Assembly (NCBI GenBank): GCA_949292785.1
Contig: CASFBK010000006.1
Coordinates: 1 to 64,000, forward strand
DNA: 64,000 bases
DNA from: an uncultured Eubacteriales bacterium
Lineage (GTDB): Bacteria > Bacillota > Clostridia > Lachnospirales > Lachnospiraceae
Direction: 5' to 3'
The position numbers and the translations under genes were made by a program. The notes under the pieces were generated by a model. That model was given only the letters and a program-made list of their open reading frames with translations. It was not told where the DNA came from and made no database searches. Of the stretch, positions 1 to 64,000 are shown one piece after another. The first letter of the stretch is position 1. Every line of letters starts with the position of its first letter.

Positions 1-14
1 TGATTCTGTGCCAT
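1..14 (-). CDS. 5' end of a leftward gene running off the window
   Basis: On the minus strand an AGGAG ribosome site (around 23-27) sits 8 nt before an ATG at 12-14, and the reading continues M-A-Q-N to the window edge. Only four codons are visible, so no product can be named. It is divergent from the redox gene cluster to its right and has its own promoter-like sequence. Confidence 0.4.
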
Positions 15-45
15 AGATTTTTCTCCTGTTCTCGTATTGATTATG

Positions 46-80
46 ATTATATATCAAAATCCTTGAGAATAGGGTGTCAA
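46..80 (-). promoter_or_regulatory. Promoter for the leftward gene at the window edge
   Basis: Minus strand: TTGACA at 75-80, then TTGATA at 52-57 with a 17-bp spacer, or TATAAT at 46-51 with a long spacer. The spacer carries an imperfect dyad (ACCCT-N6-AAGGAT), an arrangement familiar from MerR-family promoters. That link is inference only, since no MerR gene is in view. Confidence 0.35.
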
Positions 81-101
81 CTTTTATGATACAACACCAC
101 T

Positions 102-374
102 GTGATCAATCGGTTGTGCTGCACCTTTGCCTGCAAGACGTATCAGATTGGACCAAAGAAATGGGTTGGCATCTTTTTGACCTGTACCGGGTCTGAACCG
201 GATGAAATGAAACGGCATGTGAAGAATATTTTAACTCTGCCCAGTGTGAGCCGTGCCATCTCAGAATACCGGACGGAGGTGTTTACTCAGTGTGTTTCTG
301 ATTCTACATGCCATGACCGGATTGATTATCTGAACCGGGCAAAAGAAATCGCCCGTTGGGCAGCCGGATTATAA
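102..374 (+). CDS. Small hypothetical protein or gene remnant
   Basis: A 90-codon frame starting at GTG, with no convincing ribosome site upstream. It is fairly rich in Cys (six). The C-terminal half looks like an ordinary soluble helical protein (about residues 35-88), while the N-terminal 25 residues look unlike a natural start. It may therefore be the 3' end of a gene whose 5' part is lost. It ends 61 bp before the MATE gene in the same direction. I do not recognise the family. Confidence 0.3.
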   Translation: MINRLCCTFACKTYQIGPKKWVGIFLTCTGSEPDEMKRHVKNILTLPSVSRAISEYRTEVFTQCVSDSTCHDRIDYLNRAKEIARWAAGL

Positions 375-435
375 GAAATGCCGGGGGGTTTGTGTGGGCA
401 GAAGGTTAAGCATATAAGAAAGAAGCGATTAAGAA

Positions 436-1779
436 ATGGACGAAGTATCAGAAAAAGAATTATTTGAGACAATACCGGTTCGTAAGGCAGTGGCAGCTTT
501 GGCGATTCCTTCTATCATCAGCCAGATTGTAAGCATTATTTATAATCTGGCAGATACCTTTTTTATTGGACAGCTTGGAAACCCATACATGGTGGCGGCG
601 GTGACTTTGGTGTATCCATGGTTTAATCTGCTGACCGCACTGGGGAATCTGTTTGGAATTGGTGGGAGCAGCCTGATCTCGCGGCTGCTTGGCTCGAGAG
701 AACACAAAGCGGTAAAACAGGTTGCTTCATTCAGCTTTTATGGAGGTATAGCGGCGACCTTTCTTTTTTCATTGCTGTCATTTGTTTTTCGTGTACCGTT
801 ACTACGATTTTTAGGGGCCAGTAATGATAATTTTACATATGCTCAGTCATATTTCCTTTGGGTTGTGATAATTGGCGGAATACCGACCATGCTGAGTATG
901 ACACTGGCCCATCTGCTCAGGAGCGAAGGCCATGCCAGACACGCCAGTGCTGGTATGATGTTTGGAGGAATCTTAAATATTATACTGGACCCTCTGTTTA
1001 TGTTCGGAGTAGGAATGGGATTTGTCGGAAGCGCTGTTGCGACAGCTTGTTCCAATTTGGCCTCTATGTTGTTTTTCCTGGTTATTTTCCACAGACTGAA
1101 AGAGAAAACAGCATTGTCTTTATCTATCCGGGATTTTTCTATGAAGTATATCAGGCCGGTATTTTCTGTGGGAATTGCGTCCGCGATCATGACAACGCTG
1201 GCGAATGCTTCTAACATGGTAATTGTAAAACTGGCTTCCGGTTATGGGGATATTTCGGTAGCTGCCTATGGTATCGTAAAAAAGATTGATTTGTTTCCGT
1301 TAGGTATTTGTATGGGACTTTGTCAGGGCTTTATGCCTTTGGTCGGCTATAACTATGCCGCAAAGAATTATAAAAGAATGAGGCAGATATCGGTTTTTTC
1401 GTGGAAAGCTGCATTAGTAATCGCCGCTTGCTTCGTCATTTGCTTTTTTGGGTTTGCTCCATGGATCATGCAGGCGTTTATTCAAGAAGCACAGACAAGT
1501 GTTCTGGGAGCCTCTTTCCTTCGAATCACCTGCCTTGCTGTGCCGCTGACAGCGGTAAATGCTTTGATTATTTATACTATGCAGGCGATGGGAAAAGGGC
1601 CACAGGCAACATTTATGACGGTGTGCCGTCAGGGACTTTTGAATATCCCCTGCCTCCTTCTCATGAACTGGCTCGTGGGGCTGTATGGAATGATATGGAC
1701 GCAGTTGATTATAGAAGCACTGATGTTACCTGTTACAATAGGGATGTATGCCGTAACATGGAAAAAACTTGTGAATTGA
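436..1779 (+). CDS. MATE family multidrug/organic cation exporter
   Basis: At 447 residues and about twelve hydrophobic segments, this has the usual MATE size and layout. The N-terminal half opens with the typical cytoplasmic lead-in (ETIPVRKAVAALAIPSIISQ) and a first helix followed by the ADTFFIGQLGN segment conserved in the family. A second, related half starts near residue 235. Family members export drugs or metabolites from the cytoplasm using a Na+ or H+ gradient. The substrate cannot be read from sequence. It heads a run of same-direction redox genes, with about 150 bp before the first aldo/keto reductase, so it may export a product or toxicant connected with them. That link is inference. 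Confidence 0.93.
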   Translation: MDEVSEKELFETIPVRKAVAALAIPSIISQIVSIIYNLADTFFIGQLGNPYMVAAVTLVYPWFNLLTALGNLFGIGGSSLISRLLGSREHKAVKQVASFSFYGGIAATFLFSLLSFVFRVPLLRFLGASNDNFTYAQSYFLWVVIIGGIPTMLSMTLAHLLRSEGHARHASAGMMFGGILNIILDPLFMFGVGMGFVGSAVATACSNLASMLFFLVIFHRLKEKTALSLSIRDFSMKYIRPVFSVGIASAIMTTLANASNMVIVKLASGYGDISVAAYGIVKKIDLFPLGICMGLCQGFMPLVGYNYAAKNYKRMRQISVFSWKAALVIAACFVICFFGFAPWIMQAFIQEAQTSVLGASFLRITCLAVPLTAVNALIIYTMQAMGKGPQATFMTVCRQGLLNIPCLLLMNWLVGLYGMIWTQLIIEALMLPVTIGMYAVTWKKLVN

Positions 1780-1937
1780 GGTATCTCGTGGTCCTTTTAT
1801 GGCAGAGGAATTAACAAGGCAGATACTAACGCTGTTATAACCCAAAGGTGCGTACTGAGAAACCAGGAGGAACTTCTGCTGGGATGTATGCGGATTTATA
1901 ATAGAATCATAATAAAAGGAAAAAGGAGATGGCAACT

Positions 1938-2792
1938 ATGAGTAAACAGAAGTATGTTACATTGAATAACGGAGTGGACATGCCTATGGCAGGTATCGGA
2001 ACCTTCCTGTTAAGCCCTGACGAAGCGGAGGCTTCAGTTATCAGTGCACTGCAGGCAGGCTACCGTCTGATTGATACGGCAAATGCTTATATGAATGAAA
2101 AAGCGGTGGGCCGCGCAATTCACAAATCGGACATTGACCGGAAAGATATTTTCCTGGAAACTAAGCTGTGGCCGTCCTTTTACGAGCAGGCAGATGCCGT
2201 GGAGAAAACCTTGGAACGTCTGGACACGGACTATATTGATTTGTTATTACTCCATCAGCCTGCCGGAAATTACATTGCAGGCTACCGTCTGATGGAGCAG
2301 GCATATAAAGCAGGTAAAGTCAGAGCTATCGGTCTGTCCAATTTTACAACTGCTCAGATTCAGGAAATCCTGGATATTTGTGAAGTAAAGCCGGCTATTT
2401 TGCAGACAGAGGTGCATCCGTATTCTCAGGAGCAGGAATTAAAGACATTTTTAACACAGGAAAATATGGTCATCCAGGCATGGTATCCCCTGGGGCATGG
2501 TGATAAGGCGCTGCTTGAGGAACTGGTATTCTCAAAGTTGGCTGAGAAGTATGGAAAGAGCAATGCTCAGATTATCCTGCGATGGCATGTTCAGGCTGGG
2601 AACGTGGTGATTCCGGGCTCTAAGAATCCGGAGCATATCCGCGCCAATTTTGACCTGTTTGATTTCAGCTTGGATGATACGGAAATGGCGGAAATCGCAG
2701 CGCTGGACAAAAACAAACGCTACTACACCAGTACACCGGATTTGCTGAAGTCTTATGCAGAGATGGTACCGCCTGTGGATGAGCAAAAATAA
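1938..2792 (+). CDS. Aldo/keto reductase (first of a tandem pair)
   Basis: NADPH-dependent carbonyl reductase of the AKR superfamily (TIM barrel, cytoplasmic). The catalytic tetrad is present: Asp46 and Tyr51 in LIDTANAYMNE, Lys76 in ETKLWP and His106 in LLLHQP. The cofactor-binding end follows near GNVVIPGSKNPEHI. I place the start at ATG 1938 because GGAG at 1925-1928 abuts the upstream in-frame ATG at 1929 but is well spaced for 1938, giving 284 residues. It is followed after 24 bp by a paralogue, and then by a flavodoxin and a membrane protein, so the group probably forms an operon for detoxifying or fermentatively reducing carbonyls. The natural substrate is unknown. Confidence 0.93.
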   Translation: MSKQKYVTLNNGVDMPMAGIGTFLLSPDEAEASVISALQAGYRLIDTANAYMNEKAVGRAIHKSDIDRKDIFLETKLWPSFYEQADAVEKTLERLDTDYIDLLLLHQPAGNYIAGYRLMEQAYKAGKVRAIGLSNFTTAQIQEILDICEVKPAILQTEVHPYSQEQELKTFLTQENMVIQAWYPLGHGDKALLEELVFSKLAEKYGKSNAQIILRWHVQAGNVVIPGSKNPEHIRANFDLFDFSLDDTEMAEIAALDKNKRYYTSTPDLLKSYAEMVPPVDEQK

Positions 2793-2816
2793 AAGAAATA
2801 ATTTGGAGGAATCGTT

Positions 2817-3704
2817 ATGGAATATGTAACATTATCAAATGGAGTGAAAATGCCGATTCTCGGATATGGCGTTTATCAGGTGACAAAGGATGAATGTGAG
2901 CGGTGTGTGATGGACGCATTGGAGGTGGGATATCGCAGTTTGGATACTGCGCAGTCTTACTTCAATGAGGAAGAGGTAGGCTCTGCAATGAAAAAGAGCG
3001 GCATTCCCCGAGAAGAGATTTTCCTGACTTCCAAGGTTTGGGTGGAGCATTACGGATATGAAGAGACCAGAAAATCCGTTGAAGAATCACTGCGGAAGCT
3101 CCAGACAGACTATCTGGACCTGATGCTTCTCCATCAGCCGTTCAATGATTACTATGGCGCATACCGGGCATTGGAAGATTTGTATGACGAAGGAAAACTG
3201 CGGTCAATCGGTGTGTCAAATTTCTACCCGGACAGATTGGTGGATTTAGCCTCCTTTACAAGAATTCCGCCCATGGTCAATCAGATTGAGACGCATGTCC
3301 TGAATCAACGAATAGAGGACAATGAATGGATGAACAAATATCATATTGCCCATGAAGCCTGGGCACCCTTTGGAGAAGGCCGAGGAGGACTTTTTGAAAA
3401 CGAAGTGTTAAGCCAGATTGGCGAAAAGTATGGCAAGACAAATGCACAGGTCATGCTCCGTTGGAATATTCAGAGAGGTGTAATCGTGCTTCCAAAGTCA
3501 ACCCACAAAGAAAGAATGGTTCAAAACCTGGATGTTTTCGACTTTTCGTTGACAGAAGAGGACATGAACGCCATTACAAAACTGGATACGAAAACCAGTG
3601 CTTTCTTCTCCCATTATGATCCGAACATGGTGGAGTGGTTTGTAAAGATGGTCGAAGAACGGAAGAAACAGCATGACAGCAGCAAAGAAAAGAAAAATTG
3701 GTGA
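2817..3704 (+). CDS. Aldo/keto reductase (second of a tandem pair)
   Basis: A 295-residue AKR with the full tetrad: Asp43 and Tyr48 in SLDTAQSYFNE, Lys73 in LTSKVW and His106 in LLHQP. A TTGGAGG ribosome site lies 8 nt before the ATG. It is clearly paralogous to the preceding gene across the whole barrel but diverged, so the two likely differ in substrate. The C-terminus carries a lysine-rich tail (about residues 282-295) absent from the first copy. The stop codon lies 6 bp before the flavodoxin start, which implies co-transcription and possibly shared electron supply, although AKRs themselves use NAD(P)H. Confidence 0.93.
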   Translation: MEYVTLSNGVKMPILGYGVYQVTKDECERCVMDALEVGYRSLDTAQSYFNEEEVGSAMKKSGIPREEIFLTSKVWVEHYGYEETRKSVEESLRKLQTDYLDLMLLHQPFNDYYGAYRALEDLYDEGKLRSIGVSNFYPDRLVDLASFTRIPPMVNQIETHVLNQRIEDNEWMNKYHIAHEAWAPFGEGRGGLFENEVLSQIGEKYGKTNAQVMLRWNIQRGVIVLPKSTHKERMVQNLDVFDFSLTEEDMNAITKLDTKTSAFFSHYDPNMVEWFVKMVEERKKQHDSSKEKKNW

Positions 3705-3710
3705 AAACTC

Positions 3711-4469
3711 ATGATAAGACATAATTATGTAACCCGTATTCTATCGTGTCTGTTGGCAGCAGCTATGATATCTACACTTGCTGCTTGTGGTAGGACAGAG
3801 GATATACAGGGGGCACAAACGGAAGAAAGACAGGAAAGCAGTCAGCCTTTCACAGAGACTGCGGATAGCAGCACAAGAGATGAAAATGCAGATGTCACAT
3901 CTGATGGGGGCACTGCAGCGCAAGGCGGCAATAAGATTTTAATTGCTTATTTTACTGCTGCGGAGAACAGTGGTGTTGACGCTGTTGCCTCAGCCAGCTA
4001 TACAACCATAAATGGAACGGCGGTCGGCCGGCTCCGTGCCGTGGCGGATATGATTCAGGAAAATACAGGCGGAGATTTGTTTTCCATTCAAACTTCTGTC
4101 GTATATCCGGCAGACGGAGGAGAACTGATTGACTATGCGGCGGAGGAGCAGGATAAAAACGCCCGTCCGGAGCTGATTAGCCAGATTGAGAATTTGGATC
4201 AGTATGACACTGTTTTCATTGGTTATCCCACCTGGTGGTACGATATGCCGCAGGTTTTGTACAGCTTTTTTGATGCGTATGATTTTTCCGGCAAGACGAT
4301 TATCCCGTTTAATGTTCATAATGGGAGCCGCTTTTCCGGTACAATTGATACGATAAAAGAGCTGGAGCCGGAGGCAACAGTAATGGAGGACGGCTTTACA
4401 GTCAGTGAACGGGATGTGGCAGACGCGGCAGAGGATGTTGCTGAATGGCTGAATGAGCTTGGTTATTAA
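3711..4469 (+). CDS. Lipid-anchored flavodoxin
   Basis: FMN-binding electron carrier predicted on the outer face of the membrane. Residues 1-25 form a lipoprotein signal peptide ending in the lipobox LAAC, with Cys26 as the lipidation site. A 45-residue Ser/Thr/Glu-rich linker follows, then a flavodoxin fold from about residue 75: KILIAYFTAAENSG is the FMN phosphate loop region, and IGYPTWWYDMP is the aromatic isoalloxazine-stacking loop of the Flavodoxin_4 type. It sits between two aldo/keto reductases and a multi-His membrane protein. I infer that the flavodoxin and the DUF4405 protein form a membrane electron-transfer pair. Its donor and acceptor are not evident. Confidence 0.9.
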   Translation: MIRHNYVTRILSCLLAAAMISTLAACGRTEDIQGAQTEERQESSQPFTETADSSTRDENADVTSDGGTAAQGGNKILIAYFTAAENSGVDAVASASYTTINGTAVGRLRAVADMIQENTGGDLFSIQTSVVYPADGGELIDYAAEEQDKNARPELISQIENLDQYDTVFIGYPTWWYDMPQVLYSFFDAYDFSGKTIIPFNVHNGSRFSGTIDTIKELEPEATVMEDGFTVSERDVADAAEDVAEWLNELGY

Positions 4470-4633
4470 GTAGGTAGGATTTTATAATCCTATTGGCGGC
4501 CTGTATTGTCTGTAAAGCCTGTGTGAAAAATGGGAAATGCCGGAGGTATCTTCTCTCTACTGGAATATGGTTCACGGAGCCAACAAGTTTTTATAAACTT
4601 TATTCGATAAAAGCAAGGAAGGAGCCAAGCTGA

Positions 4634-5317
4634 ATGAAACCTAAAATAATTGCGAAAATATGTGTTGATATAGGAATGACGATTGCGTTGCTGCTTCTTA
4701 TGCCCTATGAATTGGTCGGGCAGGCAGCTCATGAATGGCTGGGAATCGGGATGTTTGTCCTGTTTTTGACACATCATATTTTGAACAGCCAGTGGAGCCG
4801 AAATCTTTTGAAAGGAAGCTATACACCGCTGCGTGTCTGGCAGACAGTACTGGTTATTTTGGTATTGCTCTGTATGGTAGGCTCCATGGTCAGCGGCGTC
4901 ATTCTTTCCCGCCACGTTCTCTCTTTCCTGCCAATCAGCGGAGGGCGTTCCTTTGCCAGAAGTATTCACATGGTTTCGGCATACTGGGGCTTTGTGTGGA
5001 TGTCCCTTCATCTTGGACTTCATTGGAGCATGATGCTGGCAATGGCAAGAAAATTGGTTAAGAATGTTTCCATTGCCCGTACATGGGTACTTCGTATCCT
5101 TTCCATGGTAATTGCTGGTTATGGTATGTTTGCCTTTGCAAAACGAGAGATTGGAAGCTATATGCTCCTGAAAATTCAGTTTGTATTCTTTGATTTTGAA
5201 GAACCACTGATTTTATTCCTACTGGATTACATGGCGGTTATGGGGTTGTTCGTGTTCATAGGACACTATCTCGCGGAGTTTTTGAAGCGGTATGGTCGAA
5301 AGAGGAAAACGCTATGA
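4634..5317 (+). CDS. DUF4405-type multi-His membrane protein
   Basis: A 227-residue integral membrane protein with about six hydrophobic segments. His33 (AAHEWLG), His47-48 (LTHHIL), His94, His112, His126 and His130 sit in or beside helices, a pattern suggesting b-type heme ligation as in small cytochrome b-like proteins. DUF4405 is the family I would assign from the HEWLG...HH arrangement. An AAGGAGCC ribosome site precedes the ATG. It is the last gene of the MATE-AKR-AKR-flavodoxin run, 165 bp after the flavodoxin. I infer a quinol or heme link to the surface flavodoxin, but heme binding is not proven by sequence. Confidence 0.8.
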   Translation: MKPKIIAKICVDIGMTIALLLLMPYELVGQAAHEWLGIGMFVLFLTHHILNSQWSRNLLKGSYTPLRVWQTVLVILVLLCMVGSMVSGVILSRHVLSFLPISGGRSFARSIHMVSAYWGFVWMSLHLGLHWSMMLAMARKLVKNVSIARTWVLRILSMVIAGYGMFAFAKREIGSYMLLKIQFVFFDFEEPLILFLLDYMAVMGLFVFIGHYLAEFLKRYGRKRKTL

Positions 5318-5383
5318 TAGGGGATTACACCATTGCCATAATGCGTGTTATTCGTCTTAAAATTCTTAATTTATAAAAAAGAT

Positions 5384-5440
5384 AATAGTTGACAAAATCC
5401 ACTAGTTTTATTAAAATGATAGTGGATTTTGTCAACTATT
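5384..5440 (+). promoter_or_regulatory. Promoter embedded in a perfect 21-bp inverted repeat (MarR operator)
   Basis: The arms 5384-5404 and 5420-5440 are perfect reverse complements around a 15-bp centre. The left arm holds TTGACA (5389-5394). TAAAAT at 5412-5417 follows after exactly 17 bp, so a sigma-A promoter is built into the dyad, and the second arm covers the expected start point. A regulator bound here would block transcription of the MarR-GNAT pair directly downstream. Autoregulation by that MarR protein is the obvious inference. Confidence 0.8.
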
Positions 5441-5445
5441 TTTAA

Positions 5446-5901
5446 ATGGGAGTGATTACGATAAACGAAACCGTAAATAAAATAAGAGAATTTAATCGTT
5501 TTTATATGTCAGCAATGGATTTGCTTGGAAATCATTATCTTGGTTCGGAATATTCTGTGACAGAAGCAAGAATTTTTTTCGAAATATATACAAATAGTGG
5601 TTGTAATGCGGCATATATTGCGAAGAGAATGAACATTGATAAAAGTTATTTAAGCAGAATTTTAAAAAATCATGAAAAAAATGGATACTTGTTTAAAAAA
5701 ATTTCAGAAAAAGATTCAAGAGTATATGAGCTATACCTAACAGAAAAAGGAAAAAATAAAACAGAAGATTTTGTACAAAAATCAGAACAACAGATAGGTG
5801 AGTTGATTCAGCAATTAAGTCAAAATGATTGCGAACTTTTAAAGGATGCATTCGATACAATAATTGCAATTTTAAATAAATGTAAAGGAGAGAAAAAATG
5901 A
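5446..5901 (+). CDS. MarR family transcriptional regulator
   Basis: A 151-residue winged-helix regulator. Residues about 30-105 form the MarR DNA-binding domain: the recognition helix region reads IAKRMNIDKSYLSRILKNHEKNG, and the wing contains KISEKDSRVYELYLTEKG. N- and C-terminal helices should form the dimer interface. The ATG at 5446 comes only about 20 nt after the predicted transcription start and has no upstream ribosome site. An SD-like GGAGTG lies inside codons 2-3, so translation may be near-leaderless or begin at GTG 5452. The gene overlaps the GNAT start by 4 bp (ATGA), so the pair is translationally coupled. Its AT content is visibly higher than the redox cluster to the left, suggesting acquired DNA. 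Confidence 0.9.
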   Translation: MGVITINETVNKIREFNRFYMSAMDLLGNHYLGSEYSVTEARIFFEIYTNSGCNAAYIAKRMNIDKSYLSRILKNHEKNGYLFKKISEKDSRVYELYLTEKGKNKTEDFVQKSEQQIGELIQQLSQNDCELLKDAFDTIIAILNKCKGEKK

Positions 5902-6359
5902 AAATTGTTCCCTATGATTCAAAATACAAAGAAGATTTTATTGAAATGAATAAAAAGTGGATTTCTGAGATGTTTGAAATTGAAGCAGAAGATATTCGAG
6001 AATTAAAAAATATTGAACCAATCATTGAAAGAGGTGGCAATATATTCTTTGCTCTGGATAACAATGACAGTGTTATGGCTTGCTGCATGATTGGGCCGAG
6101 AGAGGATGGAGATTGGGAAATTATGAAATTTGCTGCAAAAGGGATGTACACAGGTTCGGGAGCAGGAAACGCCTGTCTAAAGGCTTGCATGGAATATGCG
6201 AAGAAAAAAGGTATCGGCAGAGTCATTATTGTTTCAAACCGAAAATGTGTACATGCATTACATTTGTATCGAAAAAATGGTTTTGTGGAGATACCTGTTG
6301 ATAAGGAGAAATTTCCGTTTGAGAGGGCAGATATTGCATTTGAACGTTGGTTCGAATAA
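5898..6359 (+). CDS. GNAT family N-acetyltransferase
   Basis: A 153-residue GNAT enzyme that transfers an acetyl group from acetyl-CoA to an amine. The pyrophosphate-binding motif A is visible as TGSGAGNACLKACMEYAKKKG (residues 85-105, with the G-x-G-x-G/A core at 86-90). The C-terminal NRKCVHALHLYRKNGF segment is the usual motif B ending in Y-x-K-x-G-F. It overlaps the MarR gene by 4 bp and must share its promoter. MarR-GNAT pairs often act on antibiotics or toxic small molecules, but the substrate here is unknown. Confidence 0.9.
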   Translation: MKIVPYDSKYKEDFIEMNKKWISEMFEIEAEDIRELKNIEPIIERGGNIFFALDNNDSVMACCMIGPREDGDWEIMKFAAKGMYTGSGAGNACLKACMEYAKKKGIGRVIIVSNRKCVHALHLYRKNGFVEIPVDKEKFPFERADIAFERWFE

Positions 6360-6508
6360 GAACAGAAATTATATCGAATCTAATATGGCTATTGCATTTC
6401 AAATATGTTAGAATAATTCCAAAACTCATATTGAAATCCTTCAAGATATCCAAAAAGAAATGAAACAGGTGTGTAATAGCGAGGTGTAAAGTAGCAAATA
6501 GCACATGG

Positions 6509-6533
6509 TTTTATAACTGATTTACAGCTTTTG
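6509..6533 (+). repeat. Arm-type repeat left of att1 (copy a)
   Basis: A 25-bp sequence matching 6739-6763 at 22 positions and sharing the GATTTACA core with the repeats at both ends of the complete element (11444-11470 and 19258-19284). Its place about 115 bp left of the att1 core mirrors the right-end repeat of the complete element, hinting that another, now lost, element once ended here. Confidence 0.5.
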
Positions 6534-6646
6534 GGCGAAAACTTATGCTAATTTATACTGAGATATGCCAGTAACAAAGAAAATGAAATGTTGTAAAAAA
6601 CACTGAAAAATCAAGGAAAAACCTACAATCAAAGGAGTTTAAATAT

Positions 6647-6677
6647 ATGATAAAAGTATTATTCGTTTGCCACGGCA
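6647..6677 (+). other. att1: truncated 5' end of the tyrosine phosphatase gene
   Basis: The 31 bp from ATG through CCACGGCA differ by one base from the first 31 bp of the intact phosphatase gene at 19396. AAAGGAGTTTA upstream also matches its ribosome site. After GGCA the sequence departs from the gene and continues GGA, as it also does at the second copy at 11351. I read it as an attL-type junction left by site-specific integration. The stretch 6360-6806 holds nothing else but the two arm-type repeats. Confidence 0.75.
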
Positions 6678-6738
6678 GGAGGTGGCAGTTTGATGGGATT
6701 CCTCTGATTTAGGCGGATTATGAGATTAGGTGGTTAAT

Positions 6739-6763
6739 TTTTACAACCGATTTACAACTTTTG
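6739..6763 (+). repeat. Arm-type repeat right of att1 (copy b)
   Basis: Partner of 6509-6533 (22 of 25 positions identical). It lies 62 bp right of the att1 core, the same side and similar distance as the left-end repeat 11444-11470 of the complete element. A likely integrase arm-binding site of the older segment. Confidence 0.5.
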
Positions 6764-6806
6764 AAAGATGTTCCGGTATGATAAATATTACAGATAGGAA
6801 GATACA

Positions 6807-7985
6807 ATGAATCAACAGGTAAATGAGTATAAAAAGATGGCTATAGTGGATATTTTACAGTCTTCAAATACATTAGAGAAAGTAGAAAAATTCAGATTAT
6901 ATAAAGATAAAATAAGTGATTGTAGAATATTTTTGTTTGATGAGGAATATTCAAATTTTGATGATTCTTTAAAAAATAAAAAAATAGGACAATGTGGAAT
7001 TTGGGGAATAGGAGATTATACAAAAACTTGGATTTTGGACTCGAAACATATTTCAGAAAGAGTTTTAGTTCAAGTTGGTAAAACTGTAGATTTTGATTTA
7101 AATATTCTTACATACTTAAACAAAATAATGATAGGACGTAAAATAAATATTGATAAAGTTGAATTTTTAAATTATCTTAATTATTTAAAAAAAGAGGGAT
7201 TTCGAATCGGAATAGGAACAGCACTTATGGAGAGAATGAGGACACGTGTAGATTTATGCATCCTTTCTGAAATGATAACGTCTTTTGTAAAATTTGATAA
7301 TATTCCATTTGTTAATGGAGATTTTGAAAATATTTATTTGTCTTCTGATGATTATATGAGAATAAAACAAATATATGATATGGCACTTGGTCAAATAGAT
7401 GAGGCATTAGAACAATTTGATTTGGTGTGTTGTTGTGTCATGAAAGCATTTTTAATAAAAAAATATGATATTGTTTCAGATAAAAATAAAAAAGTTGAGA
7501 AATTTATAGATTATTGTTTAAATGTGCTGAATTGTTATTTGGAAAAAGAAATTGTTATATTGTCTTTATATATTATGGATGATAGTAGAACGCATGAGAC
7601 ATTTAAAAAGTTAAAAATCAACTCTGATATCATAAAAAATATTTTGAATGTTACATGGGATATTTATCATATTAGACTTATAGAACAGACTATGTTATGG
7701 GACAATATGAAAAATACAGAGAGAGTTATTCTTTCTTACTTTGGTACAGCAGATAATGGAATTATTGACGCTATGCAAATTAATCCAGTTAAGGCATTTG
7801 TTATAATGAATGATTATCCGATTTCAATTCATCAAATGAATATTCAAGATGTATGTAAAAATGAAGAACTTTTAGAAAATGGATATTTGAATGCAAACAT
7901 AAGAGGAAAGAAGATTAAAGAACTAAATTTTACGAAAATGAGGGAACAATTAGAGTCGGAGATTTTTGCGAAAGTCAATTTATAA
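6807..7985 (+). CDS. Hypothetical cytoplasmic protein of the accessory island
   Basis: A 392-residue protein, very AT-rich in codon use, with no signal peptide and no convincing membrane segment. I see no nucleotide-binding or nuclease motif that I trust. It is Lys/Ile/Asn-rich, with long helical stretches about residues 180-300. ACAGATAGGAAG before the ATG serves as ribosome site. The gene is followed after about 190 bp by a membrane-anchored coiled-coil protein in the same direction, and the two are the first genes inside the integrated segment, a position typical of element cargo such as defence or immunity genes. Function is not assigned. Confidence 0.7.
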   Translation: MNQQVNEYKKMAIVDILQSSNTLEKVEKFRLYKDKISDCRIFLFDEEYSNFDDSLKNKKIGQCGIWGIGDYTKTWILDSKHISERVLVQVGKTVDFDLNILTYLNKIMIGRKINIDKVEFLNYLNYLKKEGFRIGIGTALMERMRTRVDLCILSEMITSFVKFDNIPFVNGDFENIYLSSDDYMRIKQIYDMALGQIDEALEQFDLVCCCVMKAFLIKKYDIVSDKNKKVEKFIDYCLNVLNCYLEKEIVILSLYIMDDSRTHETFKKLKINSDIIKNILNVTWDIYHIRLIEQTMLWDNMKNTERVILSYFGTADNGIIDAMQINPVKAFVIMNDYPISIHQMNIQDVCKNEELLENGYLNANIRGKKIKELNFTKMREQLESEIFAKVNL

Positions 7986-8176
7986 AATATAAGATGGCTA
8001 TTTTTTCAACTTTTTTTGAAATAAGTATTGAAATAATTTATTTTTGAACTAAGAAGATAAATACCAAAACATTTTTATTGTTATAATTTTCTTGAAATTA
8101 TTTTTGTGTATTAATATGGACATTTAATCTACACAATGTATAATAGTTTATAATTTGTTATATAATGGAGGGGAAA

Positions 8177-8992
8177 ATGAAAGAAGATAAAAATAGTAAA
8201 GTACATATTGATGAAAAAACAGATTTGAATGAAATTCTTGATAAAATGTTAAAATTGCAAGAACGAAATAAAGAACCTTCGTTTTTGAAAAAGACAGTAT
8301 ATGTTATAGCTGGAATTTGTATTGTTTTATTTGTACTATTAATATGTTTAAGTATTTATAAAAATAATTTTACAAGTGAGAGTATTCTATCCACGCTATT
8401 AGCTTTCTTTTCAATATTTATATCAATATTTTTTTATTTTAAAGCGGATGAAACGAGTACGAGATTTTATGATAGTTCTTATAAGTTTATGAAAGATATA
8501 TCTGTTACACTTGGTAAGATAGAGGAAAGATTTGGCGAAAAACTTAATAGTTTAAATGATAAAGTATCTCACCTTGACATGGTAAGCAAGGAAACATCTG
8601 AAGAAATTGAAGATAGGCAAGAAGATAAAGATAAAATTATCAATGAATTAATGGAAAAAGCTAATCTGAATGAGGAGGAAAAGGCTAAATACAGAGCAGA
8701 TATAGAGGCTAAAGAATTAGAGATAGAACAATTAAGAGAACATCGTTATCAAGCTGAACGGGAAGCAGAAATGTTGCGTCGAAAAATAAGCAAAACAAAT
8801 GAAGAACGAAGTTCTACATCTAAGTTAATAAGCCCTAGTATGCTGATGGAACTTATAACCACTGGTAAAGCTCCAAATGATTTAACGGTAAGAACATATA
8901 ATTTGTTAAGAAAATCTGGATATATTGATTCTGAAGGAAAGGTCAATAGGGATATAATATTGAGAGATTTGAATCAAAAAAATATTATCTAA
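8177..8992 (+). CDS. Hypothetical membrane-anchored coiled-coil protein
   Basis: From ATG 8177, chosen because GGAGGGG at 8168-8173 suits it while the in-frame ATG at 8165 overlaps that site, the product is 271 residues. Two hydrophobic segments (about residues 40-62 and 70-88) form a membrane hairpin. They are followed by a long Glu/Lys-rich coiled coil (about 115-205) and a small C-terminal globular part (about 210-271: SPSMLMELITTGKAP...). Topology predicts a cytoplasmic coiled coil. No catalytic motif is seen. It lies downstream of the 392-residue unknown, and the pair could be sensor and membrane effector. That is inference from layout only. Confidence 0.72.
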   Translation: MKEDKNSKVHIDEKTDLNEILDKMLKLQERNKEPSFLKKTVYVIAGICIVLFVLLICLSIYKNNFTSESILSTLLAFFSIFISIFFYFKADETSTRFYDSSYKFMKDISVTLGKIEERFGEKLNSLNDKVSHLDMVSKETSEEIEDRQEDKDKIINELMEKANLNEEEKAKYRADIEAKELEIEQLREHRYQAEREAEMLRRKISKTNEERSSTSKLISPSMLMELITTGKAPNDLTVRTYNLLRKSGYIDSEGKVNRDIILRDLNQKNII

Positions 8993-8995
8993 ATT

Positions 8996-9108
8996 ACAGG
9001 CAGTCCGTCCGCGGCGTGCGGAGCGTAAGCCGCTGGATCGGACTAGCCTGTGTTGGATTGGCGTAAGCCAATCCAACTTGTAACCCCAGATATCTAACAG
9101 TGGGGTAC
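8996..9108 (+). other. Relict replication/transfer origin (three consecutive hairpins)
   Basis: Three structures follow each other: a nested stem 8996-9051 (ACAGGC/GCCTGT, AGTCCG/CGGACT, GCGGC/GCCGC) with TGCGGAGC in its loop; a perfect 11-bp stem with a GTAA loop at 9052-9077; and ACCCC-N14-GGGGT at 9083-9106 with ATCTAACAG in the loop. The active element has the same order before its rep gene, including TGCGGAGC (16609-16616) and a hairpin with ACTAATAG. No rep gene follows here, so I read it as an origin left behind by a decayed element. The rest of 9109-9272 shows no gene. Confidence 0.5.
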
Positions 9109-9272
9109 AAATACACTAGGAAACAGTATCAAAAAGTCTCGAAACGCTGATTATACAAGGATTTGAACCTCTTAATAAGGTGTGTGATATTTTGAAGAAA
9201 TGTCACATGGTTATTGTTTTTCAATCGAACGGCGTATATAATTGTCTTTAAATAAAAAGAGAGGTGGTTTCG

Positions 9273-9311
9273 GTGAAACTCTGCATTGCTTTATCTGGAA
9301 TCGTTAAATAG
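9273..9311 (+). CDS. Possible 12-residue leader peptide before the acetyltransferase
   Basis: AGAGAGGTGG lies about 5 nt before GTG 9273, opening MKLCIALSGIVK and a TAG stop, 31 bp before the acetyltransferase ATG. Short leader peptides precede some translationally inducible resistance genes. No alternative hairpin pairing was established here, so this remains a suggestion. Confidence 0.3.
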   Translation: MKLCIALSGIVK

Positions 9312-9341
9312 ATATTATTCAAATTGACAGGAGGATTTTAA

Positions 9342-9980
9342 ATGACTATTCCAGTAAAACAGATTTATCCCCGTACAGGTGATAAAGAAACAATTTATTT
9401 GAAACATGTAATCACGAATCCCAATATAACGGTTGGAGATTTTACAATGTACAATGATTTTGTAAATGACCCGACGTTATTTGAGAAGAACAACGTACTA
9501 TATCACTATCCGATAAACAATAATAAATTGCAGATTGGAAAATTCTGTTCCATTGCTTGTGGTGCAAAATTCCTTTTTAACAGTGCCAATCATACGCTGG
9601 CTTCATTATCCACTTATCCATTTCCTCTATTTTTTGAGGAATGGGGATTAGAGAAGAAAGACGTAACAAACGCATGGGATAATAAAGGCGATATTGTCAT
9701 AGGTAATGACGTTTGGATTGGTTATGAAGCTGTTATTTTAGCTGGTGTCACGATTGGAGACGGAGCGATTATTGGAACTCGTGCAGTTGTCACAAAAGAT
9801 GTTCCGCCATATACGATTGTTGGCGGTGTTCCGGCAAAATCAATAAAGAAGCGATTTTCAGAAGAAACCATTTCTGCACTGTTGGAGATTCAATGGTGGA
9901 ACTGGTCTGAGGAAAGAATCGCAAGAAATATTGGTGCTATACAAAGTGGAAACATTGAACAGTTAAAACAATCGATGTAA
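9342..9980 (+). CDS. Vat/CatB-type xenobiotic O-acetyltransferase
   Basis: A 212-residue left-handed beta-helix acetyltransferase of the xenobiotic (XAT) class. Start [10 protein letters not shown], the [20 protein letters not shown] segment with probable catalytic His84, the hexapeptide repeats ([34 protein letters not shown]) and the [16 protein letters not shown] ending all follow the pattern of streptogramin A acetyltransferases (VatD/VatE). Those enzymes acetylate group A streptogramins using acetyl-CoA, and CatB acts on chloramphenicol. Similarity looks clear but not close enough for me to claim a named resistance allele. AGGAGG precedes the ATG. It is cargo of the older integrated segment. 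Confidence 0.85.
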
Positions 9981-10037
9981 ATGTAAGTGGGACGGTGATA
10001 CGATGTGCATAAATAAAAAAAGAAAAAACGATGTTGC

Positions 10038-10081
10038 ACTCCATGCAAAGTCAGTAAATGCTAACGCCATTTGCATGGAGT
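10038..10081 (+). promoter_or_regulatory. 12-bp perfect hairpin before the CD3324-family gene
   Basis: The arms 10038-10049 and 10070-10081 (ACTCCATGCAAA and its complement) enclose a 20-nt loop. No T-run follows, so it is not a simple terminator. It may be an mRNA 5' structure or a protein-binding dyad for the small HTH gene that starts 61 bp later. Confidence 0.5.
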
Positions 10082-10142
10082 AATAAGGCGTCATATGCTG
10101 GCTTTGCTATTTGACGATGAAAAGTTAAAGGAGTGAGCCTGC

Positions 10143-10406
10143 ATGAAATATATCAAAGCAGATTCGGTACTCCCCATTGCTTTAGTTGAAGAATTGCAAA
10201 GTTATATACAAGGCGGATATATTTATGTTCCCTCAAGAAAAGACAACAAAAAGAAATGGGGCGAATTAAGCGGTTGTAGATATGAGATTGAACAGAGAAA
10301 CAGGAAAATAAGAAAAGATTATCAGCGAGGAAAAAGTGTTGATGAATTAGCTGATATTTATTATCTTTCTGTTCATTCAATCAGAAAAATCATATATGAG
10401 AAATGA
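10143..10406 (+). CDS. CD3324 family small HTH protein
   Basis: 87 residues. The N-terminal half has the IQGGYIYVPSRKDNKKKWGELSG signature that I associate with the CD3324/Mor-like family. Residues about 50-85 form a helix-turn-helix (RKDYQRGKSVDELADIYYLSVHSIRKIIYE). It probably binds DNA and may control neighbouring cargo. The ribosome site is AAAGGAG. A terminator-like hairpin follows at 10415. Other family members are uncharacterised as far as I know. Confidence 0.75.
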   Translation: MKYIKADSVLPIALVEELQSYIQGGYIYVPSRKDNKKKWGELSGCRYEIEQRNRKIRKDYQRGKSVDELADIYYLSVHSIRKIIYEK

Positions 10407-10414
10407 TTTCCGAG

Positions 10415-10440
10415 AGGTCGTAGTTTTGCGACCTTTCTTT
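10415..10440 (+). terminator. Intrinsic terminator after the CD3324-family gene
   Basis: AGGTCG (10415-10420) pairs with CGACCT (10429-10434) across an 8-nt loop, followed by TTCTTTT. Confidence 0.7.
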
Positions 10441-10563
10441 TGGGTTGCCATGCATCCGAAAGGAAGCTCCAGTGGAGGTTTCTGTAGGTAAAAAACATTT
10501 CTGTAAGTGACAGTATATTGAGAATGATATTCTCTGATGATACGATGTAATCGGTGATGAAAG

Positions 10564-11256
10564 ATGAAAATAACAAAATTTTATATCGGGAAGATTCCGG
10601 TCATTATCTGGGGAACGAAATCTGACAAAGCATACATTTATGTTCACGGAAAAATGTCCGATAAAGAGTCTGCTGAAACTTTTGCTCGGATAGCAGAAAA
10701 TAAAGGTTATCAGACAATCAGTTTTGACTTACCAGAACATGGTGAAAGAAAAGATGAAAATTACAGGTGCGATATTTGGAATGGCATTTCTGATCTTCAT
10801 CAAATAAGCACCTATACGTTTGCTAATTGGAAATCGGTATCTTTGTTTGCTTGTAGTTTGGGTGTATATTTCAGTTTGCAGGCATATAAAGATATTACTT
10901 TTGAAAAGTGCTTTTTTCTGTCTCCAATCGTAAATATGGAATACCTCATCAAAAATATGTTCCTATGGTTTCATGTCACGGAAGAAATGCTTTATACCAA
11001 AAGAGAAATTCCAACACCGATTGATATTTTGTCTTGGGATTATTACCAGTATGTAAAGAAAAATCCCGCAACAAGATGGAACAGTCCAACTTATATACTT
11101 TATGGAGGTAAGGACAATTTGCAATCTTTACTGGTCATAGAAAATTTTGCAAAGTCCAATCCTGTATCATTGACTATATCAGAACATAGTGAACATTCTT
11201 TTATGGGAAATGGAGATGACAAGGTGATAAAAAAATGGTTATGTAGCAATTTGTGA
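10564..11256 (+). CDS. Alpha/beta hydrolase
   Basis: A 230-residue serine hydrolase fold. The oxyanion/His-Gly segment IYVHGK is at residues 25-30. The nucleophile elbow ACSLG places Ser98 in a variant of G-x-S-x-G. The acid is likely Asp184 (YGGKDNL), and the base is His208 or His211 (SEHSEHSF). The cap region about 120-165 is helical. The protein is cytoplasmic, with no signal peptide. The substrate is unknown; esterase, thioesterase or lactonase activity would all fit. It is the last gene of the older integrated segment, ending 75 bp before the att2 repeat begins. Confidence 0.85.
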   Translation: MKITKFYIGKIPVIIWGTKSDKAYIYVHGKMSDKESAETFARIAENKGYQTISFDLPEHGERKDENYRCDIWNGISDLHQISTYTFANWKSVSLFACSLGVYFSLQAYKDITFEKCFFLSPIVNMEYLIKNMFLWFHVTEEMLYTKREIPTPIDILSWDYYQYVKKNPATRWNSPTYILYGGKDNLQSLLVIENFAKSNPVSLTISEHSEHSFMGNGDDKVIKKWLCSNL

Positions 11257-11350
11257 TATTAATATGTTTTGTGCAACAAAAACGAATATGGTGATTGCGT
11301 TTTAATTATGCTATACTCATTAAAAGTGATAATCAAAGGAGTTTAAAAAT

Positions 11351-11381
11351 ATGATAAAAGTATTGTTCATCTGCCACGGCA
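11351..11381 (+). other. att2: second truncated copy of the phosphatase 5' end
   Basis: 31 bp from ATG to CCACGGCA with two mismatches to the intact gene at 19396. The upstream AATCAAAGGAGTTTA is the same as at att1. Like att1 it continues GGA after the core. It is the left boundary of the complete element. Confidence 0.8.
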
Positions 11382-11443
11382 GGAAACCGATATTGTGTAG
11401 ATATTCCTTTAAAATAAGGGATTTTATAAGGTTTGTAAGCAAA

Positions 11444-11470
11444 ATCTACACCAGATTTACACCATTTTTG
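11444..11470 (+). repeat. Left-end integrase arm repeat
   Basis: 27 bp identical to 19258-19284 at 25 positions, in the same orientation. It contains two TACACCA/TTACACCA half-units, as expected for arm-type sites of a tyrosine integrase. Confidence 0.7.
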
Positions 11471-11520
11471 AATGAGAGTATATAGAGCCTTAATATGATA
11501 TTAAAATGGAGGAAATACTA

Positions 11521-12393
11521 TTGAGTAAGGATAAAAAGAAGCATAAAAAGAAACAAAAAAAGCAAGAAGGTGAGAAAAAGCAAAAAATGCAATTAGAGGG
11601 TATATGTACAAAAGTTACTTTAGTAATAGGTTTGGTTTCAACTATGTTTTTTTGGGTATGTAAATATATTAGTATAGGAAGAATAGAATACTTTGAATTT
11701 GATATGAAGTACTATGACTATTCATTGAGTTATGTTTCAAAAGGAATATTTTTTGTATACCTTGGTTTCATAGTAGTAGGAGCAATGTTTTCTATAGCGC
11801 TGATAGTAATATGTGCACGTCTAGAAAAAAAGTATGGTGATAAAGTAAAGTATTTTGAAGTATATTATTTTTTTGTAACAATGTTGATTGTTGGAATAAT
11901 AATATTCTTTTTGGCAAAGAATATTATATCATATGGTGGGTTGAATATAGTCTTGGGGCTATTTAATGTTGAAATATTTGTTGCTATTTATTCTATGATA
12001 TATGTATTTAATATAGGTAAAGTTGATAAACATAATTGTAAATGGGTGGTATGTGTTATGGGGGTATTACTTGTCGGGACAGGAATATTTTCATTGAAGA
12101 AAAGTGAATATGATAATGCTAAAGAACAAGATAAATTTGAAATAATAAAAGAGGGATTTGACAGTGGTGATGATTCTTATCAATATGTTGTGATAAGTAG
12201 TAGTTCTGAAAGATATTCCGCATATTTGTGTGAGATTATAAGAAAAGATAACAATACTGAATTAAGAATTATAAAGAATGTACATAAATATTTTCCTTAT
12301 AATAGCACAGAAACAGTTGAATTAAAATTTTCTAAAGTACTATATGATGAATTATCATATGAAGAAAGTGGAATAATGAAACAAGCAAAGTAA
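11521..12393 (+). CDS. Hypothetical polytopic membrane protein
   Basis: About 290 residues with five hydrophobic segments (about residues 30-50, 72-97, 112-132, 137-160 and 172-190, counted from TTG 11521). They follow a very Lys-rich cytoplasmic N-terminus, and a soluble C-terminal domain of about 95 residues contains DSYQYVVISSSSERYSAYLCE. I choose TTG 11521 because GGAGGA at 11509-11514 is spaced for it and overlaps the alternative ATG at 11506. I do not recognise the family. It is the leftmost cargo gene of the element and ends in a strong hairpin terminator shared with the convergent Xre gene. Confidence 0.7.
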   Translation: MSKDKKKHKKKQKKQEGEKKQKMQLEGICTKVTLVIGLVSTMFFWVCKYISIGRIEYFEFDMKYYDYSLSYVSKGIFFVYLGFIVVGAMFSIALIVICARLEKKYGDKVKYFEVYYFFVTMLIVGIIIFFLAKNIISYGGLNIVLGLFNVEIFVAIYSMIYVFNIGKVDKHNCKWVVCVMGVLLVGTGIFSLKKSEYDNAKEQDKFEIIKEGFDSGDDSYQYVVISSSSERYSAYLCEIIRKDNNTELRIIKNVHKYFPYNSTETVELKFSKVLYDELSYEESGIMKQAK

Positions 12394-12444
12394 AAAAGAA
12401 GTTTGATTAGGGTTTTATTTAATGTTGTAACGGTATGAGAAAAG

Positions 12445-12484
12445 AAAAAATGATAGTAGCCATATATGGTAACTATCATTTTTT
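12445..12484. terminator. Bidirectional terminator between membrane protein and Xre gene
   Basis: AAAAAATGATAGT (12445-12457) pairs perfectly with ACTATCATTTTTT (12472-12484). It gives T-runs on both strands for the two convergent genes. Confidence 0.85.
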
Positions 12485-12731
12485 AGTGTTTCGTATGAGA
12501 AAGTCCAGCCAGATAATCTAAACTCACATTATAATATCGAGCCAGTAGGATAGCAATATTCAAAGGAATTTCTCGTTCGCCTGTTTCATACCTGACATAT
12601 GTAGTTCGGTGCATATGAATAATGTCAGCTATTTTCTGCTGACTTAATTCTGCATTTTCTCTTAATTCTCTAAGTCTATAAGAAATAATAAACACCTCAC
12701 TTGCAAAATTATTATTGACATCATACTCCAT
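12483..12731 (-). CDS. Xre-family HTH regulator A
   Basis: A small Cro/CI-type regulator. The HTH covers LRELRENAELSQQKIADIIHMHRTTYVRYETGEREIPL, followed by the common LAGL ending. It is paralogous to the regulator at 12773-13000, and the two align from LREL/LRED to the end. The only ATG (12729-12731) lies inside an operator palindrome and has no ribosome site. The position matching the start of the paralogue, just after GAGGTG, reads ATT, so the gene may use an ATT start or the in-frame GTG. It could alternatively be a recently disabled duplicate. It likely acts on the paired operators and helps control the element. Confidence 0.75.
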   Translation of the reverse strand: MEYDVNNNFASEVFIISYRLRELRENAELSQQKIADIIHMHRTTYVRYETGEREIPLNIAILLARYYNVSLDYLAGLSHTKH

Positions 12732-12769
12732 ATGGTGTATGATTTGTCTAAATAAACACCATACGGTGT
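12725..12769 (-). promoter_or_regulatory. Paired operators upstream of Xre gene A
   Basis: Two 14-bp dyads of the form ACACC-N4-GGTGT: 12725-12738 (one arm with a single mismatch) and 12756-12769. Their starts are 31 bp apart. The same pair with identical 31-bp spacing precedes Xre gene B. TTGACA on the minus strand overlaps the distal dyad. Confidence 0.75.
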
Positions 12770-12772
12770 CAA

Positions 12773-13000
12773 CTACTTTGGAGAATGACCTTTTTCATTA
12801 GTTAATCCAGCCAGATAATCCAAGCTGACATCATAATATTTTGCTAATAGGATAGCAATATTCAAAGGAATTTCACGTTCGCCTGTTTCATAGCGGGTAT
12901 AGGTGGTTTTGTGCATATGCAGGATTTCAGAGATTCTCATTTGAGATAGACCTGCATCTTCTCTTAAATCTCTTATTCGTTTATATTGATAATATGCCAT
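12773..13000 (-). CDS. Xre-family HTH regulator B
   Basis: 75 residues from ATG 12998-13000, chosen for its GAGGTG ribosome site 7 nt upstream; the open frame extends further but lacks initiation signals. The Cro/CI HTH spans LREDAGLSQMRISEILHMHKTTYTRYETGEREIPLNIAILL. It is a close paralogue of regulator A, differing mainly in the recognition region (MHKTTYTRY against MHRTTYVRY), consistent with nearly identical operators. The two may cross-regulate. It is divergent from the small gene at 13176 and probably governs element gene expression. Confidence 0.88.
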   Translation of the reverse strand: MAYYQYKRIRDLREDAGLSQMRISEILHMHKTTYTRYETGEREIPLNIAILLAKYYDVSLDYLAGLTNEKGHSPK

Positions 13001-13037
13001 TATCATCACCTCAATTAAATTTATACAGGCATAGTAT

Positions 13038-13082
13038 ACACCGCATGGTGTGTAAAAAGTTAAAATAGACACCATGCGGTGT
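13038..13082 (-). promoter_or_regulatory. Paired operators upstream of Xre gene B
   Basis: Perfect or near-perfect ACACC-N4-GGTGT dyads at 13038-13051 and 13069-13082, with starts 31 bp apart (three helical turns). A minus-strand TATACT directly abuts the proximal dyad, so binding would cover the promoter. Confidence 0.8.
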
Positions 13083-13175
13083 GCAAAATTCATTTGGTAG
13101 TATTGAAAGGATATATGACGATTAGCATTATCTGTTTGCAGAAAAATATATACAATCAAAATAGGAGAACTGAAC

Positions 13176-13514
13176 ATGACAAAAAACGAAATGAAAGACT
13201 TGATGTTTGACGTACTGAATGACCATGATTTGTTATTCAAAGATGTAACTTTGAGTGATGCATTGGATGCACTTATCATAAATCCGATTGATGATGAAAA
13301 CATCTTTATTATAAAGGTCGATTATTTGAAAGACAGGGAAGATGTTATTCGGTTATGTGCAAGAAAAAATCCTGCATTTCTTTCTATGGGATTAGCGATT
13401 ATGCAACTGTGCGATTTAGAAATTATTGATGAAAATATTGCAAAAGATTATATGGCTGAAATTGCAAAACATGCAGATAAATTAGAAAAGCAATATAATG
13501 AAGCACAGGAATAA
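13176..13514 (+). CDS. Small hypothetical protein
   Basis: 112 residues, acidic, predicted helical and cytoplasmic, with no motif I recognise. ATAGGAG precedes the ATG by 9 nt. It is transcribed away from Xre regulator B across an intergenic region with that gene's operators, so the same operators may control it. Genes of this size beside Xre regulators in integrative elements can be antitoxins or regulators of excision, but nothing in the sequence supports either specifically. Confidence 0.65.
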   Translation: MTKNEMKDLMFDVLNDHDLLFKDVTLSDALDALIINPIDDENIFIIKVDYLKDREDVIRLCARKNPAFLSMGLAIMQLCDLEIIDENIAKDYMAEIAKHADKLEKQYNEAQE

Positions 13515-13604
13515 TGTTTTCTAAAAGAATTAAACAAAATATAATGATTCTATATCTCATTATTTCGAGATAAATCTTATCTTTTTCCGCTTGACTACCC
13601 AAAA

Positions 13605-13684
13605 CAATAAGCAGAGGAATCCTGTCAAGGACTTGCCAGATTATCTGGTGCATGGCATCCTTGATAAGGTTTCTCTGCTTATTG
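13605..13684. other. 80-bp long stem-loop
   Basis: CAATAAGCAGAG (13605-13616) pairs perfectly with CTCTGCTTATTG (13673-13684). The interior adds an imperfect CCTGTCAAGGA/TCCTTGATAAGG stem and a terminal CCAGAT-T-ATCTGG hairpin. It lies between two convergent genes. It could be a bidirectional terminator, a small RNA, or a single-strand origin as used by rolling-circle elements. There is no T-run immediately after either arm, so a classic terminator is the weaker reading. Confidence 0.6.
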
Positions 13685-13720
13685 TATCTTAGGGAAAGCG
13701 AAATAAGGTCAATTCTCCTG

Positions 13721-15997
13721 TTAACTGTTTTTAATATACTTTTCTGTAATATCCAGAGCAGTCGCAAATATATCCATAGGCGAAATCTCGTCTTGCATTG
13801 CTAATGCTCCTTTTTCTAATTCCTCTTTTATTCCACTATAAAATGCTCCCATATCTCCATTGAATTCGTTAGGCTCTATTTTTTCTATGTCTTTTAAAAA
13901 TTCTTCTTTCGTAATATTCAGCGTTCCGCTATTTTTTGCTTTCTGAATAAAAGATTTTAACTGCGGTAATTCAAGTAACTTTTCCAGTTCCATTTGATAG
14001 TTTTCTGGATTTACCAACGCTAACATTACATTGTCGTATTCACAGTCTATGGAATCAGTAAAATTATATAACTTTCTTAATTCAATGACAGTTTGAGCAC
14101 ATTGTTGAACCTGTTTTTGTTCTCCATGTAGTATATGGTAAAAAAATAATCTATGATATAAGCTTATGGCTAATTCCACATTAGACTTGTCAAAAGGTTT
14201 TAAAATGGAAATCCCCTCCTGAAAATATTTTGCACCTGTTTCAACTTCAAATTCTCCCCAGGCAATGACACCTTTATAGAACTTGTATGTTGCAGTTTCC
14301 TTTTTATTCTCTGCCCCCATTGGAATGATTTCTTTGTAAAGTTTCAGCATATACTTCATAGTGTTATAATACACATATTTTTCTAAATAAATAAGAATCT
14401 TTTCCAGTAAACAAAAAGCGGAACATGTATCGTCTATCTCTATTTTCTTGAAGATACTTTTCGTCAGATTTAGTAAATCACGATAAAAGATTTCATCTTC
14501 CACATTGGCAATATATTCATTTCCTACATTTTCTATAAACTGCTGACATTTAAGAAAAGATGGGTGGTCTGTTATCTCAAGCACTTCGTTCAAAAATGGG
14601 TGGATAGATATTCGATTTGTTTCTGCATCTTCCTGAATCCACCCATAGTTGATTAGGTCATTTATTATATTAAAATCAGTTGTTTGCATCCATTTGCAAA
14701 ATAGCCTTTTTGGAATACCCGAATTAGGCATTAAACGAATATGTTGTAATAAGGTCAGGTATTCCTCTGGTAAATCCTGTAACTGGAACAACCTTGTAAG
14801 GTGCTCTTTTGGTGTAGCCTTTTTTATTCTGGTATCCTTTTGAATACGGATTTTATTTGGATTGGAAAGATTTAATTTATCTTCTTTCAATGATTCTAAT
14901 AATTCTTCTGGGGTTAAGCCAGTAGCACTTAAGGTTTTTGCGGCTATTTCCACTGTCAGGGTATGCCTGTAGACCTCTTCAATAATGTTATGAACAACGT
15001 CTGGAGAGTTCTTTCCAGCAGGTGCATAGGTATAAAAAAGATTTTTTAAGTCCTCTATGGATTCAATCTCTTTTACCGCATAAGAAACATATTCACCAAC
15101 ATTACTTCTGGTTGTCACAAGCAGTTGGAATGACAATGATAAAATCTCCTGCAATAATTCATCTTCTTCTAATAATAGATTAAAATTATCTAATATAACC
15201 AAAGTATTGGAATCTAATTTCTTGAAAAAACGATAGTGCATATCAAATAACTGTTCTTCGCTCATATCCAAAGTATCATCTATAAAATCAAGTTTACAAA
15301 TTGTCTGATACATACTTTCTGTATAACGTAGATATAAGATATTACTATATTCATCTTCAAATTTTTTACCATAATGTAATGCTAACTCCGTCTTTCCAAT
15401 TCCTCCAATTCCCTGCAAAAAGAGATAATTTTCTGCATTTAACTGCTCATGAATCGTATTAAGTTCCATATCACGCCCGAAAAATTGTTTATTACTTTTG
15501 GGGTAATGGTAATCTAACAAAAAATCAGATAAATCCAATTTTTTCTCAAGAACATGTCTATCCCCCTCTTTCCTCCGTTTGATAAATTTTCTGTCAAAAC
15601 TTATCAGGATGCATTTTGTAAGGAATAGTAAATCATCATTTGTATAACTGGAAAGTTCGTTTTTCAGTTGCTTAGATAAGGTCATATCTTCCATTAACAT
15701 TTTGTGTATCTGCTCCTTTAATTTAGGAACATCGAAAACTTCTTCTAAAACTGCCGAAACATCTTCTTTCAGATAATCAAAATTTGGAGCAGATTGATAC
15801 AGTTTTCTTATTTCTTTCGGCACTCTTCTTTCTCCATTTATAATACGACTGATATTACTCTCATCTGTTATCTTAATTTCCTCAAATGAAAAGGCATACG
15901 CAAATAATGTATAAAAATATTCCTTATTATACTCATCGTGTTTGATATTTGCCAATATGACTTTTGAAATACTTGAAAAGTCAAATCTTTCTTTCAT
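13721..15997 (-). CDS. STAND-class NTPase with helical (TPR-like) C-terminus
   Basis: 758 residues from ATG 15995-15997, which has AAAGGAGGAAACGAA in front; upstream codons lack a start signal. An N-terminal region of about 150 residues contains a small HTH-like segment (ESNISRIINGERRVPKEIRK). An NB-ARC/STAND ATPase follows, with Walker A GIGGIGKT (196-203), Walker B LVILDN (266-271) and a TTRS sensor motif (QLLVTTRS). Then come winged-helix-like and helical-repeat regions to the end. STAND proteins act as ligand-triggered switches, and in bacteria many are regulators or anti-phage sensors. No effector domain (nuclease, TIR, protease) is obvious. It is transcribed against the mobilization genes. 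Confidence 0.88.
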   Translation of the reverse strand: MKERFDFSSISKVILANIKHDEYNKEYFYTLFAYAFSFEEIKITDESNISRIINGERRVPKEIRKLYQSAPNFDYLKEDVSAVLEEVFDVPKLKEQIHKMLMEDMTLSKQLKNELSSYTNDDLLFLTKCILISFDRKFIKRRKEGDRHVLEKKLDLSDFLLDYHYPKSNKQFFGRDMELNTIHEQLNAENYLFLQGIGGIGKTELALHYGKKFEDEYSNILYLRYTESMYQTICKLDFIDDTLDMSEEQLFDMHYRFFKKLDSNTLVILDNFNLLLEEDELLQEILSLSFQLLVTTRSNVGEYVSYAVKEIESIEDLKNLFYTYAPAGKNSPDVVHNIIEEVYRHTLTVEIAAKTLSATGLTPEELLESLKEDKLNLSNPNKIRIQKDTRIKKATPKEHLTRLFQLQDLPEEYLTLLQHIRLMPNSGIPKRLFCKWMQTTDFNIINDLINYGWIQEDAETNRISIHPFLNEVLEITDHPSFLKCQQFIENVGNEYIANVEDEIFYRDLLNLTKSIFKKIEIDDTCSAFCLLEKILIYLEKYVYYNTMKYMLKLYKEIIPMGAENKKETATYKFYKGVIAWGEFEVETGAKYFQEGISILKPFDKSNVELAISLYHRLFFYHILHGEQKQVQQCAQTVIELRKLYNFTDSIDCEYDNVMLALVNPENYQMELEKLLELPQLKSFIQKAKNSGTLNITKEEFLKDIEKIEPNEFNGDMGAFYSGIKEELEKGALAMQDEISPMDIFATALDITEKYIKNS

Positions 15998-16132
15998 TTC
16001 GTTTCCTCCTTTTTTATCTGCGTAATTTTGACAAGTTTGTGACAAGTCGTTGACATTCAGTTCTACATTGTCATTCGATATAATGAACTCATGATTCATA
16101 CTAGTAAAATCATATCACAAACAGATGTTCGG

Positions 16133-16144
16133 TTCAAGCTTGAA
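16133..16144. promoter_or_regulatory. Palindrome TTCAAGCTTGAA in the STAND/DUF961 divergent region
   Basis: A perfect 12-bp palindrome in the 195-bp divergent region. A plus-strand TATAAT at 16079-16084 lies upstream of the DUF961 gene. Direct TTGACAAG-like repeats at 16029-16057 lie before the STAND gene. These are candidate binding sites for the element's regulators. Confidence 0.4.
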
Positions 16145-16192
16145 TGTTAACTCCAAAAAATATTAAAAAACAGTAAAAAGGAGATTTGTAAA

Positions 16193-16552
16193 ATGAAGAT
16201 TATACCAGATATTAAAGCAACCTTTGGAGATACTTACTTTCTTGGATTCACAGAAAAAAAGAAGTTTGACCCAGTAACCAACAGAAAAACAGAGGAACTA
16301 GAAAGTTACATTTGCAAAATTTCATCTTCGGAATTACAGGAACAGATTGAAGTGATTGTTCCCTTAACGGTTGCGGTAGATAACATTAAATTTAATCAGA
16401 AAGTAACATTGCAGGAAGTTGTCATTGACCCATATGCCAGAAGTTCAGGAGGCGGTTCTTTTGCTCAAGTGGTACTTCGGTGCTCTGCAAAAGCAATCAT
16501 CATTGATTCTAATGATAAAACGGCATTAGAACGTAATAGTGGACAGAAATAA
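16193..16552 (+). CDS. DUF961 (YdcP-like) conjugation-module protein
   Basis: 119 residues, with the family hallmark VVIDPYARSSGGGSFAQVVLRCSAKAI (about residues 79-105). It corresponds to the small DUF961 proteins (Orf22/23) that open the transfer module of Tn916 and relatives. The exact role is not settled. It is cytoplasmic and probably linked to DNA processing. An AAAAGGAG ribosome site is present. It is followed by the origin structures and then rep, the standard order. Confidence 0.85.
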   Translation: MKIIPDIKATFGDTYFLGFTEKKKFDPVTNRKTEELESYICKISSSELQEQIEVIVPLTVAVDNIKFNQKVTLQEVVIDPYARSSGGGSFAQVVLRCSAKAIIIDSNDKTALERNSGQK

Positions 16553-16582
16553 GTATTAATTCAGCAGTACAACACTTTTCTG

Positions 16583-16723
16583 GCAGGCAGAGAGCCGACC
16601 GCTGGGCTTGCGGAGCAAAAAGCCCAGGCGGCAGCTTAGGTCGGCTCTGTCTGCGTGAGTGAGCCTGATAAGGCGAACGAACAAAGACGGGCATTAACCT
16701 CCCGTTACTAATAGGGAGGTTAA
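16583..16723 (+). other. Rolling-circle replication/transfer origin of the element
   Basis: A long stem (16583-16600 with 16639-16654) encloses an inner hairpin with TGCGGAGC in its loop. Further right, a perfect 10-bp stem (16694-16703 with 16714-16723) presents the loop GTTACTAATA. From memory, pT181-type Rep_trans origins expose a nick site ending in CTAATAG-like sequence in such a hairpin, and this is 35 bp upstream of a Rep_trans-family gene. I assign it as the likely nick hairpin. Confidence 0.65.
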
Positions 16724-16757
16724 TAATACAAAAATAAGAAATAAAGGAGTTGGAAAC

Positions 16758-17807
16758 ATGGAAAATATGAAAAAAGACCTGAATGCCCTTATTGACTGGG
16801 TGCAGGTAACCTTTAAAGAATTAAGTGATATGGAAATCATGGAGCATATTTTAAAATTTGATAAAGAACTTATGAACTATGAGGGAAGAGGAAGATTCCG
16901 TTATACAGGGAAATGGACATTTAGTGGAATAGAAATACTGACTCCGCCTGCTGATTATCCTCAGATGGGGTATCACCTTTATATGACAGGCTCTGCATGC
17001 AGGTCATTTGAAATTTACTTGAGGGCACAAAGACGTACATGGATTGAATTTTTCAGAGAATGTGTCAGATATGGTGGATGCTTTACCAGACTGGACATTG
17101 CCATTGATGATAGAAAGCCATATCTGTCAATCGCGGAAATTGGAGAGAAAATAAATGCAAGGGAATGTGTTTCAAATTTCCGTAATTGGAACTTTATAGA
17201 TGGTGGAACAATTACAGGGCATAAAACAGGATGTACTGTGAATTTGGGTGCAAGAGAATCAAAATGTTCTATGGTATTTTATGAAAAGAATTACGAACAA
17301 AGCAGGAAAACAGGCTTACCATTGGAGAATTTTGGAGCATGGAACCGATATGAAGTCCGACTAAGAAAGGAACAGGCTACAAATTGCGTAAAAAAGATTA
17401 TCGAAAAAGAAAATATCTGTTTTATTGGTCTGGAAATCATCAATTATTATATTCGGCTGGTTGTAAAGAATGAAACAGACAAAAATCGGGCACGTTGGCA
17501 GACTTGGCAACCTTGGGAACAACTCATTGATGGAATGGGCAAATTGAAATTGTCTATGAGTCCTGCACCTAGAACATTGGAACAGAAAAAGCATTGGATA
17601 AAGAACTACGTTGCACCAACACTCAAGATGATTCAAATAGCAGATGATAATACAGGAGAAGAATTTCTTAAGAATCTTATGGATGAAACTACCTTAAAGA
17701 ATAACCAGAAAAGGTTAGTAGAGGATTATTTGTTTGGTGTGTTGGAAATGCAGGAGAATAAAGAAAATTTAGCAGATAACACCAAATTAGGAAATGGAGG
17801 AATGTGA
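16758..17807 (+). CDS. Rep_trans-type replication initiation protein / MOBT-like relaxase
   Basis: 349 residues. The replication-initiation-factor domain shows TRLDIAIDD (110-118) for metal binding, and WNRYEVRLR (195-203), where Tyr198 is the likely nicking tyrosine. The family includes pT181 RepC and Tn916 Orf20, which nick one strand at a hairpin origin and can serve both replication and transfer. The candidate nick hairpin lies directly upstream, and AAAGGAG precedes the ATG. It overlaps nothing but is immediately followed by xis (TTG at the next base). Without a coupling protein in the element, transfer would rely on a helper conjugative element. Confidence 0.9.
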   Translation: MENMKKDLNALIDWVQVTFKELSDMEIMEHILKFDKELMNYEGRGRFRYTGKWTFSGIEILTPPADYPQMGYHLYMTGSACRSFEIYLRAQRRTWIEFFRECVRYGGCFTRLDIAIDDRKPYLSIAEIGEKINARECVSNFRNWNFIDGGTITGHKTGCTVNLGARESKCSMVFYEKNYEQSRKTGLPLENFGAWNRYEVRLRKEQATNCVKKIIEKENICFIGLEIINYYIRLVVKNETDKNRARWQTWQPWEQLIDGMGKLKLSMSPAPRTLEQKKHWIKNYVAPTLKMIQIADDNTGEEFLKNLMDETTLKNNQKRLVEDYLFGVLEMQENKENLADNTKLGNGGM

Positions 17808-18008
17808 TTGAAAAAGTTAGAGGTACCAATATGGGAAAAAGCAAATCTTACATTGGAAGAATCAGCGGTTTATTTTGGGATTGGAATAAATAAACTTCGG
17901 TCAATGACAAATAGTGAAGATTGTAAATATGTCTTATGGGTAGGAAATAGACGTTTGATTAAGCGAAAGGCTTTTGAAGAATATATCAGTAAGTCCTATT
18001 CGGTATAA
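17808..18008 (+). CDS. xis: Excisionase (Tn916 Xis family)
   Basis: 66 residues, with the family pattern VPIWEKANLTLEESAVYFGIGINKLR (5-30) and the basic WVGNRRLIKRKAFEEYI segment of the winged DNA-binding fold. Xis bends DNA near the element ends and directs the integrase towards excision. The TTG start follows the rep stop without a gap and uses the GGAGG inside the rep 3' end, so the two are translationally coupled. Confidence 0.92.
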   Translation: MKKLEVPIWEKANLTLEESAVYFGIGINKLRSMTNSEDCKYVLWVGNRRLIKRKAFEEYISKSYSV

Positions 18009-18030
18009 ATTGATTGAATTTGTAGAAAAG

Positions 18031-18073
18031 AGAGCCTTTTTATGATAAGATAAAAATATCATATTAAGGCTCT
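18031..18073 (+). terminator. Hairpin between xis and int
   Basis: AGAGCCTT (18031-18038) pairs with AAGGCTCT (18066-18073), with an inner TGATA/TATCA stem and TTTT after the right arm. A terminator or attenuator that should lower read-through from xis into int. Confidence 0.7.
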
Positions 18074-18096
18074 TTTCAGATGAAAGGAGAAGAAGA

Positions 18097-19254
18097 ATGT
18101 CTGCAAAACGTAAAGATAGAAGAGGAAGAATCTTAAAGACAGGAGAGAGCCAAAGAAAAGATGAAACATATATGTATCGTTATAACGATACTCAGGGAAA
18201 GAGAAAATATATTTATGCGAAAACATTAGATGAATTAAGAGAAAAGGAAAAACTGATACAAAAAGATTTAGATGATGGAATTGATTATAGTGGCGGGAAT
18301 ATTACTGTAATTGAGCTAGTGGAAAAGTATATCAGTCAAAAAAATGGTGTTAGATATAATACTAAAGTAGGATATAATTTTGTACTGAATATTTTGAAAA
18401 AAGAATCGTTTGGTCATAGAAAAGTAAATGGTGTGAAAATATCAGATGCCAAAACATGGTTTATAAAAATGACTAATGAGGGGCGAGGATATAGTACTAT
18501 TACAAGTATTCGAGGTATTGTAAAACCAGCCTTTCAAATGGCGGTTCAAGATGATATTATTAGAAAGAACCCATTTGATTTTAAACTGGATATTATTCCT
18601 AATACAACTAAGAAGCGTGAAGCAATATCAGAAGAAATTGAAAAAAAGTATTTAGATTTTATAATATCTGATAACCATTATCAAAGATACTATGATGAAA
18701 TTATGATTTTACTGGAAACAGGAATGAGAATCAGTGAATTTGTCGGCTTGACTTTATCGGATATTGATTTCAAGGATAAGTCTATTAAAGTTGACCATCA
18801 GCTTTCAAGAACTCGAAATGGTGTTTACTATATTGAGAAAACAAAAACGTCATCTGGTGTTCGTGAAATTCCCATGACAAAAACGGTGTACCAATGCTTA
18901 CAAAGAATAGTAGCAAATAGGAAAAATCCTAAGATAGAATATATGGTAGATGGTTATAGCCATTTCCTATTATTGGATAAGGATGGAAAACCCAAAGTAG
19001 CATTGCACATTGAAAAAATGATGCAAAGGAGTGTAGAAAAGTACAACTTGATGCATGAAGATAAATTGCCATCAATAACTCCGCATGTATTAAGACATAC
19101 GTTTTGTACAAGAATGGCGACAGGTGGTATGAATCCTAAAGTGTTACAATATATTATGGGACATTCGGATATATCTATGACATTAAATGTTTATACTCAT
19201 GCAAATTTTGAAAATGCGGTAAAAGAGTTTGAAAAAATGAATTTTGTAAGGTGA
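18097..19254 (+). CDS. int: Tyrosine recombinase/integrase of the element
   Basis: A 385-residue Tn916-type integrase. It has an N-terminal arm-binding domain (about 1-65), a core-binding SAM-like domain (about 70-165) and a catalytic domain with Arg211 (ETGMRISE), Lys250 (TKTSSGVREIP), His330/Arg333 (HVLRHTF), His356 (MGHSDI) and nucleophile Tyr366 (NVYTHAN). All catalytic residues are intact, so it should be active. It ends 141 bp before the phosphatase start codon, where integration takes place. GAAAGGAG precedes the ATG. The same site appears to have been used at least once before (att1). Confidence 0.95.
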   Translation: MSAKRKDRRGRILKTGESQRKDETYMYRYNDTQGKRKYIYAKTLDELREKEKLIQKDLDDGIDYSGGNITVIELVEKYISQKNGVRYNTKVGYNFVLNILKKESFGHRKVNGVKISDAKTWFIKMTNEGRGYSTITSIRGIVKPAFQMAVQDDIIRKNPFDFKLDIIPNTTKKREAISEEIEKKYLDFIISDNHYQRYYDEIMILLETGMRISEFVGLTLSDIDFKDKSIKVDHQLSRTRNGVYYIEKTKTSSGVREIPMTKTVYQCLQRIVANRKNPKIEYMVDGYSHFLLLDKDGKPKVALHIEKMMQRSVEKYNLMHEDKLPSITPHVLRHTFCTRMATGGMNPKVLQYIMGHSDISMTLNVYTHANFENAVKEFEKMNFVR

Positions 19255-19257
19255 AAT

Positions 19258-19284
19258 ATCTACACCAAATTTACACCATTTATG
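19258..19284 (+). repeat. Right-end integrase arm repeat
   Basis: Partner of 11444-11470 (25 of 27 bp identical), directly after the int stop codon. Confidence 0.7.
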
Positions 19285-19395
19285 TACTAAAATACAAAGA
19301 TTTTCGTAGAAATACGTTAAAATTAGGTGAAATCAGAAATTAGGAGAAATTGCTGAAAAGCTTGTAAAATCAATGATTTGAAGGAGTTTACATAC

Positions 19396-19426
19396 ATGAT
19401 AAAAGTATTATTCGTCTGCCACGGCA
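19396..19426 (+). other. attR core: first 31 bp of the intact phosphatase gene
   Basis: The coding start of the phosphatase gene serves as the right junction. The same 31 bp recur at 6647 and 11351. Because the core covers the start codon, and the element supplies AAGGAG upstream, integration keeps the gene intact. Confidence 0.75.
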
Positions 19427-19851
19427 ACATCTGCCGTTCCCCCATGGCAGAATTCGTATTCAAAGACATGGTAGCCAAACGCGGCATTGCCAATGATTTT
19501 TACATCGCTTCCGCCGCCACCAGCATGGAAGAAATCGGCAATCCGGTACACCACGGAACAAGAAACAAGTTAGCGCAGTATGGCATATCCGTCGCCGGAA
19601 AATATGCAGTCCGCATGGAACGCAGTGACTATCAAAAGTATGACTACATTATAGGAATGGATAGCTGGAACTATAAAAATATGCTCCGAATTGTAGGAGA
19701 AGACCCACAGCAGAAAATCAGCCTGTTGCTGGATTATACCGATAGCCCCGGAGATGTGGCAGACCCCTGGTATACAGGAGATTTTGATAAGACATACGAA
19801 GACGTTGTAGCAGGATGTGAAGGACTGTTGCAACATATTTTGATAAAATAG
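19396..19851 (+). CDS. Low-molecular-weight protein tyrosine phosphatase
   Basis: 151 residues from ATG 19396, which has AAGGAG 8 nt upstream; an earlier in-frame TTG is not needed. The phosphate-binding loop VCHGNICRS (Cys8, Arg14) sits at the N-terminus, and the general acid Asp lies in DPWYTGDF (about 117-124). Enzymes of this family remove phosphate from tyrosine or arginine side chains. Partners are unknown here. Its start codon region is the integration site of the neighbouring element, and expression is probably driven from element sequence at present. Confidence 0.93.
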   Translation: MIKVLFVCHGNICRSPMAEFVFKDMVAKRGIANDFYIASAATSMEEIGNPVHHGTRNKLAQYGISVAGKYAVRMERSDYQKYDYIIGMDSWNYKNMLRIVGEDPQQKISLLLDYTDSPGDVADPWYTGDFDKTYEDVVAGCEGLLQHILIK

Positions 19852-19883
19852 AACAATTATTATATCAAGATTTAATATTTCCA

Positions 19884-19943
19884 AGAAGCCGCAATCTATC
19901 TCAGAACTTTTAAGATTCTTTGAGATAGATTTCAGCTTCTTTT
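19884..19943. terminator. Hairpin between convergent phosphatase and hexapeptide genes
   Basis: AATCTATCTCA pairs with TGAGATAGATT, supported by outer GAAGC/GCTTC and a TTTT run. It overlaps the 3' end of the leftward gene. Confidence 0.65.
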
Positions 19944-20410
19944 ACATAATAAACTGCATTTTCAGTTATATCCTCGATTTCAGAAGAAGTTAAATCACGT
20001 TTTATCTTTCCGGGGTTTCCGATTACCAGAGAATTATCCGGTATCACCGTATTCTGTGTAATCAATGCTCCGGCTCCAATGATGCAGTTTTTACCAATGA
20101 CAGCATGATTCAGGATAACAGCACCCATACCAATTAAGGTATTATCCCCTATCGTACATCCATGCACAATAGCGCCATGTCCAATGGTAACCTGATTCCC
20201 GATACGGACATCTGCACCTGCGTCCACATGAAGGACACAGTTATCCTGAATATTGGTATTTTGTCCAATCACGATAGAAGCTGTTTCCGCACGGATTACT
20301 GCATTAAACCAGACGCTGGAATGTTCGCCAAGAGTTACATCGCCCCGAAGAATGGCACCTTGAGCAACAAAAACATTTTTTCCTATTTGCGGAGTTTTTA
20401 TAGTAGACAT
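19910..20410 (-). CDS. Gamma-carbonic-anhydrase-like hexapeptide protein
   Basis: A 166-residue trimeric left-handed beta-helix protein of the YrdA/CaiE/gamma-CA group. Repeats such as LRGDVTLGEHSSVWFNAVIRAE and IGHGAIVHGCTIGDNTLIGMGAV contain the His residues (IGHG, VHG) that can ligate metal, and a third candidate His lies in CVLHVD. Carbonic anhydrase or acyltransferase activity is possible, and many relatives remain unproven. AAAGGAATTCC precedes the ATG. It is divergent from amt. Confidence 0.88.
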   Translation of the reverse strand: MSTIKTPQIGKNVFVAQGAILRGDVTLGEHSSVWFNAVIRAETASIVIGQNTNIQDNCVLHVDAGADVRIGNQVTIGHGAIVHGCTIGDNTLIGMGAVILNHAVIGKNCIIGAGALITQNTVIPDNSLVIGNPGKIKRDLTSSEIEDITENAVYYVKEAEIYLKES

Positions 20411-20610
20411 AATGGAATTCCTTTCTTATAGAAATTTTGCAATCACTACAATAAATGACATATGTAAATAACATTATTATATAGGATGTTCTGAAAAAAG
20501 TAAAATCATACATTGTAAATCTTTTGCTCCTATCTGCTACTCCTATCTGCGGATGGCTGAAGTGTAACAAAATCAGAAGAAAGATAATACAAAAGAAGTA
20601 GAAAAACACG

Positions 20611-20662
20611 CTAAGAAACTGCTAAAATAATGCTAAGAAAACATAAAAATGACGCTAAGAAA
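20611..20662 (+). repeat. Helically phased GCTAAGAAA repeats upstream of amt
   Basis: GCTAAGAA or GCTAAAA starts at 20611, 20622, 20633 and 20654, that is at 11, 11 and 21 bp. The last lies 31 bp before the -35 box of the amt promoter. Phased direct repeats are typical of activator binding, for example by an OmpR-type response regulator. The rest of 20411-20610 shows no gene. Confidence 0.65.
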
Positions 20663-20684
20663 GTATAAAGAAATAAAAAAATAC

Positions 20685-20770
20685 TTGCATTGGGTTATAA
20701 AGTCTGTTATTATAAGCACACGACAAAGGTGTCAAAAGAACAACGGAGTTCTTTTGGCGCCTTTTTTGTC
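20685..20770 (+). promoter_or_regulatory. amt promoter with leader terminator hairpin
   Basis: TTGCAT (20685-20690), a 17-bp spacer and TATTAT (20708-20713). The leader immediately forms a hairpin: 20728-20741 pairs with 20748-20761 around the hexaloop AACGGA, followed by six T. A-x-x-G hexaloops are the recognition feature of ANTAR-type antiterminators, so nitrogen-controlled antitermination is a reasonable inference. The usual second hairpin is not evident. Confidence 0.6.
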
Positions 20771-20808
20771 ATTCAAATTATTAAGAATAAGAAGTGGAGG
20801 AGAACGTT

Positions 20809-22053
20809 ATGAACGCAGGAGATACTGGCTTTATGCTGGTTTGTGCAGCACTGGTATTTTTTATGACACCGGGTCTGGCATTTTTTTATGGAGGATTGGT
20901 ACGAAGGAAGAACGTGGTAAATACCATGATGGCATGTACGGCAATCATGGGACTATCCGTAGTGATGTGGGTTCTTTTTGGATATTCTCTTTCTTTTGGA
21001 GGTAATCACGGTGGAGTCATTGGAGATTTCCGGTGGTTTGGCTTAAATGGAATTGCAATGGATGAGGCAGGTCCTTATGCAGCAACGATTCCACATCTGG
21101 TATTTGTGGCATTTCAAATGATGTTTGCCATGATAACACCGGCGCTGATTACCGGTTCTTTGGTAGGACGTGTAAAGTTCAAGGCATTATTTTTCTTTAT
21201 TTTACTTTGGTCTATTATTGTATATTATCCTATGGCACATATGGTATGGGGACAGGGCGGATTCCTGGCAGAAATCGGTTCTGTAGACTTTGCAGGCGGA
21301 AACGTAGTACATATCAGTTCCGGTGTCAGTGCACTGGTATTTTCCATTATTCTTGGAAGAAGAAGAGGATATGAGCATACCGCATACCGTGTGCACAATA
21401 TTCCATTTGTTGCACTGGGAGCATTCATTCTGTGGTTCGGATGGTTTGGATTCAACGCAGGAAGCGCGTTGGCAGCAAACGGACTGGCAGCCCATGCATT
21501 TATGACCACTGCTCTGGCAAGTGCAAGTGCAATGTTATCCTGGATGATTATTGATGTAATAAAGGATGGAAAACCAACCTTGGTAGGCGCATCTACCGGT
21601 TTGGTGGTAGGTTTGGTAGCAATTACACCCGGAGCGGGATTTGTGCCAATCTGGTCAGCATTTATCATCGGAGGACTGGTAAGTCCAATCTGCTGCTTTA
21701 CCATTTCTTTCTTAAAAGGAAAATTGAAAATTGACGATGCGCTGGATGCCTTTGGATGCCATGGTATCGGTGGTATCTGGGGAGGATTGGCAACCGGTAT
21801 TTTTGCAAAAAGCTCCATTAACAGTGTTGCACGCTGGGATGGACTGGTATTTGGTGAGTACCGCCTGTTTGTGGTCCAGGTAGTGGGAATTGTGATAACG
21901 ATTGCAGTTGCGGTGGTCGGAACCTTTATCTGCCTTGGAATCGTAAGATTGTTTACAACGCTTCGTGTAGATACCAAGGAAGAAATGGTGGGACTGGATA
22001 TTTCAGAGCATGGAGAAAGTGCATATCCGACGTTCAACGGACTTGATTCATAG
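20809..22053 (+). CDS. amt: Ammonium transporter Amt
   Basis: 414 residues from ATG 20809 (GGAGG 8 nt upstream; an in-frame GTG at 20794 lies before the ribosome site). Eleven transmembrane helices fit the Amt/Rh fold. Visible family segments are FYGGLVRRKNVVNTMM, the pore region with GGNVVHISSGVSALVF (first pore His) and DAFGCHGIGGIWGG (second pore His). It imports ammonium. The C-terminal tail that binds PII is present. The PII gene follows after 30 bp, the classic amt-glnK pairing. Control appears to be by phased activator repeats and a leader terminator. Confidence 0.97.
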   Translation: MNAGDTGFMLVCAALVFFMTPGLAFFYGGLVRRKNVVNTMMACTAIMGLSVVMWVLFGYSLSFGGNHGGVIGDFRWFGLNGIAMDEAGPYAATIPHLVFVAFQMMFAMITPALITGSLVGRVKFKALFFFILLWSIIVYYPMAHMVWGQGGFLAEIGSVDFAGGNVVHISSGVSALVFSIILGRRRGYEHTAYRVHNIPFVALGAFILWFGWFGFNAGSALAANGLAAHAFMTTALASASAMLSWMIIDVIKDGKPTLVGASTGLVVGLVAITPGAGFVPIWSAFIIGGLVSPICCFTISFLKGKLKIDDALDAFGCHGIGGIWGGLATGIFAKSSINSVARWDGLVFGEYRLFVVQVVGIVITIAVAVVGTFICLGIVRLFTTLRVDTKEEMVGLDISEHGESAYPTFNGLDS

Positions 22054-22082
22054 GCAATTTAGGAAAGGAGAAAAATGCAGAT

Positions 22083-22430
22083 ATGATGATAAAAGTAGAA
22101 GCAATCGTGAGAGAAGAAGTATTTGAAGATGTAAAGGCAGCGCTGCATGAAATAGATGTAAATGGTATCACCGTTTCTCAGGTGATGGGATGCGGTGCCC
22201 AGCGTGGCTACAAGAAGCGGGTACGTGGAACGGAAGTAGATGTAGTAATGCAGCCCAAAATTAAGTTTGAAATCGTGGTATCTTCCGAAGAATGGGAGAA
22301 GAAAACCATTGATGCGATTCAAAAAGCCGCGTTTACCGGAGAAGTGGGAGATGGAAAAATCTTCAGCTATGAGATACGAAATGCAATGAAGATTCGTACC
22401 AAGGAAAGCGGTTATGATGCACTGAATTGA
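22083..22430 (+). CDS. PII nitrogen regulatory protein
   Basis: 115 residues of GlnB/GlnK type that sense ATP/ADP and 2-oxoglutarate and gate the adjacent Amt. The T-loop reads KKRVRGTEVDVVMQPK, so the position of the uridylylated Tyr51 of enteric PII is Val. Control by uridylylation is therefore not expected, as in many Clostridia. The PROSITE-like C-terminal signature appears as TGEVGDGKIFSYEIRNAMKIRT. It is co-transcribed with amt. Confidence 0.95.
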   Translation: MMIKVEAIVREEVFEDVKAALHEIDVNGITVSQVMGCGAQRGYKKRVRGTEVDVVMQPKIKFEIVVSSEEWEKKTIDAIQKAAFTGEVGDGKIFSYEIRNAMKIRTKESGYDALN

Positions 22431-22453
22431 TGGGGAGAATGAAATAGAGAGAA

Positions 22454-22508
22454 GAGAGTGTTGCAAGTAGATGAGTGTTAATAATCTATGATGCAGCACT
22501 CTTTTTTC
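22454..22508 (+). terminator. Terminator after the PII gene
   Basis: GAGTGTTGCA pairs with TGCAGCACTC, followed by TTTTTT (22502-22507). Confidence 0.8.
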
Positions 22509-22675
22509 GTAGAATAATACAAACCCATTTTTGTATCCGACACGCGGGAGGGATTTTTCGAGAAAAATGCAGTTGCCTCGTATGGTGCAGTGATAATGTT
22601 TGAAATCTTGTGCTGTGGTAGATATAATATTTTTAGAATCCAGTAAATTTGTGCATTGCAGAAAAAGGAGAAGCT

Positions 22676-23566
22676 ATGATAGAAGTAATGTTTGGAGAAA
22701 GTGAAGGAGGAGCCATGCGGGCAGCGAAAAACTACCGCAAGCCGGATTATCATAATGGCGCTACCGCATGGTTTGGAAAAAAGCCCAGCAAAGAAGAATT
22801 TGACAAAATGTTTGACGGAGAGCCGGTGGGAGGGGATGCTTCCCAGGTGGTCTGTCTGCCCTTTCTGTTGGATATGGGAGATATTTCAGTTCCGGTGGAA
22901 AGTGAATATCGTAAAAATTTCATATTAAATATGTATACGACCAATCAAAGGGATGATACAGAGCTGTCGGCAGAATATGAGGCAGCATGGAAACGATACA
23001 TCAATGAAATTGCAAGATTACGGCAGTTTGCTAAGCAGGGAGAAAGTATCCGTCTGTGGTACAGCGATGCGCCATATTCTCTTTGCGGATTCTACCATGC
23101 GTGCAGTATTTTGGAAAAATACAACTGCAAAGTATCGGTAGTGAAGCTGCCATCTCATATAAGATTATCTGACACAACGCTGCAGTTTTTTATCTCATGG
23201 GGCGAGGTAGAGGCTGGAAAATTCCATCAGTTTTTGGATTTGGAGAAAGAGTTGAATGTCTGCGAGAGGAAAACCTTTGCAAGCCGCTGGCTCGAATTGA
23301 GGGAGGAAAATGCGCCTTTGCGAGCGATGATAAACGGAACGCTTACCGGGGTGAACGAAGATTTTTACGACTTTGTTATCCGAAAGGAGCTGCCGGAGGG
23401 AGAAATTGTTATGGCAAGACTTATCGGAAATATCCTTGGAAAATATCGCTTTGGAGTAGGTGACTGGTGGTATGCAAACAGAATCAATCGAATGATTGCA
23501 TTGGGAGAAATAGAGGTAGTGGAAGAGCGAGAAGAGCTGTACCGGAGAATCTTAAAACGGAAATAA
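22676..23566 (+). CDS. DUF1835/DUF3658-type protein
   Basis: 296 residues from ATG 22676 (AAAAGGAG 8 nt upstream). It begins MIEVMFGESEGGAMRAA, followed by a middle region with RLWYSDAPYSLCGFYHACSIL. The C-terminal helical part (about 215-296) includes LRAMINGTLTGVNEDFYD and the basic end RFGVGDWWYANRINRMIALGEIEVV, which resembles the DUF3658 C-terminal winged-helix-like domain. Members are common in Firmicutes, with no agreed function known to me. It is a single-gene unit between the PII terminator and the lacI promoter. Confidence 0.75.
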   Translation: MIEVMFGESEGGAMRAAKNYRKPDYHNGATAWFGKKPSKEEFDKMFDGEPVGGDASQVVCLPFLLDMGDISVPVESEYRKNFILNMYTTNQRDDTELSAEYEAAWKRYINEIARLRQFAKQGESIRLWYSDAPYSLCGFYHACSILEKYNCKVSVVKLPSHIRLSDTTLQFFISWGEVEAGKFHQFLDLEKELNVCERKTFASRWLELREENAPLRAMINGTLTGVNEDFYDFVIRKELPEGEIVMARLIGNILGKYRFGVGDWWYANRINRMIALGEIEVVEEREELYRRILKRK

Positions 23567-23571
23567 AATAC

Positions 23572-23600
23572 TTGACAAAATGTGGAAAACATTTTATTAT
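23572..23600 (+). promoter_or_regulatory. lacI-family gene promoter with spacer dyad
   Basis: TTGACA (23572-23577), 17 bp, TATTAT (23595-23600). The spacer is a dyad, AAAATGT-N5-ACATTTT (23577-23595), that would suit binding by a dimeric repressor and suggests autoregulation. Confidence 0.7.
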
Positions 23601-23646
23601 CCTAATAACATATAGAAAAACTAGGAAATAAAACGGGGTGAGAGTT

Positions 23647-24723
23647 TTGTCAATAAAAAAGATAGCAGAAGAAGCCGGGGTTTCCACAGCAACCGTATCC
23701 CGCGTATTAAATAATCCAAATTATAAATGTTCTTCGGAAGCACTTCGGGATAAAATATGGCAGATAGCACGTGAACTGAATTATATGCCCAACGAAGCAG
23801 CCAGAAATCTGAAAATGGGTATGTCAGGAAACCGGGAAAAAACATATTATATTGACATTTTAATGACGCGTACGGAAAGTGCACAGGCGGATCCGTTTTT
23901 CAGTGAGTTATTGCGGATTATTGAGAGTGAAATACATAGGCAGAGGTGTATTCTTGTAAGCGTGTGGCATCAGCCATTATTTTCTAATGATAAGAAGTGT
24001 AAGATAGAAAACATAGACAAAATACTTGCAGATATGATGCAGCCGGAGCAGACGCGAAGTGATGGACTGATTGTGATTGGAAAATGTAATGATGAGGTGT
24101 TGAAACGACTGATAGCCCGATATAAAAGCCTTGTTTCCGTGAACCGCAATTCCACCAATTATAAGGTAGATGAAGTTATCTGTGATGGAAGAAGAATTGC
24201 AGCCATGGCGGTAGAGTACCTGATTTCACTTGGACACAGGAAGATTGGATATGTGGGTGACTGCCATAATGAGTCCAGATACAAAGGCTATCAGGAGACT
24301 TTGTTTCGGTACAATATTGACATGGATATTAATAATGTAATTGAAACAGAGCATACGGAGGCAGAAGGCTTCGAGGTAATGGAAAAGCTGATTCAGCGGG
24401 CAGATGCGCCCACTGCCATTTATTGCGCCAATGATATGATAGCAATCGGAATGTTAAAATGTCTGAACAAATATAAGAACCGATATTATGTTCCGTCTAT
24501 TATTGCCAGTGATGATATTGAGGAAGCCCAATATACAAAGCCGATGCTTACCACAGTAAGGCTGCCGAAGGAAGAGATGGGGAAGTTCGCCATATATCTG
24601 CTTTTGGACCGCCTGAGCGGAGGGCATAAGGGAGTAGTCCGAACCGAGCTGGAGGGAAAACTGATTGTACGGGAAAGCTGTGCGTCAGTGGAAAACAGCA
24701 CCAGGGTGGAATATTATATTTAG
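23647..24723 (+). CDS. LacI family transcriptional regulator
   Basis: 358 residues from TTG 23647, preferred over GTG 23638 because GGGGTGAG lies 6-9 nt upstream and the protein then starts SIKKIAEEAGVSTATVSRVLNNP as usual. The LacI HTH (1-25), the hinge helix region (about 45-60: PNEAARNLK) and a periplasmic-binding-protein-like sensor domain follow, ending with the typical KLIVRESC. The effector, presumably a sugar or related metabolite, is not evident. No catabolic genes adjoin it. LacI-like operator candidates occur before the organosulfur operon at 27.4-27.6 kb. Confidence 0.93.
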   Translation: MSIKKIAEEAGVSTATVSRVLNNPNYKCSSEALRDKIWQIARELNYMPNEAARNLKMGMSGNREKTYYIDILMTRTESAQADPFFSELLRIIESEIHRQRCILVSVWHQPLFSNDKKCKIENIDKILADMMQPEQTRSDGLIVIGKCNDEVLKRLIARYKSLVSVNRNSTNYKVDEVICDGRRIAAMAVEYLISLGHRKIGYVGDCHNESRYKGYQETLFRYNIDMDINNVIETEHTEAEGFEVMEKLIQRADAPTAIYCANDMIAIGMLKCLNKYKNRYYVPSIIASDDIEEAQYTKPMLTTVRLPKEEMGKFAIYLLLDRLSGGHKGVVRTELEGKLIVRESCASVENSTRVEYYI

Positions 24724-24735
24724 AAAAAATGGTTT

Positions 24736-25314
24736 CTACGAATTCTGAATACGATAATAATTGCCCAATAAAATATTAGACAATAATTCAGACAGTTCAT
24801 TTTCAGAAATGGGATGAGGGTCCTTGAACCAGTAGATTACTGTGTGTGCAATGGCTCCGATAAGAAAGGCAGTACCATATTCTGAAGATGGATTGTCAAT
24901 ATCCGGATTCATCTGTTTCGCAAAACTGTGAATAACAGTTTCTAGTTCTGATTCCAGCAAATGTTCCAATCCCTGATGAATAATCATTTTCATTAATTTT
25001 TGATTATGCTGAAAGGTTTTGGATAATTGTATTGTAATGTCGTTCAAGTGAAGCGGAGATTTGGAATTTAGATTTTCCATCATTTCCATGTAGCATTGTT
25101 GAATGCAAAAGCGGATAATATCATCCTTGCTGTCAAAAAAATTATAGAAAGTCTGACGGGACAAATCCGCTGCTGTACATATATTCGTTACTGTTATTTT
25201 CTGATAAGGGAGTTCTTCCATTAATGATAGCAGAGCATTAACTAACCATTCTCTGGAATTAAGCGCCGTTGGGTTGTTTCCTTCATACATTGACATAATC
25301 TCCATTTTGTACAA
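24736..25314 (-). CDS. TetR/AcrR family regulator
   Basis: 192 residues. The TetR HTH occupies about 20-65 (LVNALLSLMEELPYQKITVTNICTAADLSRQTFYNFFDSKDDII). The remainder is a helical ligand-binding domain ending in helices around AIAHTVIYWFKDP. Start choice is uncertain by a few codons, because several Met residues lie near the N-terminus. It is divergent from the membrane protein at 25403, and the shared region carries TTGACA-x-x-TGT repeats, so it very likely represses that gene and itself. Confidence 0.9.
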   Translation of the reverse strand: MYKMEIMSMYEGNNPTALNSREWLVNALLSLMEELPYQKITVTNICTAADLSRQTFYNFFDSKDDIIRFCIQQCYMEMMENLNSKSPLHLNDITIQLSKTFQHNQKLMKMIIHQGLEHLLESELETVIHSFAKQMNPDIDNPSSEYGTAFLIGAIAHTVIYWFKDPHPISENELSELLSNILLGNYYRIQNS

Positions 25315-25329
25315 GTTGTAGTGATGTTA

Positions 25330-25382
25330 TTGACATATGTAAAAACTGACAGTATTATAAAACAAACATTGACATGTGTCAA
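25330..25382 (+). promoter_or_regulatory. Promoter with TetR-type operators before the membrane protein
   Basis: TTGACA (25330-25335), 17 bp, TATTAT (25353-25358). TTGACATATGT lies at the -35 box. A near-palindrome TTGACATGTGTCAA occupies 25369-25382 just after the expected start point. Binding at both would shut off the promoter. Confidence 0.75.
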
Positions 25383-25402
25383 ATATAAAGGAGATGAATT
25401 AA

Positions 25403-26035
25403 ATGGAGATGTTTTTGACTCTATTAAGTGGTATCGGTTGGTGTATTGTTTATGAGGAATGTATAAGATTGGCAATCAAGCAAAAAACGTATGCAATGCC
25501 GTTCTGGGCGCTGGCACTGAATATCACATGGGAGGGAATCTATTCCCTAAGTGAGCTTTCGGGCAAAATAGGGGTTCAGGAATTCGTGAATCTGTTATGG
25601 TTTGCACTTGATATTGTGATTCTTATACTATTTGTAAAAAACGGAAAAAAAGAATGGGATAAGAATAAGAAGGCGTGGACCTTTTATGCATGGACTGCGT
25701 GTGGAATTGCAGCAATGTTCACGGTACAGATAGCCTTTATTGCAGAATTTGGAATGGAAGGACATCTTTCTGCACAGTATGCAGCATTTATTCAGAACCT
25801 GATTATGTCAGTCGCCTTTATTTCATTACTTCGCAAAAGAAACAGCTCAGAAGGACAGAGCATGTTGCTTGCTGTAGCCAAATGGATAGGAACACTGGCA
25901 CCTACAATTACGATGGGAATTATGTCCACAAATTATGTGGTCTTAGCGTGTGGTCTTTTATGTACTGTTTATGATGTTATGTACATCATTTTATTACAAC
26001 AGCAGATTAATAGAGAAAAGAAAGAAGCTATGTAA
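25403..26035 (+). CDS. Small polytopic membrane protein, transmembrane terpene cyclase-like
   Basis: 210 residues with seven hydrophobic segments. Acidic residues sit at membrane borders in LALNITWEGIYSL (Glu about 48) and CTVYDVMYIILLQ (Asp about 195). This resembles the W-E-x-x-Y and C-terminal Asp motifs of the Pyr4/PaxB-type transmembrane terpene cyclases, whose catalysis uses such an Glu/Asp pair. The match is from motif memory only, and no prenyl-transfer gene is nearby. An AGGAGATG ribosome site is present. Expression is probably induced by a ligand of the divergent TetR regulator, so an efflux or membrane-stress role remains an alternative. Confidence 0.6.
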   Translation: MEMFLTLLSGIGWCIVYEECIRLAIKQKTYAMPFWALALNITWEGIYSLSELSGKIGVQEFVNLLWFALDIVILILFVKNGKKEWDKNKKAWTFYAWTACGIAAMFTVQIAFIAEFGMEGHLSAQYAAFIQNLIMSVAFISLLRKRNSSEGQSMLLAVAKWIGTLAPTITMGIMSTNYVVLACGLLCTVYDVMYIILLQQQINREKKEAM

Positions 26036-26067
26036 AATTTTTATGAAAGTTATAAAAGTATTCTAAA

Positions 26068-26101
26068 ATATCCCGGAGGGCACTTGTGCTTTCTGGGATA
26101 T
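26068..26101 (+). terminator. Terminator-like hairpin after the membrane protein
   Basis: ATATCCC (26068-26074) pairs with GGGATAT (26095-26101), with an inner GCAC-TT-GTGC. A related hairpin occurs in the right copy near 38600. The remaining leader to 26309 is AT-rich without a gene. Confidence 0.6.
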
Positions 26102-26309
26102 TTGTATATAGTCATATATATGAAACATACATATTAGAAATATATATCGTATAAGTTCTGAAATTACGATTCTTTTTAAAATCTCATATCATTACAAATT
26201 TCAAAGATTCCATTTCTGGAATCATAAAACCATCAGTTAAGAAGATATAACTACAGTAAAAATGCATGGTATAGAATAAAAAAATAGATAAAACGGAGGA
26301 AATGAAAGT

Positions 26310-27245
26310 TTGGCAGAAAAGGACCTGACAGAAAAATATTTAGAAGGATTTCGAGATGTTTTTGCTGATATTCATAATGTGCTTTTATTCCGGGAAGAGT
26401 TAATCAGAGAAGAAGAACTAGAAGACGGCTCTACAGAAAGTACATACAAGGCAGAAGAGGGGAATGTTCGTAATCAGTTTCGGGATACTTCAAAGTATTA
26501 TCGGAATTGCCAATATAAGCTGGCACTTTTAGGAATAGAAAATCAAAGTAAAGTGGAGAAAGACATGCCGATTCGAATTATGGGCTACGATTATACTGCT
26601 TATCGGGCACAGATAGACGCAGAGGAGAAAAGAAGGTATCCGGTTATTACAACAGTGCTTAACTTTAGCGATACGGAATGGGAGAGTCCACTGTCACTTT
26701 ATGATATATTGGATATTCCGGAAAAACTGCAACCATATGTGAATGATTATAAGATTCATGTTTTTAACGTTGCTTTTTTGCCAAAAGAGACCAGAAATAA
26801 GTTTAAAAGTGACTTCAAGATAGTAGCTGATTTTTTTACGGAAAAGCGGTTGGGAATTTATAATCCGGCAGAGCATAAAGAACAGATAAAGCATGTAGAA
26901 GCGGTGTTAAATATGATTCGGGTATTTACAAATGATGTAACCTATGACAAAATAGAATTAGAAATCATAGAAAAATCGAAGAAGGGAGAAGTGATAACAA
27001 TGTGTACGTTTGCAGAAGAAATGACGAATAAGGGAATCAAAATCGGAGAAGCACGCGGAATAGAAATTGGAGAAGCACGTGGGATAGAAATCGGAGAAGC
27101 ACGTGGAATAGAAATCGGAGAAGCACGCGGAATGGCGCAGGAAAAAATCAATGTTGCCAGAAACCTTCTGGATATTCTTTCGGATGAGGTCATTGCCGAA
27201 AAGGTGGAATTGGACATAGAAGTAGTTCGGTCACTTAGAAGTTAA
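26310..27245 (+). CDS. Rpn family (recombination-promoting nuclease / transposase_31-like) protein
   Basis: 311 residues from TTG 26310 (ACGGAGG 13 nt upstream). The N-terminal PD-(D/E)XK-like region starts MAEKDLTEKYLEGFRDVFADIHNVLLF; residues about 85-180 contain IRIMGYDYTAYRAQI and PVITTVLNFSDTEW, the nuclease core of the Rpn group. Near the C-terminus an eight-residue unit, GI-x-IGEAR, is repeated four times (24-bp repeats at 27033-27128). This is a feature of Rpn proteins that can vary in number. Rpn proteins can cut DNA and promote RecA-independent recombination in E. coli. A shortened paralogue lies at 38830. Confidence 0.85.
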   Translation: MAEKDLTEKYLEGFRDVFADIHNVLLFREELIREEELEDGSTESTYKAEEGNVRNQFRDTSKYYRNCQYKLALLGIENQSKVEKDMPIRIMGYDYTAYRAQIDAEEKRRYPVITTVLNFSDTEWESPLSLYDILDIPEKLQPYVNDYKIHVFNVAFLPKETRNKFKSDFKIVADFFTEKRLGIYNPAEHKEQIKHVEAVLNMIRVFTNDVTYDKIELEIIEKSKKGEVITMCTFAEEMTNKGIKIGEARGIEIGEARGIEIGEARGIEIGEARGMAQEKINVARNLLDILSDEVIAEKVELDIEVVRSLRS

Positions 27246-27288
27246 AAGCGCTGGTAATAAAGAGATATATGGAAAATAAATAGAAGTG

Positions 27289-27333
27289 AAAAAAGCGGTT
27301 TACGGCATATAAAATGTCGTAAACCGCTTTTTT
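27289..27333 (+). terminator. Strong terminator after the Rpn gene
   Basis: A perfect 16-bp stem (27289-27304 with 27318-27333), ending in TTTTTT. The following stretch to 27685 holds only operator-like repeats. Confidence 0.9.
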
Positions 27334-27394
27334 GTGTGTAAGTAATATTTATTCTCAAAAATGAGAAAAGCACATTTTGCTGTTTTGTGAAAAG

Positions 27395-27408
27395 GTTTAC
27401 ATGAAAAC
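27395..27408 (+). promoter_or_regulatory. Operator-like dyad 1 upstream of the organosulfur operon
   Basis: GTTTACATGAAAAC, near-palindromic about CATG (12 of 14). A second copy with one extra A lies at 27484-27498. It resembles LacI-family sites. Confidence 0.5.
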
Positions 27409-27483
27409 GGCATAGAAAGTAAAGAAATATAAAAAAACTGGAAGTAAAAACAGATGAAAATATTGAAAATGCGAAGTGTATAC

Positions 27484-27498
27484 GTTTACATGAAAAAC
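27484..27498 (+). promoter_or_regulatory. Operator-like dyad 2 upstream of the organosulfur operon
   Basis: GTTTACATGAAAAAC, a repeat of 27395-27408 at a distance of 89 bp. Confidence 0.5.
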
Positions 27499-27581
27499 TA
27501 AAATCTTTTTTATAAAAGAATGTAAAAAACTGGAAAGTGAAAAGAAAAACAGATCATAAAAGGTAGAAAATACCTCCTTCC

Positions 27582-27595
27582 TGTAAACGATTACA
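27582..27595 (+). promoter_or_regulatory. cre/LacI-type operator before the organosulfur operon
   Basis: TGTAAACGATTACA matches the general form of catabolite-responsive or LacI-family operators (central CG, flanking TGTAAnCG...TTACA). It lies about 90 bp before the first gene, upstream of a TATAAA-type -10 near 27631. Confidence 0.6.
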
Positions 27596-27685
27596 AAAAT
27601 AAATATAGAAATCATATCGGAATAGTAGTATAAATACATCAAGCAAGACGTCGAAGCAAAGGATTGAAAAAAAGGAGGATTATTT

Positions 27686-28717
27686 ATGAAAAAGAAATTA
27701 TTATCACTGTTATTAATATTAGGACTTATCACTGGTGCAGCAGGATGCGGAAACAGTAACAATACAAGAAGTACCGGAACAAATGCAGGAGAAAATCAAA
27801 CCTCAGAGGAAGGTTCCTTAGAAAACGTTCGGTTGGGAGTATTTACCGGCGGACCGGACCAGTACCTCGCGGTAGTGGGAAAAGAGCAGGGAATTTTTGA
27901 AAAACACGGAATCAATCTTGAGATTACCGAATTTGCAGCAGGAATCAATACCGTAGATGCCATTGTAACAGGTCAGTCAGATGTGGGAATGATTGCAGAC
28001 TTTGCAGGTATCAACCGGATTGGAAATACTCAGGAGAATTTTAATATCCGTATTATTGGAAGATACACCACAGCAAAAAATTATAGCCTGTATGTCAATC
28101 CTGATGAAGTGACAAAGCTGGAAGATTTGTCAGGCAAAGGACTTGCAACCATGCCGGGCACCATTCTTGATTACTACAATGCACTTACCTATGAAAAAGC
28201 CAATATCAAAGAAGAAGACCGGAAGCTTGTAAATGTTGATAGTGGTCAGACCGTGTTAAGTGTTTTTGAAAGTGGAGATGCCGTGGCGTTTTGGACAGCC
28301 GGCACAACAGCCAAAAAGCTGGAAGAATCAGGAATGAAAGAGTTTCTGACAATGGAGGATTTGGGCGTTTCCGTAGATGCCTACTACGTTTCCTCAGATT
28401 CCTATATTAAGGAACATGCAGATACTTTAGAAAAATTCCTTTCTGCAATCAAGGAAACAGAAGAATGGATATTGGCAAACCAGGAGACAGCAGCGGAAAT
28501 TATAGAGGGAAAAACAGGCGTTCCACAGGAACAGGTACTTCAGAACTTAGAAGCCAACGAGCTGCTTTTGGATTTCAAACAGGATTCCATAGACCATTTA
28601 AATGAAATTAAGGAATGGGCGTTAGGTGCCGGACTTTTTGAAAAGGACTATGAAATCAAAGACTTTGTAGATACCACTGTTTTAGAAAACGTGTTTCCTG
28701 ATGATGTAGATTACTAA
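27686..28717 (+). CDS. ABC transporter substrate-binding lipoprotein 1 (SsuA/TauA-like)
   Basis: 343 residues with signal peptide MKKKLLSLLLILGLITGAAGC, lipidated at Cys21. The mature protein has the NMT1/SsuA-type fold: VRLGVFTGGPDQYLAVVGKEQGIFEKHGI, then EITEFAAGINTVDAIVTGQSDVG, the ligand cleft region. Proteins of this group bind sulfonates, taurine or other small anions outside the cell. It is the first gene of the cassette and one of three paralogues (also 32054 and 36883), all sharing the EITEFAAGINTVDAIVT core. AAAGGAGG precedes the ATG. Confidence 0.92.
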   Translation: MKKKLLSLLLILGLITGAAGCGNSNNTRSTGTNAGENQTSEEGSLENVRLGVFTGGPDQYLAVVGKEQGIFEKHGINLEITEFAAGINTVDAIVTGQSDVGMIADFAGINRIGNTQENFNIRIIGRYTTAKNYSLYVNPDEVTKLEDLSGKGLATMPGTILDYYNALTYEKANIKEEDRKLVNVDSGQTVLSVFESGDAVAFWTAGTTAKKLEESGMKEFLTMEDLGVSVDAYYVSSDSYIKEHADTLEKFLSAIKETEEWILANQETAAEIIEGKTGVPQEQVLQNLEANELLLDFKQDSIDHLNEIKEWALGAGLFEKDYEIKDFVDTTVLENVFPDDVDY

Positions 28718-28803
28718 AAAATAAATGATGAAAAATAAAAGAAGAAAAGTAAAAAAGAAAAATGGCAATGAAAATGGCAATGAAAAGCAGAAAAGGAGAA
28801 TGA

Positions 28804-30114
28804 ATGATGGCAATTAACAATAAAAAAATATTTCAGGACATTTATGATGCATATGTATATGCCTACCCGGCAGTAATTCTTGAGCTGACAAGAAGAGTTT
28901 CCTTAAATCCGTCCAAGGATGAAAAGAAAATTTTAAAGACAAACACTTTATTCCATACCACTGAATTAGCAGATGCTTCCTTCAAGCATGTAGTGGCACC
29001 AAATATTGATACCGTTTACTCCCAAGGCTGGCTTGATTTAAGTAAGGGTGCCTTAATATTGGAAAAACCGGACTTAGACCGTTATGTATCCATTGCATTT
29101 TTAGATGCTTACACCAACTGCGAAAATATTATCGGTACCGGTGGAGATGGCAACCAGGCAGCACGCTATCTGATTACAGGACCGGATTTTACCGAAGAGG
29201 TGCCAAAGGACTACCGGCAGATTGCACTTCCAACCAATAAGAACTGGGTCATTGTCCGTACCATTATTTATGGAAAAGATGATGTAGAAGCAGTAAAAGA
29301 GATTCAGAGCAAACTTCAGTTCAAACCTTACGGAAATGCAAAACAGGAAATCGTTTACACTTCCCATCATCCGGAGTTTGTATATAAGCCTATTGAAAAA
29401 ATTACCAATCTGTCCTTAGAAGAATTCTTCACCATTTTCAACGAATTATTAGAGGGCAATCCGGATAAATATGCGCCGAAGGATAAGTTAGAACAGTGGA
29501 AAACTTATGGAATCGGCAAAGGAGAAGTTTTTACCAGCAAGAAAGAGGTAAGAGCCTTAGAAGCAGAAGTAAAGCAGACATTTCTCGATGAAACAAACAG
29601 AGGCTTAAAAGAAGGAAACAAGATAAATAACTGGAGCTATCCGAACTCTGCCATTGGTATTTACAAGACAGATTATCTGCTGCGAGCCAATGTAGCACGA
29701 AATGGATTAGGAGCAAATCCGGTAACTATGTGCGTTTATCCCTCTATTTATACAGATGAGAAGGGCAATCCGCTGGATGGAAAGAAACGTTATCAGATTC
29801 ATTTTGAAAAGGGACAGCTGCCGCCGATGCATGAGAATGGCTTTTGGTCTGTCACCTTGTATGACAGCAAGGAACGCTATCTGGTAGAAAATGAAATTCA
29901 CCGGTATGGAATTAATGACCGGGATGTGCTTAAGGAAAATGCAGATGGCAGCATTGACATTCTCATTCAGCAGGAAAGACCGGAAGCAGAATTTGTTACG
30001 AATTGGCTTCCATCCGGAAAGGAAGCATTTAATCTGGTCTTGCGTATCTATCTGACCAGGGAAGAGGTAATTACAGGTCAGTGGAAGCCTCCGGTAGTAC
30101 GTGAAATTCAGTAA
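28804..30114 (+). CDS. DUF1254/DUF1214 domain protein
   Basis: 436 residues. DUF1254 occupies roughly residues 20-150 (YDAYVYAYPAVILELTRR, NIDTVYSQGWLDLSKGALILEKP). DUF1214 covers about 320-430 (YQIHFEKGQLPPMHENGFWSVTLYD, VLRIYLTREEVITGQWKPP). No signal peptide is seen, unlike many relatives, so it should be cytoplasmic. The family function is not established. Its place between the first binding protein and the ATPase, inside an organosulfate cassette, suggests a role on the imported compound. AAAGGAG precedes the ATG. Confidence 0.88.
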   Translation: MMAINNKKIFQDIYDAYVYAYPAVILELTRRVSLNPSKDEKKILKTNTLFHTTELADASFKHVVAPNIDTVYSQGWLDLSKGALILEKPDLDRYVSIAFLDAYTNCENIIGTGGDGNQAARYLITGPDFTEEVPKDYRQIALPTNKNWVIVRTIIYGKDDVEAVKEIQSKLQFKPYGNAKQEIVYTSHHPEFVYKPIEKITNLSLEEFFTIFNELLEGNPDKYAPKDKLEQWKTYGIGKGEVFTSKKEVRALEAEVKQTFLDETNRGLKEGNKINNWSYPNSAIGIYKTDYLLRANVARNGLGANPVTMCVYPSIYTDEKGNPLDGKKRYQIHFEKGQLPPMHENGFWSVTLYDSKERYLVENEIHRYGINDRDVLKENADGSIDILIQQERPEAEFVTNWLPSGKEAFNLVLRIYLTREEVITGQWKPPVVREIQ

Positions 30115-30147
30115 GAACATTTAGAGGAAAGAAGAAGGAGACTGGCT

Positions 30148-31209
30148 ATGTATATAGAATTAAAAAATATTAACAAAACATTTGGAGATTACAAGGCATC
30201 TGACAATGTAAGCTTTGGAATTGAAAAAGGAAAGCTGATTGCACTTTTAGGACCGAGCGGAAGCGGAAAAACAACAATTCTTCGTATGATAGCTGGTCTG
30301 GAACATCAGGATGAGGGAGATATTTATATTGATGGAACATGCGTCAATGATGTTCCTGTAAAAGACAGGGAAATCGGTTTTGTATTTCAGAATTATGCGC
30401 TCTTTCCGTATTTGAATGTATTTGACAACATTGCATATGGATTAAAGGTGCGAAAAGCAGATAAGGAATATATCAGGAAGCGGGTGACAGAGCTTCTGGA
30501 ACTGGTGGGACTTCCGGGGCTGGAAAAACGTTATCCCAGCCAGCTTTCCGGCGGTCAGAGACAACGTGTGGCATTTGCAAGGGCCTTAGCACCCAATCCA
30601 CAGGTACTGCTATTAGATGAACCCTTTGCAGCCATTGACGCCAAGGTAAGGAAAGAGCTGCGAAGCTGGTTAAAGGAAATGATTGAAAAAATCGGTATTA
30701 CCAGTATTTTTGTAACCCATGACCAGGATGAGGCAGTAGAAGTGGCGGATGAGATTATCGTAACCAATTTAGGAAGGGTAGAGCAGATGGGAACACCTAC
30801 AGAAATCTATAAGAATCCCAAAACTCCATTTGTAGCACAGTTTATCGGGGAATCTACGGTACTGACGGATTACGATAGATTAAAGGGATTCCAGATTTAT
30901 CATGACAGCCATAATGCCATTGTCCGCCCGGAGTTTGTAAAAGTAGTAAAGTACGGAAGCGTAAAGCAGTATCAGAGTCTGTATGCCGAAGGCATAGTGG
31001 AGAGCACTGCATTTCGTGGAAACTGCTTAGAGCTTTTGGTAAATGTAAACGGAATACAACTAAAAGCAATTCAATCCTTTGAAGAGGAACCCTTTGAAAA
31101 AGGCGAAAAGGTAGAGGTAATCGTATACCGGCTGTATGTGGTGGATGAAAACGAAGCACATCTTTTACAGAATGAAGGCTTGCAGGAAAACGACATGTTT
31201 TATATTTAG
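30148..31209 (+). CDS. ABC transporter ATP-binding protein (SsuB/TauB-like, with TOBE-like tail)
   Basis: 353 residues. Walker A GPSGSGKT (35-42), Q-loop FVFQNYALFP, signature LSGGQRQR (about 132-139), Walker B VLLLDEPFAAID and switch His in FVTHDQDEA. The last 110 residues (from about 240) form an additional domain like the TOBE regulatory tail of spermidine/iron-type ATPases, which SsuB and TauB normally lack. It should power import through the adjacent permease for all three binding proteins, as it is the only ATPase in the cassette. Confidence 0.93.
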   Translation: MYIELKNINKTFGDYKASDNVSFGIEKGKLIALLGPSGSGKTTILRMIAGLEHQDEGDIYIDGTCVNDVPVKDREIGFVFQNYALFPYLNVFDNIAYGLKVRKADKEYIRKRVTELLELVGLPGLEKRYPSQLSGGQRQRVAFARALAPNPQVLLLDEPFAAIDAKVRKELRSWLKEMIEKIGITSIFVTHDQDEAVEVADEIIVTNLGRVEQMGTPTEIYKNPKTPFVAQFIGESTVLTDYDRLKGFQIYHDSHNAIVRPEFVKVVKYGSVKQYQSLYAEGIVESTAFRGNCLELLVNVNGIQLKAIQSFEEEPFEKGEKVEVIVYRLYVVDENEAHLLQNEGLQENDMFYI

Positions 31210-31260
31210 TATGACTTTGTGAAAAATTTATCAAAGTATGTAAAAAAAAGGAGTATTAAG

Positions 31261-32040
31261 ATGAAGAAAGAAAAAAATACAGGAAAGGTAATCGCAGGAG
31301 TTATTTTAAAGTGTGGCATTATTACATGGATATTGTTGTTAGCAATCTGGCAGTTTGGGTCTCTGTTTTACAGCGATGATTTCTTACCGGGACCGGTTAC
31401 TACTTTTGCAGGAGCAGGAGACCTGGTGGCAGGCGGGGACCTTGGCAGAGATATATTGGTCAGTATGCAGCGTGTGTTAAAAGGGTGGCTTTTGGGCATC
31501 GTGTTTGCAGTTCCGGCAGGGCTTTGCATCGGTCATTTTAAGAAAGTTGGATTGATTTTTGAACCATTTTTAAATTTTTTCCGGTTTGTTCCGGCGATTG
31601 GTTTTATCACATTATTTTTAATGTGGTTTGGCGTAGGAGAAAAATCGAAGGTGGCGCTTATCTTTTATGCAGTAATATTCCCGGTCATGATTAATACCAT
31701 TGCCGGAGTAAGAACGGTAGACAGTGCATTGATAGAGGCTTCCCAGTCTCTGGGAGCCACTGGAATTAAAACTTTTTTCAGCGTGATTGTGCCCTCGGCA
31801 GTACCAAATATTTTTACCGGAGTACGATTGGGCTTAAGCGGAGCCATTATCTGTATCGTAGCGGCAGAAATGCTGGCAGCGTCGGAAGGGATTGGATATT
31901 TGATTTATACTTCCAGACTTTATTATAAGACGGACTGGATTTTTATCGGTATCTTTACCCTTGGAATGATTGGATTTTTGGCAGACAGATTGCTGCAGTT
32001 TGTGGGAAAAAAGTTTTTGAGAAGATTTGGAGTCAGATAA
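31261..32040 (+). CDS. ABC transporter permease (SsuC/TauC-like)
   Basis: 259 residues from ATG 31261 (AAAAGGAG 9 nt upstream; the open frame begins earlier without signals). Six hydrophobic segments and the BPD_transp_1 EAA loop (LIEASQSLGATGIKTFFSVIVPSAVPNIFTGVRLG, about 158-192) identify it as the membrane subunit of a sulfonate/nitrate/taurine-type importer. It probably works as a homodimer because no second permease is present. The next binding protein starts 13 bp later. Confidence 0.93.
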   Translation: MKKEKNTGKVIAGVILKCGIITWILLLAIWQFGSLFYSDDFLPGPVTTFAGAGDLVAGGDLGRDILVSMQRVLKGWLLGIVFAVPAGLCIGHFKKVGLIFEPFLNFFRFVPAIGFITLFLMWFGVGEKSKVALIFYAVIFPVMINTIAGVRTVDSALIEASQSLGATGIKTFFSVIVPSAVPNIFTGVRLGLSGAIICIVAAEMLAASEGIGYLIYTSRLYYKTDWIFIGIFTLGMIGFLADRLLQFVGKKFLRRFGVR

Positions 32041-32053
32041 AAGAGGAGGAAGC

Positions 32054-33064
32054 ATGATGAAAAAGAAAATTATCTCATTTTTAGTGATAGCAGGAATAAT
32101 GGCGGGAGCTATGGGATGTGGAAATGATAGCGCAGCAGTGGATAAGAAGAATACGGACAGTAAGAAGACCGAGGAAGGGCTGACAAAGGTTCGGATAGGA
32201 GTAATGACGGGGAATATCGACCATTGGCTGGTGGAGATTGGAATAGAAAAAGGAATCTTTGAGAAGTATGGAATTCAGCCGGAGATTACCGAGTTTGCTG
32301 CGGGAATTAATACGGTGGATGCTATCGTAACGAATCAATCTGACATTGGATTTCTGGCAGATTATGCAGCGGTGAATCGTTTGGGAAATACCCAGGATAA
32401 TACAGATATTCGTTTAATTGCCAAGTTTGTATCATCTTCCATAAACCGCTTATATGTAAATCCCAAAGAGGTGACAAAACTGGAGGATTTGGCAGGAAAG
32501 GGGCTGGTAACACTACCCGGAACCGTATGGGATTACTGGAATGCAAAAACGTTTGAAAAAGCAGGGATTCCAAAGGACGAACAGATTCTTGTAAATGTGG
32601 ATAGCGCACAGGCAGCATTGGGAGTTATGACGAACGGTGAAGGCGTGGCTTTCTGGGCTTCCGGAACCAATGGAAAAAAGCTGGAAGAAGCAGGTATGGA
32701 AGTATTGCTTGACATGAACAAGTTGGGATTACAGACGGACCAGTATTTTGTCACCACGGAAAAATATATAGAAGAAAATGAAGAAGTGGTAACCAATTAT
32801 CTGTTGGCAATTCAAGAGATTCAGGACTGGGTATTGAAAAATAAGGAAGAAGCCGCAAAAATCGCAGAGAGAGAAACAGGAATTCCTGCAGAGCAGTTCG
32901 CGACGAATTTAGATGCTCTGACATTATCCGTGGGATTGGAACAAGATACCATAGACCATTTGAACAGTATTAAGAACTGGGCTTTAGAGTCAGGAAATTT
33001 TGACAAGAATTTTGAAATTAATGATTACGTGGATACCACACCGCTGCAGAAAGGAGAGTTATGA
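32054..33064 (+). CDS. ABC transporter substrate-binding lipoprotein 2
   Basis: 336 residues from ATG 32054 (GAGGAGG upstream). Signal peptide MMKKKIISFLVIAGIMAGAMGC is lipidated at Cys22. The mature domain is close to the third paralogue (NTDxRLIA, SAQAxLGVMT, KLEEAGME segments shared) and more distant from the first. It overlaps the alkylsulfatase start by 4 bp, so the binding protein and sulfatase are translationally coupled, which suggests that it delivers the sulfatase substrate (alkyl sulfate). This pairing is inference. Confidence 0.92.
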   Translation: MMKKKIISFLVIAGIMAGAMGCGNDSAAVDKKNTDSKKTEEGLTKVRIGVMTGNIDHWLVEIGIEKGIFEKYGIQPEITEFAAGINTVDAIVTNQSDIGFLADYAAVNRLGNTQDNTDIRLIAKFVSSSINRLYVNPKEVTKLEDLAGKGLVTLPGTVWDYWNAKTFEKAGIPKDEQILVNVDSAQAALGVMTNGEGVAFWASGTNGKKLEEAGMEVLLDMNKLGLQTDQYFVTTEKYIEENEEVVTNYLLAIQEIQDWVLKNKEEAAKIAERETGIPAEQFATNLDALTLSVGLEQDTIDHLNSIKNWALESGNFDKNFEINDYVDTTPLQKGEL

Positions 33065-35037
33065 TGAGACAGTTAAATAATGAGCCGAAGGAAGCAAGTA
33101 ATTATACCAGAGAATATCAAAAGAAGTTTGCGAAAGAATGGAATATTGATATTGCTCATGCCACAAACAGCGAGCTGGAGCTGGCAAAATCTCATAACAT
33201 ATATAAAACGGAAGATAAAAAAATTTTTGGAAGAAATGGAAAAGAAGTGTGGGATTTGGGAGAGTACGGTTTCTTAAAAGAAGAAGCGGTTCCGGATACC
33301 ATTAATCCCAGCCTTTGGCTGAATGCAAAATCTAATTTTCAGGCAGGATTGTTCTGGGTGGTAAAGGATAAGATTTTTCAGGTAAGAGGATTTGACATTG
33401 CAAATATTACATTTGTACGCTCCAAAACAGGATTTATTGTATTGGATACGGGAACCCTGGTGGAGAGTGCACAGGCGGCATTAGACGTAGCGGAACATGG
33501 ACTCGGTGAAAATATCCGGAACAATATCCGGGCAGTAATTATCAGTCATTCCCATACGGACCACTACGGTGGAGTAGCAGGAATCGTAAAAGAAGAAGAG
33601 GTAGGCGAACCTTCCGAAGGAAAAATTCCTATTTATGTGCCGGAGGGATTTGCAAGAGAGACGGTAAGTGAATCCATATATGCAGGAACTGCAATGTCCA
33701 GAAGAGCAAGGTATCAGTTCGCCCACGGAAAACCGGCAGGAAGAAAATCGGTGATTTCAACTGGTCTTGGTCTGGCGGGAACAAGAGGCGGAGGAACGGT
33801 TTCCTATCTCAATCCTACCTATGAGATAAAAGAGAATCAGACAATCGTGATTGATGGATTAGAAGTAGAGTTTCAGTTGACACCGGGAACAGAAGCACCG
33901 GCAGAAATGAATAATTATTTTCCAGAGTATCGTGCGTTTTGGGCAGCAGAAAACTGCACGGCAACACTCCATAATTTTTATCCTATTCGAGGCGCAAAAG
34001 TAAGGGATTCCAGTATCTGGTCAGATTTTACCATAGAGGCATTGGAGAAATATGGAGATAAAACAGACGTTGTTTTTCAGTCCCATCACTGGCCCCATTG
34101 GAATACGGAGGAGAATCCCAATGCGGTAAAAGATTATCTGAGAAATAATGCAGCTATTTATAAATATATCCATGACCAGACCTTATTGTATGCAAATCAG
34201 GGCTATACGCAGAATGAGATTGCTCACAAAATTAAGCTTCCAAGGAAATTGCAGGAGGCATGGTATATCAGACCCTATTATGGAACTGTTGAAGTGAACT
34301 CAAAAGCGGTATATCAGAGATATCTGGGATATTATAATGCCAATCCGGTGACATTACATCCTCTGACAGAAGCAGAGACTGCAAAGAAATTTGTAGAGTA
34401 TGTTGGTTCGGAAGAGAAGGTGCTAGAAAAGGTGCAGCAGGATTTAGATAATGGAAATTATCAGTGGGCAGCTACCGCGGCAAATTATGTAGTATTTGCA
34501 AATCCGCAAAATACCAGGGCAAGATATTTGTGTGCAGATGCCTTAGAACAGTTAGGCTATCAGGCGGAGTCTGCAATTTGGAGAAATGCATATCTGATTG
34601 GAGCAGAGGAACTTAGAAACGGCACACCGCAGGTAAGTAAGGAGGCAGTGGAAGCCCAGAAGGGAAACCTCATTGATAGAATGGATGCAAGAATGGCACT
34701 CGGATATCTTGGAATTGTTCTGGATGGAGAAAAAGCGGCAGAAGAGGATATTAAGTTCCGGCTTCAGATGATAGAAGAAAAAAGCGGCGCTATAAAGGAG
34801 ACCTATCTTCTTCACCTGTATGCAGGAAGTCTGCTGATTTATGAGGGAGATAATGTAGAAGAGCTGCCGTATGTACGACTTTCTGAAAAAGCGCTGACAG
34901 CCCTGATTCGTAAAAAATTGGACAATGTCCGGGATAAGATAGATACGGACATTTATGATGTTTTAAAACGAATCGAATCCTATGTGGTAGACTTGTCAGA
35001 ATATTCGCAGTTCCATATTGTAGACAGGGAGGAATAG
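33061..35037 (+). CDS. Alkylsulfatase, metallo-beta-lactamase fold (SdsA1/Bds1 family)
   Basis: 658 residues. The metal-binding motif SHSHTDHYGG (about 161-170) is the family's H-x-H-x-D-H. Further ligands lie in AAENCTATLHNFYPIRGAKVRD and FQSHHWPHW. A dimerization domain (about 370-510) and an SCP2-like C-terminal domain (about 530-658) follow. Relatives hydrolyse primary or secondary alkyl sulfates such as SDS to alcohol and sulfate using two zinc ions. No signal peptide is present, so hydrolysis would be intracellular after import. Overlap with the second binding protein supports coupling of uptake and cleavage. Confidence 0.94.
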   Translation: MMRQLNNEPKEASNYTREYQKKFAKEWNIDIAHATNSELELAKSHNIYKTEDKKIFGRNGKEVWDLGEYGFLKEEAVPDTINPSLWLNAKSNFQAGLFWVVKDKIFQVRGFDIANITFVRSKTGFIVLDTGTLVESAQAALDVAEHGLGENIRNNIRAVIISHSHTDHYGGVAGIVKEEEVGEPSEGKIPIYVPEGFARETVSESIYAGTAMSRRARYQFAHGKPAGRKSVISTGLGLAGTRGGGTVSYLNPTYEIKENQTIVIDGLEVEFQLTPGTEAPAEMNNYFPEYRAFWAAENCTATLHNFYPIRGAKVRDSSIWSDFTIEALEKYGDKTDVVFQSHHWPHWNTEENPNAVKDYLRNNAAIYKYIHDQTLLYANQGYTQNEIAHKIKLPRKLQEAWYIRPYYGTVEVNSKAVYQRYLGYYNANPVTLHPLTEAETAKKFVEYVGSEEKVLEKVQQDLDNGNYQWAATAANYVVFANPQNTRARYLCADALEQLGYQAESAIWRNAYLIGAEELRNGTPQVSKEAVEAQKGNLIDRMDARMALGYLGIVLDGEKAAEEDIKFRLQMIEEKSGAIKETYLLHLYAGSLLIYEGDNVEELPYVRLSEKALTALIRKKLDNVRDKIDTDIYDVLKRIESYVVDLSEYSQFHIVDREE

Positions 35038-35043
35038 TATCAA

Positions 35044-35361
35044 ATGATTATAACTTTAACGCAGGACAATTTTGAAAGCGTGATAAACAATCTGGAAAAA
35101 CCAGTGGTAGTGGAGTTTTTTTCTCCTACTTGTAGTCATTGTAAAATGACCGAAGTCGGTCTTTTGGAGCTTTCCAATGAAAATCCGGATATTGCAGTTT
35201 ATGCAAGCTGTGACATTACAAAAGAAGAAGCCTTAGCAAAACGTTTTGATATAACGGCATTGCCAACACTTTTATTTATAAAAAATGGCGATATGAAAAA
35301 TAAATTAACAGGTTTTACACACAAGCTGATTATTTCAGAAGAAATAAAAAAACTTTTATAA
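35044..35361 (+). CDS. Thioredoxin-like protein
   Basis: 105 residues with the thioredoxin fold (VVVEFFSPTCSHCKMTEV). The active site is CSHC (about 31-34) rather than the canonical CGPC, and cis-Pro is in ALPTLLF. It is cytoplasmic. It lies between the alkylsulfatase and the arylsulfotransferase with spacings of 6 and 15 bp. Likely roles are maintaining a thiol in one of these enzymes or supplying reductant. CSHC suggests a redox potential unlike housekeeping thioredoxin. Confidence 0.92.
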   Translation: MIITLTQDNFESVINNLEKPVVVEFFSPTCSHCKMTEVGLLELSNENPDIAVYASCDITKEEALAKRFDITALPTLLFIKNGDMKNKLTGFTHKLIISEEIKKLL

Positions 35362-35376
35362 AGGAGACGAGCAAAT

Positions 35377-36861
35377 ATGGGTTATCCAAGTATTTTTCCA
35401 ACAGGAACAACCATTTATAAGAAAGACAAGGCATACAATGGCTATACAATTTTTCCATCTGCAAAGGGAGCACTTCTCATAGATATGAATGGAAACGAGG
35501 TTCAACTCTGGGCAGGGCTGGGCGGATTTCCTAATAAAATCCTTCCGGGAGGCTATGTAATGGGCACCACTGGCGCAAGAGGCGGAAAATATGCCTATCA
35601 GGACCAGATAGATTTGGTTCAGGTAGACTGGGATGGGAACATTGTATGGAAATTTGACCATACGGAACTTGTTGCTGACCCGGGGAAAGAACCGGTCTAC
35701 ATGGCAAGACAGCACCACGATTATCAGAGGGAAGGCTCAACGGTGGGATATTACTATCCGGGTGGAGAACCCAAAACGAATAGCGGGAATACCCTTATTC
35801 TGACCCATGAGAACTTATATAACCATGACATCTCAGATAAACGGCTGATAGACGACAAGATTATCGAGGTAGACTGGGAAGGTAAAATTCTCTGGAGCTG
35901 GAGAGCAAGTGACCACTTCGACCAGCTTGGGTTCGATGAAGCGGCAAAAAATGCGCTTTACAGAAACCCCGGACTTCACGGAGAAGCAGGCGGAGATTGG
36001 ATGCATATTAATAACTTTTCAACACTTGGGGAAAACAAGTGGTACGATGGAGGGGATGAAAGATTTCATCCCGATAATATTATATTTGATGCACGAAATT
36101 CAAATATACTTGGAATTATTTCAAAGAAAACAGGAGATATTGTCTGGAGAGTTGGACCGGATTTTAATGAAAGCGAAGCCACCAGAAAGCTTGGCTGGAT
36201 TATTGGACAGCATCATTTACATATGATTCCCAAAGGACTTCCGGGAGAAGGAGATTTGCTTGTTTTTGACAATGGCGGTGAGGGTGGATACGGCGTTCCC
36301 AATCCTGCTTCTGCTACGGGCGTAAATAATGCACACAGGGATTATTCCCGCGTATTACAGTTTAATCCAATTACATTGGAAATTACCTGGCAATACACTC
36401 CAATCGAAGCCGGAGCCTTACTGTTTACAGATGCATCTAAATTTTACAGCTCCTATATCAGTGCGGCACAAAGACTTCCCAATGGAAACACTCTTATCAC
36501 GGAGGGCTCCGATGGAAGACTGATTGAGGTGACACCGGAACACGAAATAGTATGGGAATATATCAACCCCTATTTTAATCAGATATTTGGAAACTTTTCA
36601 AACAATATGATTTACAGAGCTTACCGCGTTCCATATGAATGGATTCCACAGCTTGAAAAACCGGAGGAATATTCTATTGAGCCTGTCAATGTAGAGGGCT
36701 TTCGAGTGCCGGGTTCGCCGATTGGAGCAGATGCCGGAAAAGTTACAATCATTGATGGAGTAGACCCCAAAAAGCGTCAGATGACAGGCGGAGGAAGCGA
36801 AGAGGAGGCAGAAGAGAGAATTGATTTTTGCGTAGCAAGTGTAAAAAAGAGTGAATTATAA
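35377..36861 (+). CDS. Arylsulfate sulfotransferase (ASST), cytoplasmic type
   Basis: 494 residues of the PAPS-independent arylsulfotransferase family (beta-propeller). These enzymes move sulfate from one phenolic sulfate to another phenol through a sulfo-histidine intermediate. Candidate catalytic residues lie in IGQHHLHMIPKG and NAHRDYSRVLQF, and the NTLITEGSDGRLIEVT propeller blade is typical. No signal peptide is visible, in contrast to the periplasmic E. coli enzyme. ASST was first described from a human gut Eubacterium (A-44). GGAGACG precedes the ATG. Next to an alkylsulfatase it points to sulfate-ester metabolism in the gut. Confidence 0.9.
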   Translation: MGYPSIFPTGTTIYKKDKAYNGYTIFPSAKGALLIDMNGNEVQLWAGLGGFPNKILPGGYVMGTTGARGGKYAYQDQIDLVQVDWDGNIVWKFDHTELVADPGKEPVYMARQHHDYQREGSTVGYYYPGGEPKTNSGNTLILTHENLYNHDISDKRLIDDKIIEVDWEGKILWSWRASDHFDQLGFDEAAKNALYRNPGLHGEAGGDWMHINNFSTLGENKWYDGGDERFHPDNIIFDARNSNILGIISKKTGDIVWRVGPDFNESEATRKLGWIIGQHHLHMIPKGLPGEGDLLVFDNGGEGGYGVPNPASATGVNNAHRDYSRVLQFNPITLEITWQYTPIEAGALLFTDASKFYSSYISAAQRLPNGNTLITEGSDGRLIEVTPEHEIVWEYINPYFNQIFGNFSNNMIYRAYRVPYEWIPQLEKPEEYSIEPVNVEGFRVPGSPIGADAGKVTIIDGVDPKKRQMTGGGSEEEAEERIDFCVASVKKSEL

Positions 36862-36882
36862 GATAAGTTTGGAGGAAACACT

Positions 36883-37881
36883 ATGAAAAAGAGGGTAATA
36901 TCATTTCTTGTAATATTAGGATTACTGGCAGCCGCAACCGGATGCGGTTCTCAAAGCCAGGCGGCTGATGGAAAAGACAGCAAAACGTCAGAAGAATTAC
37001 AGACAATAAGACTGGGTGTCATGACCGGAAACAGTGACCAGTGGCTGGCAGAGGTTGGAACAGAAAAAGGAATTTTTGAAAAATATGGGATTCAGCTAGA
37101 GATTACCGAGTTTGCAGCAGGAATCAATACCGTAGATGCCATTGTAACAGAACAGGTCGATATAGGAAATTTGGCGGATTATGCAGCAGTGAACCGGTTG
37201 GGAAATACACAGGAAAATACAGATTTACGTCTAATTGCAAATTATGCATCTTCCGCAGTCGCTCAACTATATGTAAATCCCAAAGAAGTGACAAAGCTTG
37301 AAGATTTGGCGGGCAAAGGATTAGTGACACAACCGGGAACCGTATGGGACTACTGGAATGCAAAAACACTGGAAAAAGCGGGGATTCCTGAAGAAGAGCA
37401 GGTATTGGTAAACGTGGACAGTGCGCAGGCATCATTGGGAGTGATGACAACAGGAGAAGGAGTAGCAGTGTGGGCTTCTGGAACCAACGCAAAGAAGTTA
37501 GAAGAGGCTGGAATGGAGAAGTTGATGGATATGGAGGAACTTGGGTTGCGTACAGATTCCTATTTTGTTACTACAGAGAAATACATCAAAGACAATGAGG
37601 CGCTTGTAACTAATTACTTGCAGGCAATCAAAGAAACCCAGGAATGGGTACAGGAAAACCAGCAGGAGGCAGCCAAAATCGTAGAGGAAAAAACAGCAAT
37701 TCCTCAGGAACAGTTTTTGGAAAATCTGGAAGTATTGCAAATGGGAGTAAGTTTTGAACAGGATACTATAGACCATTTAACCGGCATTAAGGACTGGGCT
37801 TTCGAAGCAGGACGATTTGAAAAGGATTTTGAAATCACTGATTTTATAGATACTGCACCTCTTGAAAATGGAGATTTTTAA
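36883..37881 (+). CDS. ABC transporter substrate-binding lipoprotein 3
   Basis: 332 residues. Signal peptide MKKRVISFLVILGLLAAATGC is lipidated at Cys21. It is a close paralogue of binding protein 2 (long shared stretches around AIVTEQVDIGNLADYAAVNRLGNTQENTDLRLIA and VNVDSAQASLGVMTTGEG). It lies 21 bp after the arylsulfotransferase. It has no ATPase or permease of its own and so must share those at 30.1-32.0 kb. Positioned after ASST, it may deliver aryl sulfates, as its sister may deliver alkyl sulfates. Confidence 0.92.
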   Translation: MKKRVISFLVILGLLAAATGCGSQSQAADGKDSKTSEELQTIRLGVMTGNSDQWLAEVGTEKGIFEKYGIQLEITEFAAGINTVDAIVTEQVDIGNLADYAAVNRLGNTQENTDLRLIANYASSAVAQLYVNPKEVTKLEDLAGKGLVTQPGTVWDYWNAKTLEKAGIPEEEQVLVNVDSAQASLGVMTTGEGVAVWASGTNAKKLEEAGMEKLMDMEELGLRTDSYFVTTEKYIKDNEALVTNYLQAIKETQEWVQENQQEAAKIVEEKTAIPQEQFLENLEVLQMGVSFEQDTIDHLTGIKDWAFEAGRFEKDFEITDFIDTAPLENGDF

Positions 37882-37934
37882 AGCTGGGACAATGCTAACA
37901 GGAGTATCGTTATTGTAGTAAAAGGAGAAAAAAT

Positions 37935-38531
37935 ATGGAAAACACTACATTACATTCCTATCAGGGAATTACTTATGAAAAAAGAAAATTGACGAATCAG
38001 ATTTTATTGAAAGTGATTACTGATGATTACAATCAGGTAAAATATAAAAGTGAAATTTTTGAGGAGAATGCCAATGTAATTAAACAGGCGGAAATGGTCA
38101 GTCAGCAGGATGCGTGCCCGGTTAAGATAAATCATGAACTGGAGCATATAATGGAAGTTCTTCATAAGCATTACGAAACGCTTCGTGCCAGAAATACCCA
38201 GACTGCTCCAGTGACTTTTGTGGAGAAGCCGCTGGAGGTATCGGAGGAGGATAGTGAATTCCTTTTAGCCAACGGGAGTATGGCGATTTTTGCGAAATAT
38301 TACGAGGAAGGGACGAAGGAAAAACTATTAAACCATGAAATTTTACCTCTTGTGACAACAGAAAATTTTAAGAATAATGATTATGTATTTATTGATAATA
38401 TAATAGAATCCATAGAAAAGAAACAAAGTAAACTTGAGGCATTTCTTGTAAAAGATGATTTAGAGCCGGTTGATGTATGGCTTCCAAGAAATCTGAAAGA
38501 TACACACAAGTATGAAAAAATCTGGAAATAG
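37935..38531 (+). CDS. Hypothetical protein closing the organosulfur cassette
   Basis: 198 residues, soluble, with no recognised motif. It contains one histidine-rich helix (INHELEHIMEVLHKHYETL, about 65-83) that could bind metal, and a Lys-rich C-terminus. The ribosome site is AAAGGAG. It starts 53 bp after binding protein 3 and is probably the last gene of the operon, before the right-hand Rpn repeat. Function is unknown. The association with the sulfur genes is positional only. Confidence 0.7.
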   Translation: MENTTLHSYQGITYEKRKLTNQILLKVITDDYNQVKYKSEIFEENANVIKQAEMVSQQDACPVKINHELEHIMEVLHKHYETLRARNTQTAPVTFVEKPLEVSEEDSEFLLANGSMAIFAKYYEEGTKEKLLNHEILPLVTTENFKNNDYVFIDNIIESIEKKQSKLEAFLVKDDLEPVDVWLPRNLKDTHKYEKIWK

Positions 38532-38576
38532 ACTTAAGAAGATGGTAATATTTCTTTTCATAATGTAAATTTTATA

Positions 38577-39240
38577 TAAAAGTTCTAAAAGTATTCTAAA
38601 AGATTCTGGAAGACACTTGTGTTTTCTGGAATCTTTGTATATATTGTTATATACTGGAAAAAAATTCTGGGAAGTTCTTAAGCAACAATTCTTTTTAAAA
38701 TCTCATATCAATCAGAAGTCTGAAAATTCCATTTCCGGAATAGGAAACAATTAAGTAAGTATATATAAATACCAAAGACAAGCAATGAGGAGAATAAACA
38801 AAATAGAAAAACAGGGGGGAAATGAAAGGTTGGCAGAAAAAGACCTGACAGAAAAATATTTAGAGTCATTTCGAGATGTTTTTGCTGATATTCATAATGT
38901 ACTTTTGTTCCAGGAAGAGCTAATCAGGGAAGAAGAACTAAATATGATTCGAGTATTTACAAATGATTCGACTTATGACAAAATAGAATCAGGAATTATA
39001 GAAAGAGCGAAAGCAGGAGAGGTGATAACAATGTGCACGTTTGCAGAGGAAATGACAAATAAGGGAATAAAAATCGGAGAAGCGCGTGGAATAGAAATCG
39101 GAGAAGCCCGCGGAATCCAAATGGGAATTGCACAGGATAAAATCAATGTTGCCAGAAACCTTCTGGATATTCTTTCAGACGAAGTAATTGCAGAAAAGGT
39201 AGAGTTAGACATTCAGGTGGTTCGGTCACTTAGGAGTTAA
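38577..39240 (+). repeat. Right copy of the duplicated Rpn unit
   Basis: The leader from AAAGTATTCTAAAA through the TTCTTTTTAAAATCTCATATCA stretch, and the gene, match 26048-27245, apart from a 489-bp internal deletion and one or two fewer 24-bp repeats. Confidence 0.75.
38830..39240 (+). pseudogene. Internally deleted Rpn family gene
   Basis: From TTG 38830, at the position homologous to the left copy, the frame encodes 136 residues. The first 37 match the left protein almost exactly. Then residues 38-200 of the left copy are missing in one clean in-frame deletion (junction EEEL-NMIRVF), and the C-terminal region follows with two GI-x-IGEAR units instead of four. The whole nuclease core is lost, so it cannot cut DNA. 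It could still make a small protein that binds Rpn or DNA, but decay is the simpler reading. ATG 38785 opens the same frame without homology support. Confidence 0.8.
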
Positions 39241-39300
39241 AAAATTGTATATACGAATTAGAATCTAGTGAAATACATGATAGAGAGAAAATATGGAAAG

Positions 39301-39334
39301 CAGACATTAAAATGGATTTTTGATGTCTGTTTTT
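39301..39334 (+). terminator. Terminator after the deleted Rpn gene
   Basis: CAGACAT (39301-39307) pairs with ATGTCTG (39323-39329), followed by TTTTT. Confidence 0.75.
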
Positions 39335-39758
39335 ATATGACACTATTATTTATGGCGGCGGTATGTATGCCGGGGGAATCAACGGATTGAAGCTGATTAA
39401 GTGCAATTATGATCAGCTAAAGGAGAAAAATATTGCAGTTTGGGCAACCGGTGCCAATCCGGGCAGAGAAGAAGAAATGCAGGCAGTCTGGGAGAGACAC
39501 TTTTCCCAGGAGCAGCTTGCACATATCAAGACCTTTTATCTGCGTGGGGGATTTGATATTTCCTTATGCGGAACAGGAGATAAGCTCCTTATGAATCTGT
39601 TAAAAAGCCATCTTAAGAAAAAGGAAAATCCCACGGAGGATGACAAGGGAATTATTTCCATGTGTGAAGAGCCGGTAGATTTTCGGGATAAGAGAAATAT
39701 CGAAGAATTATGTTGTTGGGCAAGGCAATATAATATCTCAACATATTCCGAAGTATAA
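39324..39758 (+). pseudogene. 5'-truncated flavodoxin-domain gene
   Basis: After a stop at 39321 the frame reads YDTIIYGGGMYAGGINGLKLI, which is the middle of a flavodoxin-like domain (the YGGG loop near the second FMN-binding segment), and continues for 131 codons from ATG 39363 to a natural end. The N-terminal phosphate-binding strand and loop are absent, and a terminator hairpin occupies their place. The break coincides with the right edge of the Rpn unit, as if insertion or deletion there removed the 5' end. Confidence 0.7.
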
Positions 39759-39797
39759 AATTAATCTGACCGGCTTTTCCGCAGAGAAAATCCGCTG

Positions 39798-41153
39798 TTA
39801 AATAGTAATAATGCCCAGTGCATTCAGAATAGAAGAAACCAGAATAATAATAATACAAACCGGAGCAATATACTTAATCATAATCCGAAAGAGCTTTTCA
39901 CGCTTAAAGCGGGAGTTCAACCTTACCTCCTCAATGACAGCCTTGGGCTTTACTACATATCCGATAAAAAGACAGGTAAGCAGGGCAACCACCGGCATCA
40001 AAATACTGTTGCTGATAAAGTCAAAGAAATCCAGAAAACTCATGCCAAGGGGCTGAATACCGGACCATTTGCCAAATCCAAGGGAAGAAGGCAGGGCAAC
40101 TGCCACGGAAAACAGCGTGACAATAATCGTAGAGAGCCGGCGGCTCCAATGCAGCATATCCTGTACAATAGATACAATGGTCTCCATCAGGGAAATAGAG
40201 GAGGTCAGTGCAGCAAAAAGTACCAGAAGGAAGAACAGTGTTCCTATCACCGTGCCAAAAGGCATGGAATCAAAGACCTTTGGCAGTGTAACAAACATAA
40301 GCCCGGGACCTGCATTAATAGCGGCGCCATCCCCGCCATTAAAAACAAAGACCGCCGGAACAATCATCATACCTGCAAAAAAGGCAATTCCCGTATCAAA
40401 AACTTCAATTTGTGTTACAGATTGTTCCAAATTTACCTCTTTTTTCATATAAGAACCATAGGTAATCATAATTCCCATAGCCAGGGACATGGAGTAAAAA
40501 AGCTGTCCCATAGCGGCAACTACGGTTGTCAGGGAAAATTGTTTCAGGTTGGGCTTCACATAATAAATCAAGCCGTCTATAGCACCCGGAAGGGTGATAG
40601 AATAAATGGCAATTCCAACTGTTAAGATAACCAGAATGGGCATCAGTGTTTTGCTTACCTGCTCTATGCCCTTTTCTACGCCAAGAAATACGACTACTGC
40701 GGTAATCAGAATAAAAATAACCAGACATAGAACCGGTTCTGTGGACGTTCCAATAAAAGACGTAAAGTAACTGTCCTGTGCCGCGGCGCTGGTCTGACCG
40801 GAAAGAAAGGCAGAAAAATATTTAACCACCCATCCGCCAATTACACTATAATAGGGAAGAATGATAATTGGAACCAGAGACGCCAGATATCCGATAAATG
40901 AATATTTGCGGTTCAGTTTTCGGAATGCTCCGATAGCGCTTAAGCCGGTTTTGCGTCCGATAGCAACTTCAGCAATCATTAAGGTAAAACCAAAGGTGAC
41001 AGCAAGAATCAGATAAACCAAAAGAAAGATTCCTCCGCCGTATTTTGCTGCCAGATATGGAAATCTCCAAAGATTTCCCAATCCCACTGCAGAACCTGCA
41101 GCGGCAAGAATAAAACCTAATTTCCCCGAAAAACTACTTCTTTTCTTATCCAT
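39798..41153 (-). CDS. Neurotransmitter:sodium symporter (NSS/SNF) family transporter
   Basis: 451 residues from ATG 41151-41153 (GGAAGGAG 6 nt upstream; the frame is open further upstream without signals). The hallmark AAAGSAVGLGNLWRFPYLAAKYGGG (first helix with the unwound Na+/substrate site) is intact, and about eleven to twelve helices follow as in LeuT/MhsT-type bacterial members. It imports amino acids with Na+. The substrate is not predictable. It is divergent from the aspS T-box leader. No terminator was identified at its 3' end, where it converges on the flavodoxin remnant. Confidence 0.93.
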   Translation of the reverse strand: MDKKRSSFSGKLGFILAAAGSAVGLGNLWRFPYLAAKYGGGIFLLVYLILAVTFGFTLMIAEVAIGRKTGLSAIGAFRKLNRKYSFIGYLASLVPIIILPYYSVIGGWVVKYFSAFLSGQTSAAAQDSYFTSFIGTSTEPVLCLVIFILITAVVVFLGVEKGIEQVSKTLMPILVILTVGIAIYSITLPGAIDGLIYYVKPNLKQFSLTTVVAAMGQLFYSMSLAMGIMITYGSYMKKEVNLEQSVTQIEVFDTGIAFFAGMMIVPAVFVFNGGDGAAINAGPGLMFVTLPKVFDSMPFGTVIGTLFFLLVLFAALTSSISLMETIVSIVQDMLHWSRRLSTIIVTLFSVAVALPSSLGFGKWSGIQPLGMSFLDFFDFISNSILMPVVALLTCLFIGYVVKPKAVIEEVRLNSRFKREKLFRIMIKYIAPVCIIIILVSSILNALGIITI

Positions 41154-41269
41154 GATAGCTCCTTCCCAAAAATAAAATAATTTACAAGACATTATAACAG
41201 ATAATTTTTTTCTTGCCAAATACAAAAATCTGTGCTATGATAATCAACATCTAAAAATATTAGTAAAGT

Positions 41270-41540
41270 AAAGCGTTGAAGGAGACTCTTACTTTCAGAC
41301 ACCGACAGGAATGTGACGTCACCGACTGAGAGCGTCGCTTGGAAGAGAAGGCAAAGGGAACACTCCGGAGCAGACTGGTTGAAACTTCGACAGAGCCGGA
41401 ACGTAGGTCAGTACGTCAGTGCACGTTATGCACAAAGAGAGGGAAGATAGCATCAGCTATTTTTCAATGCGGGTGGTACCGCGGATAATCAGGATTATTC
41501 GCCCCGGAATACAATCAGTATTCCGGGGTTTTTTTGCGCG
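41270..41540 (+). promoter_or_regulatory. T-box riboswitch leader of aspS-gatCAB
   Basis: The leader contains the diagnostic T-box GGGTGGTACCGCGG (41471-41484), whose bulge pairs with the uncharged tRNA acceptor end. A terminator follows: 41502-41512 pairs with 41518-41528, then seven T. Upstream stem-loops (for example GTGCAC-GTTA-TGCAC near 41420) complete the structure. With aspS and gatCAB downstream, the sensed tRNA should be Asp or Asn. I could not place the specifier codon with confidence. Confidence 0.93.
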
Positions 41541-41678
41541 ATTAAGCAGATGGAACATGGAAAGAGGAAAAATGTTTACATTTTTTGGACTCTTAACATG
41601 GGCAGGAGCAACGCGACCGACAAAACGTAGTTTTGGAGGGACTTAATCGGGAAGCGAGACAAGAAAAGGAGTAGAAAA

Positions 41679-43424
41679 ATGAGCAACATTTACAGAGACG
41701 TAACATTGAATCAGGTAAGTGAAAACGACATAGGAAAGACCATCCGGGTAGCAGGCTGGGTAGAAAATATCCGCGACCACGGCGGCGTATCCTTTATTGA
41801 CTTAAGAGACATGTATGCAGTGATGCAGATTGTTATCCGTGACAGCAAGCTGTTAGAGGGCATCCGAAAAGAGCAGGCACTTTCTATAGAAGGATTAATC
41901 GAAAAAAGAGACGAAGAGACCTACAATCCCAAGATTCCAACCGGAACCATAGAGCTGGATGCAAAAGAAGTGAAGATTTTAGGCGAAGTATACACCACCC
42001 TGCCATTTGAAATTATGACCAGCAGGGAAGTAAGAGAGGATGTTCGCTTAAAATACCGTTACTTAGACCTGAGAAATCAGAAGGTAAAGGACAACATGGT
42101 ATTCCGTTCCAAAGTCATTTCTTATTTAAGAGAAAAAATGACAGAAATGGGATTCTTAGAAGTGCAGACACCAATCCTCTGTGCCTCCTCCCCGGAAGGC
42201 GCAAGAGACTATATTGTGCCATCCAGAAAATACAAGGGCAAGTTCTATGCATTACCACAGGCGCCACAGCAGTATAAGCAGTTGCTGATGGTATCCGGCA
42301 TTGATAAATATTTCCAGATTGCCCCCTGCTTCCGCGATGAAGATGCAAGAGCAGACCGCTCTCCGGGAGAGTTTTATCAGTTAGACTTTGAAATGAGCTT
42401 TGCCACCCAGGAAGACGTATTTGCAGTAGGAGAAGAAGTATTATCCGCCACCTTTGAAAAATTTGCCCCGGAAGGAAGCGTTGTAACTCAGGCGCCATAT
42501 CCGATTATCAGCTACAAGCAGGCAATGTTAGAGTTCGGTACCGATAAGCCGGATTTAAGAAATCCACTTCGTATTATCGACGTAACCGACTTTTTCCAGA
42601 AATGTACCTTTAAGCCATTTATCGGAAAAACTGTCAGAGCCATCAGGGTACACGCCGATATGTCCAAAGGCTTCCACGAAAAGCTCTTAAAGTTTGCTAC
42701 CGGAATCGGCATGGGCGGACTCGGTTATCTGGAAGTATTAGAAGACGGCAGCTACAAAGGACCTATTGACAAATTTATCCCGGAAGACTGCAAAGAAGAA
42801 TTCCGTACGCTTGCCGGACTTGAAGTGGGAGATACCATTTTCTTCATGGCAGACAAGGAAGAACGTGCCGCATATTATGCCGGCATGATTCGTACTGAAT
42901 TAGGAGAAAAACTGGATTTGATAGAAAAGAACGCATACCGCTTCTGCTATATCAACGATTTCCCAATGTTTGAGAGAGACCCGGAGACAAAGAAGATTGG
43001 ATTTACCCATAATCCGTTTTCCATGCCACAGGGCGGTTTAGAAGCGCTGGAAAATCAGGACCCGCTGGAAATTTTAGCTTACCAGTATGACATTGTATGC
43101 AACGGAATCGAATTATCCTCCGGCGCAGTCCGCAACCACGATATGAAAATCATGGAAAAAGCATTTGAAATTGCAGGCTATGACAAAGAAGTCCTGAAAA
43201 ACAAATTCGGAGCCCTCTACAACGCCTTCCAGTTCGGAGCACCGCCACACGCAGGAATGGCACCGGGCGTCGACCGTATGATTATGCTTCTTCGTAACGA
43301 AGAAAATATCCGTGAAGTCATTGCTTTCCCAATGAACGGAAACGCACAGGACTTAATGTGCGGCGCACCAAACGAAGTGACTGAGCAGCAGCTTCGGGAA
43401 GTGCATATCAAGGTAAGAGATTAA
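41679..43424 (+). CDS. aspS: Aspartyl-tRNA synthetase, probably non-discriminating
   Basis: A 581-residue class II synthetase of the bacterial type. An N-terminal OB anticodon-binding domain (1-105) is followed by the catalytic core with FRDEDARADRSPGEFYQLDFE (motif 2, about 217-237), an inserted GAD domain (about 285-410) and motif 3 GMAPGVDRMIMLL (about 527-539). It charges tRNA-Asp with aspartate. Co-transcription with gatCAB implies that it also mischarges tRNA-Asn, which the amidotransferase then corrects. That is inference, to be confirmed by absence of asnS in the genome. Controlled by the T-box leader. AAAAGGAG precedes the ATG. Confidence 0.96.
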   Translation: MSNIYRDVTLNQVSENDIGKTIRVAGWVENIRDHGGVSFIDLRDMYAVMQIVIRDSKLLEGIRKEQALSIEGLIEKRDEETYNPKIPTGTIELDAKEVKILGEVYTTLPFEIMTSREVREDVRLKYRYLDLRNQKVKDNMVFRSKVISYLREKMTEMGFLEVQTPILCASSPEGARDYIVPSRKYKGKFYALPQAPQQYKQLLMVSGIDKYFQIAPCFRDEDARADRSPGEFYQLDFEMSFATQEDVFAVGEEVLSATFEKFAPEGSVVTQAPYPIISYKQAMLEFGTDKPDLRNPLRIIDVTDFFQKCTFKPFIGKTVRAIRVHADMSKGFHEKLLKFATGIGMGGLGYLEVLEDGSYKGPIDKFIPEDCKEEFRTLAGLEVGDTIFFMADKEERAAYYAGMIRTELGEKLDLIEKNAYRFCYINDFPMFERDPETKKIGFTHNPFSMPQGGLEALENQDPLEILAYQYDIVCNGIELSSGAVRNHDMKIMEKAFEIAGYDKEVLKNKFGALYNAFQFGAPPHAGMAPGVDRMIMLLRNEENIREVIAFPMNGNAQDLMCGAPNEVTEQQLREVHIKVRD

Positions 43425-43497
43425 TTGTTATCTATTTCTAAAGGAAATGAATAACCTGTGAGTTCATCAGAACACTATTGATATAGGAGGAAGAAAG

Positions 43498-43794
43498 ATG
43501 GCAAATGTAATTTCAGATGAAACCATGGAATATGTCGGCATCCTTGCCAAGCTAGAGCTTTCCGACGAGGAAAAGGAAGCAGCTAAAAAAGACATGGAAA
43601 GTATGCTCGACTATATTGATAAATTAAACGAATTAGATACCTCAAATGTAGAGCCAATGTCCCATGTTTTCCCGGTACACAATGTTTTCCGGGAAGACGT
43701 GGTAGAAAACGGCGATGGCGGCGAGGATACCCTTGCCAACGCACCGGAGCGCAGAGACCGGGCGTTTGTAGTACCTAAGACCGTAGACCAGTAA
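43498..43794 (+). CDS. gatC: Asp-tRNA(Asn)/Glu-tRNA(Gln) amidotransferase subunit C
   Basis: 98 residues, small helical subunit that wraps around GatA and stabilises the GatCAB complex. The [33 protein letters not shown] pattern and VFREDVV are typical. AGGAGG precedes the ATG. gatA starts 13 bp later. Part of the T-box-controlled aspS-gatCAB operon. Confidence 0.96.
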
Positions 43795-43807
43795 AGGGGT
43801 GACAGAG

Positions 43808-45271
43808 ATGAAGCTTTTAACATTAACAGCAGTAGAGCTTGGGAAAAAAATAAAATCCGGCGAAGTGACAGTGGAAGAAGCCACCAAAGCCGCACTGGAA
43901 GCCATCAAGGCAAAAGAAGATAAGGTTCACAGCTTTGTGACCATAGACGAAGAGGGTGCCTTGAACCGCGCCAAAGAAGTACAGAAGTTAATTGACGACG
44001 GAACCCTGACTGGACCCTTGGCAGGAGTTCCGGTAGCCATCAAGGATAACCTGTGCACCAAAGGAATCGTTACCACATGTAGCTCTAAGATATTGGAAAA
44101 CTTTGTTCCGACCTATACCGCAGAGGCAGTCATTAACTTAGAAAAAGCAGGTGCAGTTATTATTGGTAAGACCAACATGGATGAATTTGCTATGGGAAGC
44201 ACCACAGAGACCTCTGCATACGGCGTCACCAAAAACCCATGGAATACAGAGCATGTTCCCGGCGGCTCCTCCGGCGGAAGTTGTGCAGCCGTAGCAGCAG
44301 AAGAGTGCTTTTATGCATTGGGTTCCGATACCGGCGGCTCCATTCGTCAGCCCAGCTCTTTTTGCGGGGTAACAGGCATTAAGCCAACCTACGGAACGGT
44401 TTCCCGTTACGGACTTATTGCTTACGGTTCTTCCTTAGACCAGATTGGACCGGTGGCAAAGGATGTGACCGATTGTGCTACGATTTTAGAAATCATTACC
44501 TCTTATGATAAAAAGGATTCCACCTCCGTACAAAGAGACGATACCGACTTTACCTCTGCATTGGTAGATGATGTAAAAGGCATGAAAATCGGTATTCCAA
44601 GAGACTATTTAGGCGAAGGCTTAGACCCTGAGGTAAAGGAAGCCATCCTTGCAGCAGCAAAAGCCTTAGAAGAAAAAGGTGCCATCGTAGAAGAATTTGA
44701 CTTAAGTCTCGTAGAATATGCAATTCCTGCATATTATGTCATTGCAGCGGCAGAGGCAAGCTCCAATCTGGCACGTTTTGACGGAGTAAAATACGGCTAC
44801 CGTACCAAAGAGTACGAAGGACTTCACAATATGTACAAGAAATCCCGCTCCGAGGGCTTTGGAGCCGAGGTAAAACGCCGTATCATGTTAGGCTCCTTCG
44901 TGTTAAGCTCCGGATATTATGATGCTTATTATCTGAAAGCACTGCGAACCAAAGCACTGATTAAACAGGCGTTTGACAAAGCCTTTGAAAAATATGATGT
45001 AATCTTAGGACCGGCGGCACCTACTACGGCGCCGAAGCTGGGAGAATCCTTAAGTGACCCGTTAAAGATGTATTTAGGAGACGTGTATACCGTTTCTGTA
45101 AATCTCGCAGGACTTCCGGGAATCAGCCTGCCATGCGGACTGGATTCCAAGGGGCTTCCCATCGGTCTTCAAATCATCGGAGACTGTTTTAAAGAGAAAA
45201 ATATCATTCGGGCTGCATATGCTTACGAACAGACCAGAGAATACAAACACAGCCCGGTGGCAGAAAATTAG
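43808..45271 (+). CDS. gatA: GatCAB amidotransferase subunit A (amidase)
   Basis: 487 residues from ATG 43808 (GGGGTG 8 nt upstream; the earlier in-frame GTG overlaps that site). Amidase-signature enzyme: catalytic Lys in VAIKDNLCT, with the Ser-cisSer pair in the glycine-rich GGSSGGSCAAVAA and GSDTGGSIRQPSSFCG segments. It releases ammonia from glutamine, which is channelled to GatB to amidate Asp-tRNA(Asn) or Glu-tRNA(Gln). Full length with all catalytic residues. Confidence 0.97.
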   Translation: MKLLTLTAVELGKKIKSGEVTVEEATKAALEAIKAKEDKVHSFVTIDEEGALNRAKEVQKLIDDGTLTGPLAGVPVAIKDNLCTKGIVTTCSSKILENFVPTYTAEAVINLEKAGAVIIGKTNMDEFAMGSTTETSAYGVTKNPWNTEHVPGGSSGGSCAAVAAEECFYALGSDTGGSIRQPSSFCGVTGIKPTYGTVSRYGLIAYGSSLDQIGPVAKDVTDCATILEIITSYDKKDSTSVQRDDTDFTSALVDDVKGMKIGIPRDYLGEGLDPEVKEAILAAAKALEEKGAIVEEFDLSLVEYAIPAYYVIAAAEASSNLARFDGVKYGYRTKEYEGLHNMYKKSRSEGFGAEVKRRIMLGSFVLSSGYYDAYYLKALRTKALIKQAFDKAFEKYDVILGPAAPTTAPKLGESLSDPLKMYLGDVYTVSVNLAGLPGISLPCGLDSKGLPIGLQIIGDCFKEKNIIRAAYAYEQTREYKHSPVAEN

Positions 45272-45286
45272 AAAGGAGAGAAGAGA

Positions 45287-46717
45287 ATGAGTAAAGAATA
45301 CGAAACCGTCATTGGATTGGAAGTCCATGTAGAATTAGCAACCAAAACCAAAATCTTCTGCTCCTGTTCCACAGCCTTTGGAAGCGCTCCTAATACCCAT
45401 ACCTGTCCGGTATGTACCGGTATGCCGGGTTCTCTTCCCGTATTAAATAAGCAGGTGGTAGAATATGCCATGGCAGTCGGTGTGGCAACAAACTGTCAGA
45501 TTAATCAGTATAACAAGTTTGACCGGAAAAATTATTTTTACCCGGATAACCCACAGAATTATCAGATTTCCCAGTTGTATCTTCCTATCTGCCACGATGG
45601 CGGCATTGAGATTGAGACAGCAGCCGGAAAAAAGACCATTGGAATTCATGAGATTCACATGGAAGAGGATGCCGGAAAGCTGGTGCATGATGATTGGGAT
45701 GAAGTATCGCTGGTAGACTACAACCGTTCCGGTGTACCCTTAATTGAAATTGTTTCCGAACCGGATATGCGTTCTGCGGAGGAGGTTATCGCTTATCTGG
45801 AAAAATTAAGAATGATTATCCAGTATCTCGGTGCCTCCGACTGCAAAATGCAGGAAGGCTCCATGCGTGCAGATGTGAACCTGTCTGTCCGTGAGGTGGG
45901 GGCAAAGGAATTCGGTACCCGTACCGAGATGAAAAATATCGGTTCCCTGAAAGCCATTGCAAGAGCCATTGAAGCGGAGACCGCGCGCCAGATAGATTTA
46001 ATCGAATCCGGTGAAAAGGTAGTACAGGAAACCAGACGGTGGAATGACGACCAGGGCTATTCCTACGCAATGCGTTCCAAGGAAGACGCTCAGGACTATC
46101 GTTACTTCCCGGAGCCGGACCTTGTACCAATCATAATCAGCGACGAATGGTTACAGCAGGTAAAGGACAATCAGCCGGAGCTTCAGGATGAAAAGCTGGT
46201 ACGTTATGAAGCGGAATTCGGTCTGCCGGAATATGATGCACAGATTTTAACTGCTACGAAAAAACTTGCCGATATTTTTGAAGCCACTACTGAGCTGTGT
46301 AAGAAGCCCAAAAAGGTTTCCAACTGGCTCATGGGCGAGACCATGCGTCTCTTAAAGGAGCACGACATGGATGCAGAAGATATTAAGTTTTCTCCGGTAA
46401 ATCTTGCAAAAATCATTGAACTGACAGAAGCCGGAACCATCAACGGTTCCGTGGCAAAAGAGGTGTTTGAAAAAGTATTTACCGAGGACATTGACCCGGA
46501 TAAATATGTAGAAGAAAAGGGCTTAAAGACTGTCAACGACGAGGGCGCTCTGCGTGAAACCATTGAACAGATTATCAAGGATAATCCACAGTCCGTAGAG
46601 GATTACCGTAACGGTAAGGAAAAAGCCATCGGCTTTTTGGTAGGTCAGACCATGAAAGCAATGAAGGGAAAGGCAAATCCCGGAATGGTAAATCAGATTC
46701 TGAAAGAATTGCTGTAA
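45287..46717 (+). CDS. gatB: GatCAB amidotransferase subunit B
   Basis: 476 residues. Begins YETVIGLEVHVELATKTKIFC, with a Cys cluster (CSCSTAFG, HTCPVCTGMPG) for zinc. The kinase-like cradle includes RKNYFYPDNPQNYQISQ, and the C-terminal YqeY-like helical domain (about 330-476) binds tRNA. It activates the tRNA-bound carboxylate with ATP and receives ammonia from GatA. AAAGGAG precedes the ATG, 15 bp after gatA. A terminator follows. Confidence 0.97.
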   Translation: MSKEYETVIGLEVHVELATKTKIFCSCSTAFGSAPNTHTCPVCTGMPGSLPVLNKQVVEYAMAVGVATNCQINQYNKFDRKNYFYPDNPQNYQISQLYLPICHDGGIEIETAAGKKTIGIHEIHMEEDAGKLVHDDWDEVSLVDYNRSGVPLIEIVSEPDMRSAEEVIAYLEKLRMIIQYLGASDCKMQEGSMRADVNLSVREVGAKEFGTRTEMKNIGSLKAIARAIEAETARQIDLIESGEKVVQETRRWNDDQGYSYAMRSKEDAQDYRYFPEPDLVPIIISDEWLQQVKDNQPELQDEKLVRYEAEFGLPEYDAQILTATKKLADIFEATTELCKKPKKVSNWLMGETMRLLKEHDMDAEDIKFSPVNLAKIIELTEAGTINGSVAKEVFEKVFTEDIDPDKYVEEKGLKTVNDEGALRETIEQIIKDNPQSVEDYRNGKEKAIGFLVGQTMKAMKGKANPGMVNQILKELL

Positions 46718-46738
46718 GAAATGACAGAAAGAACTACT

Positions 46739-46796
46739 GCCGATATCATACATGGATAACATCCATGTTTTGGTATCGGCTATTTTTTTGAAAAAA
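46739..46796 (+). terminator. Terminator of the aspS-gatCAB operon
   Basis: GCCGATA (46739-46745) pairs with TATCGGC (46774-46780), an inner ACATGGAT/ATCCATGT stem adds to it, and a T-run follows. Confidence 0.85.
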
Positions 46797-46846
46797 AGAA
46801 AAATTTGGAAAAACAGAAAGAAAACAATGGAATAATCGCAAAAATG

Positions 46847-46875
46847 TTGACAAAACAATAAAAAGTTGCTATATT
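46847..46875 (+). promoter_or_regulatory. Sigma-A promoter of the first YfcC gene
   Basis: TTGACA (46847-46852), 17 bp, TATATT (46870-46875), giving a leader of about 100 nt without an obvious hairpin. Confidence 0.7.
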
Positions 46876-46983
46876 CATATTACAAAATGTTGCAATTCAA
46901 AAACCTGGTTTTCTGTTGGAGCTATGGGATGACTGTATCTGGGCGCAAGAAAGATATAGTCCACAGGAAAAGGAGGTTGTACT

Positions 46984-48408
46984 ATGGGGAAAATTTCAGG
47001 CAGGACTGTGCGTGAGGGGAAGAAGTGGTATGCTAGGGTTCCGCATGTGTTTGTTTTGCTGTTGTTTATTATTGTGGTGTGTACGATACTTACTTATATT
47101 GTTCCGGCAGGAAAGTTCGACCGGGTAGAAGTAGAGGGAACTTCTCAGCAAATTGTGGTGGCGGGCTCTTATCACAAAGTAGAACAGTCGCCGGTAAGTT
47201 TTATGGGAATGTTCAAGGCAATTCCCCAGGGATTTGCTGCATCTGCCAGTATTATTGCGATGATTCTTTTTTCAGCCGGAGCTTTTCAGGTAATGACAGA
47301 GAGCGGGGCAATTGAAAATGTTCTGGGAGCAGCGCTTTATAAGGCGGGAAAAGGCAAGGATATTGTTGTAATATGGGTAGTTACGTTTTTGTTCAGTATA
47401 ATGGGGATTTTTATTGGACCTGAAGTGCATGTACCATTTACTGTGATTACGGTGGCGGTGGCATTGGGGTTGGGACTTGATGCAATTGTAGGAGTGGCAA
47501 TGGTTCTGGGCGGTTCTATTGGCTTTGCTACAGCCCCGATTAATGCCGCTACGATTGGAACCTGTGATGCTATTTCAGGTTTACCTTTGTTTTCGGGCAT
47601 GGTTTTTCGGACGTTTTTCTGGTTTGCGTCTACGACGGTAACGTGTATTGTAATTTCACTATATGCAAAAAAGATAAAAGCTCATCCGGAAAAAAGTCTG
47701 GTATATGGAATGGATACCAAAGGTCTTGGATTTCAAAAAGACTTTAAAGAATGCAGGGTAACGAAGCGAAATGTAGGTGTATTGTTATGTCTGGTAGCAA
47801 TTTTTGCAGTTACGATTATTGGATGTATCAGATTCGGATGGTATCTGGATGAGATGACCGCAGTGTTTATCATCGGAGGGATTGCTGCTGGAATTGTGAC
47901 AGGATTTTCTTCCGCTAAGATTATTGACTGTTTTGTAAAAGGGACTTCCAACATGGTATTTGGCGCTATGTGTGTGGGGATAGCCCGCGGAATACAGATT
48001 GTGTTGGAAAATGGAAACATTGCTGATACGATTATTCAGGCGGTTGCCTCTCCGTTGACGAAGCTTCCTGTGGCAACGGGTGCTGTTTTCATGACGCTGG
48101 TTCATGGATTGATTAATTTTCTGATTCCCTCCGGCTCGGGACAGGCAGCCGCGACTATGCCCATTATGTTTCCAATAGGTGATCTTTTGGGAATGACGAA
48201 GCAGACTTCCATCCTTGTTTTTCAGATTGGGGATGGGGTTACCAATATTTTGTATCCTACCGTAGGCTCGCTGATGGCAGTTTGTGCCGTTGCGCATGTT
48301 CCTTTTGAAAAATGGTTCAAATTTGCTTTGCGTCTTGTGGGTGCTGTTTATCTGGTAGGATGGGTTTTTGTTGTAATTGCGGTGAAGATTGCGTGGGGAC
48401 CGTTTTAA
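46984..48408 (+). CDS. YfcC/DcuC-type C4-dicarboxylate or carboxylate transporter 1
   Basis: 474 residues with about twelve hydrophobic segments. RVPHVFVLLLFIIVVCTILTYIVPAGKFDR is the characteristic N-terminus of the YfcC family (anaerobic C4-dicarboxylate carrier superfamily). The twin substrate-binding re-entrant regions show as PINAATIGTCDAISGLPLFSG and FLIPSGSGQAAATMPIM. AAAAGGAGG precedes the ATG. It is a single-gene transcript ending in a strong terminator, and it is a paralogue of the transporter at 49642. It may import an organic acid; peptides or amino acids have also been proposed for relatives. Confidence 0.9.
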   Translation: MGKISGRTVREGKKWYARVPHVFVLLLFIIVVCTILTYIVPAGKFDRVEVEGTSQQIVVAGSYHKVEQSPVSFMGMFKAIPQGFAASASIIAMILFSAGAFQVMTESGAIENVLGAALYKAGKGKDIVVIWVVTFLFSIMGIFIGPEVHVPFTVITVAVALGLGLDAIVGVAMVLGGSIGFATAPINAATIGTCDAISGLPLFSGMVFRTFFWFASTTVTCIVISLYAKKIKAHPEKSLVYGMDTKGLGFQKDFKECRVTKRNVGVLLCLVAIFAVTIIGCIRFGWYLDEMTAVFIIGGIAAGIVTGFSSAKIIDCFVKGTSNMVFGAMCVGIARGIQIVLENGNIADTIIQAVASPLTKLPVATGAVFMTLVHGLINFLIPSGSGQAAATMPIMFPIGDLLGMTKQTSILVFQIGDGVTNILYPTVGSLMAVCAVAHVPFEKWFKFALRLVGAVYLVGWVFVVIAVKIAWGPF

Positions 48409-48472
48409 GAAAAGGGCAGTTAAATATGCAATAGAATAAAGGGGAAAAGAGTGCCATATACTAAATGAACAT

Positions 48473-48512
48473 AAAATGCGGTATTGCAAGTAAAATTGCA
48501 ATACCGCATTTT
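48473..48512. terminator. Perfect bidirectional terminator between transporter 1 and deoR
   Basis: A 17-bp perfect stem (AAAATGCGG... with its complement) around a 6-nt loop, with T-runs on both sides for the two convergent genes. Confidence 0.9.
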
Positions 48513-48565
48513 GCTTTGGTTAAGTCTCGTTAGGGCTTTTAACACCAGAAACGTAATGGAGCGGC

Positions 48566-49333
48566 TTAGGACGGGCGGGAAATTAATACGTCTACCTGTT
48601 TTTTTTGTAGAACCTGCATCCATTGGTCGTCGAGCTCTTTATCGCTGATTAGTACATCAATCTCTTCTAAATCGCAGATTTTAGCAAAAGAAACATTGTC
48701 GAATTTCGTATGGTCTACCATGGCGATAGTCTTGCTGGCATGCTGGGCTGCCAGACATTTTGTTGCGGCCTCGTCAACGTTGGAATCACAAAGCCCCTCG
48801 GAAAGACTGATGGTCCGGCAGGAAATAAAAGCAATGTCAAAGTAGAGGTTTTCTAATAAGTTCCGACCCTGGCTGCTGGAAAAGCATCTGGCATTGGGGG
48901 TATAAAGTCCGCCCAGAGCGTAGAGTCTGATATTGGGCAGGCTGCTGCATGCCATCATAATGTCGATAGAATCGGTCACAATGGTTAGCTGCAAATCCTG
49001 AATTTGTGGAAAAAGAGTCTGGACGGTAGTGGAAGAGTCCATAAAAATACAGAACCCATTCTGTACAAAAGGCTTGGCAGTATCTGCCATAGCGGCTTTG
49101 CTGGGAAGCAGGATAGTACGGAACTCCTGGCGTTCAAAAGAGGAAGAAACTTTGGCTTTCAGGATTGCACCCCCATGGGTCCGTGTGACAATACCTTCGT
49201 TTTCCAACATCCGAAGGTCCCGACGTATCGTTTCTTCTGTGACAGAAAAAAATTCTGCCATTTTTGAAACAGATACAAATTTTTGCTGAAGAAGCATCTG
49301 CTTTATTTGCGATTTTCTGTTATCTGATGTCAT
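48566..49333 (-). CDS. DeoR/GlpR family transcriptional regulator
   Basis: 255 residues. The DeoR HTH at the N-terminus reads QIKQMLLQQKFVSVSKMAEFFSVTEETIRRDLRMLENEGIVTRTHGGAIL (about 10-60). It is followed by a DeoRC sugar-phosphate sensor domain with the IFMDSSTTVQTLFP and IAFISCRTISLSEG segments. Members respond to phosphorylated intermediates. It is divergent from the transporter 2-aldolase-dehydrogenase-kinase operon, and operator dyads overlap that operon's promoter, so it most likely represses it until a sugar phosphate or acid phosphate appears. Confidence 0.93.
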   Translation of the reverse strand: MTSDNRKSQIKQMLLQQKFVSVSKMAEFFSVTEETIRRDLRMLENEGIVTRTHGGAILKAKVSSSFERQEFRTILLPSKAAMADTAKPFVQNGFCIFMDSSTTVQTLFPQIQDLQLTIVTDSIDIMMACSSLPNIRLYALGGLYTPNARCFSSSQGRNLLENLYFDIAFISCRTISLSEGLCDSNVDEAATKCLAAQHASKTIAMVDHTKFDNVSFAKICDLEEIDVLISDKELDDQWMQVLQKKQVDVLISRPS

Positions 49334-49495
49334 ATAGTAGAAATCCTCCTGATTTTATCAACAATTTATAAAATGAGTATACCACATTTTTTTGTAAATG
49401 AACAGGCAAAGAGAAAAAAATATTGATTTTTGTTTATAAAACAAAAAATATTTGAAGAAACACAAATAATATTTTGGGAAAACACAAATATAATA

Positions 49496-49557
49496 TTGAC
49501 ATTTCGGAAAAATGTAATATAATTAAAGTAAATCAGACATTTCGGAAAATGAAATGT
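49496..49557 (+). promoter_or_regulatory. Catabolic operon promoter with two DeoR-type operators
   Basis: TTGACA (49496-49501), 16 bp, TATAAT (49518-49523). Dyad 1 ACATTT-N5-AAATGT (49499-49515) fills the spacer. Dyad 2 ACATTTC-N7-GAAATGT (49537-49557) covers the start point. Both begin with ACATTTCGGAAAA. The remaining intergenic region has AT-rich ACACAAAT repeats at 49460-49490. Confidence 0.75.
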
Positions 49558-49641
49558 TTGAAAAGATAAAATCTATCTTGCGCCGGTAGAGGATATCTGA
49601 GGAAACTGGGGGTTCGCAAACAAGAACAGGAGGTAGTAAAA

Positions 49642-51060
49642 ATGTCAAATGAAAATGTTTTAACACAAAAAAAGAAATGGTATGAGCGGATGCCACACAC
49701 GTATGTAATTTTATTTTTGTTAATTGTAATTGCTGCAATTCTGACCTGGGTGCTTCCGGCGGGGCAGTTTGAAAGAGTTATTCCGGAAGGCGCGACCCGG
49801 GAATACGTGGTGCCAGGAACTTATACACAGACGGAGCAGCAGGGAGTAGGTATTTTTGAAATTATTAAGGCAATTCCGAAAGGCATGGATGGTGCCTGTA
49901 CCATTATTTTTATGATTATGATTTCTACCGCAGCCTTTCATGTAATTCGAAGTACAGGTGCGCTTGATAATGGAATCGGAAGTGCGATGCAAAAGGTGAA
50001 GCAGGCGAAGGTGCCTGGATACGTGGTAATCTGTACGGTAATATTTCTGTTCTCTTTACTGGGGGTTATTGTAGGACCGGAAATTCAGCTTCCATTTGCA
50101 GTGTTGGGAATTTCCATTGCCTTATCTCTGGGCTATGATACGATTGTAGGACTTGGCATGGTTGCAGGCGGTGGGTTTACAGGATTTGCATTTGGACCAA
50201 TCAATGCAGCGGTCATTGGTTCTGCACATGCAATCATGGGGATGGAGACCTTTTCCGGTCAGGGCTTAAGATGGGGGCTGTGGTTTGTGGCAACCGTTAC
50301 AGTATGTATCGTGACCTGCCTGTATGCACGTAAAATAACAAAAAATCCGGAGAAGAGTCTGGTGAAAGGAATCAATATCAGTTCTCTTAAAATGGAAGAA
50401 AAAGAGGAGGGGTATCACATAACAGGAAGACATAAGCTGGTGCTTCTGGTGCTGGCATTGCTCCTGGTTACGATTATTATTGGTGCTGCAAAGCTCGGCT
50501 GGTATTTGACAGAGATGAGTGCGGTATTTCTGATTGGCGGCGTTTTGGCAGGTCTGGTATATGGATATAAAATAAACAAAGTAATTGAGCTGTTTATACA
50601 GGGAGCGGCTTCAGCAGCCAGCGTTGCGTTGATTGTGGGAATCGCCCGGGGGATTCAGGTGGTTCTGGAGGAAGGGCTTATTCTGGATACCATCATCAAT
50701 ACATTGTCAAGCCCCCTTCAGGACTGTAGTCCTCTGATAGGAGCAGTTCTTATTACACTTGTGGTTGGGGTTATCCATTTCTTTATCCCATCCGGAAGCG
50801 GACTTGCCTATGCCACCATGCCGATTATCGGACCGTTGGGAGAATTGATTGGAATCAGTCCGCAGACTACGGTACTGGCATTCCAGATAGGCGCTACGGT
50901 ACCGAATTTTATATTCCCTACGATTGGTGCATTCATGGCAGTGCTTGGACTGGCGAAAGTGCCTTTGGATAAATGGATGCCTTTTGGATTGAAGCTGGTA
51001 GGAAGCCTGTTTGTGGTAAGTTGGATATTTATAGCAATTGCAATTCAGATTGGATATTAA
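49642..51060 (+). CDS. YfcC/DcuC-type carboxylate transporter 2
   Basis: 472 residues, about twelve helices. RMPHTYVILFLLIVIAAILTWVLPAGQFERV and the pore segments PINAAVIGSAHAIMGMETFSG and FFIPSGSGLAYATMPII match transporter 1 over its length. It is the first gene of the DeoR-controlled operon and is followed by an aldolase 19 bp later, so it should import the substrate of that pathway, probably a sugar acid or related carboxylate. ACAGGAGG precedes the ATG. Confidence 0.91.
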   Translation: MSNENVLTQKKKWYERMPHTYVILFLLIVIAAILTWVLPAGQFERVIPEGATREYVVPGTYTQTEQQGVGIFEIIKAIPKGMDGACTIIFMIMISTAAFHVIRSTGALDNGIGSAMQKVKQAKVPGYVVICTVIFLFSLLGVIVGPEIQLPFAVLGISIALSLGYDTIVGLGMVAGGGFTGFAFGPINAAVIGSAHAIMGMETFSGQGLRWGLWFVATVTVCIVTCLYARKITKNPEKSLVKGINISSLKMEEKEEGYHITGRHKLVLLVLALLLVTIIIGAAKLGWYLTEMSAVFLIGGVLAGLVYGYKINKVIELFIQGAASAASVALIVGIARGIQVVLEEGLILDTIINTLSSPLQDCSPLIGAVLITLVVGVIHFFIPSGSGLAYATMPIIGPLGELIGISPQTTVLAFQIGATVPNFIFPTIGAFMAVLGLAKVPLDKWMPFGLKLVGSLFVVSWIFIAIAIQIGY

Positions 51061-51079
51061 GAAGAAAGGAAGGAACATC

Positions 51080-51718
51080 ATGAAGTATAATAGTATGAAA
51101 AAAGAAATTCAGGAAATGGCACTGCAGGCATATCAGGAAAATCTGGTGGCTGGCACAAGTGGAAATGTAAGTATGTATGACGCCGAAGGAGGTATAATGG
51201 GAATTACCCCTACGAACAGTTCATACCTTACTATGAGACCGGAAGATGTTGTGTTGATGCGTCTGGACGGAACCGTAGTGGAAGGAGAATTAAAACCTTC
51301 TTCGGAATGGAGGCTGCATGCGGGGATTTATTCTGAAATCCCGGAGGCTGCCGCTGTGATACATACGCATTCGCCTCATGCAACCAGCTTTGCGGTAAAT
51401 CATGAAACCATTCCTTTGGTATTGGTGGAGATGCTTCCGTTCCTGGGAGGCGATATTCCTCTGGCAGAGTTTGGAATGCCTGGAACCCCTGAGGTGGGAG
51501 AGCATGCAGTGGCGGCTATGAAACCAGGCAGATTCGCCTGCCTGTTAGCGAATCATGGGGTTGTGGCATATGGAAAAAATCTTGCACAGGCATATATCCG
51601 GGCGGTATATGTTGAAGATGCCGCAAAAATATATCATATGGCAAGGCAGGTAGGAACACCGCAGATATTAAAGCCGGAGATAGAACATGCGCTTCGGGAA
51701 AAATATCACTTATTGTAA
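51080..51718 (+). CDS. Class II aldolase (fuculose/ribulose-phosphate aldolase-like)
   Basis: 212 residues from ATG 51080 (GAAAGGAAGG upstream). Zinc-dependent aldolase or epimerase of the AraD/FucA family: TSGNVS (about 25-30) and PTNSSY (about 44-49) for phosphate, Glu in KPSSEWRLH (about 73-81), zinc ligands HTH (about 95-97) and His in LANHG (about 158). It cleaves a phosphorylated sugar or sugar acid between C3 and C4. Position next to an FGGY kinase and an iron alcohol dehydrogenase repeats the logic of fucose-type pathways, but no isomerase is present. Confidence 0.92.
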   Translation: MKYNSMKKEIQEMALQAYQENLVAGTSGNVSMYDAEGGIMGITPTNSSYLTMRPEDVVLMRLDGTVVEGELKPSSEWRLHAGIYSEIPEAAAVIHTHSPHATSFAVNHETIPLVLVEMLPFLGGDIPLAEFGMPGTPEVGEHAVAAMKPGRFACLLANHGVVAYGKNLAQAYIRAVYVEDAAKIYHMARQVGTPQILKPEIEHALREKYHLL

Positions 51719-51736
51719 GGAAATGGAGGAATCAGG

Positions 51737-52885
51737 ATGAAAGAATTTGTGATGCCGTCCATCAATCTCTTTGGGGAACAGAGCATACAGGTATTGGGCA
51801 ATTTGATACGTATGTGCAACGGAAAACGTGTTCTGCTGGTTACGGATAAAAATCTGGTGGATTGTGGAATTTCTGCCAGAGTAGAAGAAGTTCTGGATGC
51901 AGAAGCAATTTTGTGGAAACGGTATGATGGGGTAAGACAGAACCCCACGAAGGAAAATGTATACGAAGCAATAGAAATGGCAAAAAAATGGTGTTGCGAT
52001 ATTGTTATTGGGCTGGGCGGCGGCTCGCCCAATGACTGCGCCAAGGCTATCAGCGTTCTTTTTGTCAATGGAGGAGCGGTTGAAGATTATACCGGGTTTA
52101 ACCGTTCGGTGAAACCGGGATTACCACTGATTGCCATTAATACTACGGCAGGAACGGCAAGTGAAATTTCCAGAGCTTATCTGGTTTCAGATGAAGAGAA
52201 ACAGGAAAAGCTTATTTGTAAAGATATCCATGCGCTTCCGTTTGCCTCCATTAACGACCCGGAACTTATGGTGGGTCTGCCTGCCCATGTAACTGCGGCT
52301 ACTGGAATGGACGCCCTGACGCATGCAGTGGAAAGCTATGTCTGCAATAACAGTTATGGGCTGACCCGGGAACTGGCAGCAGCAGCCGTTCGGCTGGTGT
52401 TTGATAATTTAAGAAAAGTTTTGGAAGAACCGGAAAATCTTAATCTGCGAAAACAGATGATATACGCTCAGTCACTGGCTGGAATGGCATTTTGCAACAG
52501 TGGAGTCGGATTGGCACATTCTATAGCGCATGCACTGGGAGCGGCATATGGGCTGCCTCATGGACTATGTACTGCCATGGCGCTTCCGGGAGTCATCCGC
52601 CTGAACAAATCTGTGTCAGAAGCACTGTATGCACAGCTTGGACGTATGCTGTTTCCGAAGCGAAGCGATTTACCGGATGACAGTGGATGGGCAGATTTGT
52701 TTTTAGAGGAAATGATACATCTGTCCCATGATGTGGGAACAGACAAAAGGCTTTCAGAGTTTGGCATAAAGGAAGAAGAACTGGAAGCTGTAGCAGAAAA
52801 AGCAATGCATGATGGAAATATCGCCAGAAATCCGATAATGCCAACAAAAGAACAGGTAATGGATATTCTTCGGGAAATGCTATAG
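51737..52885 (+). CDS. Iron-containing alcohol dehydrogenase
   Basis: 382 residues of the group III (FucO/1,3-propanediol dehydrogenase) family. NAD-binding GLGGGSPNDCAKAI (about 93-106), TTAGTASEISR, and metal-binding His residues in HVTAATGMDALTHAVE, LAHSIAHALG and LPHGLCTAMALP are all present. It probably reduces the aldehyde released by the aldolase (glycolaldehyde, lactaldehyde or similar) to an alcohol, regenerating NAD+. Alternatively it oxidises the incoming polyol. It lies 18 bp after the aldolase. Confidence 0.94.
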   Translation: MKEFVMPSINLFGEQSIQVLGNLIRMCNGKRVLLVTDKNLVDCGISARVEEVLDAEAILWKRYDGVRQNPTKENVYEAIEMAKKWCCDIVIGLGGGSPNDCAKAISVLFVNGGAVEDYTGFNRSVKPGLPLIAINTTAGTASEISRAYLVSDEEKQEKLICKDIHALPFASINDPELMVGLPAHVTAATGMDALTHAVESYVCNNSYGLTRELAAAAVRLVFDNLRKVLEEPENLNLRKQMIYAQSLAGMAFCNSGVGLAHSIAHALGAAYGLPHGLCTAMALPGVIRLNKSVSEALYAQLGRMLFPKRSDLPDDSGWADLFLEEMIHLSHDVGTDKRLSEFGIKEEELEAVAEKAMHDGNIARNPIMPTKEQVMDILREML

Positions 52886-52912
52886 AAAAGAAGAGATAGG
52901 GAAGGTGATGAC

Positions 52913-54424
52913 GTGAAGAAAAAATATATGATAGGAGTTGATTGTGGAACAACAAATGTCAAGGCGGTTCTTTTTGATACCAATGGGCATGAGCTTATGA
53001 CGGCTTCGAGAGAAAACTGTGTGATTGCTAAGGGAAACTGCATGGAACAGGATATGGAGGCGTTGTGGCAGAATGTGAAGGCCTGCCTTATCGAACTGGG
53101 AGAATGGTTTCACTCAATAGACGGAGAGCTTGTGGGACTTGGTGTTTCCGGTCAGGGGGAGGGACTGTGGACCATTGATAAATACGGGAAACCGGTAAGA
53201 AATGCAATTCTCTGGAATGACGCCAGAGCGGCAGAATTAACAGAGGAGCTTAAAAAGAGAGCAGATTACCCTTTTATACGGAAGATACTGGGAACTTATT
53301 TTAAGAATGGCTCAACCCTGGTGCTGATGAACTGGTTCCGCAGACAGGAACCGGAACTTTTTGAGAGGACAGCCTACTTCTTTTCCTGTAAGGATTATAT
53401 AAGGTATCGGCTCACAGGAAAGATTTTCTGGGAACTTTCGGACGCGTCTGCAAGTTGTGTCAATATTGAGACAAGACAATATGCATATGAAGTATTTGAG
53501 GCGCTGGGAATTCCGGAAATTGGAAAAAAGCTTCCGCCATTGATGACAGCCTGCGACTGCGGAGGGCAGATATTGCCGGAAGTCAGTGCAGAGACAGGTA
53601 TGCCGGAGCAGCTTCCGGTTTCCGGTGGTATGCTGGATGTGCTGGCCACTTCGGCGGGACTTGGTGCTGTGCATCCGGGTGATACCTGTGTTATTCTTGG
53701 AACGACAGGTATGACACAGAGCATCATGGAGACTTACAAGCCGGATGAACAGCTGAGCGGCTGGGGGCTTACCATTGATGGGGTCAGTTACTGCAGAGGA
53801 ATCGGATGTATGGCGGCAACCCCCAATCTGGACTGGGCGGTAAAGACATTTTTTCCGGAAGAAAAGCCTTCGGAGGTATTTGCCAGAATGGAAAAAGAAC
53901 TGGCAGAAAGACGTCCCGGAGACAGCGGACTTATTTATCATCCCCACATTAGTCTGGCAGGGGAGCGAGCGCCATTCTTTTGCCCGGAGGCTACGGCACA
54001 ATTTCTTGGAATACGTCAGGACACCAGCAGAATGGATTTGCTCTATGCGGTGTTAGAAGGCGTTGCAATGGCAATCCGAGACTGTCTGAAACAAAATGAA
54101 ACATTGCAGACGGTCTGCCTGTCAGGCGGAGGCGCGAAAAGCAGTGTCTGGAGTCAGATAATCAGTGATGTACTTGGGGTAACGGTTCTGGTAACAGAGT
54201 CCTCAGAATTAACGGCAAAAGGGGCGGCGCTGACCGCGGCTATGATGGCTGGAATTATAAAAAATACGGAGGAAGTAAAAGAGCGTTTCCTGACAATCAA
54301 AAAAAGGTATGAACCAGAACCACAGAAACATTTACAATATATGGAACTTTATAAGATATATAAGTCAACGCAAAAGGCAATGGAGCCATTTTGGGAATGG
54401 AGGGCAAAAACATGGACATTCTAA
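52913..54424 (+). CDS. FGGY family carbohydrate kinase
   Basis: 503 residues from GTG 52913 (GAAGGTGA upstream). The N-terminal IGVDCGTTNVKAVLFD phosphate loop, the substrate-site segment GQGEGLWTIDKYGKPVRNAILWNDARA and the C-terminal SGGGAKSSVWSQIISDVLG ATP site define the xylulokinase/glycerol-kinase superfamily. It phosphorylates a ketose, polyol or deoxysugar with ATP. It overlaps the downstream dehydrogenase by 13 bp. Specificity cannot be assigned. Context calls for a product that a class II aldolase can split. Confidence 0.93.
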   Translation: MKKKYMIGVDCGTTNVKAVLFDTNGHELMTASRENCVIAKGNCMEQDMEALWQNVKACLIELGEWFHSIDGELVGLGVSGQGEGLWTIDKYGKPVRNAILWNDARAAELTEELKKRADYPFIRKILGTYFKNGSTLVLMNWFRRQEPELFERTAYFFSCKDYIRYRLTGKIFWELSDASASCVNIETRQYAYEVFEALGIPEIGKKLPPLMTACDCGGQILPEVSAETGMPEQLPVSGGMLDVLATSAGLGAVHPGDTCVILGTTGMTQSIMETYKPDEQLSGWGLTIDGVSYCRGIGCMAATPNLDWAVKTFFPEEKPSEVFARMEKELAERRPGDSGLIYHPHISLAGERAPFFCPEATAQFLGIRQDTSRMDLLYAVLEGVAMAIRDCLKQNETLQTVCLSGGGAKSSVWSQIISDVLGVTVLVTESSELTAKGAALTAAMMAGIIKNTEEVKERFLTIKKRYEPEPQKHLQYMELYKIYKSTQKAMEPFWEWRAKTWTF

Positions 54425-55440
54425 GAGTACTATTTACCGCAGAGGCAGAAGATGAATTACTTCAGGAGCTGTATGGATTCTGTGAACTGGAATTTGCAGG
54501 CTGGAAGGTGGAACGGCAGATATTGCCGGAAGAAGAACTGATTGAGAAACTTCAGGGGAAGGATGTGTTGATTACCAGTTATGATAGGGTGACCAGAAAA
54601 GTAATAGAAGGTTGTCCGGAATTAAAATTAATTGTATGTGCCCGTTCCAATCCTGTTAATGTGGATTTATCAGCGGCAAAGGAACGGGGAATTACGGTAA
54701 CTTATACCCCGGGAAGAAATTCGGATGCTACGGCGGAGTTTGCAGTAGCCATTCTGCTTAATATTCTCCGGCATATTCCAGAGGCAAACCGGGCTATTCT
54801 GGATGGCAGGGCGATTACAGATGAGGCTCCCCATGAGAAAAAAACGGATGTGACCTGGGGAAAAGTAAAAGAATGTCATCCTTATACGCAATTTCAGGGG
54901 CCGCAAATTCATGGAAAAACAGCAGGAATTGTAGGATATGGAAGTATCGGTCGAAGAGTGGCGGCTATATTAAAGGGCTTCGGGGCGAATTTATTAATCT
55001 ATGATCCCTATATGTCAAAGGTAGAGGTGGACGGACCGGGAGTGAAACTGGTGGAATTTGAAGAACTTCTGGAAAAGGCAGATTTTATTTCCAGTCATAT
55101 TAAGGTGACAGAAGAAACGAAAGGACTTTTTAACAGGGAAGCATTTTCAAAAATGAAGCCGGGTGCTTATTTTATCAATAATTCGCGGGGAGCGATTGTG
55201 GTAGAGGAAGATTTAATCGAAGCCCTTAGAACCCATCGGATTGCCGGAGCTGCATTAGATGTTTTTGAGTATGAGCCTCTATATAAGGGACATCCCTTTG
55301 TAACAGGAGAACTGGACAATCTTCTGGTTACCCCGCATATTAGTGGCGCCTGCCCGGATGCTATTGCGAACGGTACCATCCTGCTGGTAGAGGAAGTACG
55401 CAGATTTGCCCAGGGAAAACGTTTGTTGTATAAAAAATAG
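54412..55440 (+). CDS. D-isomer-specific 2-hydroxyacid dehydrogenase
   Basis: 342 residues from ATG 54412 (GGAGGG 7 nt upstream, within the kinase 3' end). The Rossmann motif GIVGYGSIGRRV (about 166-177) binds NAD(P). Catalytic Arg in NNSRGAIVVEEDLIEAL, Glu in DVFEYEPL and His in TPHISG are conserved. It is a relative of phosphoglycerate and glyoxylate reductases. In this operon it may interconvert a 2-hydroxy acid substrate and its keto acid before phosphorylation. It is the last gene, followed by the palindromic promoter of the next operon. Confidence 0.92.
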   Translation: MDILRVLFTAEAEDELLQELYGFCELEFAGWKVERQILPEEELIEKLQGKDVLITSYDRVTRKVIEGCPELKLIVCARSNPVNVDLSAAKERGITVTYTPGRNSDATAEFAVAILLNILRHIPEANRAILDGRAITDEAPHEKKTDVTWGKVKECHPYTQFQGPQIHGKTAGIVGYGSIGRRVAAILKGFGANLLIYDPYMSKVEVDGPGVKLVEFEELLEKADFISSHIKVTEETKGLFNREAFSKMKPGAYFINNSRGAIVVEEDLIEALRTHRIAGAALDVFEYEPLYKGHPFVTGELDNLLVTPHISGACPDAIANGTILLVEEVRRFAQGKRLLYKK

Positions 55441-55458
55441 AAAACATTTCTTTTCTTC

Positions 55459-55514
55459 TTGACAAAGGCGTGTATATACTGTATATATTTATATATACAG
55501 TATATACACGCCTT
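55459..55514 (+). promoter_or_regulatory. Promoter inside a 50-bp perfect palindrome (GntR/YtrA operator)
   Basis: TTGACA (55459-55464), 17 bp, TATATA (55482-55487). Arms 55465-55487 and 55492-55514 are perfect complements with a 4-bp centre. Inner TGTATATACTGTATATA motifs suit a dimeric or tetrameric GntR protein. The YtrA-type regulator encoded third in the operon is the obvious ligand. Confidence 0.8.
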
Positions 55515-55576
55515 GTGCTGCTTTCTAATAATTAGGAAAATGACAAAAGAGATTTTGAAAAGTCAGGGGGATTGTT

Positions 55577-56425
55577 ATGTTAGAGGTGAGAAATGTAAGC
55601 AAGAAAAAAGGCAGCTTTTCTATGAAAGACATTGATTTTCAGCTTCCAGACGGTTACATCATGGGACTGGTAGGAGCCAATGGCTCCGGCAAGACAACCT
55701 TACTGAAAATGCTGTTGGGACTGTTCACACCGGATAGCGGCGGTATCCGCATTGATGGGCAGGAATATGATAGTGCAGAGCACAGTATCCGGGAAGATAT
55801 CGGTTATGTCCTGCAGGAGGAATTGTTCGACTCGTCCTTAAGCGCCTGGGAAAACGTGGATTACTATGGTCACTATTATAAAAAATATGACAAAGAGCTT
55901 TGCCGAAAATATATGGAAGAATTTGAGTTAGAGGGCTCCCGCAGATACAAGGTGTTTTCCAAGGGAGAGAAGCTGAAGCTTCAACTGGCATTTGCACTGG
56001 CGCATCAACCTAAATATTTGATTATGGATGAACCGGCAGGAAATTTTGACCCGGATTTTGCAGAGATATTTTACAGACGGTTGGTAGAATTTGTGTCAGA
56101 TGGAAAACACAGTGTTTTGTTATCAAGCCATCAGACCGAAGGCTTAGAGCATATGGTAGATTATGTTACCTTTTTACAGAATGGTAAGCTGATATTTTCT
56201 GAAAATATAGAGGAACTGCATAAACGCTATAAGATGGTAAGCGGGGAAAGTTACAAGATAAAGCTGATTCCAAAGGAACGTATTATCTATATGGAAGAAA
56301 ACGCTTATGGAGCAAGGGCGCTGGCGTTAAACAGCCGGATTCATCCCTTTGACCGGGAACTTCTGGTGGAGGATGCTACTATAGAGGAGCTCATGTATTT
56401 TATAACGAAGGGAGGCAGGGCATAA
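55577..56425 (+). CDS. ABC transporter ATP-binding protein of the YtrA operon (1)
   Basis: 282 residues. Walker A GANGSGKT (about 34-41), a signature variant FSKGEKLKL (normally LSGGQ), Walker B YLIMDEPAGNFDP and switch His in LSSHQTEGL. The last 70 residues are an extra domain common in this export subfamily. It pairs with the membrane protein that starts at the overlapping base (TAATG). Such operons in Firmicutes respond to cell-envelope antibiotics. The exported substrate is unknown. Confidence 0.92.
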   Translation: MLEVRNVSKKKGSFSMKDIDFQLPDGYIMGLVGANGSGKTTLLKMLLGLFTPDSGGIRIDGQEYDSAEHSIREDIGYVLQEELFDSSLSAWENVDYYGHYYKKYDKELCRKYMEEFELEGSRRYKVFSKGEKLKLQLAFALAHQPKYLIMDEPAGNFDPDFAEIFYRRLVEFVSDGKHSVLLSSHQTEGLEHMVDYVTFLQNGKLIFSENIEELHKRYKMVSGESYKIKLIPKERIIYMEENAYGARALALNSRIHPFDRELLVEDATIEELMYFITKGGRA

Positions 56426-57183
56426 TGAGAAAAAAGATGTGTATTGTGGTGTGGCATGATATGCTGACGCAGATAAGGCATTATAAATGGTTCAAAAAGG
56501 AGAAAGAAAATGGTGTATCAACTGTTTTATGGCTGCTCTATTTTTGGGGTATTTTACCGGCAGTAACGGGTATGTTTCAGGAAAAGAGACGAGCAGTTAT
56601 TTATTTTTCCTTTTTGTGCGGACTGGTGTTGAGTGTGACGTTGGGAAGAATCTGTCCCATGCGTCTGCCGAAGATAATGTATCTGTGTCCAATGGAAGCA
56701 AGGGAACGCAGGCAGTATCTGATGATTTCTTATGTAACAAAGATTTTACTTGTCACATTGTTGAGCTGTGCGATAGAGGTGATACCCTATGCACTGGGAT
56801 ATGTGACCTGGTATGCTGCTGTCATGGCTGTTTTTTCTATTGTTATGGTAGCGATAGGCATGAATATGGCAGGAGGGGAGAGAGCCTTTCAGCCTTCGGA
56901 TGAAACAGACAGAGCTTTGAAAAAGAGATGTTTCGGTTATCCGGCATGGCTGGTTGGACAGCAAATATATGCGATGCTTTATTATGTTGTTATATTCATT
57001 GAGCAGGAAGTAATGGAGAGAGAAAGTATGCCGTGGCTTATGATTGTATTTTATCTGGTTTTGTCTGCCATAAATTTATTATTGACCGTGATGGTTTTGA
57101 CTTTCTTTCAAGGAACAACTGAGGTGTTGATGAATTACGAAATGGTCTATGAAACAGACAGAGTAAGGAGGTCAACATCATGA
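56425..57183 (+). CDS. Membrane subunit of the ABC exporter (1)
   Basis: 252 residues with about six hydrophobic segments (about 32-50, 56-74, 103-125, 128-150, 185-205 and 210-235). There is no signature beyond hydrophobicity and the neighbour relationship. The start overlaps the ATPase stop by one base, and the end overlaps the gntR start by four. It should form the channel for the preceding ATPase. Confidence 0.8.
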   Translation: MRKKMCIVVWHDMLTQIRHYKWFKKEKENGVSTVLWLLYFWGILPAVTGMFQEKRRAVIYFSFLCGLVLSVTLGRICPMRLPKIMYLCPMEARERRQYLMISYVTKILLVTLLSCAIEVIPYALGYVTWYAAVMAVFSIVMVAIGMNMAGGERAFQPSDETDRALKKRCFGYPAWLVGQQIYAMLYYVVIFIEQEVMERESMPWLMIVFYLVLSAINLLLTVMVLTFFQGTTEVLMNYEMVYETDRVRRSTS

Positions 57184-57557
57184 AAATAGTAATTCAGTCT
57201 CAGGGAACCATGGCAATTTATGAACAGATTGTCAATCAGCTCAAGCAGGCGATTATCAGTCGTGAGCTGGTAGTTGGAGAGGCATTACCGTCTATCCGTG
57301 CTCTGGCATCGGAATTACAGGTCAGCGTGATAACGACTAAGCGTGCCTATGAAGAATTGGAAAAGGAAGGACTTATCCGTTCCGTGGCAGGCAAGGGCTT
57401 TTATGTTTGTGAATTTAACACCGATTATTTGCGGGAAAAGCAGTTAATGCTGTTTGAAAAAAGGTTTACGGAAATCATTGCAGACGCCAGACGGGCAGGT
57501 CTGACAAAAGAAGAGATTGCACAGATGGCACAGACTCTGTGCGAGGAAGCAGAATAG
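57180..57557 (+). CDS. GntR family regulator, YtrA type
   Basis: 125 residues. The GntR winged helix spans about 10-75 (AIYEQIVNQLKQAIISRELVVGEALPSIRALASELQVSVITTKRAYEELEKEGLIRSVAGKGFYV), and only a short helical tail follows, as in the YtrA subfamily. ATGA overlap with the preceding gene shows co-transcription. It presumably binds the 50-bp palindrome at the operon promoter and represses until a cell-envelope signal arrives. Confidence 0.93.
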   Translation: MKIVIQSQGTMAIYEQIVNQLKQAIISRELVVGEALPSIRALASELQVSVITTKRAYEELEKEGLIRSVAGKGFYVCEFNTDYLREKQLMLFEKRFTEIIADARRAGLTKEEIAQMAQTLCEEAE

Positions 57558-57627
57558 AAAGATTGTTATAATTTTAACAAAGTATACAAGTAGAGTGCCA
57601 TGCCTGTGTGGCAGAGTAGGAGGAAAA

Positions 57628-58275
57628 ATGCTGTTAGAGCTTGAGCATGTGACAGGTACGAACCGTCACTTTCATGTAGCGGACGTTAGCTTCGCCTTAG
57701 AGCCGGGTTTTATTATGGGGCTTGCAGGGAAAAACGGAGCAGGAAAGACCACGCTGTTACATCATATTTTAGACAAGAAAAAGAACTATCAGGGAACCAT
57801 CCGCCTGTTGGGGGAGGACATACATAAAGAACATAATAACACCTTAGACCGAATTGGATTTGTATCGGATGAAAATTATTTTCTCATGAACAATAATGCG
57901 TCGGAAAATGCCCGGGTGTACGGCAATTTTTATTCCAACTGGTCCAAGGAAATTTTCGACGCTGCCTTAGACCGTATGGAAGTATCCCGGTATAAGCTTT
58001 TAAAATCACTGTCCAGAGGAGAATATATTAAGTTTCAGATGGCGTTTGCTATGGCACACAAGCCGGCGCTTTATATTTTAGACGAAGCAACTGCGGGAAT
58101 GGACCCCATGTTTCGCCGGGAGTTCTTCAAGCTGCTGTTAGAACTGATAGAATCCGAGGAAGCCTCTGTTCTGATGACGACCCATAGCACAGAGGAGATG
58201 GAAAAGAAGATGGATTATATAGGGATTCTGGAAAAAGGAAGACTGGTATCTTTTCAGGAAAGCGGGGGAATGTGA
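57628..58275 (+). CDS. ABC transporter ATP-binding protein of the YtrA operon (2)
   Basis: 215 residues from ATG 57628 (GTAGGAGG 5 nt upstream; the open frame starts earlier inside gntR without signals). Walker A GKNGAGKT (about 36-43), signature variant LSRGEYIKF, Walker B LYILDEATAGMDP and switch His in MTTHSTEEM. The signature deviates from LSGGQ, as it does in the first ATPase. It pairs with the membrane protein that overlaps its stop codon by one base. Confidence 0.92.
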   Translation: MLLELEHVTGTNRHFHVADVSFALEPGFIMGLAGKNGAGKTTLLHHILDKKKNYQGTIRLLGEDIHKEHNNTLDRIGFVSDENYFLMNNNASENARVYGNFYSNWSKEIFDAALDRMEVSRYKLLKSLSRGEYIKFQMAFAMAHKPALYILDEATAGMDPMFRREFFKLLLELIESEEASVLMTTHSTEEMEKKMDYIGILEKGRLVSFQESGGM

Positions 58276-58769
58276 TGGAAGCATTGAAAAAGTTTACGGA
58301 ACACTTTGGAGATTATGGAAAAGAAGTCATGAAGCTGGGGAATCTGGGGAATCGGGTCTGCACTTACATATTTGCCGGATTTGTGGAGCTGTGTATGCTT
58401 TGTCCCATTAATCGTATCATATCAGAAAGCGATGCTTATATATACTTTGTTATTGTGGTAGCATGGGCAGCGCTTGCGGCTAATTTCTACATAAATCATT
58501 ACGTGGTACAATCCGAGGAAGGAAAACGTGTGACAATCTATCAGAAGCTTACCTATATTCCGGTTGCCAGGAAAACCATACAGGAAGCGTTATTGAAGCG
58601 GCTGTTGCGTTATATCGGAATTACCACAATAATAGCAGTAATTTTACAGGGAAGTATGCCCCTTCTTATCTGCAATGAATCTATATGGCAGAATTTGTTA
58701 TGTGCAATTATTATAATAAGTGTGATTCCTTTTGTGACAGGGCTATTGTTGATTTATCCAAGGAGGTAG
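58275..58769 (+). CDS. Membrane subunit of the ABC exporter (2)
   Basis: 164 residues, with about four hydrophobic segments (about 27-45, 55-73, 110-128 and 138-158). ATG 58275 overlaps the ATPase stop (TGATG). It is short for a full permease, so it probably dimerises or joins the first membrane subunit. No conserved motif is recognised. Confidence 0.75.
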   Translation: MEALKKFTEHFGDYGKEVMKLGNLGNRVCTYIFAGFVELCMLCPINRIISESDAYIYFVIVVAWAALAANFYINHYVVQSEEGKRVTIYQKLTYIPVARKTIQEALLKRLLRYIGITTIIAVILQGSMPLLICNESIWQNLLCAIIIISVIPFVTGLLLIYPRR

Positions 58770-58772
58770 CGT

Positions 58773-58988
58773 ATGAAGTGTTTTAAATGTAATAATGTAA
58801 TGAAATCAGTAAAAATGTCAGGAAGTGTTCAGGGTATACCCCTCTATTTGAGTTATAAGAAAAAAGGAGTATTTGAAACGGCAAAGGAAAGCGCGGTAGA
58901 ATGTTTTGTCTGTGCGAATTGTGGATATGTGGAGCTTTGTGCAAAAACACCGGAGATATTTAAGGAGGTACCGGGTACAGAAGAATAA
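58773..58988 (+). CDS. Small zinc-ribbon-like protein
   Basis: 71 residues with two CxxC pairs (CFKCNN at 3-8 and CFVCANC at about 45-51) that should bind one zinc. The rest is short beta segments. CAAGGAGG precedes the ATG, 3 bp after the exporter gene, so it is the last gene of the operon. Its role is unknown; such ribbons can be nucleic-acid or protein binding. Confidence 0.75.
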   Translation: MKCFKCNNVMKSVKMSGSVQGIPLYLSYKKKGVFETAKESAVECFVCANCGYVELCAKTPEIFKEVPGTEE

Positions 58989-58996
58989 TAAAGGAA

Positions 58997-59046
58997 AAAA
59001 GCCCCAATACCGTCTGCGTCTTTTAGCTCGGTATTGGGGCTTTTTC
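58997..59046. terminator. Strong terminator closing the YtrA operon
   Basis: A perfect 17-bp stem (58997-59013 with 59030-59046), with A/T-runs on both sides, serving the two convergent transcripts. Confidence 0.92.
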
Positions 59047-59080
59047 ATGTATTGAAACTTTTGCGTGTCATAGGCGTTAT

Positions 59081-59650
59081 TTACACAGCCATCTTATTTT
59101 TCACAAATCCAAACTGTTTTGCTGCCTGTCCAATGTAATTCAGTGAAAAATATAAAATCACACTGTCGATAGGAAGCATGATAGCATTTTTAAGTATTCG
59201 CGGCGGCAGAAGTACCATAAATGCATTTCCATACAGCATAGACAGCCACAGGGTATTCAATACGCAATTAATGAAAAGTTTTACCAGAAGTTCCGCAAGG
59301 ATGATGCGTTTCCAGCGAATTGGTTTCCGGTAAAGAATACTTCCATAAATAATTCCGGAGAGCATTGCATTTAAGGTAAATCCGAAGAAAAACGGACCTT
59401 CCGGTTTCATCAGATATTTCAGCACATCTAGCGCACCGCCAAAAAAGCATCCAACGACCGGACCAAACAAAAAGTCCACCATGCGGTTGGGCAGACCCGA
59501 AAAACCAATGCGGATATACTGTCCGATGGAAATAGAAGCAACCATACCAAGTACGATAGCAAGGGCAGCCATAAGACCGCAGAACACAACATTACGGGTG
59601 ACAGAAAGCTCCTTAAGAGAAGCCTTGTACATTTCAATTACTTTTTTCAT
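59081..59650 (-). CDS. folT: Folate-family ECF transporter S component
   Basis: 189 residues from ATG 59648-59650 (AAGGAGG about 11 nt upstream). Six hydrophobic segments and the S-component pattern LSVTRNVVFCGLMAALAIVLGMVASISIGQYIRIGFSGLPNRMVDFLFGP and GFFGGALDVLKYLMKPEG agree with FolT. It binds folate outside and uses the shared ECF ATPases and T subunit encoded elsewhere. The tetrahydrofolate riboswitch in its leader supports the substrate assignment. Confidence 0.9.
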   Translation of the reverse strand: MKKVIEMYKASLKELSVTRNVVFCGLMAALAIVLGMVASISIGQYIRIGFSGLPNRMVDFLFGPVVGCFFGGALDVLKYLMKPEGPFFFGFTLNAMLSGIIYGSILYRKPIRWKRIILAELLVKLFINCVLNTLWLSMLYGNAFMVLLPPRILKNAIMLPIDSVILYFSLNYIGQAAKQFGFVKNKMAV

Positions 59651-59717
59651 AAAATAAAAAACCTCCTTCATAGCAGTTTCCAATAACCGCATAAAGGAGA
59701 CACAGAAAGCCCATATG

Positions 59718-59833
59718 CAGCAGCGGGATGCGAATTTTGTACCGCAAGCACTTACTTTTTTTGAAAGATGCTTTTCGTCCGCATGACAACTCCCTGTTCA
59801 CACAGCACTTAACGCACAAGATTCTACTCTGCT
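59718..59833 (-). promoter_or_regulatory. Tetrahydrofolate (THF) riboswitch
   Basis: On the minus strand the leader reads GCAGAGTAGAAT, then GCGTTAAGTG, GTGAACAGGGAGTTGTC, GACGAAAAGC, GCGGTAC and finally ATTCGCATCCCGCTGC. The order and sequence of these blocks match the THF (folE-motif) riboswitch, with the ends pairing as P1. It ends about 70 nt before the folT start, so it probably controls translation initiation or termination by sensing reduced folate. Confidence 0.9.
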
Positions 59834-59866
59834 AATCAAATATAATAATATTTTGGAACAAAAATA

Positions 59867-59895
59867 ACTATAGCATAGAAGCGGAGCGTTGTAAA
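59867..59895 (-). promoter_or_regulatory. folT promoter
   Basis: Minus strand TTTACA (59890-59895), 17 bp, TATAGT (59867-59872), about 30 bp upstream of the riboswitch. Confidence 0.7.
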
Positions 59896-59999
59896 ATAGA
59901 AAATGTTGTGAGTCGGATATAGCTTTTTACTATAACGGATTATGAGAAACGTTATCAATTATCCCATTTTTTTTCCCCAAAATTCGTAGTATACTTATT

Positions 60000-60026
60000 T
60001 TGGTTAGAAATAACTAACTATTGACA
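60000..60026 (+). promoter_or_regulatory. DtxR-like dyad abutting a -35 box
   Basis: TTGGTTA-GAAA-TAACTAA (60000-60017) is a palindrome with one mismatch and resembles DtxR/IdeR-type boxes. TTGACA follows at 60021-60026. The -10 is not clear-cut (GATACT at 60047). Metal control of the downstream ABC operon is inference. Confidence 0.4.
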
Positions 60027-60047
60027 ATTTGCATCATATGTGATTCG

Positions 60048-60076
60048 ATACTCATATGAACATATACTCATATGAA
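60048..60076 (+). repeat. Tandem 13-bp repeats before the ABC/FtsX operon
   Basis: ATACTCATATGAA occurs at 60048-60060 and 60064-60076 (period 16 bp), with a related CATCATATG at 60032. The CTCATATGA cores are near-palindromic and may bind a regulator close to the transcription start. Confidence 0.5.
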
Positions 60077-60114
60077 AAAAGGGTTATGGAAAAGGAAGGA
60101 AAGAAGGGAAGGAA

Positions 60115-60813
60115 ATGTTTTTAGAAATTAATGATTTAAAGAAAAGTTATGGAAACGATTCGAACCGGGTGGAAGTTTTAAAAGGAATAAGCTTTTCTAT
60201 CGAGCGTGGAGAAATATGTGTACTGCTGGGACCTTCAGGTTCGGGAAAATCCACTCTGTTAAATGTAATCGGAGGAATTGATTCTGCGGATAGTGGATAT
60301 GTTGCCATTAATGGTGAAAGAACGGTGGACATGAAGGAAAAGGTGCTGACCAGATATCGCCGCAAGCATTTAGGATATGTGTTTCAAATGTATAATTTGA
60401 TTCCGAATCTGAATGTAAAAGAAAATATTGAGGTAGGAGCGTACTTAAGTGATAAACCGTTAGAAATTGATGATTTGTTAAAGACCCTGGGACTGTATGA
60501 ACACAGACACAAATTACCCAATCAGTTATCCGGCGGACAGCAGCAGAGAACTGCCATTGGGCGCGCCATTGTCAAGAATCCCGATATTCTTTTGTGTGAT
60601 GAGCCTACCGGAGCGTTGGATTATAATACCTCCAAAGAGATATTAAAGCTGATTGAGGAAGTGAATCAAAAGTACGGAAATACGGTGATTATGGTAACAC
60701 ATAATGATGCCATTAAAAATATGGCAGACCGGGTGATTAAGCTGCGCGATGGACAGATTCGAAAAGATTATCGCAACGAATCCAAAGTTTCCGCAAGCGA
60801 GCTGGATTGGTAA
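60115..60813 (+). CDS. MacB/LolD-type ABC transporter ATP-binding protein
   Basis: 232 residues. Walker A GPSGSGKS (about 39-46), Q-loop YVFQMYNLIPNLNV, signature LSGGQQQR (about 139-146), Walker B ILLCDEPTGALD and switch His in MVTHNDA. This is the mechanotransmission-type ATPase that partners with FtsX/MacB permeases, for example in bacitracin-type detoxification or lipoprotein handling. GGAAGGAAATG gives a usable start. The permease begins 13 bp later. Confidence 0.94.
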   Translation: MFLEINDLKKSYGNDSNRVEVLKGISFSIERGEICVLLGPSGSGKSTLLNVIGGIDSADSGYVAINGERTVDMKEKVLTRYRRKHLGYVFQMYNLIPNLNVKENIEVGAYLSDKPLEIDDLLKTLGLYEHRHKLPNQLSGGQQQRTAIGRAIVKNPDILLCDEPTGALDYNTSKEILKLIEEVNQKYGNTVIMVTHNDAIKNMADRVIKLRDGQIRKDYRNESKVSASELDW

Positions 60814-60826
60814 AGGCGGTGGGAAG

Positions 60827-63091
60827 ATGAGAAATCCATTAAATAAAAGACTGCCCAGAGAATTTTTCGGAGAGTTCGCAAAATATCTGGTGATTTTTCT
60901 GTTCATGACAGTGACCATTGGCTTTGTTTCCGGATTTTTAGTAGCAGGAAACAGCATGATTCAATCCTATGATGAAAGCTTTGAAAAATACAACATTGAA
61001 AATGGTCATTTTGTTCTGAAAGAAGAAGCAGAAAAAGAGACGATTGACAGTTTAGAAAAAGAAGATGTAACCATCTATCCGGATTTTTACATAGAAAAGT
61101 ATACAGATCATGATTTAGACGGTAAGTCAGACAGCACCCTTCGTATTTTTAAGGAGCGTACAACCATAAATCAGATATGTCTGATGGAGGGAAAACTGCC
61201 GGAGGAAGAGAATGAGATTGCCATAGACAGAATGTATGCGGATAACAATGACATTCGGGTTGGTGATGCTATCAAGGTGGGAGAACAGAAGCTGATGGTG
61301 ACAGGGCTTGTGGCTCTTTCCGATTACAGTGCGTTGTTTTCCGATAACAATGATTTGATGTTTGATGCAGTGAAGTTCGGAGTGGCAGTTATGACTCCGG
61401 AAGGCTTTGAAAGCCTTGGAGATGCCGGAATCCACTACAGCTATGCATGGAAATATGAAAAAGAGCCTGCGGACGAAATAGTAGAAAAAGAAATGGCAGA
61501 CGATTTCATGAAAGTGCTTGGTGAGAAGGCAGTCATTGAAAAGTATGTACCGCGTTATGCCAATCAGGCAATCCGGTTTACCGGAGATGATATGGGTGGC
61601 GATAGGGTATTTATACTTGTGTTCCTCTATATTCTGATTGTGATACTGGCATTTGTCTTTTCTGTGACTATAAACCATACCATTGCAAAGGAAGCCTCTG
61701 TTATCGGAACGCTGCGCGCCTCTGGTTATACCAAAAGCGAGATGGTTTGTCATTACCTCGCCATTCCCATCACAGTGACATTACTTGCCGCCGTTGTAGG
61801 AAATATTCTGGGATATACCGTATTTAAGAATACAGCAGTCGGTCTGTATTATAACAGCTATAGCTTACCTGCTTATGAAACCATCTGGAATGGAGAAGCC
61901 TTTGTTCTGACCACAGTGATTCCAATCATTATTATGCTGTGTACGAATCTGATTTCTCTGGTACATCGGCTTTCCCTATCCCCGCTTCGGTTTATACGAC
62001 GGGATTTGGGTGGAAACAAGCGGAAAAAAGCCATGCGCCTGCCGCATTTTAAATTCTTTCACAGATTCCGACTGCGGATTGTGATTCAGAACCGTTCCAG
62101 TTATCTGACCTTGTTTATCGGGATTGTGTTCGCAAACATTTTGTTTTTGTTTGGAATGATGATGACACCGTTATTATCTCATTATCAGGATGAGGTGCTC
62201 AATCATATGCTGGCGGACTATCAGTATATATTGAAGGTTCCGGTAGAGGTAGAAGAGGAGTCAGCAGAAAAGTATTGCATGACAGCCCTTAAAACAGTAA
62301 ACAGTGATGACGAGGGGGAAGAGATAAGTATCTATGGCGTGCAAAAGAACAGTGATTACGTAAAGTGGAGCCTGCCCTCCGATGGAGTTTGTATTTCCGA
62401 TGGGTATGCGGAGAAATATCAGTTAGAAAAAGGAGATACCATTGTACTGCGGGAGGTTTATGGCAAAAAGCTATATGGATTTCAAATAGAAAAGATTGTA
62501 ACATATCCGGCGGCTCTGGCAGTCTTCTTGCCGGAGGAAGATTTCTGGGATACCTTTGAATTGGAAGAGGGGTATTTCAGCGGCTATTTCTCCGACAAAG
62601 AGTTGACGGAATTAGAAGATGCAAATATTTATTCCTGCATTACCGAGGACGACCTGACTAAGGTTTCCAGACAGCTTGATGTTTCTATGGGAAATATGTT
62701 CTATATGATAAATGTATTTGCGGTGGTATTGTCGGCATTGCTGATATATCTTTTAACAAAGCTGATATTAGAGAAAAACACCAATTCTATTTCCATGGTA
62801 AAAATTTTAGGCTATGAAAATGGTGAGATTGCAAGGCTCTATCTGCTGGCTACCACCTGGGTGGTGATTTTGTCCCTGATAGCAGGTATGATGATTTCTA
62901 CGATTGTAATTGACAAAATTTATTGGGTGATGATGAGCGAGTACAGTGGATGGCTGACCTTTTATATTGACCCTAAGATTTACGGTGAGATGTTTGCAAT
63001 GAGTATGGCGGCGTATCTGGCAGTTGCCCTGCTACAGTTTAGAAGAATTCAGAAAATTCCGATGGATGAAGCATTGAAGAATGTAGAATAA
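60827..63091 (+). CDS. FtsX/MacB-like ABC transporter permease
   Basis: 754 residues from ATG 60827 (GGTGGGAAG upstream; the frame is open earlier within the ATPase gene). One N-terminal helix (about 23-45) is followed by a large extracellular region (about 46-255). Then come an FtsX block of three helices (about 255-395), a fifth helix near 425-450, a second extracellular region (about 450-615) and a final three-helix FtsX block (about 620-750). This duplicated layout is that of large FtsX-type permeases. The extracellular regions are rich in Asp/Glu. The substrate is unknown. Confidence 0.92.
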   Translation: MRNPLNKRLPREFFGEFAKYLVIFLFMTVTIGFVSGFLVAGNSMIQSYDESFEKYNIENGHFVLKEEAEKETIDSLEKEDVTIYPDFYIEKYTDHDLDGKSDSTLRIFKERTTINQICLMEGKLPEEENEIAIDRMYADNNDIRVGDAIKVGEQKLMVTGLVALSDYSALFSDNNDLMFDAVKFGVAVMTPEGFESLGDAGIHYSYAWKYEKEPADEIVEKEMADDFMKVLGEKAVIEKYVPRYANQAIRFTGDDMGGDRVFILVFLYILIVILAFVFSVTINHTIAKEASVIGTLRASGYTKSEMVCHYLAIPITVTLLAAVVGNILGYTVFKNTAVGLYYNSYSLPAYETIWNGEAFVLTTVIPIIIMLCTNLISLVHRLSLSPLRFIRRDLGGNKRKKAMRLPHFKFFHRFRLRIVIQNRSSYLTLFIGIVFANILFLFGMMMTPLLSHYQDEVLNHMLADYQYILKVPVEVEEESAEKYCMTALKTVNSDDEGEEISIYGVQKNSDYVKWSLPSDGVCISDGYAEKYQLEKGDTIVLREVYGKKLYGFQIEKIVTYPAALAVFLPEEDFWDTFELEEGYFSGYFSDKELTELEDANIYSCITEDDLTKVSRQLDVSMGNMFYMINVFAVVLSALLIYLLTKLILEKNTNSISMVKILGYENGEIARLYLLATTWVVILSLIAGMMISTIVIDKIYWVMMSEYSGWLTFYIDPKIYGEMFAMSMAAYLAVALLQFRRIQKIPMDEALKNVE

Positions 63092-63105
63092 AGGAAAAAC
63101 GAAAA

Positions 63106-63135
63106 GGAGGATAGGCATTTGCTTATCCTTCTTTT
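63106..63135 (+). terminator. Terminator after the FtsX-like permease
   Basis: GGATAGGCA pairs with TGCTTATCC around a short loop, followed by TTCTTTTC. Confidence 0.65.
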
Positions 63136-63178
63136 CTGTGGTATTTTAGTGTAAGAGTATAATTCAGAGTAAAGCAAA

Positions 63179-63733
63179 ATGACGGAGAACAATCCAAATA
63201 ATGGAAAAGTGAAGGATTTCCGTCACGAAGAAAGGAAAATCGTGAAAAAAGGAGTCACATTTTTGATTTTAGTGTTCTGGATGGCAGTCATTTTCTTATT
63301 TTCTGCACAGAATGGAACCCGGTCTTCGGGAATCAGCCGTTTCGTAGGATATGGAATTGCAGAAAACAGGAACCGGTTATTACATCAGGAAACGAGTGAA
63401 GAACAAGTTGCAAAACAAGTAGAAGCCATGCAGCTTGTGATACGAAAAGGCGCGCATATGGGAGAATATGCCTTGCTGGCAGTTTGTGCATTAATGCATT
63501 TGTGCTGCTATCAGAGAAAGCCAGAGAGGTTCTGGCTGTGGGCATGGGGATTTTGCATTGCATTTGCAGCCACCGATGAGATTCATCAGCTGTTTGTTCC
63601 GGGGAGAGAAGGAAGATTTTTGGACGTATGCATTGATTCCATAGGAAGCCTTATCGGAGTGCTGGTATTTATGTTGTGTTATCGAAAGCTTTGGAATAGG
63701 AGGAAAACGAAAAATGTTAAAAATCATAATTAA
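63179..63733 (+). CDS. VanZ family membrane protein
   Basis: 184 residues from ATG 63179, or 163 from GTG 63242, which has the better ribosome site (AAAGGA). VanZ-like features are FLFSAQNGTRSSGIS in the first extracellular loop, VIRKGAHMGEYALLAV (about 87-102) and ATDEIHQLFVPGREGRFLDVCIDSIGSLIGV (about 130-160), with four transmembrane segments. VanZ of Tn1546 gives teicoplanin resistance. Chromosomal homologues like this one are widespread, with unclear roles at the envelope. It overlaps the next gene by 20 bp. Confidence 0.9.
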   Translation: MTENNPNNGKVKDFRHEERKIVKKGVTFLILVFWMAVIFLFSAQNGTRSSGISRFVGYGIAENRNRLLHQETSEEQVAKQVEAMQLVIRKGAHMGEYALLAVCALMHLCCYQRKPERFWLWAWGFCIAFAATDEIHQLFVPGREGRFLDVCIDSIGSLIGVLVFMLCYRKLWNRRKTKNVKNHN

Positions 63734-64000
63734 GGCTTATATAGAAAAAATGCGCCGCGGTATGGATGCAGTAGACCAAAAGCGGATTGCAGGTCAGAAT
63801 CCGCCGGAGGGAATAGATACGATTTGCGATATTCCGTATTTGAATGATGGGAAAAAAGAACATCTGCTGGATGTGTATTATCCCACAGGAACAAAGGGGC
63901 CTCTTCCCGTTGTCATTGATATTCACGGAGGCGGTCTTTTTTATGGCTATAAGGAAATTAACAAATATTACAATATGTGCATTGCAGCCAGAGGATTTAC
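63714..64000 (+). CDS. Alpha/beta hydrolase (HSL-type esterase), cut by the window end
   Basis: Begins at ATG 63714 with TAGGAGG upstream, overlapping the VanZ stop. The visible 95 codons include YLNDGKKEHLLDVYYP and VVIDIHGGGLFYGYKE. The HGGG motif is the oxyanion hole of hormone-sensitive-lipase-type esterases. The nucleophile and the rest of the triad lie beyond the window. Coupled to VanZ, it may act on acylated envelope or small-molecule esters. The substrate cannot be told. Confidence 0.85.
   Translation, partial: MLKIIIKAYIEKMRRGMDAVDQKRIAGQNPPEGIDTICDIPYLNDGKKEHLLDVYYPTGTKGPLPVVIDIHGGGLFYGYKEINKYYNMCIAARGF

What the first reader, a model, noticed from the sequence alone, without database searches (positions are those of the whole stretch)
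27686..38531. Organosulfate cassette: three binding proteins, one importer, alkylsulfatase, thioredoxin and cytoplasmic arylsulfotransferase
An SdsA-type alkylsulfatase and a PAPS-independent ASST without signal peptide share an operon with an SsuABC-like importer and a CSHC thioredoxin. This suggests import of alkyl and aryl sulfate esters and intracellular release or transfer of sulfate, relevant to host and drug sulfate conjugates in the gut. I know of no described pathway with this exact composition.
Basis: partly seen in the sequence, partly recalled or inferred. Interest (0 to 1): 0.85.

Follow-up and report, generated by a model that had tools for sequence, protein, structure and literature searches.

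The report
Predicted sulfite-releasing organosulfate import cassette
A gut bacterium carries an operon that probably imports sulfate esters and, instead of just freeing sulfate, uses a thioredoxin-coupled enzyme to strip the sulfur group off as sulfite for making cysteine and methionine, a shortcut that would spare the usual ATP-activation step and would suggest what a long-puzzling enzyme family can be for.

Summary
The interpretation (release or transfer of sulfate) is only partly supported. Relatives of this ASST are often tied to dithiol carriers: Trx with a CxHC motif beside it, Trx fused to its C-terminus, or lipoyl-protein/Lpd partners in sulfate reducers. A cysteine in its flexible C-terminal tail is kept in 90 of 101 relatives, and so is the ASST sulfo-histidine site. 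In gut Clostridia it occupies the slot of AprAB/CysDN in a MetY-sulfite reductase-TusA-ThiF-JAMM operon, also in genomes without detected ATP sulfurylase or PAPS reductase. Best explanation (0.6): ASST passes the sulfo group of an imported aryl sulfate to the tail cysteine or Trx, and Trx releases sulfite, as in APS/PAPS reductase but without ATP. The alkylsulfatase is an accessory (6 of 80 named loci), probably feeding sulfate to the CysDN/AprAB operon elsewhere in this genome. No activity has been shown. Searches of one open-access library found no description of this scheme.

The parts
27686..28717 (+). substrate-binding lipoprotein 1 (SsuA/NMT1-like)
   Evidence: NMT1 E 3.5e-19; TIGR01728 106.7 bits, below its 163.5 cut-off; 53-56% identical to SBP2/SBP3
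28804..30114 (+). DUF1254/DUF1214 protein, role unknown
   Evidence: PF06863 E 5.2e-39, PF06742 E 3.4e-34; VPA0735 E 8.6e-18; relatives in 5 of 80 named loci, all 5 with the alkylsulfatase
30148..31209 (+). ABC ATPase with TOBE domain
   Evidence: PF00005 6.2e-37; TIGR00968 sulfate ABC ATPase 359.7 bits over cut-off 342.75
31219..32040 (+). ABC permease (SsuC/TauC type)
   Evidence: PF00528 9e-26; SsuC/TauC models matched below cut-off
32054..33064 (+). substrate-binding lipoprotein 2
   Evidence: NMT1 3.4e-12; 71% identical to SBP3
33061..35037 (+). SdsA-type alkylsulfatase, no signal peptide seen
   Evidence: Alkyl_sulf_dimr 4.7e-56; SdsA1 2cfu E 3.5e-133, HxHxDH kept
35044..35361 (+). thioredoxin, CSHC motif, probable dedicated partner of ASST
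   Evidence: PF00085 1.5e-21; CxHC in 17 of 17 non-duplicate Trx within 200 bp of ASST relatives
35377..36861 (+). cytoplasmic ASST-fold enzyme, sulfo-His site (H210, N212, R240, H279) plus C-terminal tail Cys485; predicted organosulfate:dithiol sulfotransferase releasing sulfite
   Evidence: PF05935 1.9e-23; alignment A1; residue map; model and fold
36829..36831 (+). codon of tail Cys485, the window protein's only cysteine
36883..37881 (+). substrate-binding lipoprotein 3
   Evidence: NMT1 2e-14
37935..38531 (+). 198-aa protein resembling the C-terminal part of a YbhJ-type hydratase; role unknown
   Evidence: PRK11413 E 1.6e-7, far below cut-off; no Pfam match at E 0.001; relatives near ASST in L028, L032, L033, L037, L046

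Best explanation
The cassette imports sulfate esters and makes their sulfur usable. Predicted steps: (1) the SBPs and ABC importer take up aryl (and alkyl) sulfates; (2) ASST attacks the aryl sulfate with His279 (EcASST His436 equivalent), frees the phenol and holds a sulfo-histidine; (3) the sulfo group moves to the mobile C-terminal Cys485 (S-sulfocysteine) or straight to Trx; (4) the CxHC thioredoxin attacks it, releasing sulfite and becoming a disulfide; thioredoxin reductase renews it; (5) sulfite goes to the sulfite reductase operon (contig C5 in this genome). This is what APS/PAPS reductases do to APS/PAPS, but on a ready-made ester, so without ATP sulfurylase. Alkyl sulfates, poorer sulfo donors, are probably hydrolysed by the alkylsulfatase to inorganic sulfate, which this genome can activate with CysDN/AprAB. 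Shown: genes, neighbourhoods, fusions, residue conservation, predicted fold. Inferred: substrates, sulfo transfer to a thiol, sulfite as product.
For: (a) Slot exchange: the window's genome has on contig C5 AprA/AprB-like/CysD/CysN-MetY-SiR-TusA-Trx-ThiF-JAMM; in Blautia sp. MSJ-9 (L047) a MetY-SiR-TusA-Trx-ThiF-JAMM operon is headed by importer-SBP-Trx-ASST-TrxB. Of 35 non-duplicate loci with this SiR, 16 hold ASST and 0 of these 16 hold CysDN/AprAB; 8 of the 19 without ASST do (p 0.003). (b) Genome level: among 322 sampled genomes of the family without CysD over cut-off, a PF01077 domain is in 11 of 12 ASST+ and 131 of 310 ASST- genomes (p 0.0007). G102, G261, G394 and G407 (L047) gave no PF01507 and no Sat match. 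(c) Trx: of 87 non-duplicate loci, 29 have Trx within 6 kb of ASST and 6 carry it fused; two more fusions are L164 and, by similarity to L130, L012. CxHC in 17 of 17 Trx within 200 bp, 0 of 10 in the Trx of the SiR/ThiF operon. (d) Cys485: 90 of 101 full-length relatives and 26 of 26 assessable of 28 loci in an independent phylum sample. (e) In six spirochaete/Synergistaceae loci tandem copies split the job: one copy lacks the His210 equivalent but keeps the tail Cys, the other copies keep the site and lack the Cys. (f) In sulfate reducers (L079, L083, L081) and Deltaproteobacteria (L091, L093) ASST sits with a GcvH-like lipoyl protein and Lpd, in L079 and L083 also with LipA/LipB-like genes.
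Against: No activity data. [quoted passage not shown] CysD absence is the family norm (4 of 16 ASST+ against 71 of 381 ASST- have it), so it shows only that sulfite is not made from sulfate by that route there. The window's own genome has CysDN/AprAB, so it does not need this route. 52 of 87 loci show neither Trx within 6 kb nor a fusion (many are short contigs; Bacilli and Clostridium would need a general thiol). Eleven of 101 relatives lack the tail Cys. The tandem split is a single event in the tree, and the third place of fusion (L128) hangs on a weak node. None of the p-values is corrected for relatedness. Aryl sulfates are weaker sulfo donors than APS (recalled), so the reaction may be near equilibrium. 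The SsuA-like SBPs could equally suit sulfonates.
Confidence: 0.6

Rival explanations
1. Hydrolytic route, close to the first reader: alkylsulfatase and ASST act on imported esters to give inorganic sulfate, which CysDN/AprAB on contig C5 then reduce. Trx is a bystander or serves redox protection.
For: CysDN/AprAB-SiR operon in the same genome. Of 7 genomes with the alkylsulfatase in the ASST cluster, 5 have a strong PF01507 match of CysD size.
Against: 12 of 16 ASST+ genomes of the family have no CysD over cut-off and 11 of these 12 have a PF01077 domain; the 5 of 7 association is not significant (p 0.14). The A-44 AST transfers without hydrolysing the donor (PMC13426309 passage). Does not explain fusions or tail Cys.
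Confidence: 0.15
2. Ordinary aryl sulfotransferase: the enzyme shuttles sulfate between phenols in the cytoplasm (detoxification or tailoring), and Trx keeps cysteines reduced.
For: Fold and catalytic residues of the AST family; the closest fold, Cpz4, has a tailoring role in antibiotic synthesis (PMC13426309 passage).
Against: Operons with sulfite reductase, MetY, ThiF and JAMM; in the window protein the only cysteine to be kept reduced is the tail Cys itself; Trx fusions in at least two, probably three, separate places of the tree.
Confidence: 0.15
3. Different chemistry at the same site: the substrate is a sulfonate, or the product is thiosulfate or an S-sulfo-carrier (Trx/TusA-SSO3-) used directly, rather than free sulfite.
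For: Importer is SsuABC/TauABC-like; TusA and ThiF/JAMM genes lie in the operon; a glycyl radical enzyme named (2S)-3-sulfopropanediol dehydratase by NCBIfam (L101) and its relatives head this operon elsewhere.
Against: The sulfo-His site is that of S-O ester transfer; a sulfite reductase is in the operon, which fits free sulfite.
Confidence: 0.1

Closest known systems
PAPS-independent aryl sulfotransferase (EcASST 3elq; Clusters I and II)
   Different: No export signal seen, N-terminal part of EcASST missing (model 7-425 aligns to 117-571), added tail Cys, Trx or lipoyl partners, sulfur-assimilation context
Cpz4 (9kf4), caprazamycin AST
   Different: 22% identity; antibiotic tailoring (PMC13426309 passage); no Trx link known to me
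Assimilatory APS/PAPS reductase, incl. plant APR with C-terminal Grx-like domain
   Same: Predicted S-sulfocysteine, resolved by a CxxC partner that may be a C-terminal fused domain (PMC9426629 passages)
   Different: No sequence match to PF01507; those enzymes use activated nucleotide sulfate, not an ester
SdsA1/Pisa1/YjcS alkylsulfatases
   Same: Long homology (residues 8-602 of 658 to SdsA1) and HxHxDH
   Different: No signal peptide seen, in an importer operon; C-terminal domain weak (PF14864 23.6 bits, under its 27 cut-off)
SsuABC/TauABC sulfonate importers
   Same: SBP and permease families
   Different: Below curated cut-offs; ATPase scores best as sulfate/phosphonate type with a TOBE domain; three SBPs

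Membership tests
PF05935 arylsulfotransferase superfamily | profile match and propeller fold | tested here: met
PF05935 arylsulfotransferase superfamily | sulfo-His436 and His356, Asn358, Arg374 equivalents | tested here: met
   H279, H210, N212, R240; invariant in 49 of 49 of A1; His252 and Thr501 equivalents not firmly placed
Classical exported AST (Cluster I/II) | export signal (recalled) and N-terminal beta-sandwich, about 70 kDa | tested here: not met
   starts MGYPSIFPTG, 494 aa, aligns from 3elq residue 117; size and domain of known ASTs from PMC11468790 and PMC13426309
Assimilatory APS/PAPS reductase (PF01507) | sequence family | tested here: not met
   no PF01507 match at E 0.01
Works like APS/PAPS reductase | nucleophilic Cys plus CxxC partner | tested here: inconclusive
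   tail Cys and Trx present; chemistry not testable here
Works like APS/PAPS reductase | sulfite as product | not testable with these tools
   needs enzyme assay
SdsA-type alkylsulfatase | MBL domain with HxHxDH, Alkyl_sulf_dimr domain | tested here: met
SdsA-type alkylsulfatase | hydrolysis of alkyl sulfates | not testable with these tools
   needs enzyme assay
SsuABC aliphatic sulfonate importer | curated subfamily score of the binding protein | tested here: not met
   TIGR01728 106.7, 86.3 and 91.9 bits against 163.5

The most novel reading that the evidence does not exclude
A widespread 'organosulfate reductase': an ASST-fold enzyme coupled to a dithiol carrier (thioredoxin in gut Clostridia and spirochaetes, lipoyl protein in sulfate reducers) that turns sulfate esters directly into sulfite without ATP, supplying sulfur for assimilation in bacteria that cannot use sulfate and perhaps an electron acceptor in sulfate/sulfite reducers.
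Probability: 0.55. Interest if true: 0.92.

Novelty: new variant of a known kind. Interest (0 to 1): 0.8.

Why it matters
[quoted passage not shown] This gives one large leaderless AST group a specific, testable role and acceptor. If true, host- and diet-derived aryl sulfates (such as p-cresol or indoxyl sulfate, or drug sulfates) could be sulfur sources for gut Clostridia lacking sulfate reduction, deconjugated on the way, and sulfite would arise in anaerobes by a route that I know from no pathway map.

Tried and rejected
Considered and rejected: that the Trx mainly makes or keeps an ASST disulfide, as DsbL does for exported ASST (recalled): the window protein has one cysteine only. That lack of CysD is itself special to ASST genomes: baseline run, it is not. 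An alkylsulfatase-CysD link: not significant. VIA-align did not test the tail (residues past 425 are barely covered).

Dropped rows and limits: A1 (49 sequences) was chosen by me from 101 full-length relatives and leaves out Trx fusions and tandem copies, so its 49 of 49 for Cys485 overstates; 90 of 101 is the full count. In one search two of 28 loci (contig-edge L170, distant L171) were not assessable. Two of the 29 near Trx are not CxHC (L024 CTYC at 885 bp; L062 CVAC, the Trx of its SiR operon). The 80 loci are the best of 516, so biased to close relatives. The 20 SiR comparison loci were picked by me from the listed, capped matches; one (L119) showed no SiR of this type, one (L100) is from the window's own genome, the other 18 from ASST- genomes. 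Some genomes counted as without CysD/CysH have weaker PF01507 matches under my 125-bit line (for example G050, G148, G369, G420). The 31 genomes were not searched for Sat. My ORF caller missed some genes (L129 ASST; SiR in L122/L123, found by tblastn; Trx in L027, seen). L012's Trx part was not scanned on its own.

Papers: PMC13426309 (abstract, section 6, passages), PMC11468790, PMC9426629, PMC10322725 (passages); others search listings with abstract starts only. 'Not in print' rests in one open-access library.
Full report
WHAT IS THERE. The window segment 27686-38531 holds ten + strand genes with gaps of 87 bp or less: SBP1, DUF1254/DUF1214, ABC ATPase, permease, SBP2, alkylsulfatase, thioredoxin, ASST, SBP3 and a 198-aa protein. 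The alkylsulfatase aligns over residues 8-602 of 658 with SdsA1 (2cfu, E 3.5e-133) and keeps HxHxDH. The three SBPs are 53-71% identical to each other, so they look like duplicates. The window lies in genome G000 (3.65 Mb); its family holds G159, whose ASST contig has the length of that of Eubacterium ramulus ATCC 29099, so Lachnospiraceae is very likely (inference).

DISTRIBUTION. ASST is in 16 of 397 sampled genomes of this family and, by profile A1, in 25 of 398 of the phylum. The other sampled genome of the same genus, G176, has no match. In the collection of 84,980 species genomes 516 stretches encode a relative; the best 80 became loci, from records named Ruminococcus, Blautia, Anaerostipes, Pseudobutyrivibrio, Neobacillus, Clostridium, Desulforamulus, Moorella, Spirochaetaceae, Synergistaceae and others. 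A permease cluster is present in 62 of 80. The alkylsulfatase is in 6 of 80 (L029, L030, L042, L043, L061, L096) and DUF1254 in 5 of these 6. So the core is importer plus ASST; the alkylsulfatase/DUF1254 pair is an add-on.

SLOT EXCHANGE. The window genome's contig C5 carries an operon with an ABC importer (read as a sulfate importer, not scanned), AprA (NF005331, 967.9 bits over 557), an AprB-like ferredoxin (TIGR02060, under cut-off), CysD (517.8 over 413), CysN, MetY, SiR, TusA, Trx, ThiF and JAMM. In Blautia sp. MSJ-9 (L047) the order is ATPase-permease-SBP-Trx-ASST-TrxB-MetY-SiR-TusA-Trx-ThiF-JAMM (Pfam names). L039, L040, L041, L058, L122 and L123 are close variants (TrxB sometimes on the other strand); L054 and L062 lack the ASST-side Trx and TrxB; L031-L035 and L072 have the parts in divergent order. 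Of 35 non-duplicate loci with this SiR, 16 have ASST and none of those 16 has CysDN/AprAB; of the other 19, 8 have CysDN/AprAB and 4 a glycyl radical enzyme of sulfonate type, one of them both, and 8 neither (Fisher 0.003). The two sets were drawn differently and are not independent by descent, so the p-value is indicative. Siroheme genes often lie nearby.

GENOME-WIDE CHECK. Sulfite/nitrite reductase domain PF01077: 14 of 16 ASST+ against 184 of 381 ASST- (p 0.0017); in genomes at least 90% complete and at most 5% contaminated 13 of 13 against 151 of 307. CysD over cut-off: 4 of 16 against 71 of 381, so no real difference. Among genomes without CysD, PF01077: 11 of 12 against 131 of 310 (p 0.0007); among those with CysD 3 of 4 against 53 of 71. 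Sat: 3 of 44 ASST+ genomes searched, 41 of them unique (both Neobacillus and Desulforamulus). PF01507 at 125 bits or more: absent in 39 of 71 unique ASST+ genomes, my count. G102, G261, G394 and G407 have no PF01507 and no Sat match at all, yet carry the SiR operon with ASST. Such a bacterium must get sulfite from something; ASST is the candidate in the operon.

DITHIOL PARTNERS. Of 87 non-duplicate loci, 29 have Trx within 6 kb of ASST, 6 have it fused, 52 neither. All 17 non-duplicate Trx within 200 bp read CxHC, while the 10 non-duplicate Trx of the SiR/ThiF operon read CVPC, CVAC or CVVC. A CxHC motif, as in DsbA, lowers the pKa of the first Cys (recalled). Fusions: L128, L130, L131, L077, L082, L095 and L164 confirmed by Pfam; L012, 82% identical to L130, is very likely another. 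In the tree of ASST domains they form two well-supported clades (L012/L130/L131/L164, and the three spirochaetes) plus L128 apart; the node joining L128 to the first clade has support 0.53 and holds 46 tips. In L130/L131 a TrxB-like gene is next door. The fused Trx of L130 folds at pLDDT about 84-95 after a disordered linker. In sulfate reducers and Deltaproteobacteria the neighbours are a GcvH-like lipoyl protein, Lpd, in two loci LipA/LipB-like genes, and a glutaredoxin/radical-SAM-like protein; 7 of the 28 loci of the phylum sample show one or more of these and 3 of 28 Trx or TrxB, within flanks of about 1.5 kb. Different carriers, same kind of chemistry: a dithiol with a flavin reductase.

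MECHANISM. Plant APS reductase forms S-sulfocysteine and releases sulfite with a C-terminal CxxC domain (PMC9426629, passages). Tail Cys plus Trx, sometimes fused, is the same logic on an ASST scaffold. EcASST forms sulfo-His436 and passes the group on (PMC13426309 section 6). Hence: aryl sulfate to sulfo-His279 to Cys485-SSO3- (or Trx) to sulfite. Sulfo transfer to a thiol and sulfite release are inferred, not shown. Aryl sulfates with good leaving groups should drive it; alkyl sulfates should not (recalled chemistry), which would explain a separate alkylsulfatase whose sulfate needs CysDN (strong CysD-size PF01507 match in 5 of 7 alkylsulfatase-bearing genomes, G000 included, p 0.14; suggestive only).

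NOVELTY. Ten paper searches, nine of them on this question, listed no report of an AST with thioredoxin giving sulfite; only an open-access library was searched, and most papers were seen as listings. The family is known, the use is not. I file it as a new variant; if sulfite is shown it would be a new route into sulfur metabolism.

Noticed in passing
26310-27245 and 38785-39240: The cassette lies between two direct copies of one gene (read as Rpn-like nuclease, recalled), the downstream one internally deleted; no third full copy in the genome. Possible trace of how the cassette was inserted.
   Followed up: partly
37935-38531: Small protein like the C-terminal part of a YbhJ-type hydratase; relatives lie near ASST in L028, L032, L033, L037, L046.
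   Followed up: partly
L073, L074 (and L083 downstream): ASST next to nitrogenase-like NifH/Oxidored_nitro genes, perhaps a sulfur-scavenging nitrogenase-like reductase.
   Followed up: no
L083:9125-9967 and relatives: Conserved 280-aa protein with a glutaredoxin-like start and an NrdG2-like remainder, beside ASST in sulfate reducers; role unknown.
   Followed up: no
L032:8617-9996, L033:8617-9996: ASST paralogues with His210 changed to Thr and no tail Cys, directly before a normal ASST; function unclear.
   Followed up: no
28804-30114: DUF1254/DUF1214 protein travels with the alkylsulfatase in 5 of 6 named ASST loci that have it; a lead to a DUF1254 function.
   Followed up: partly
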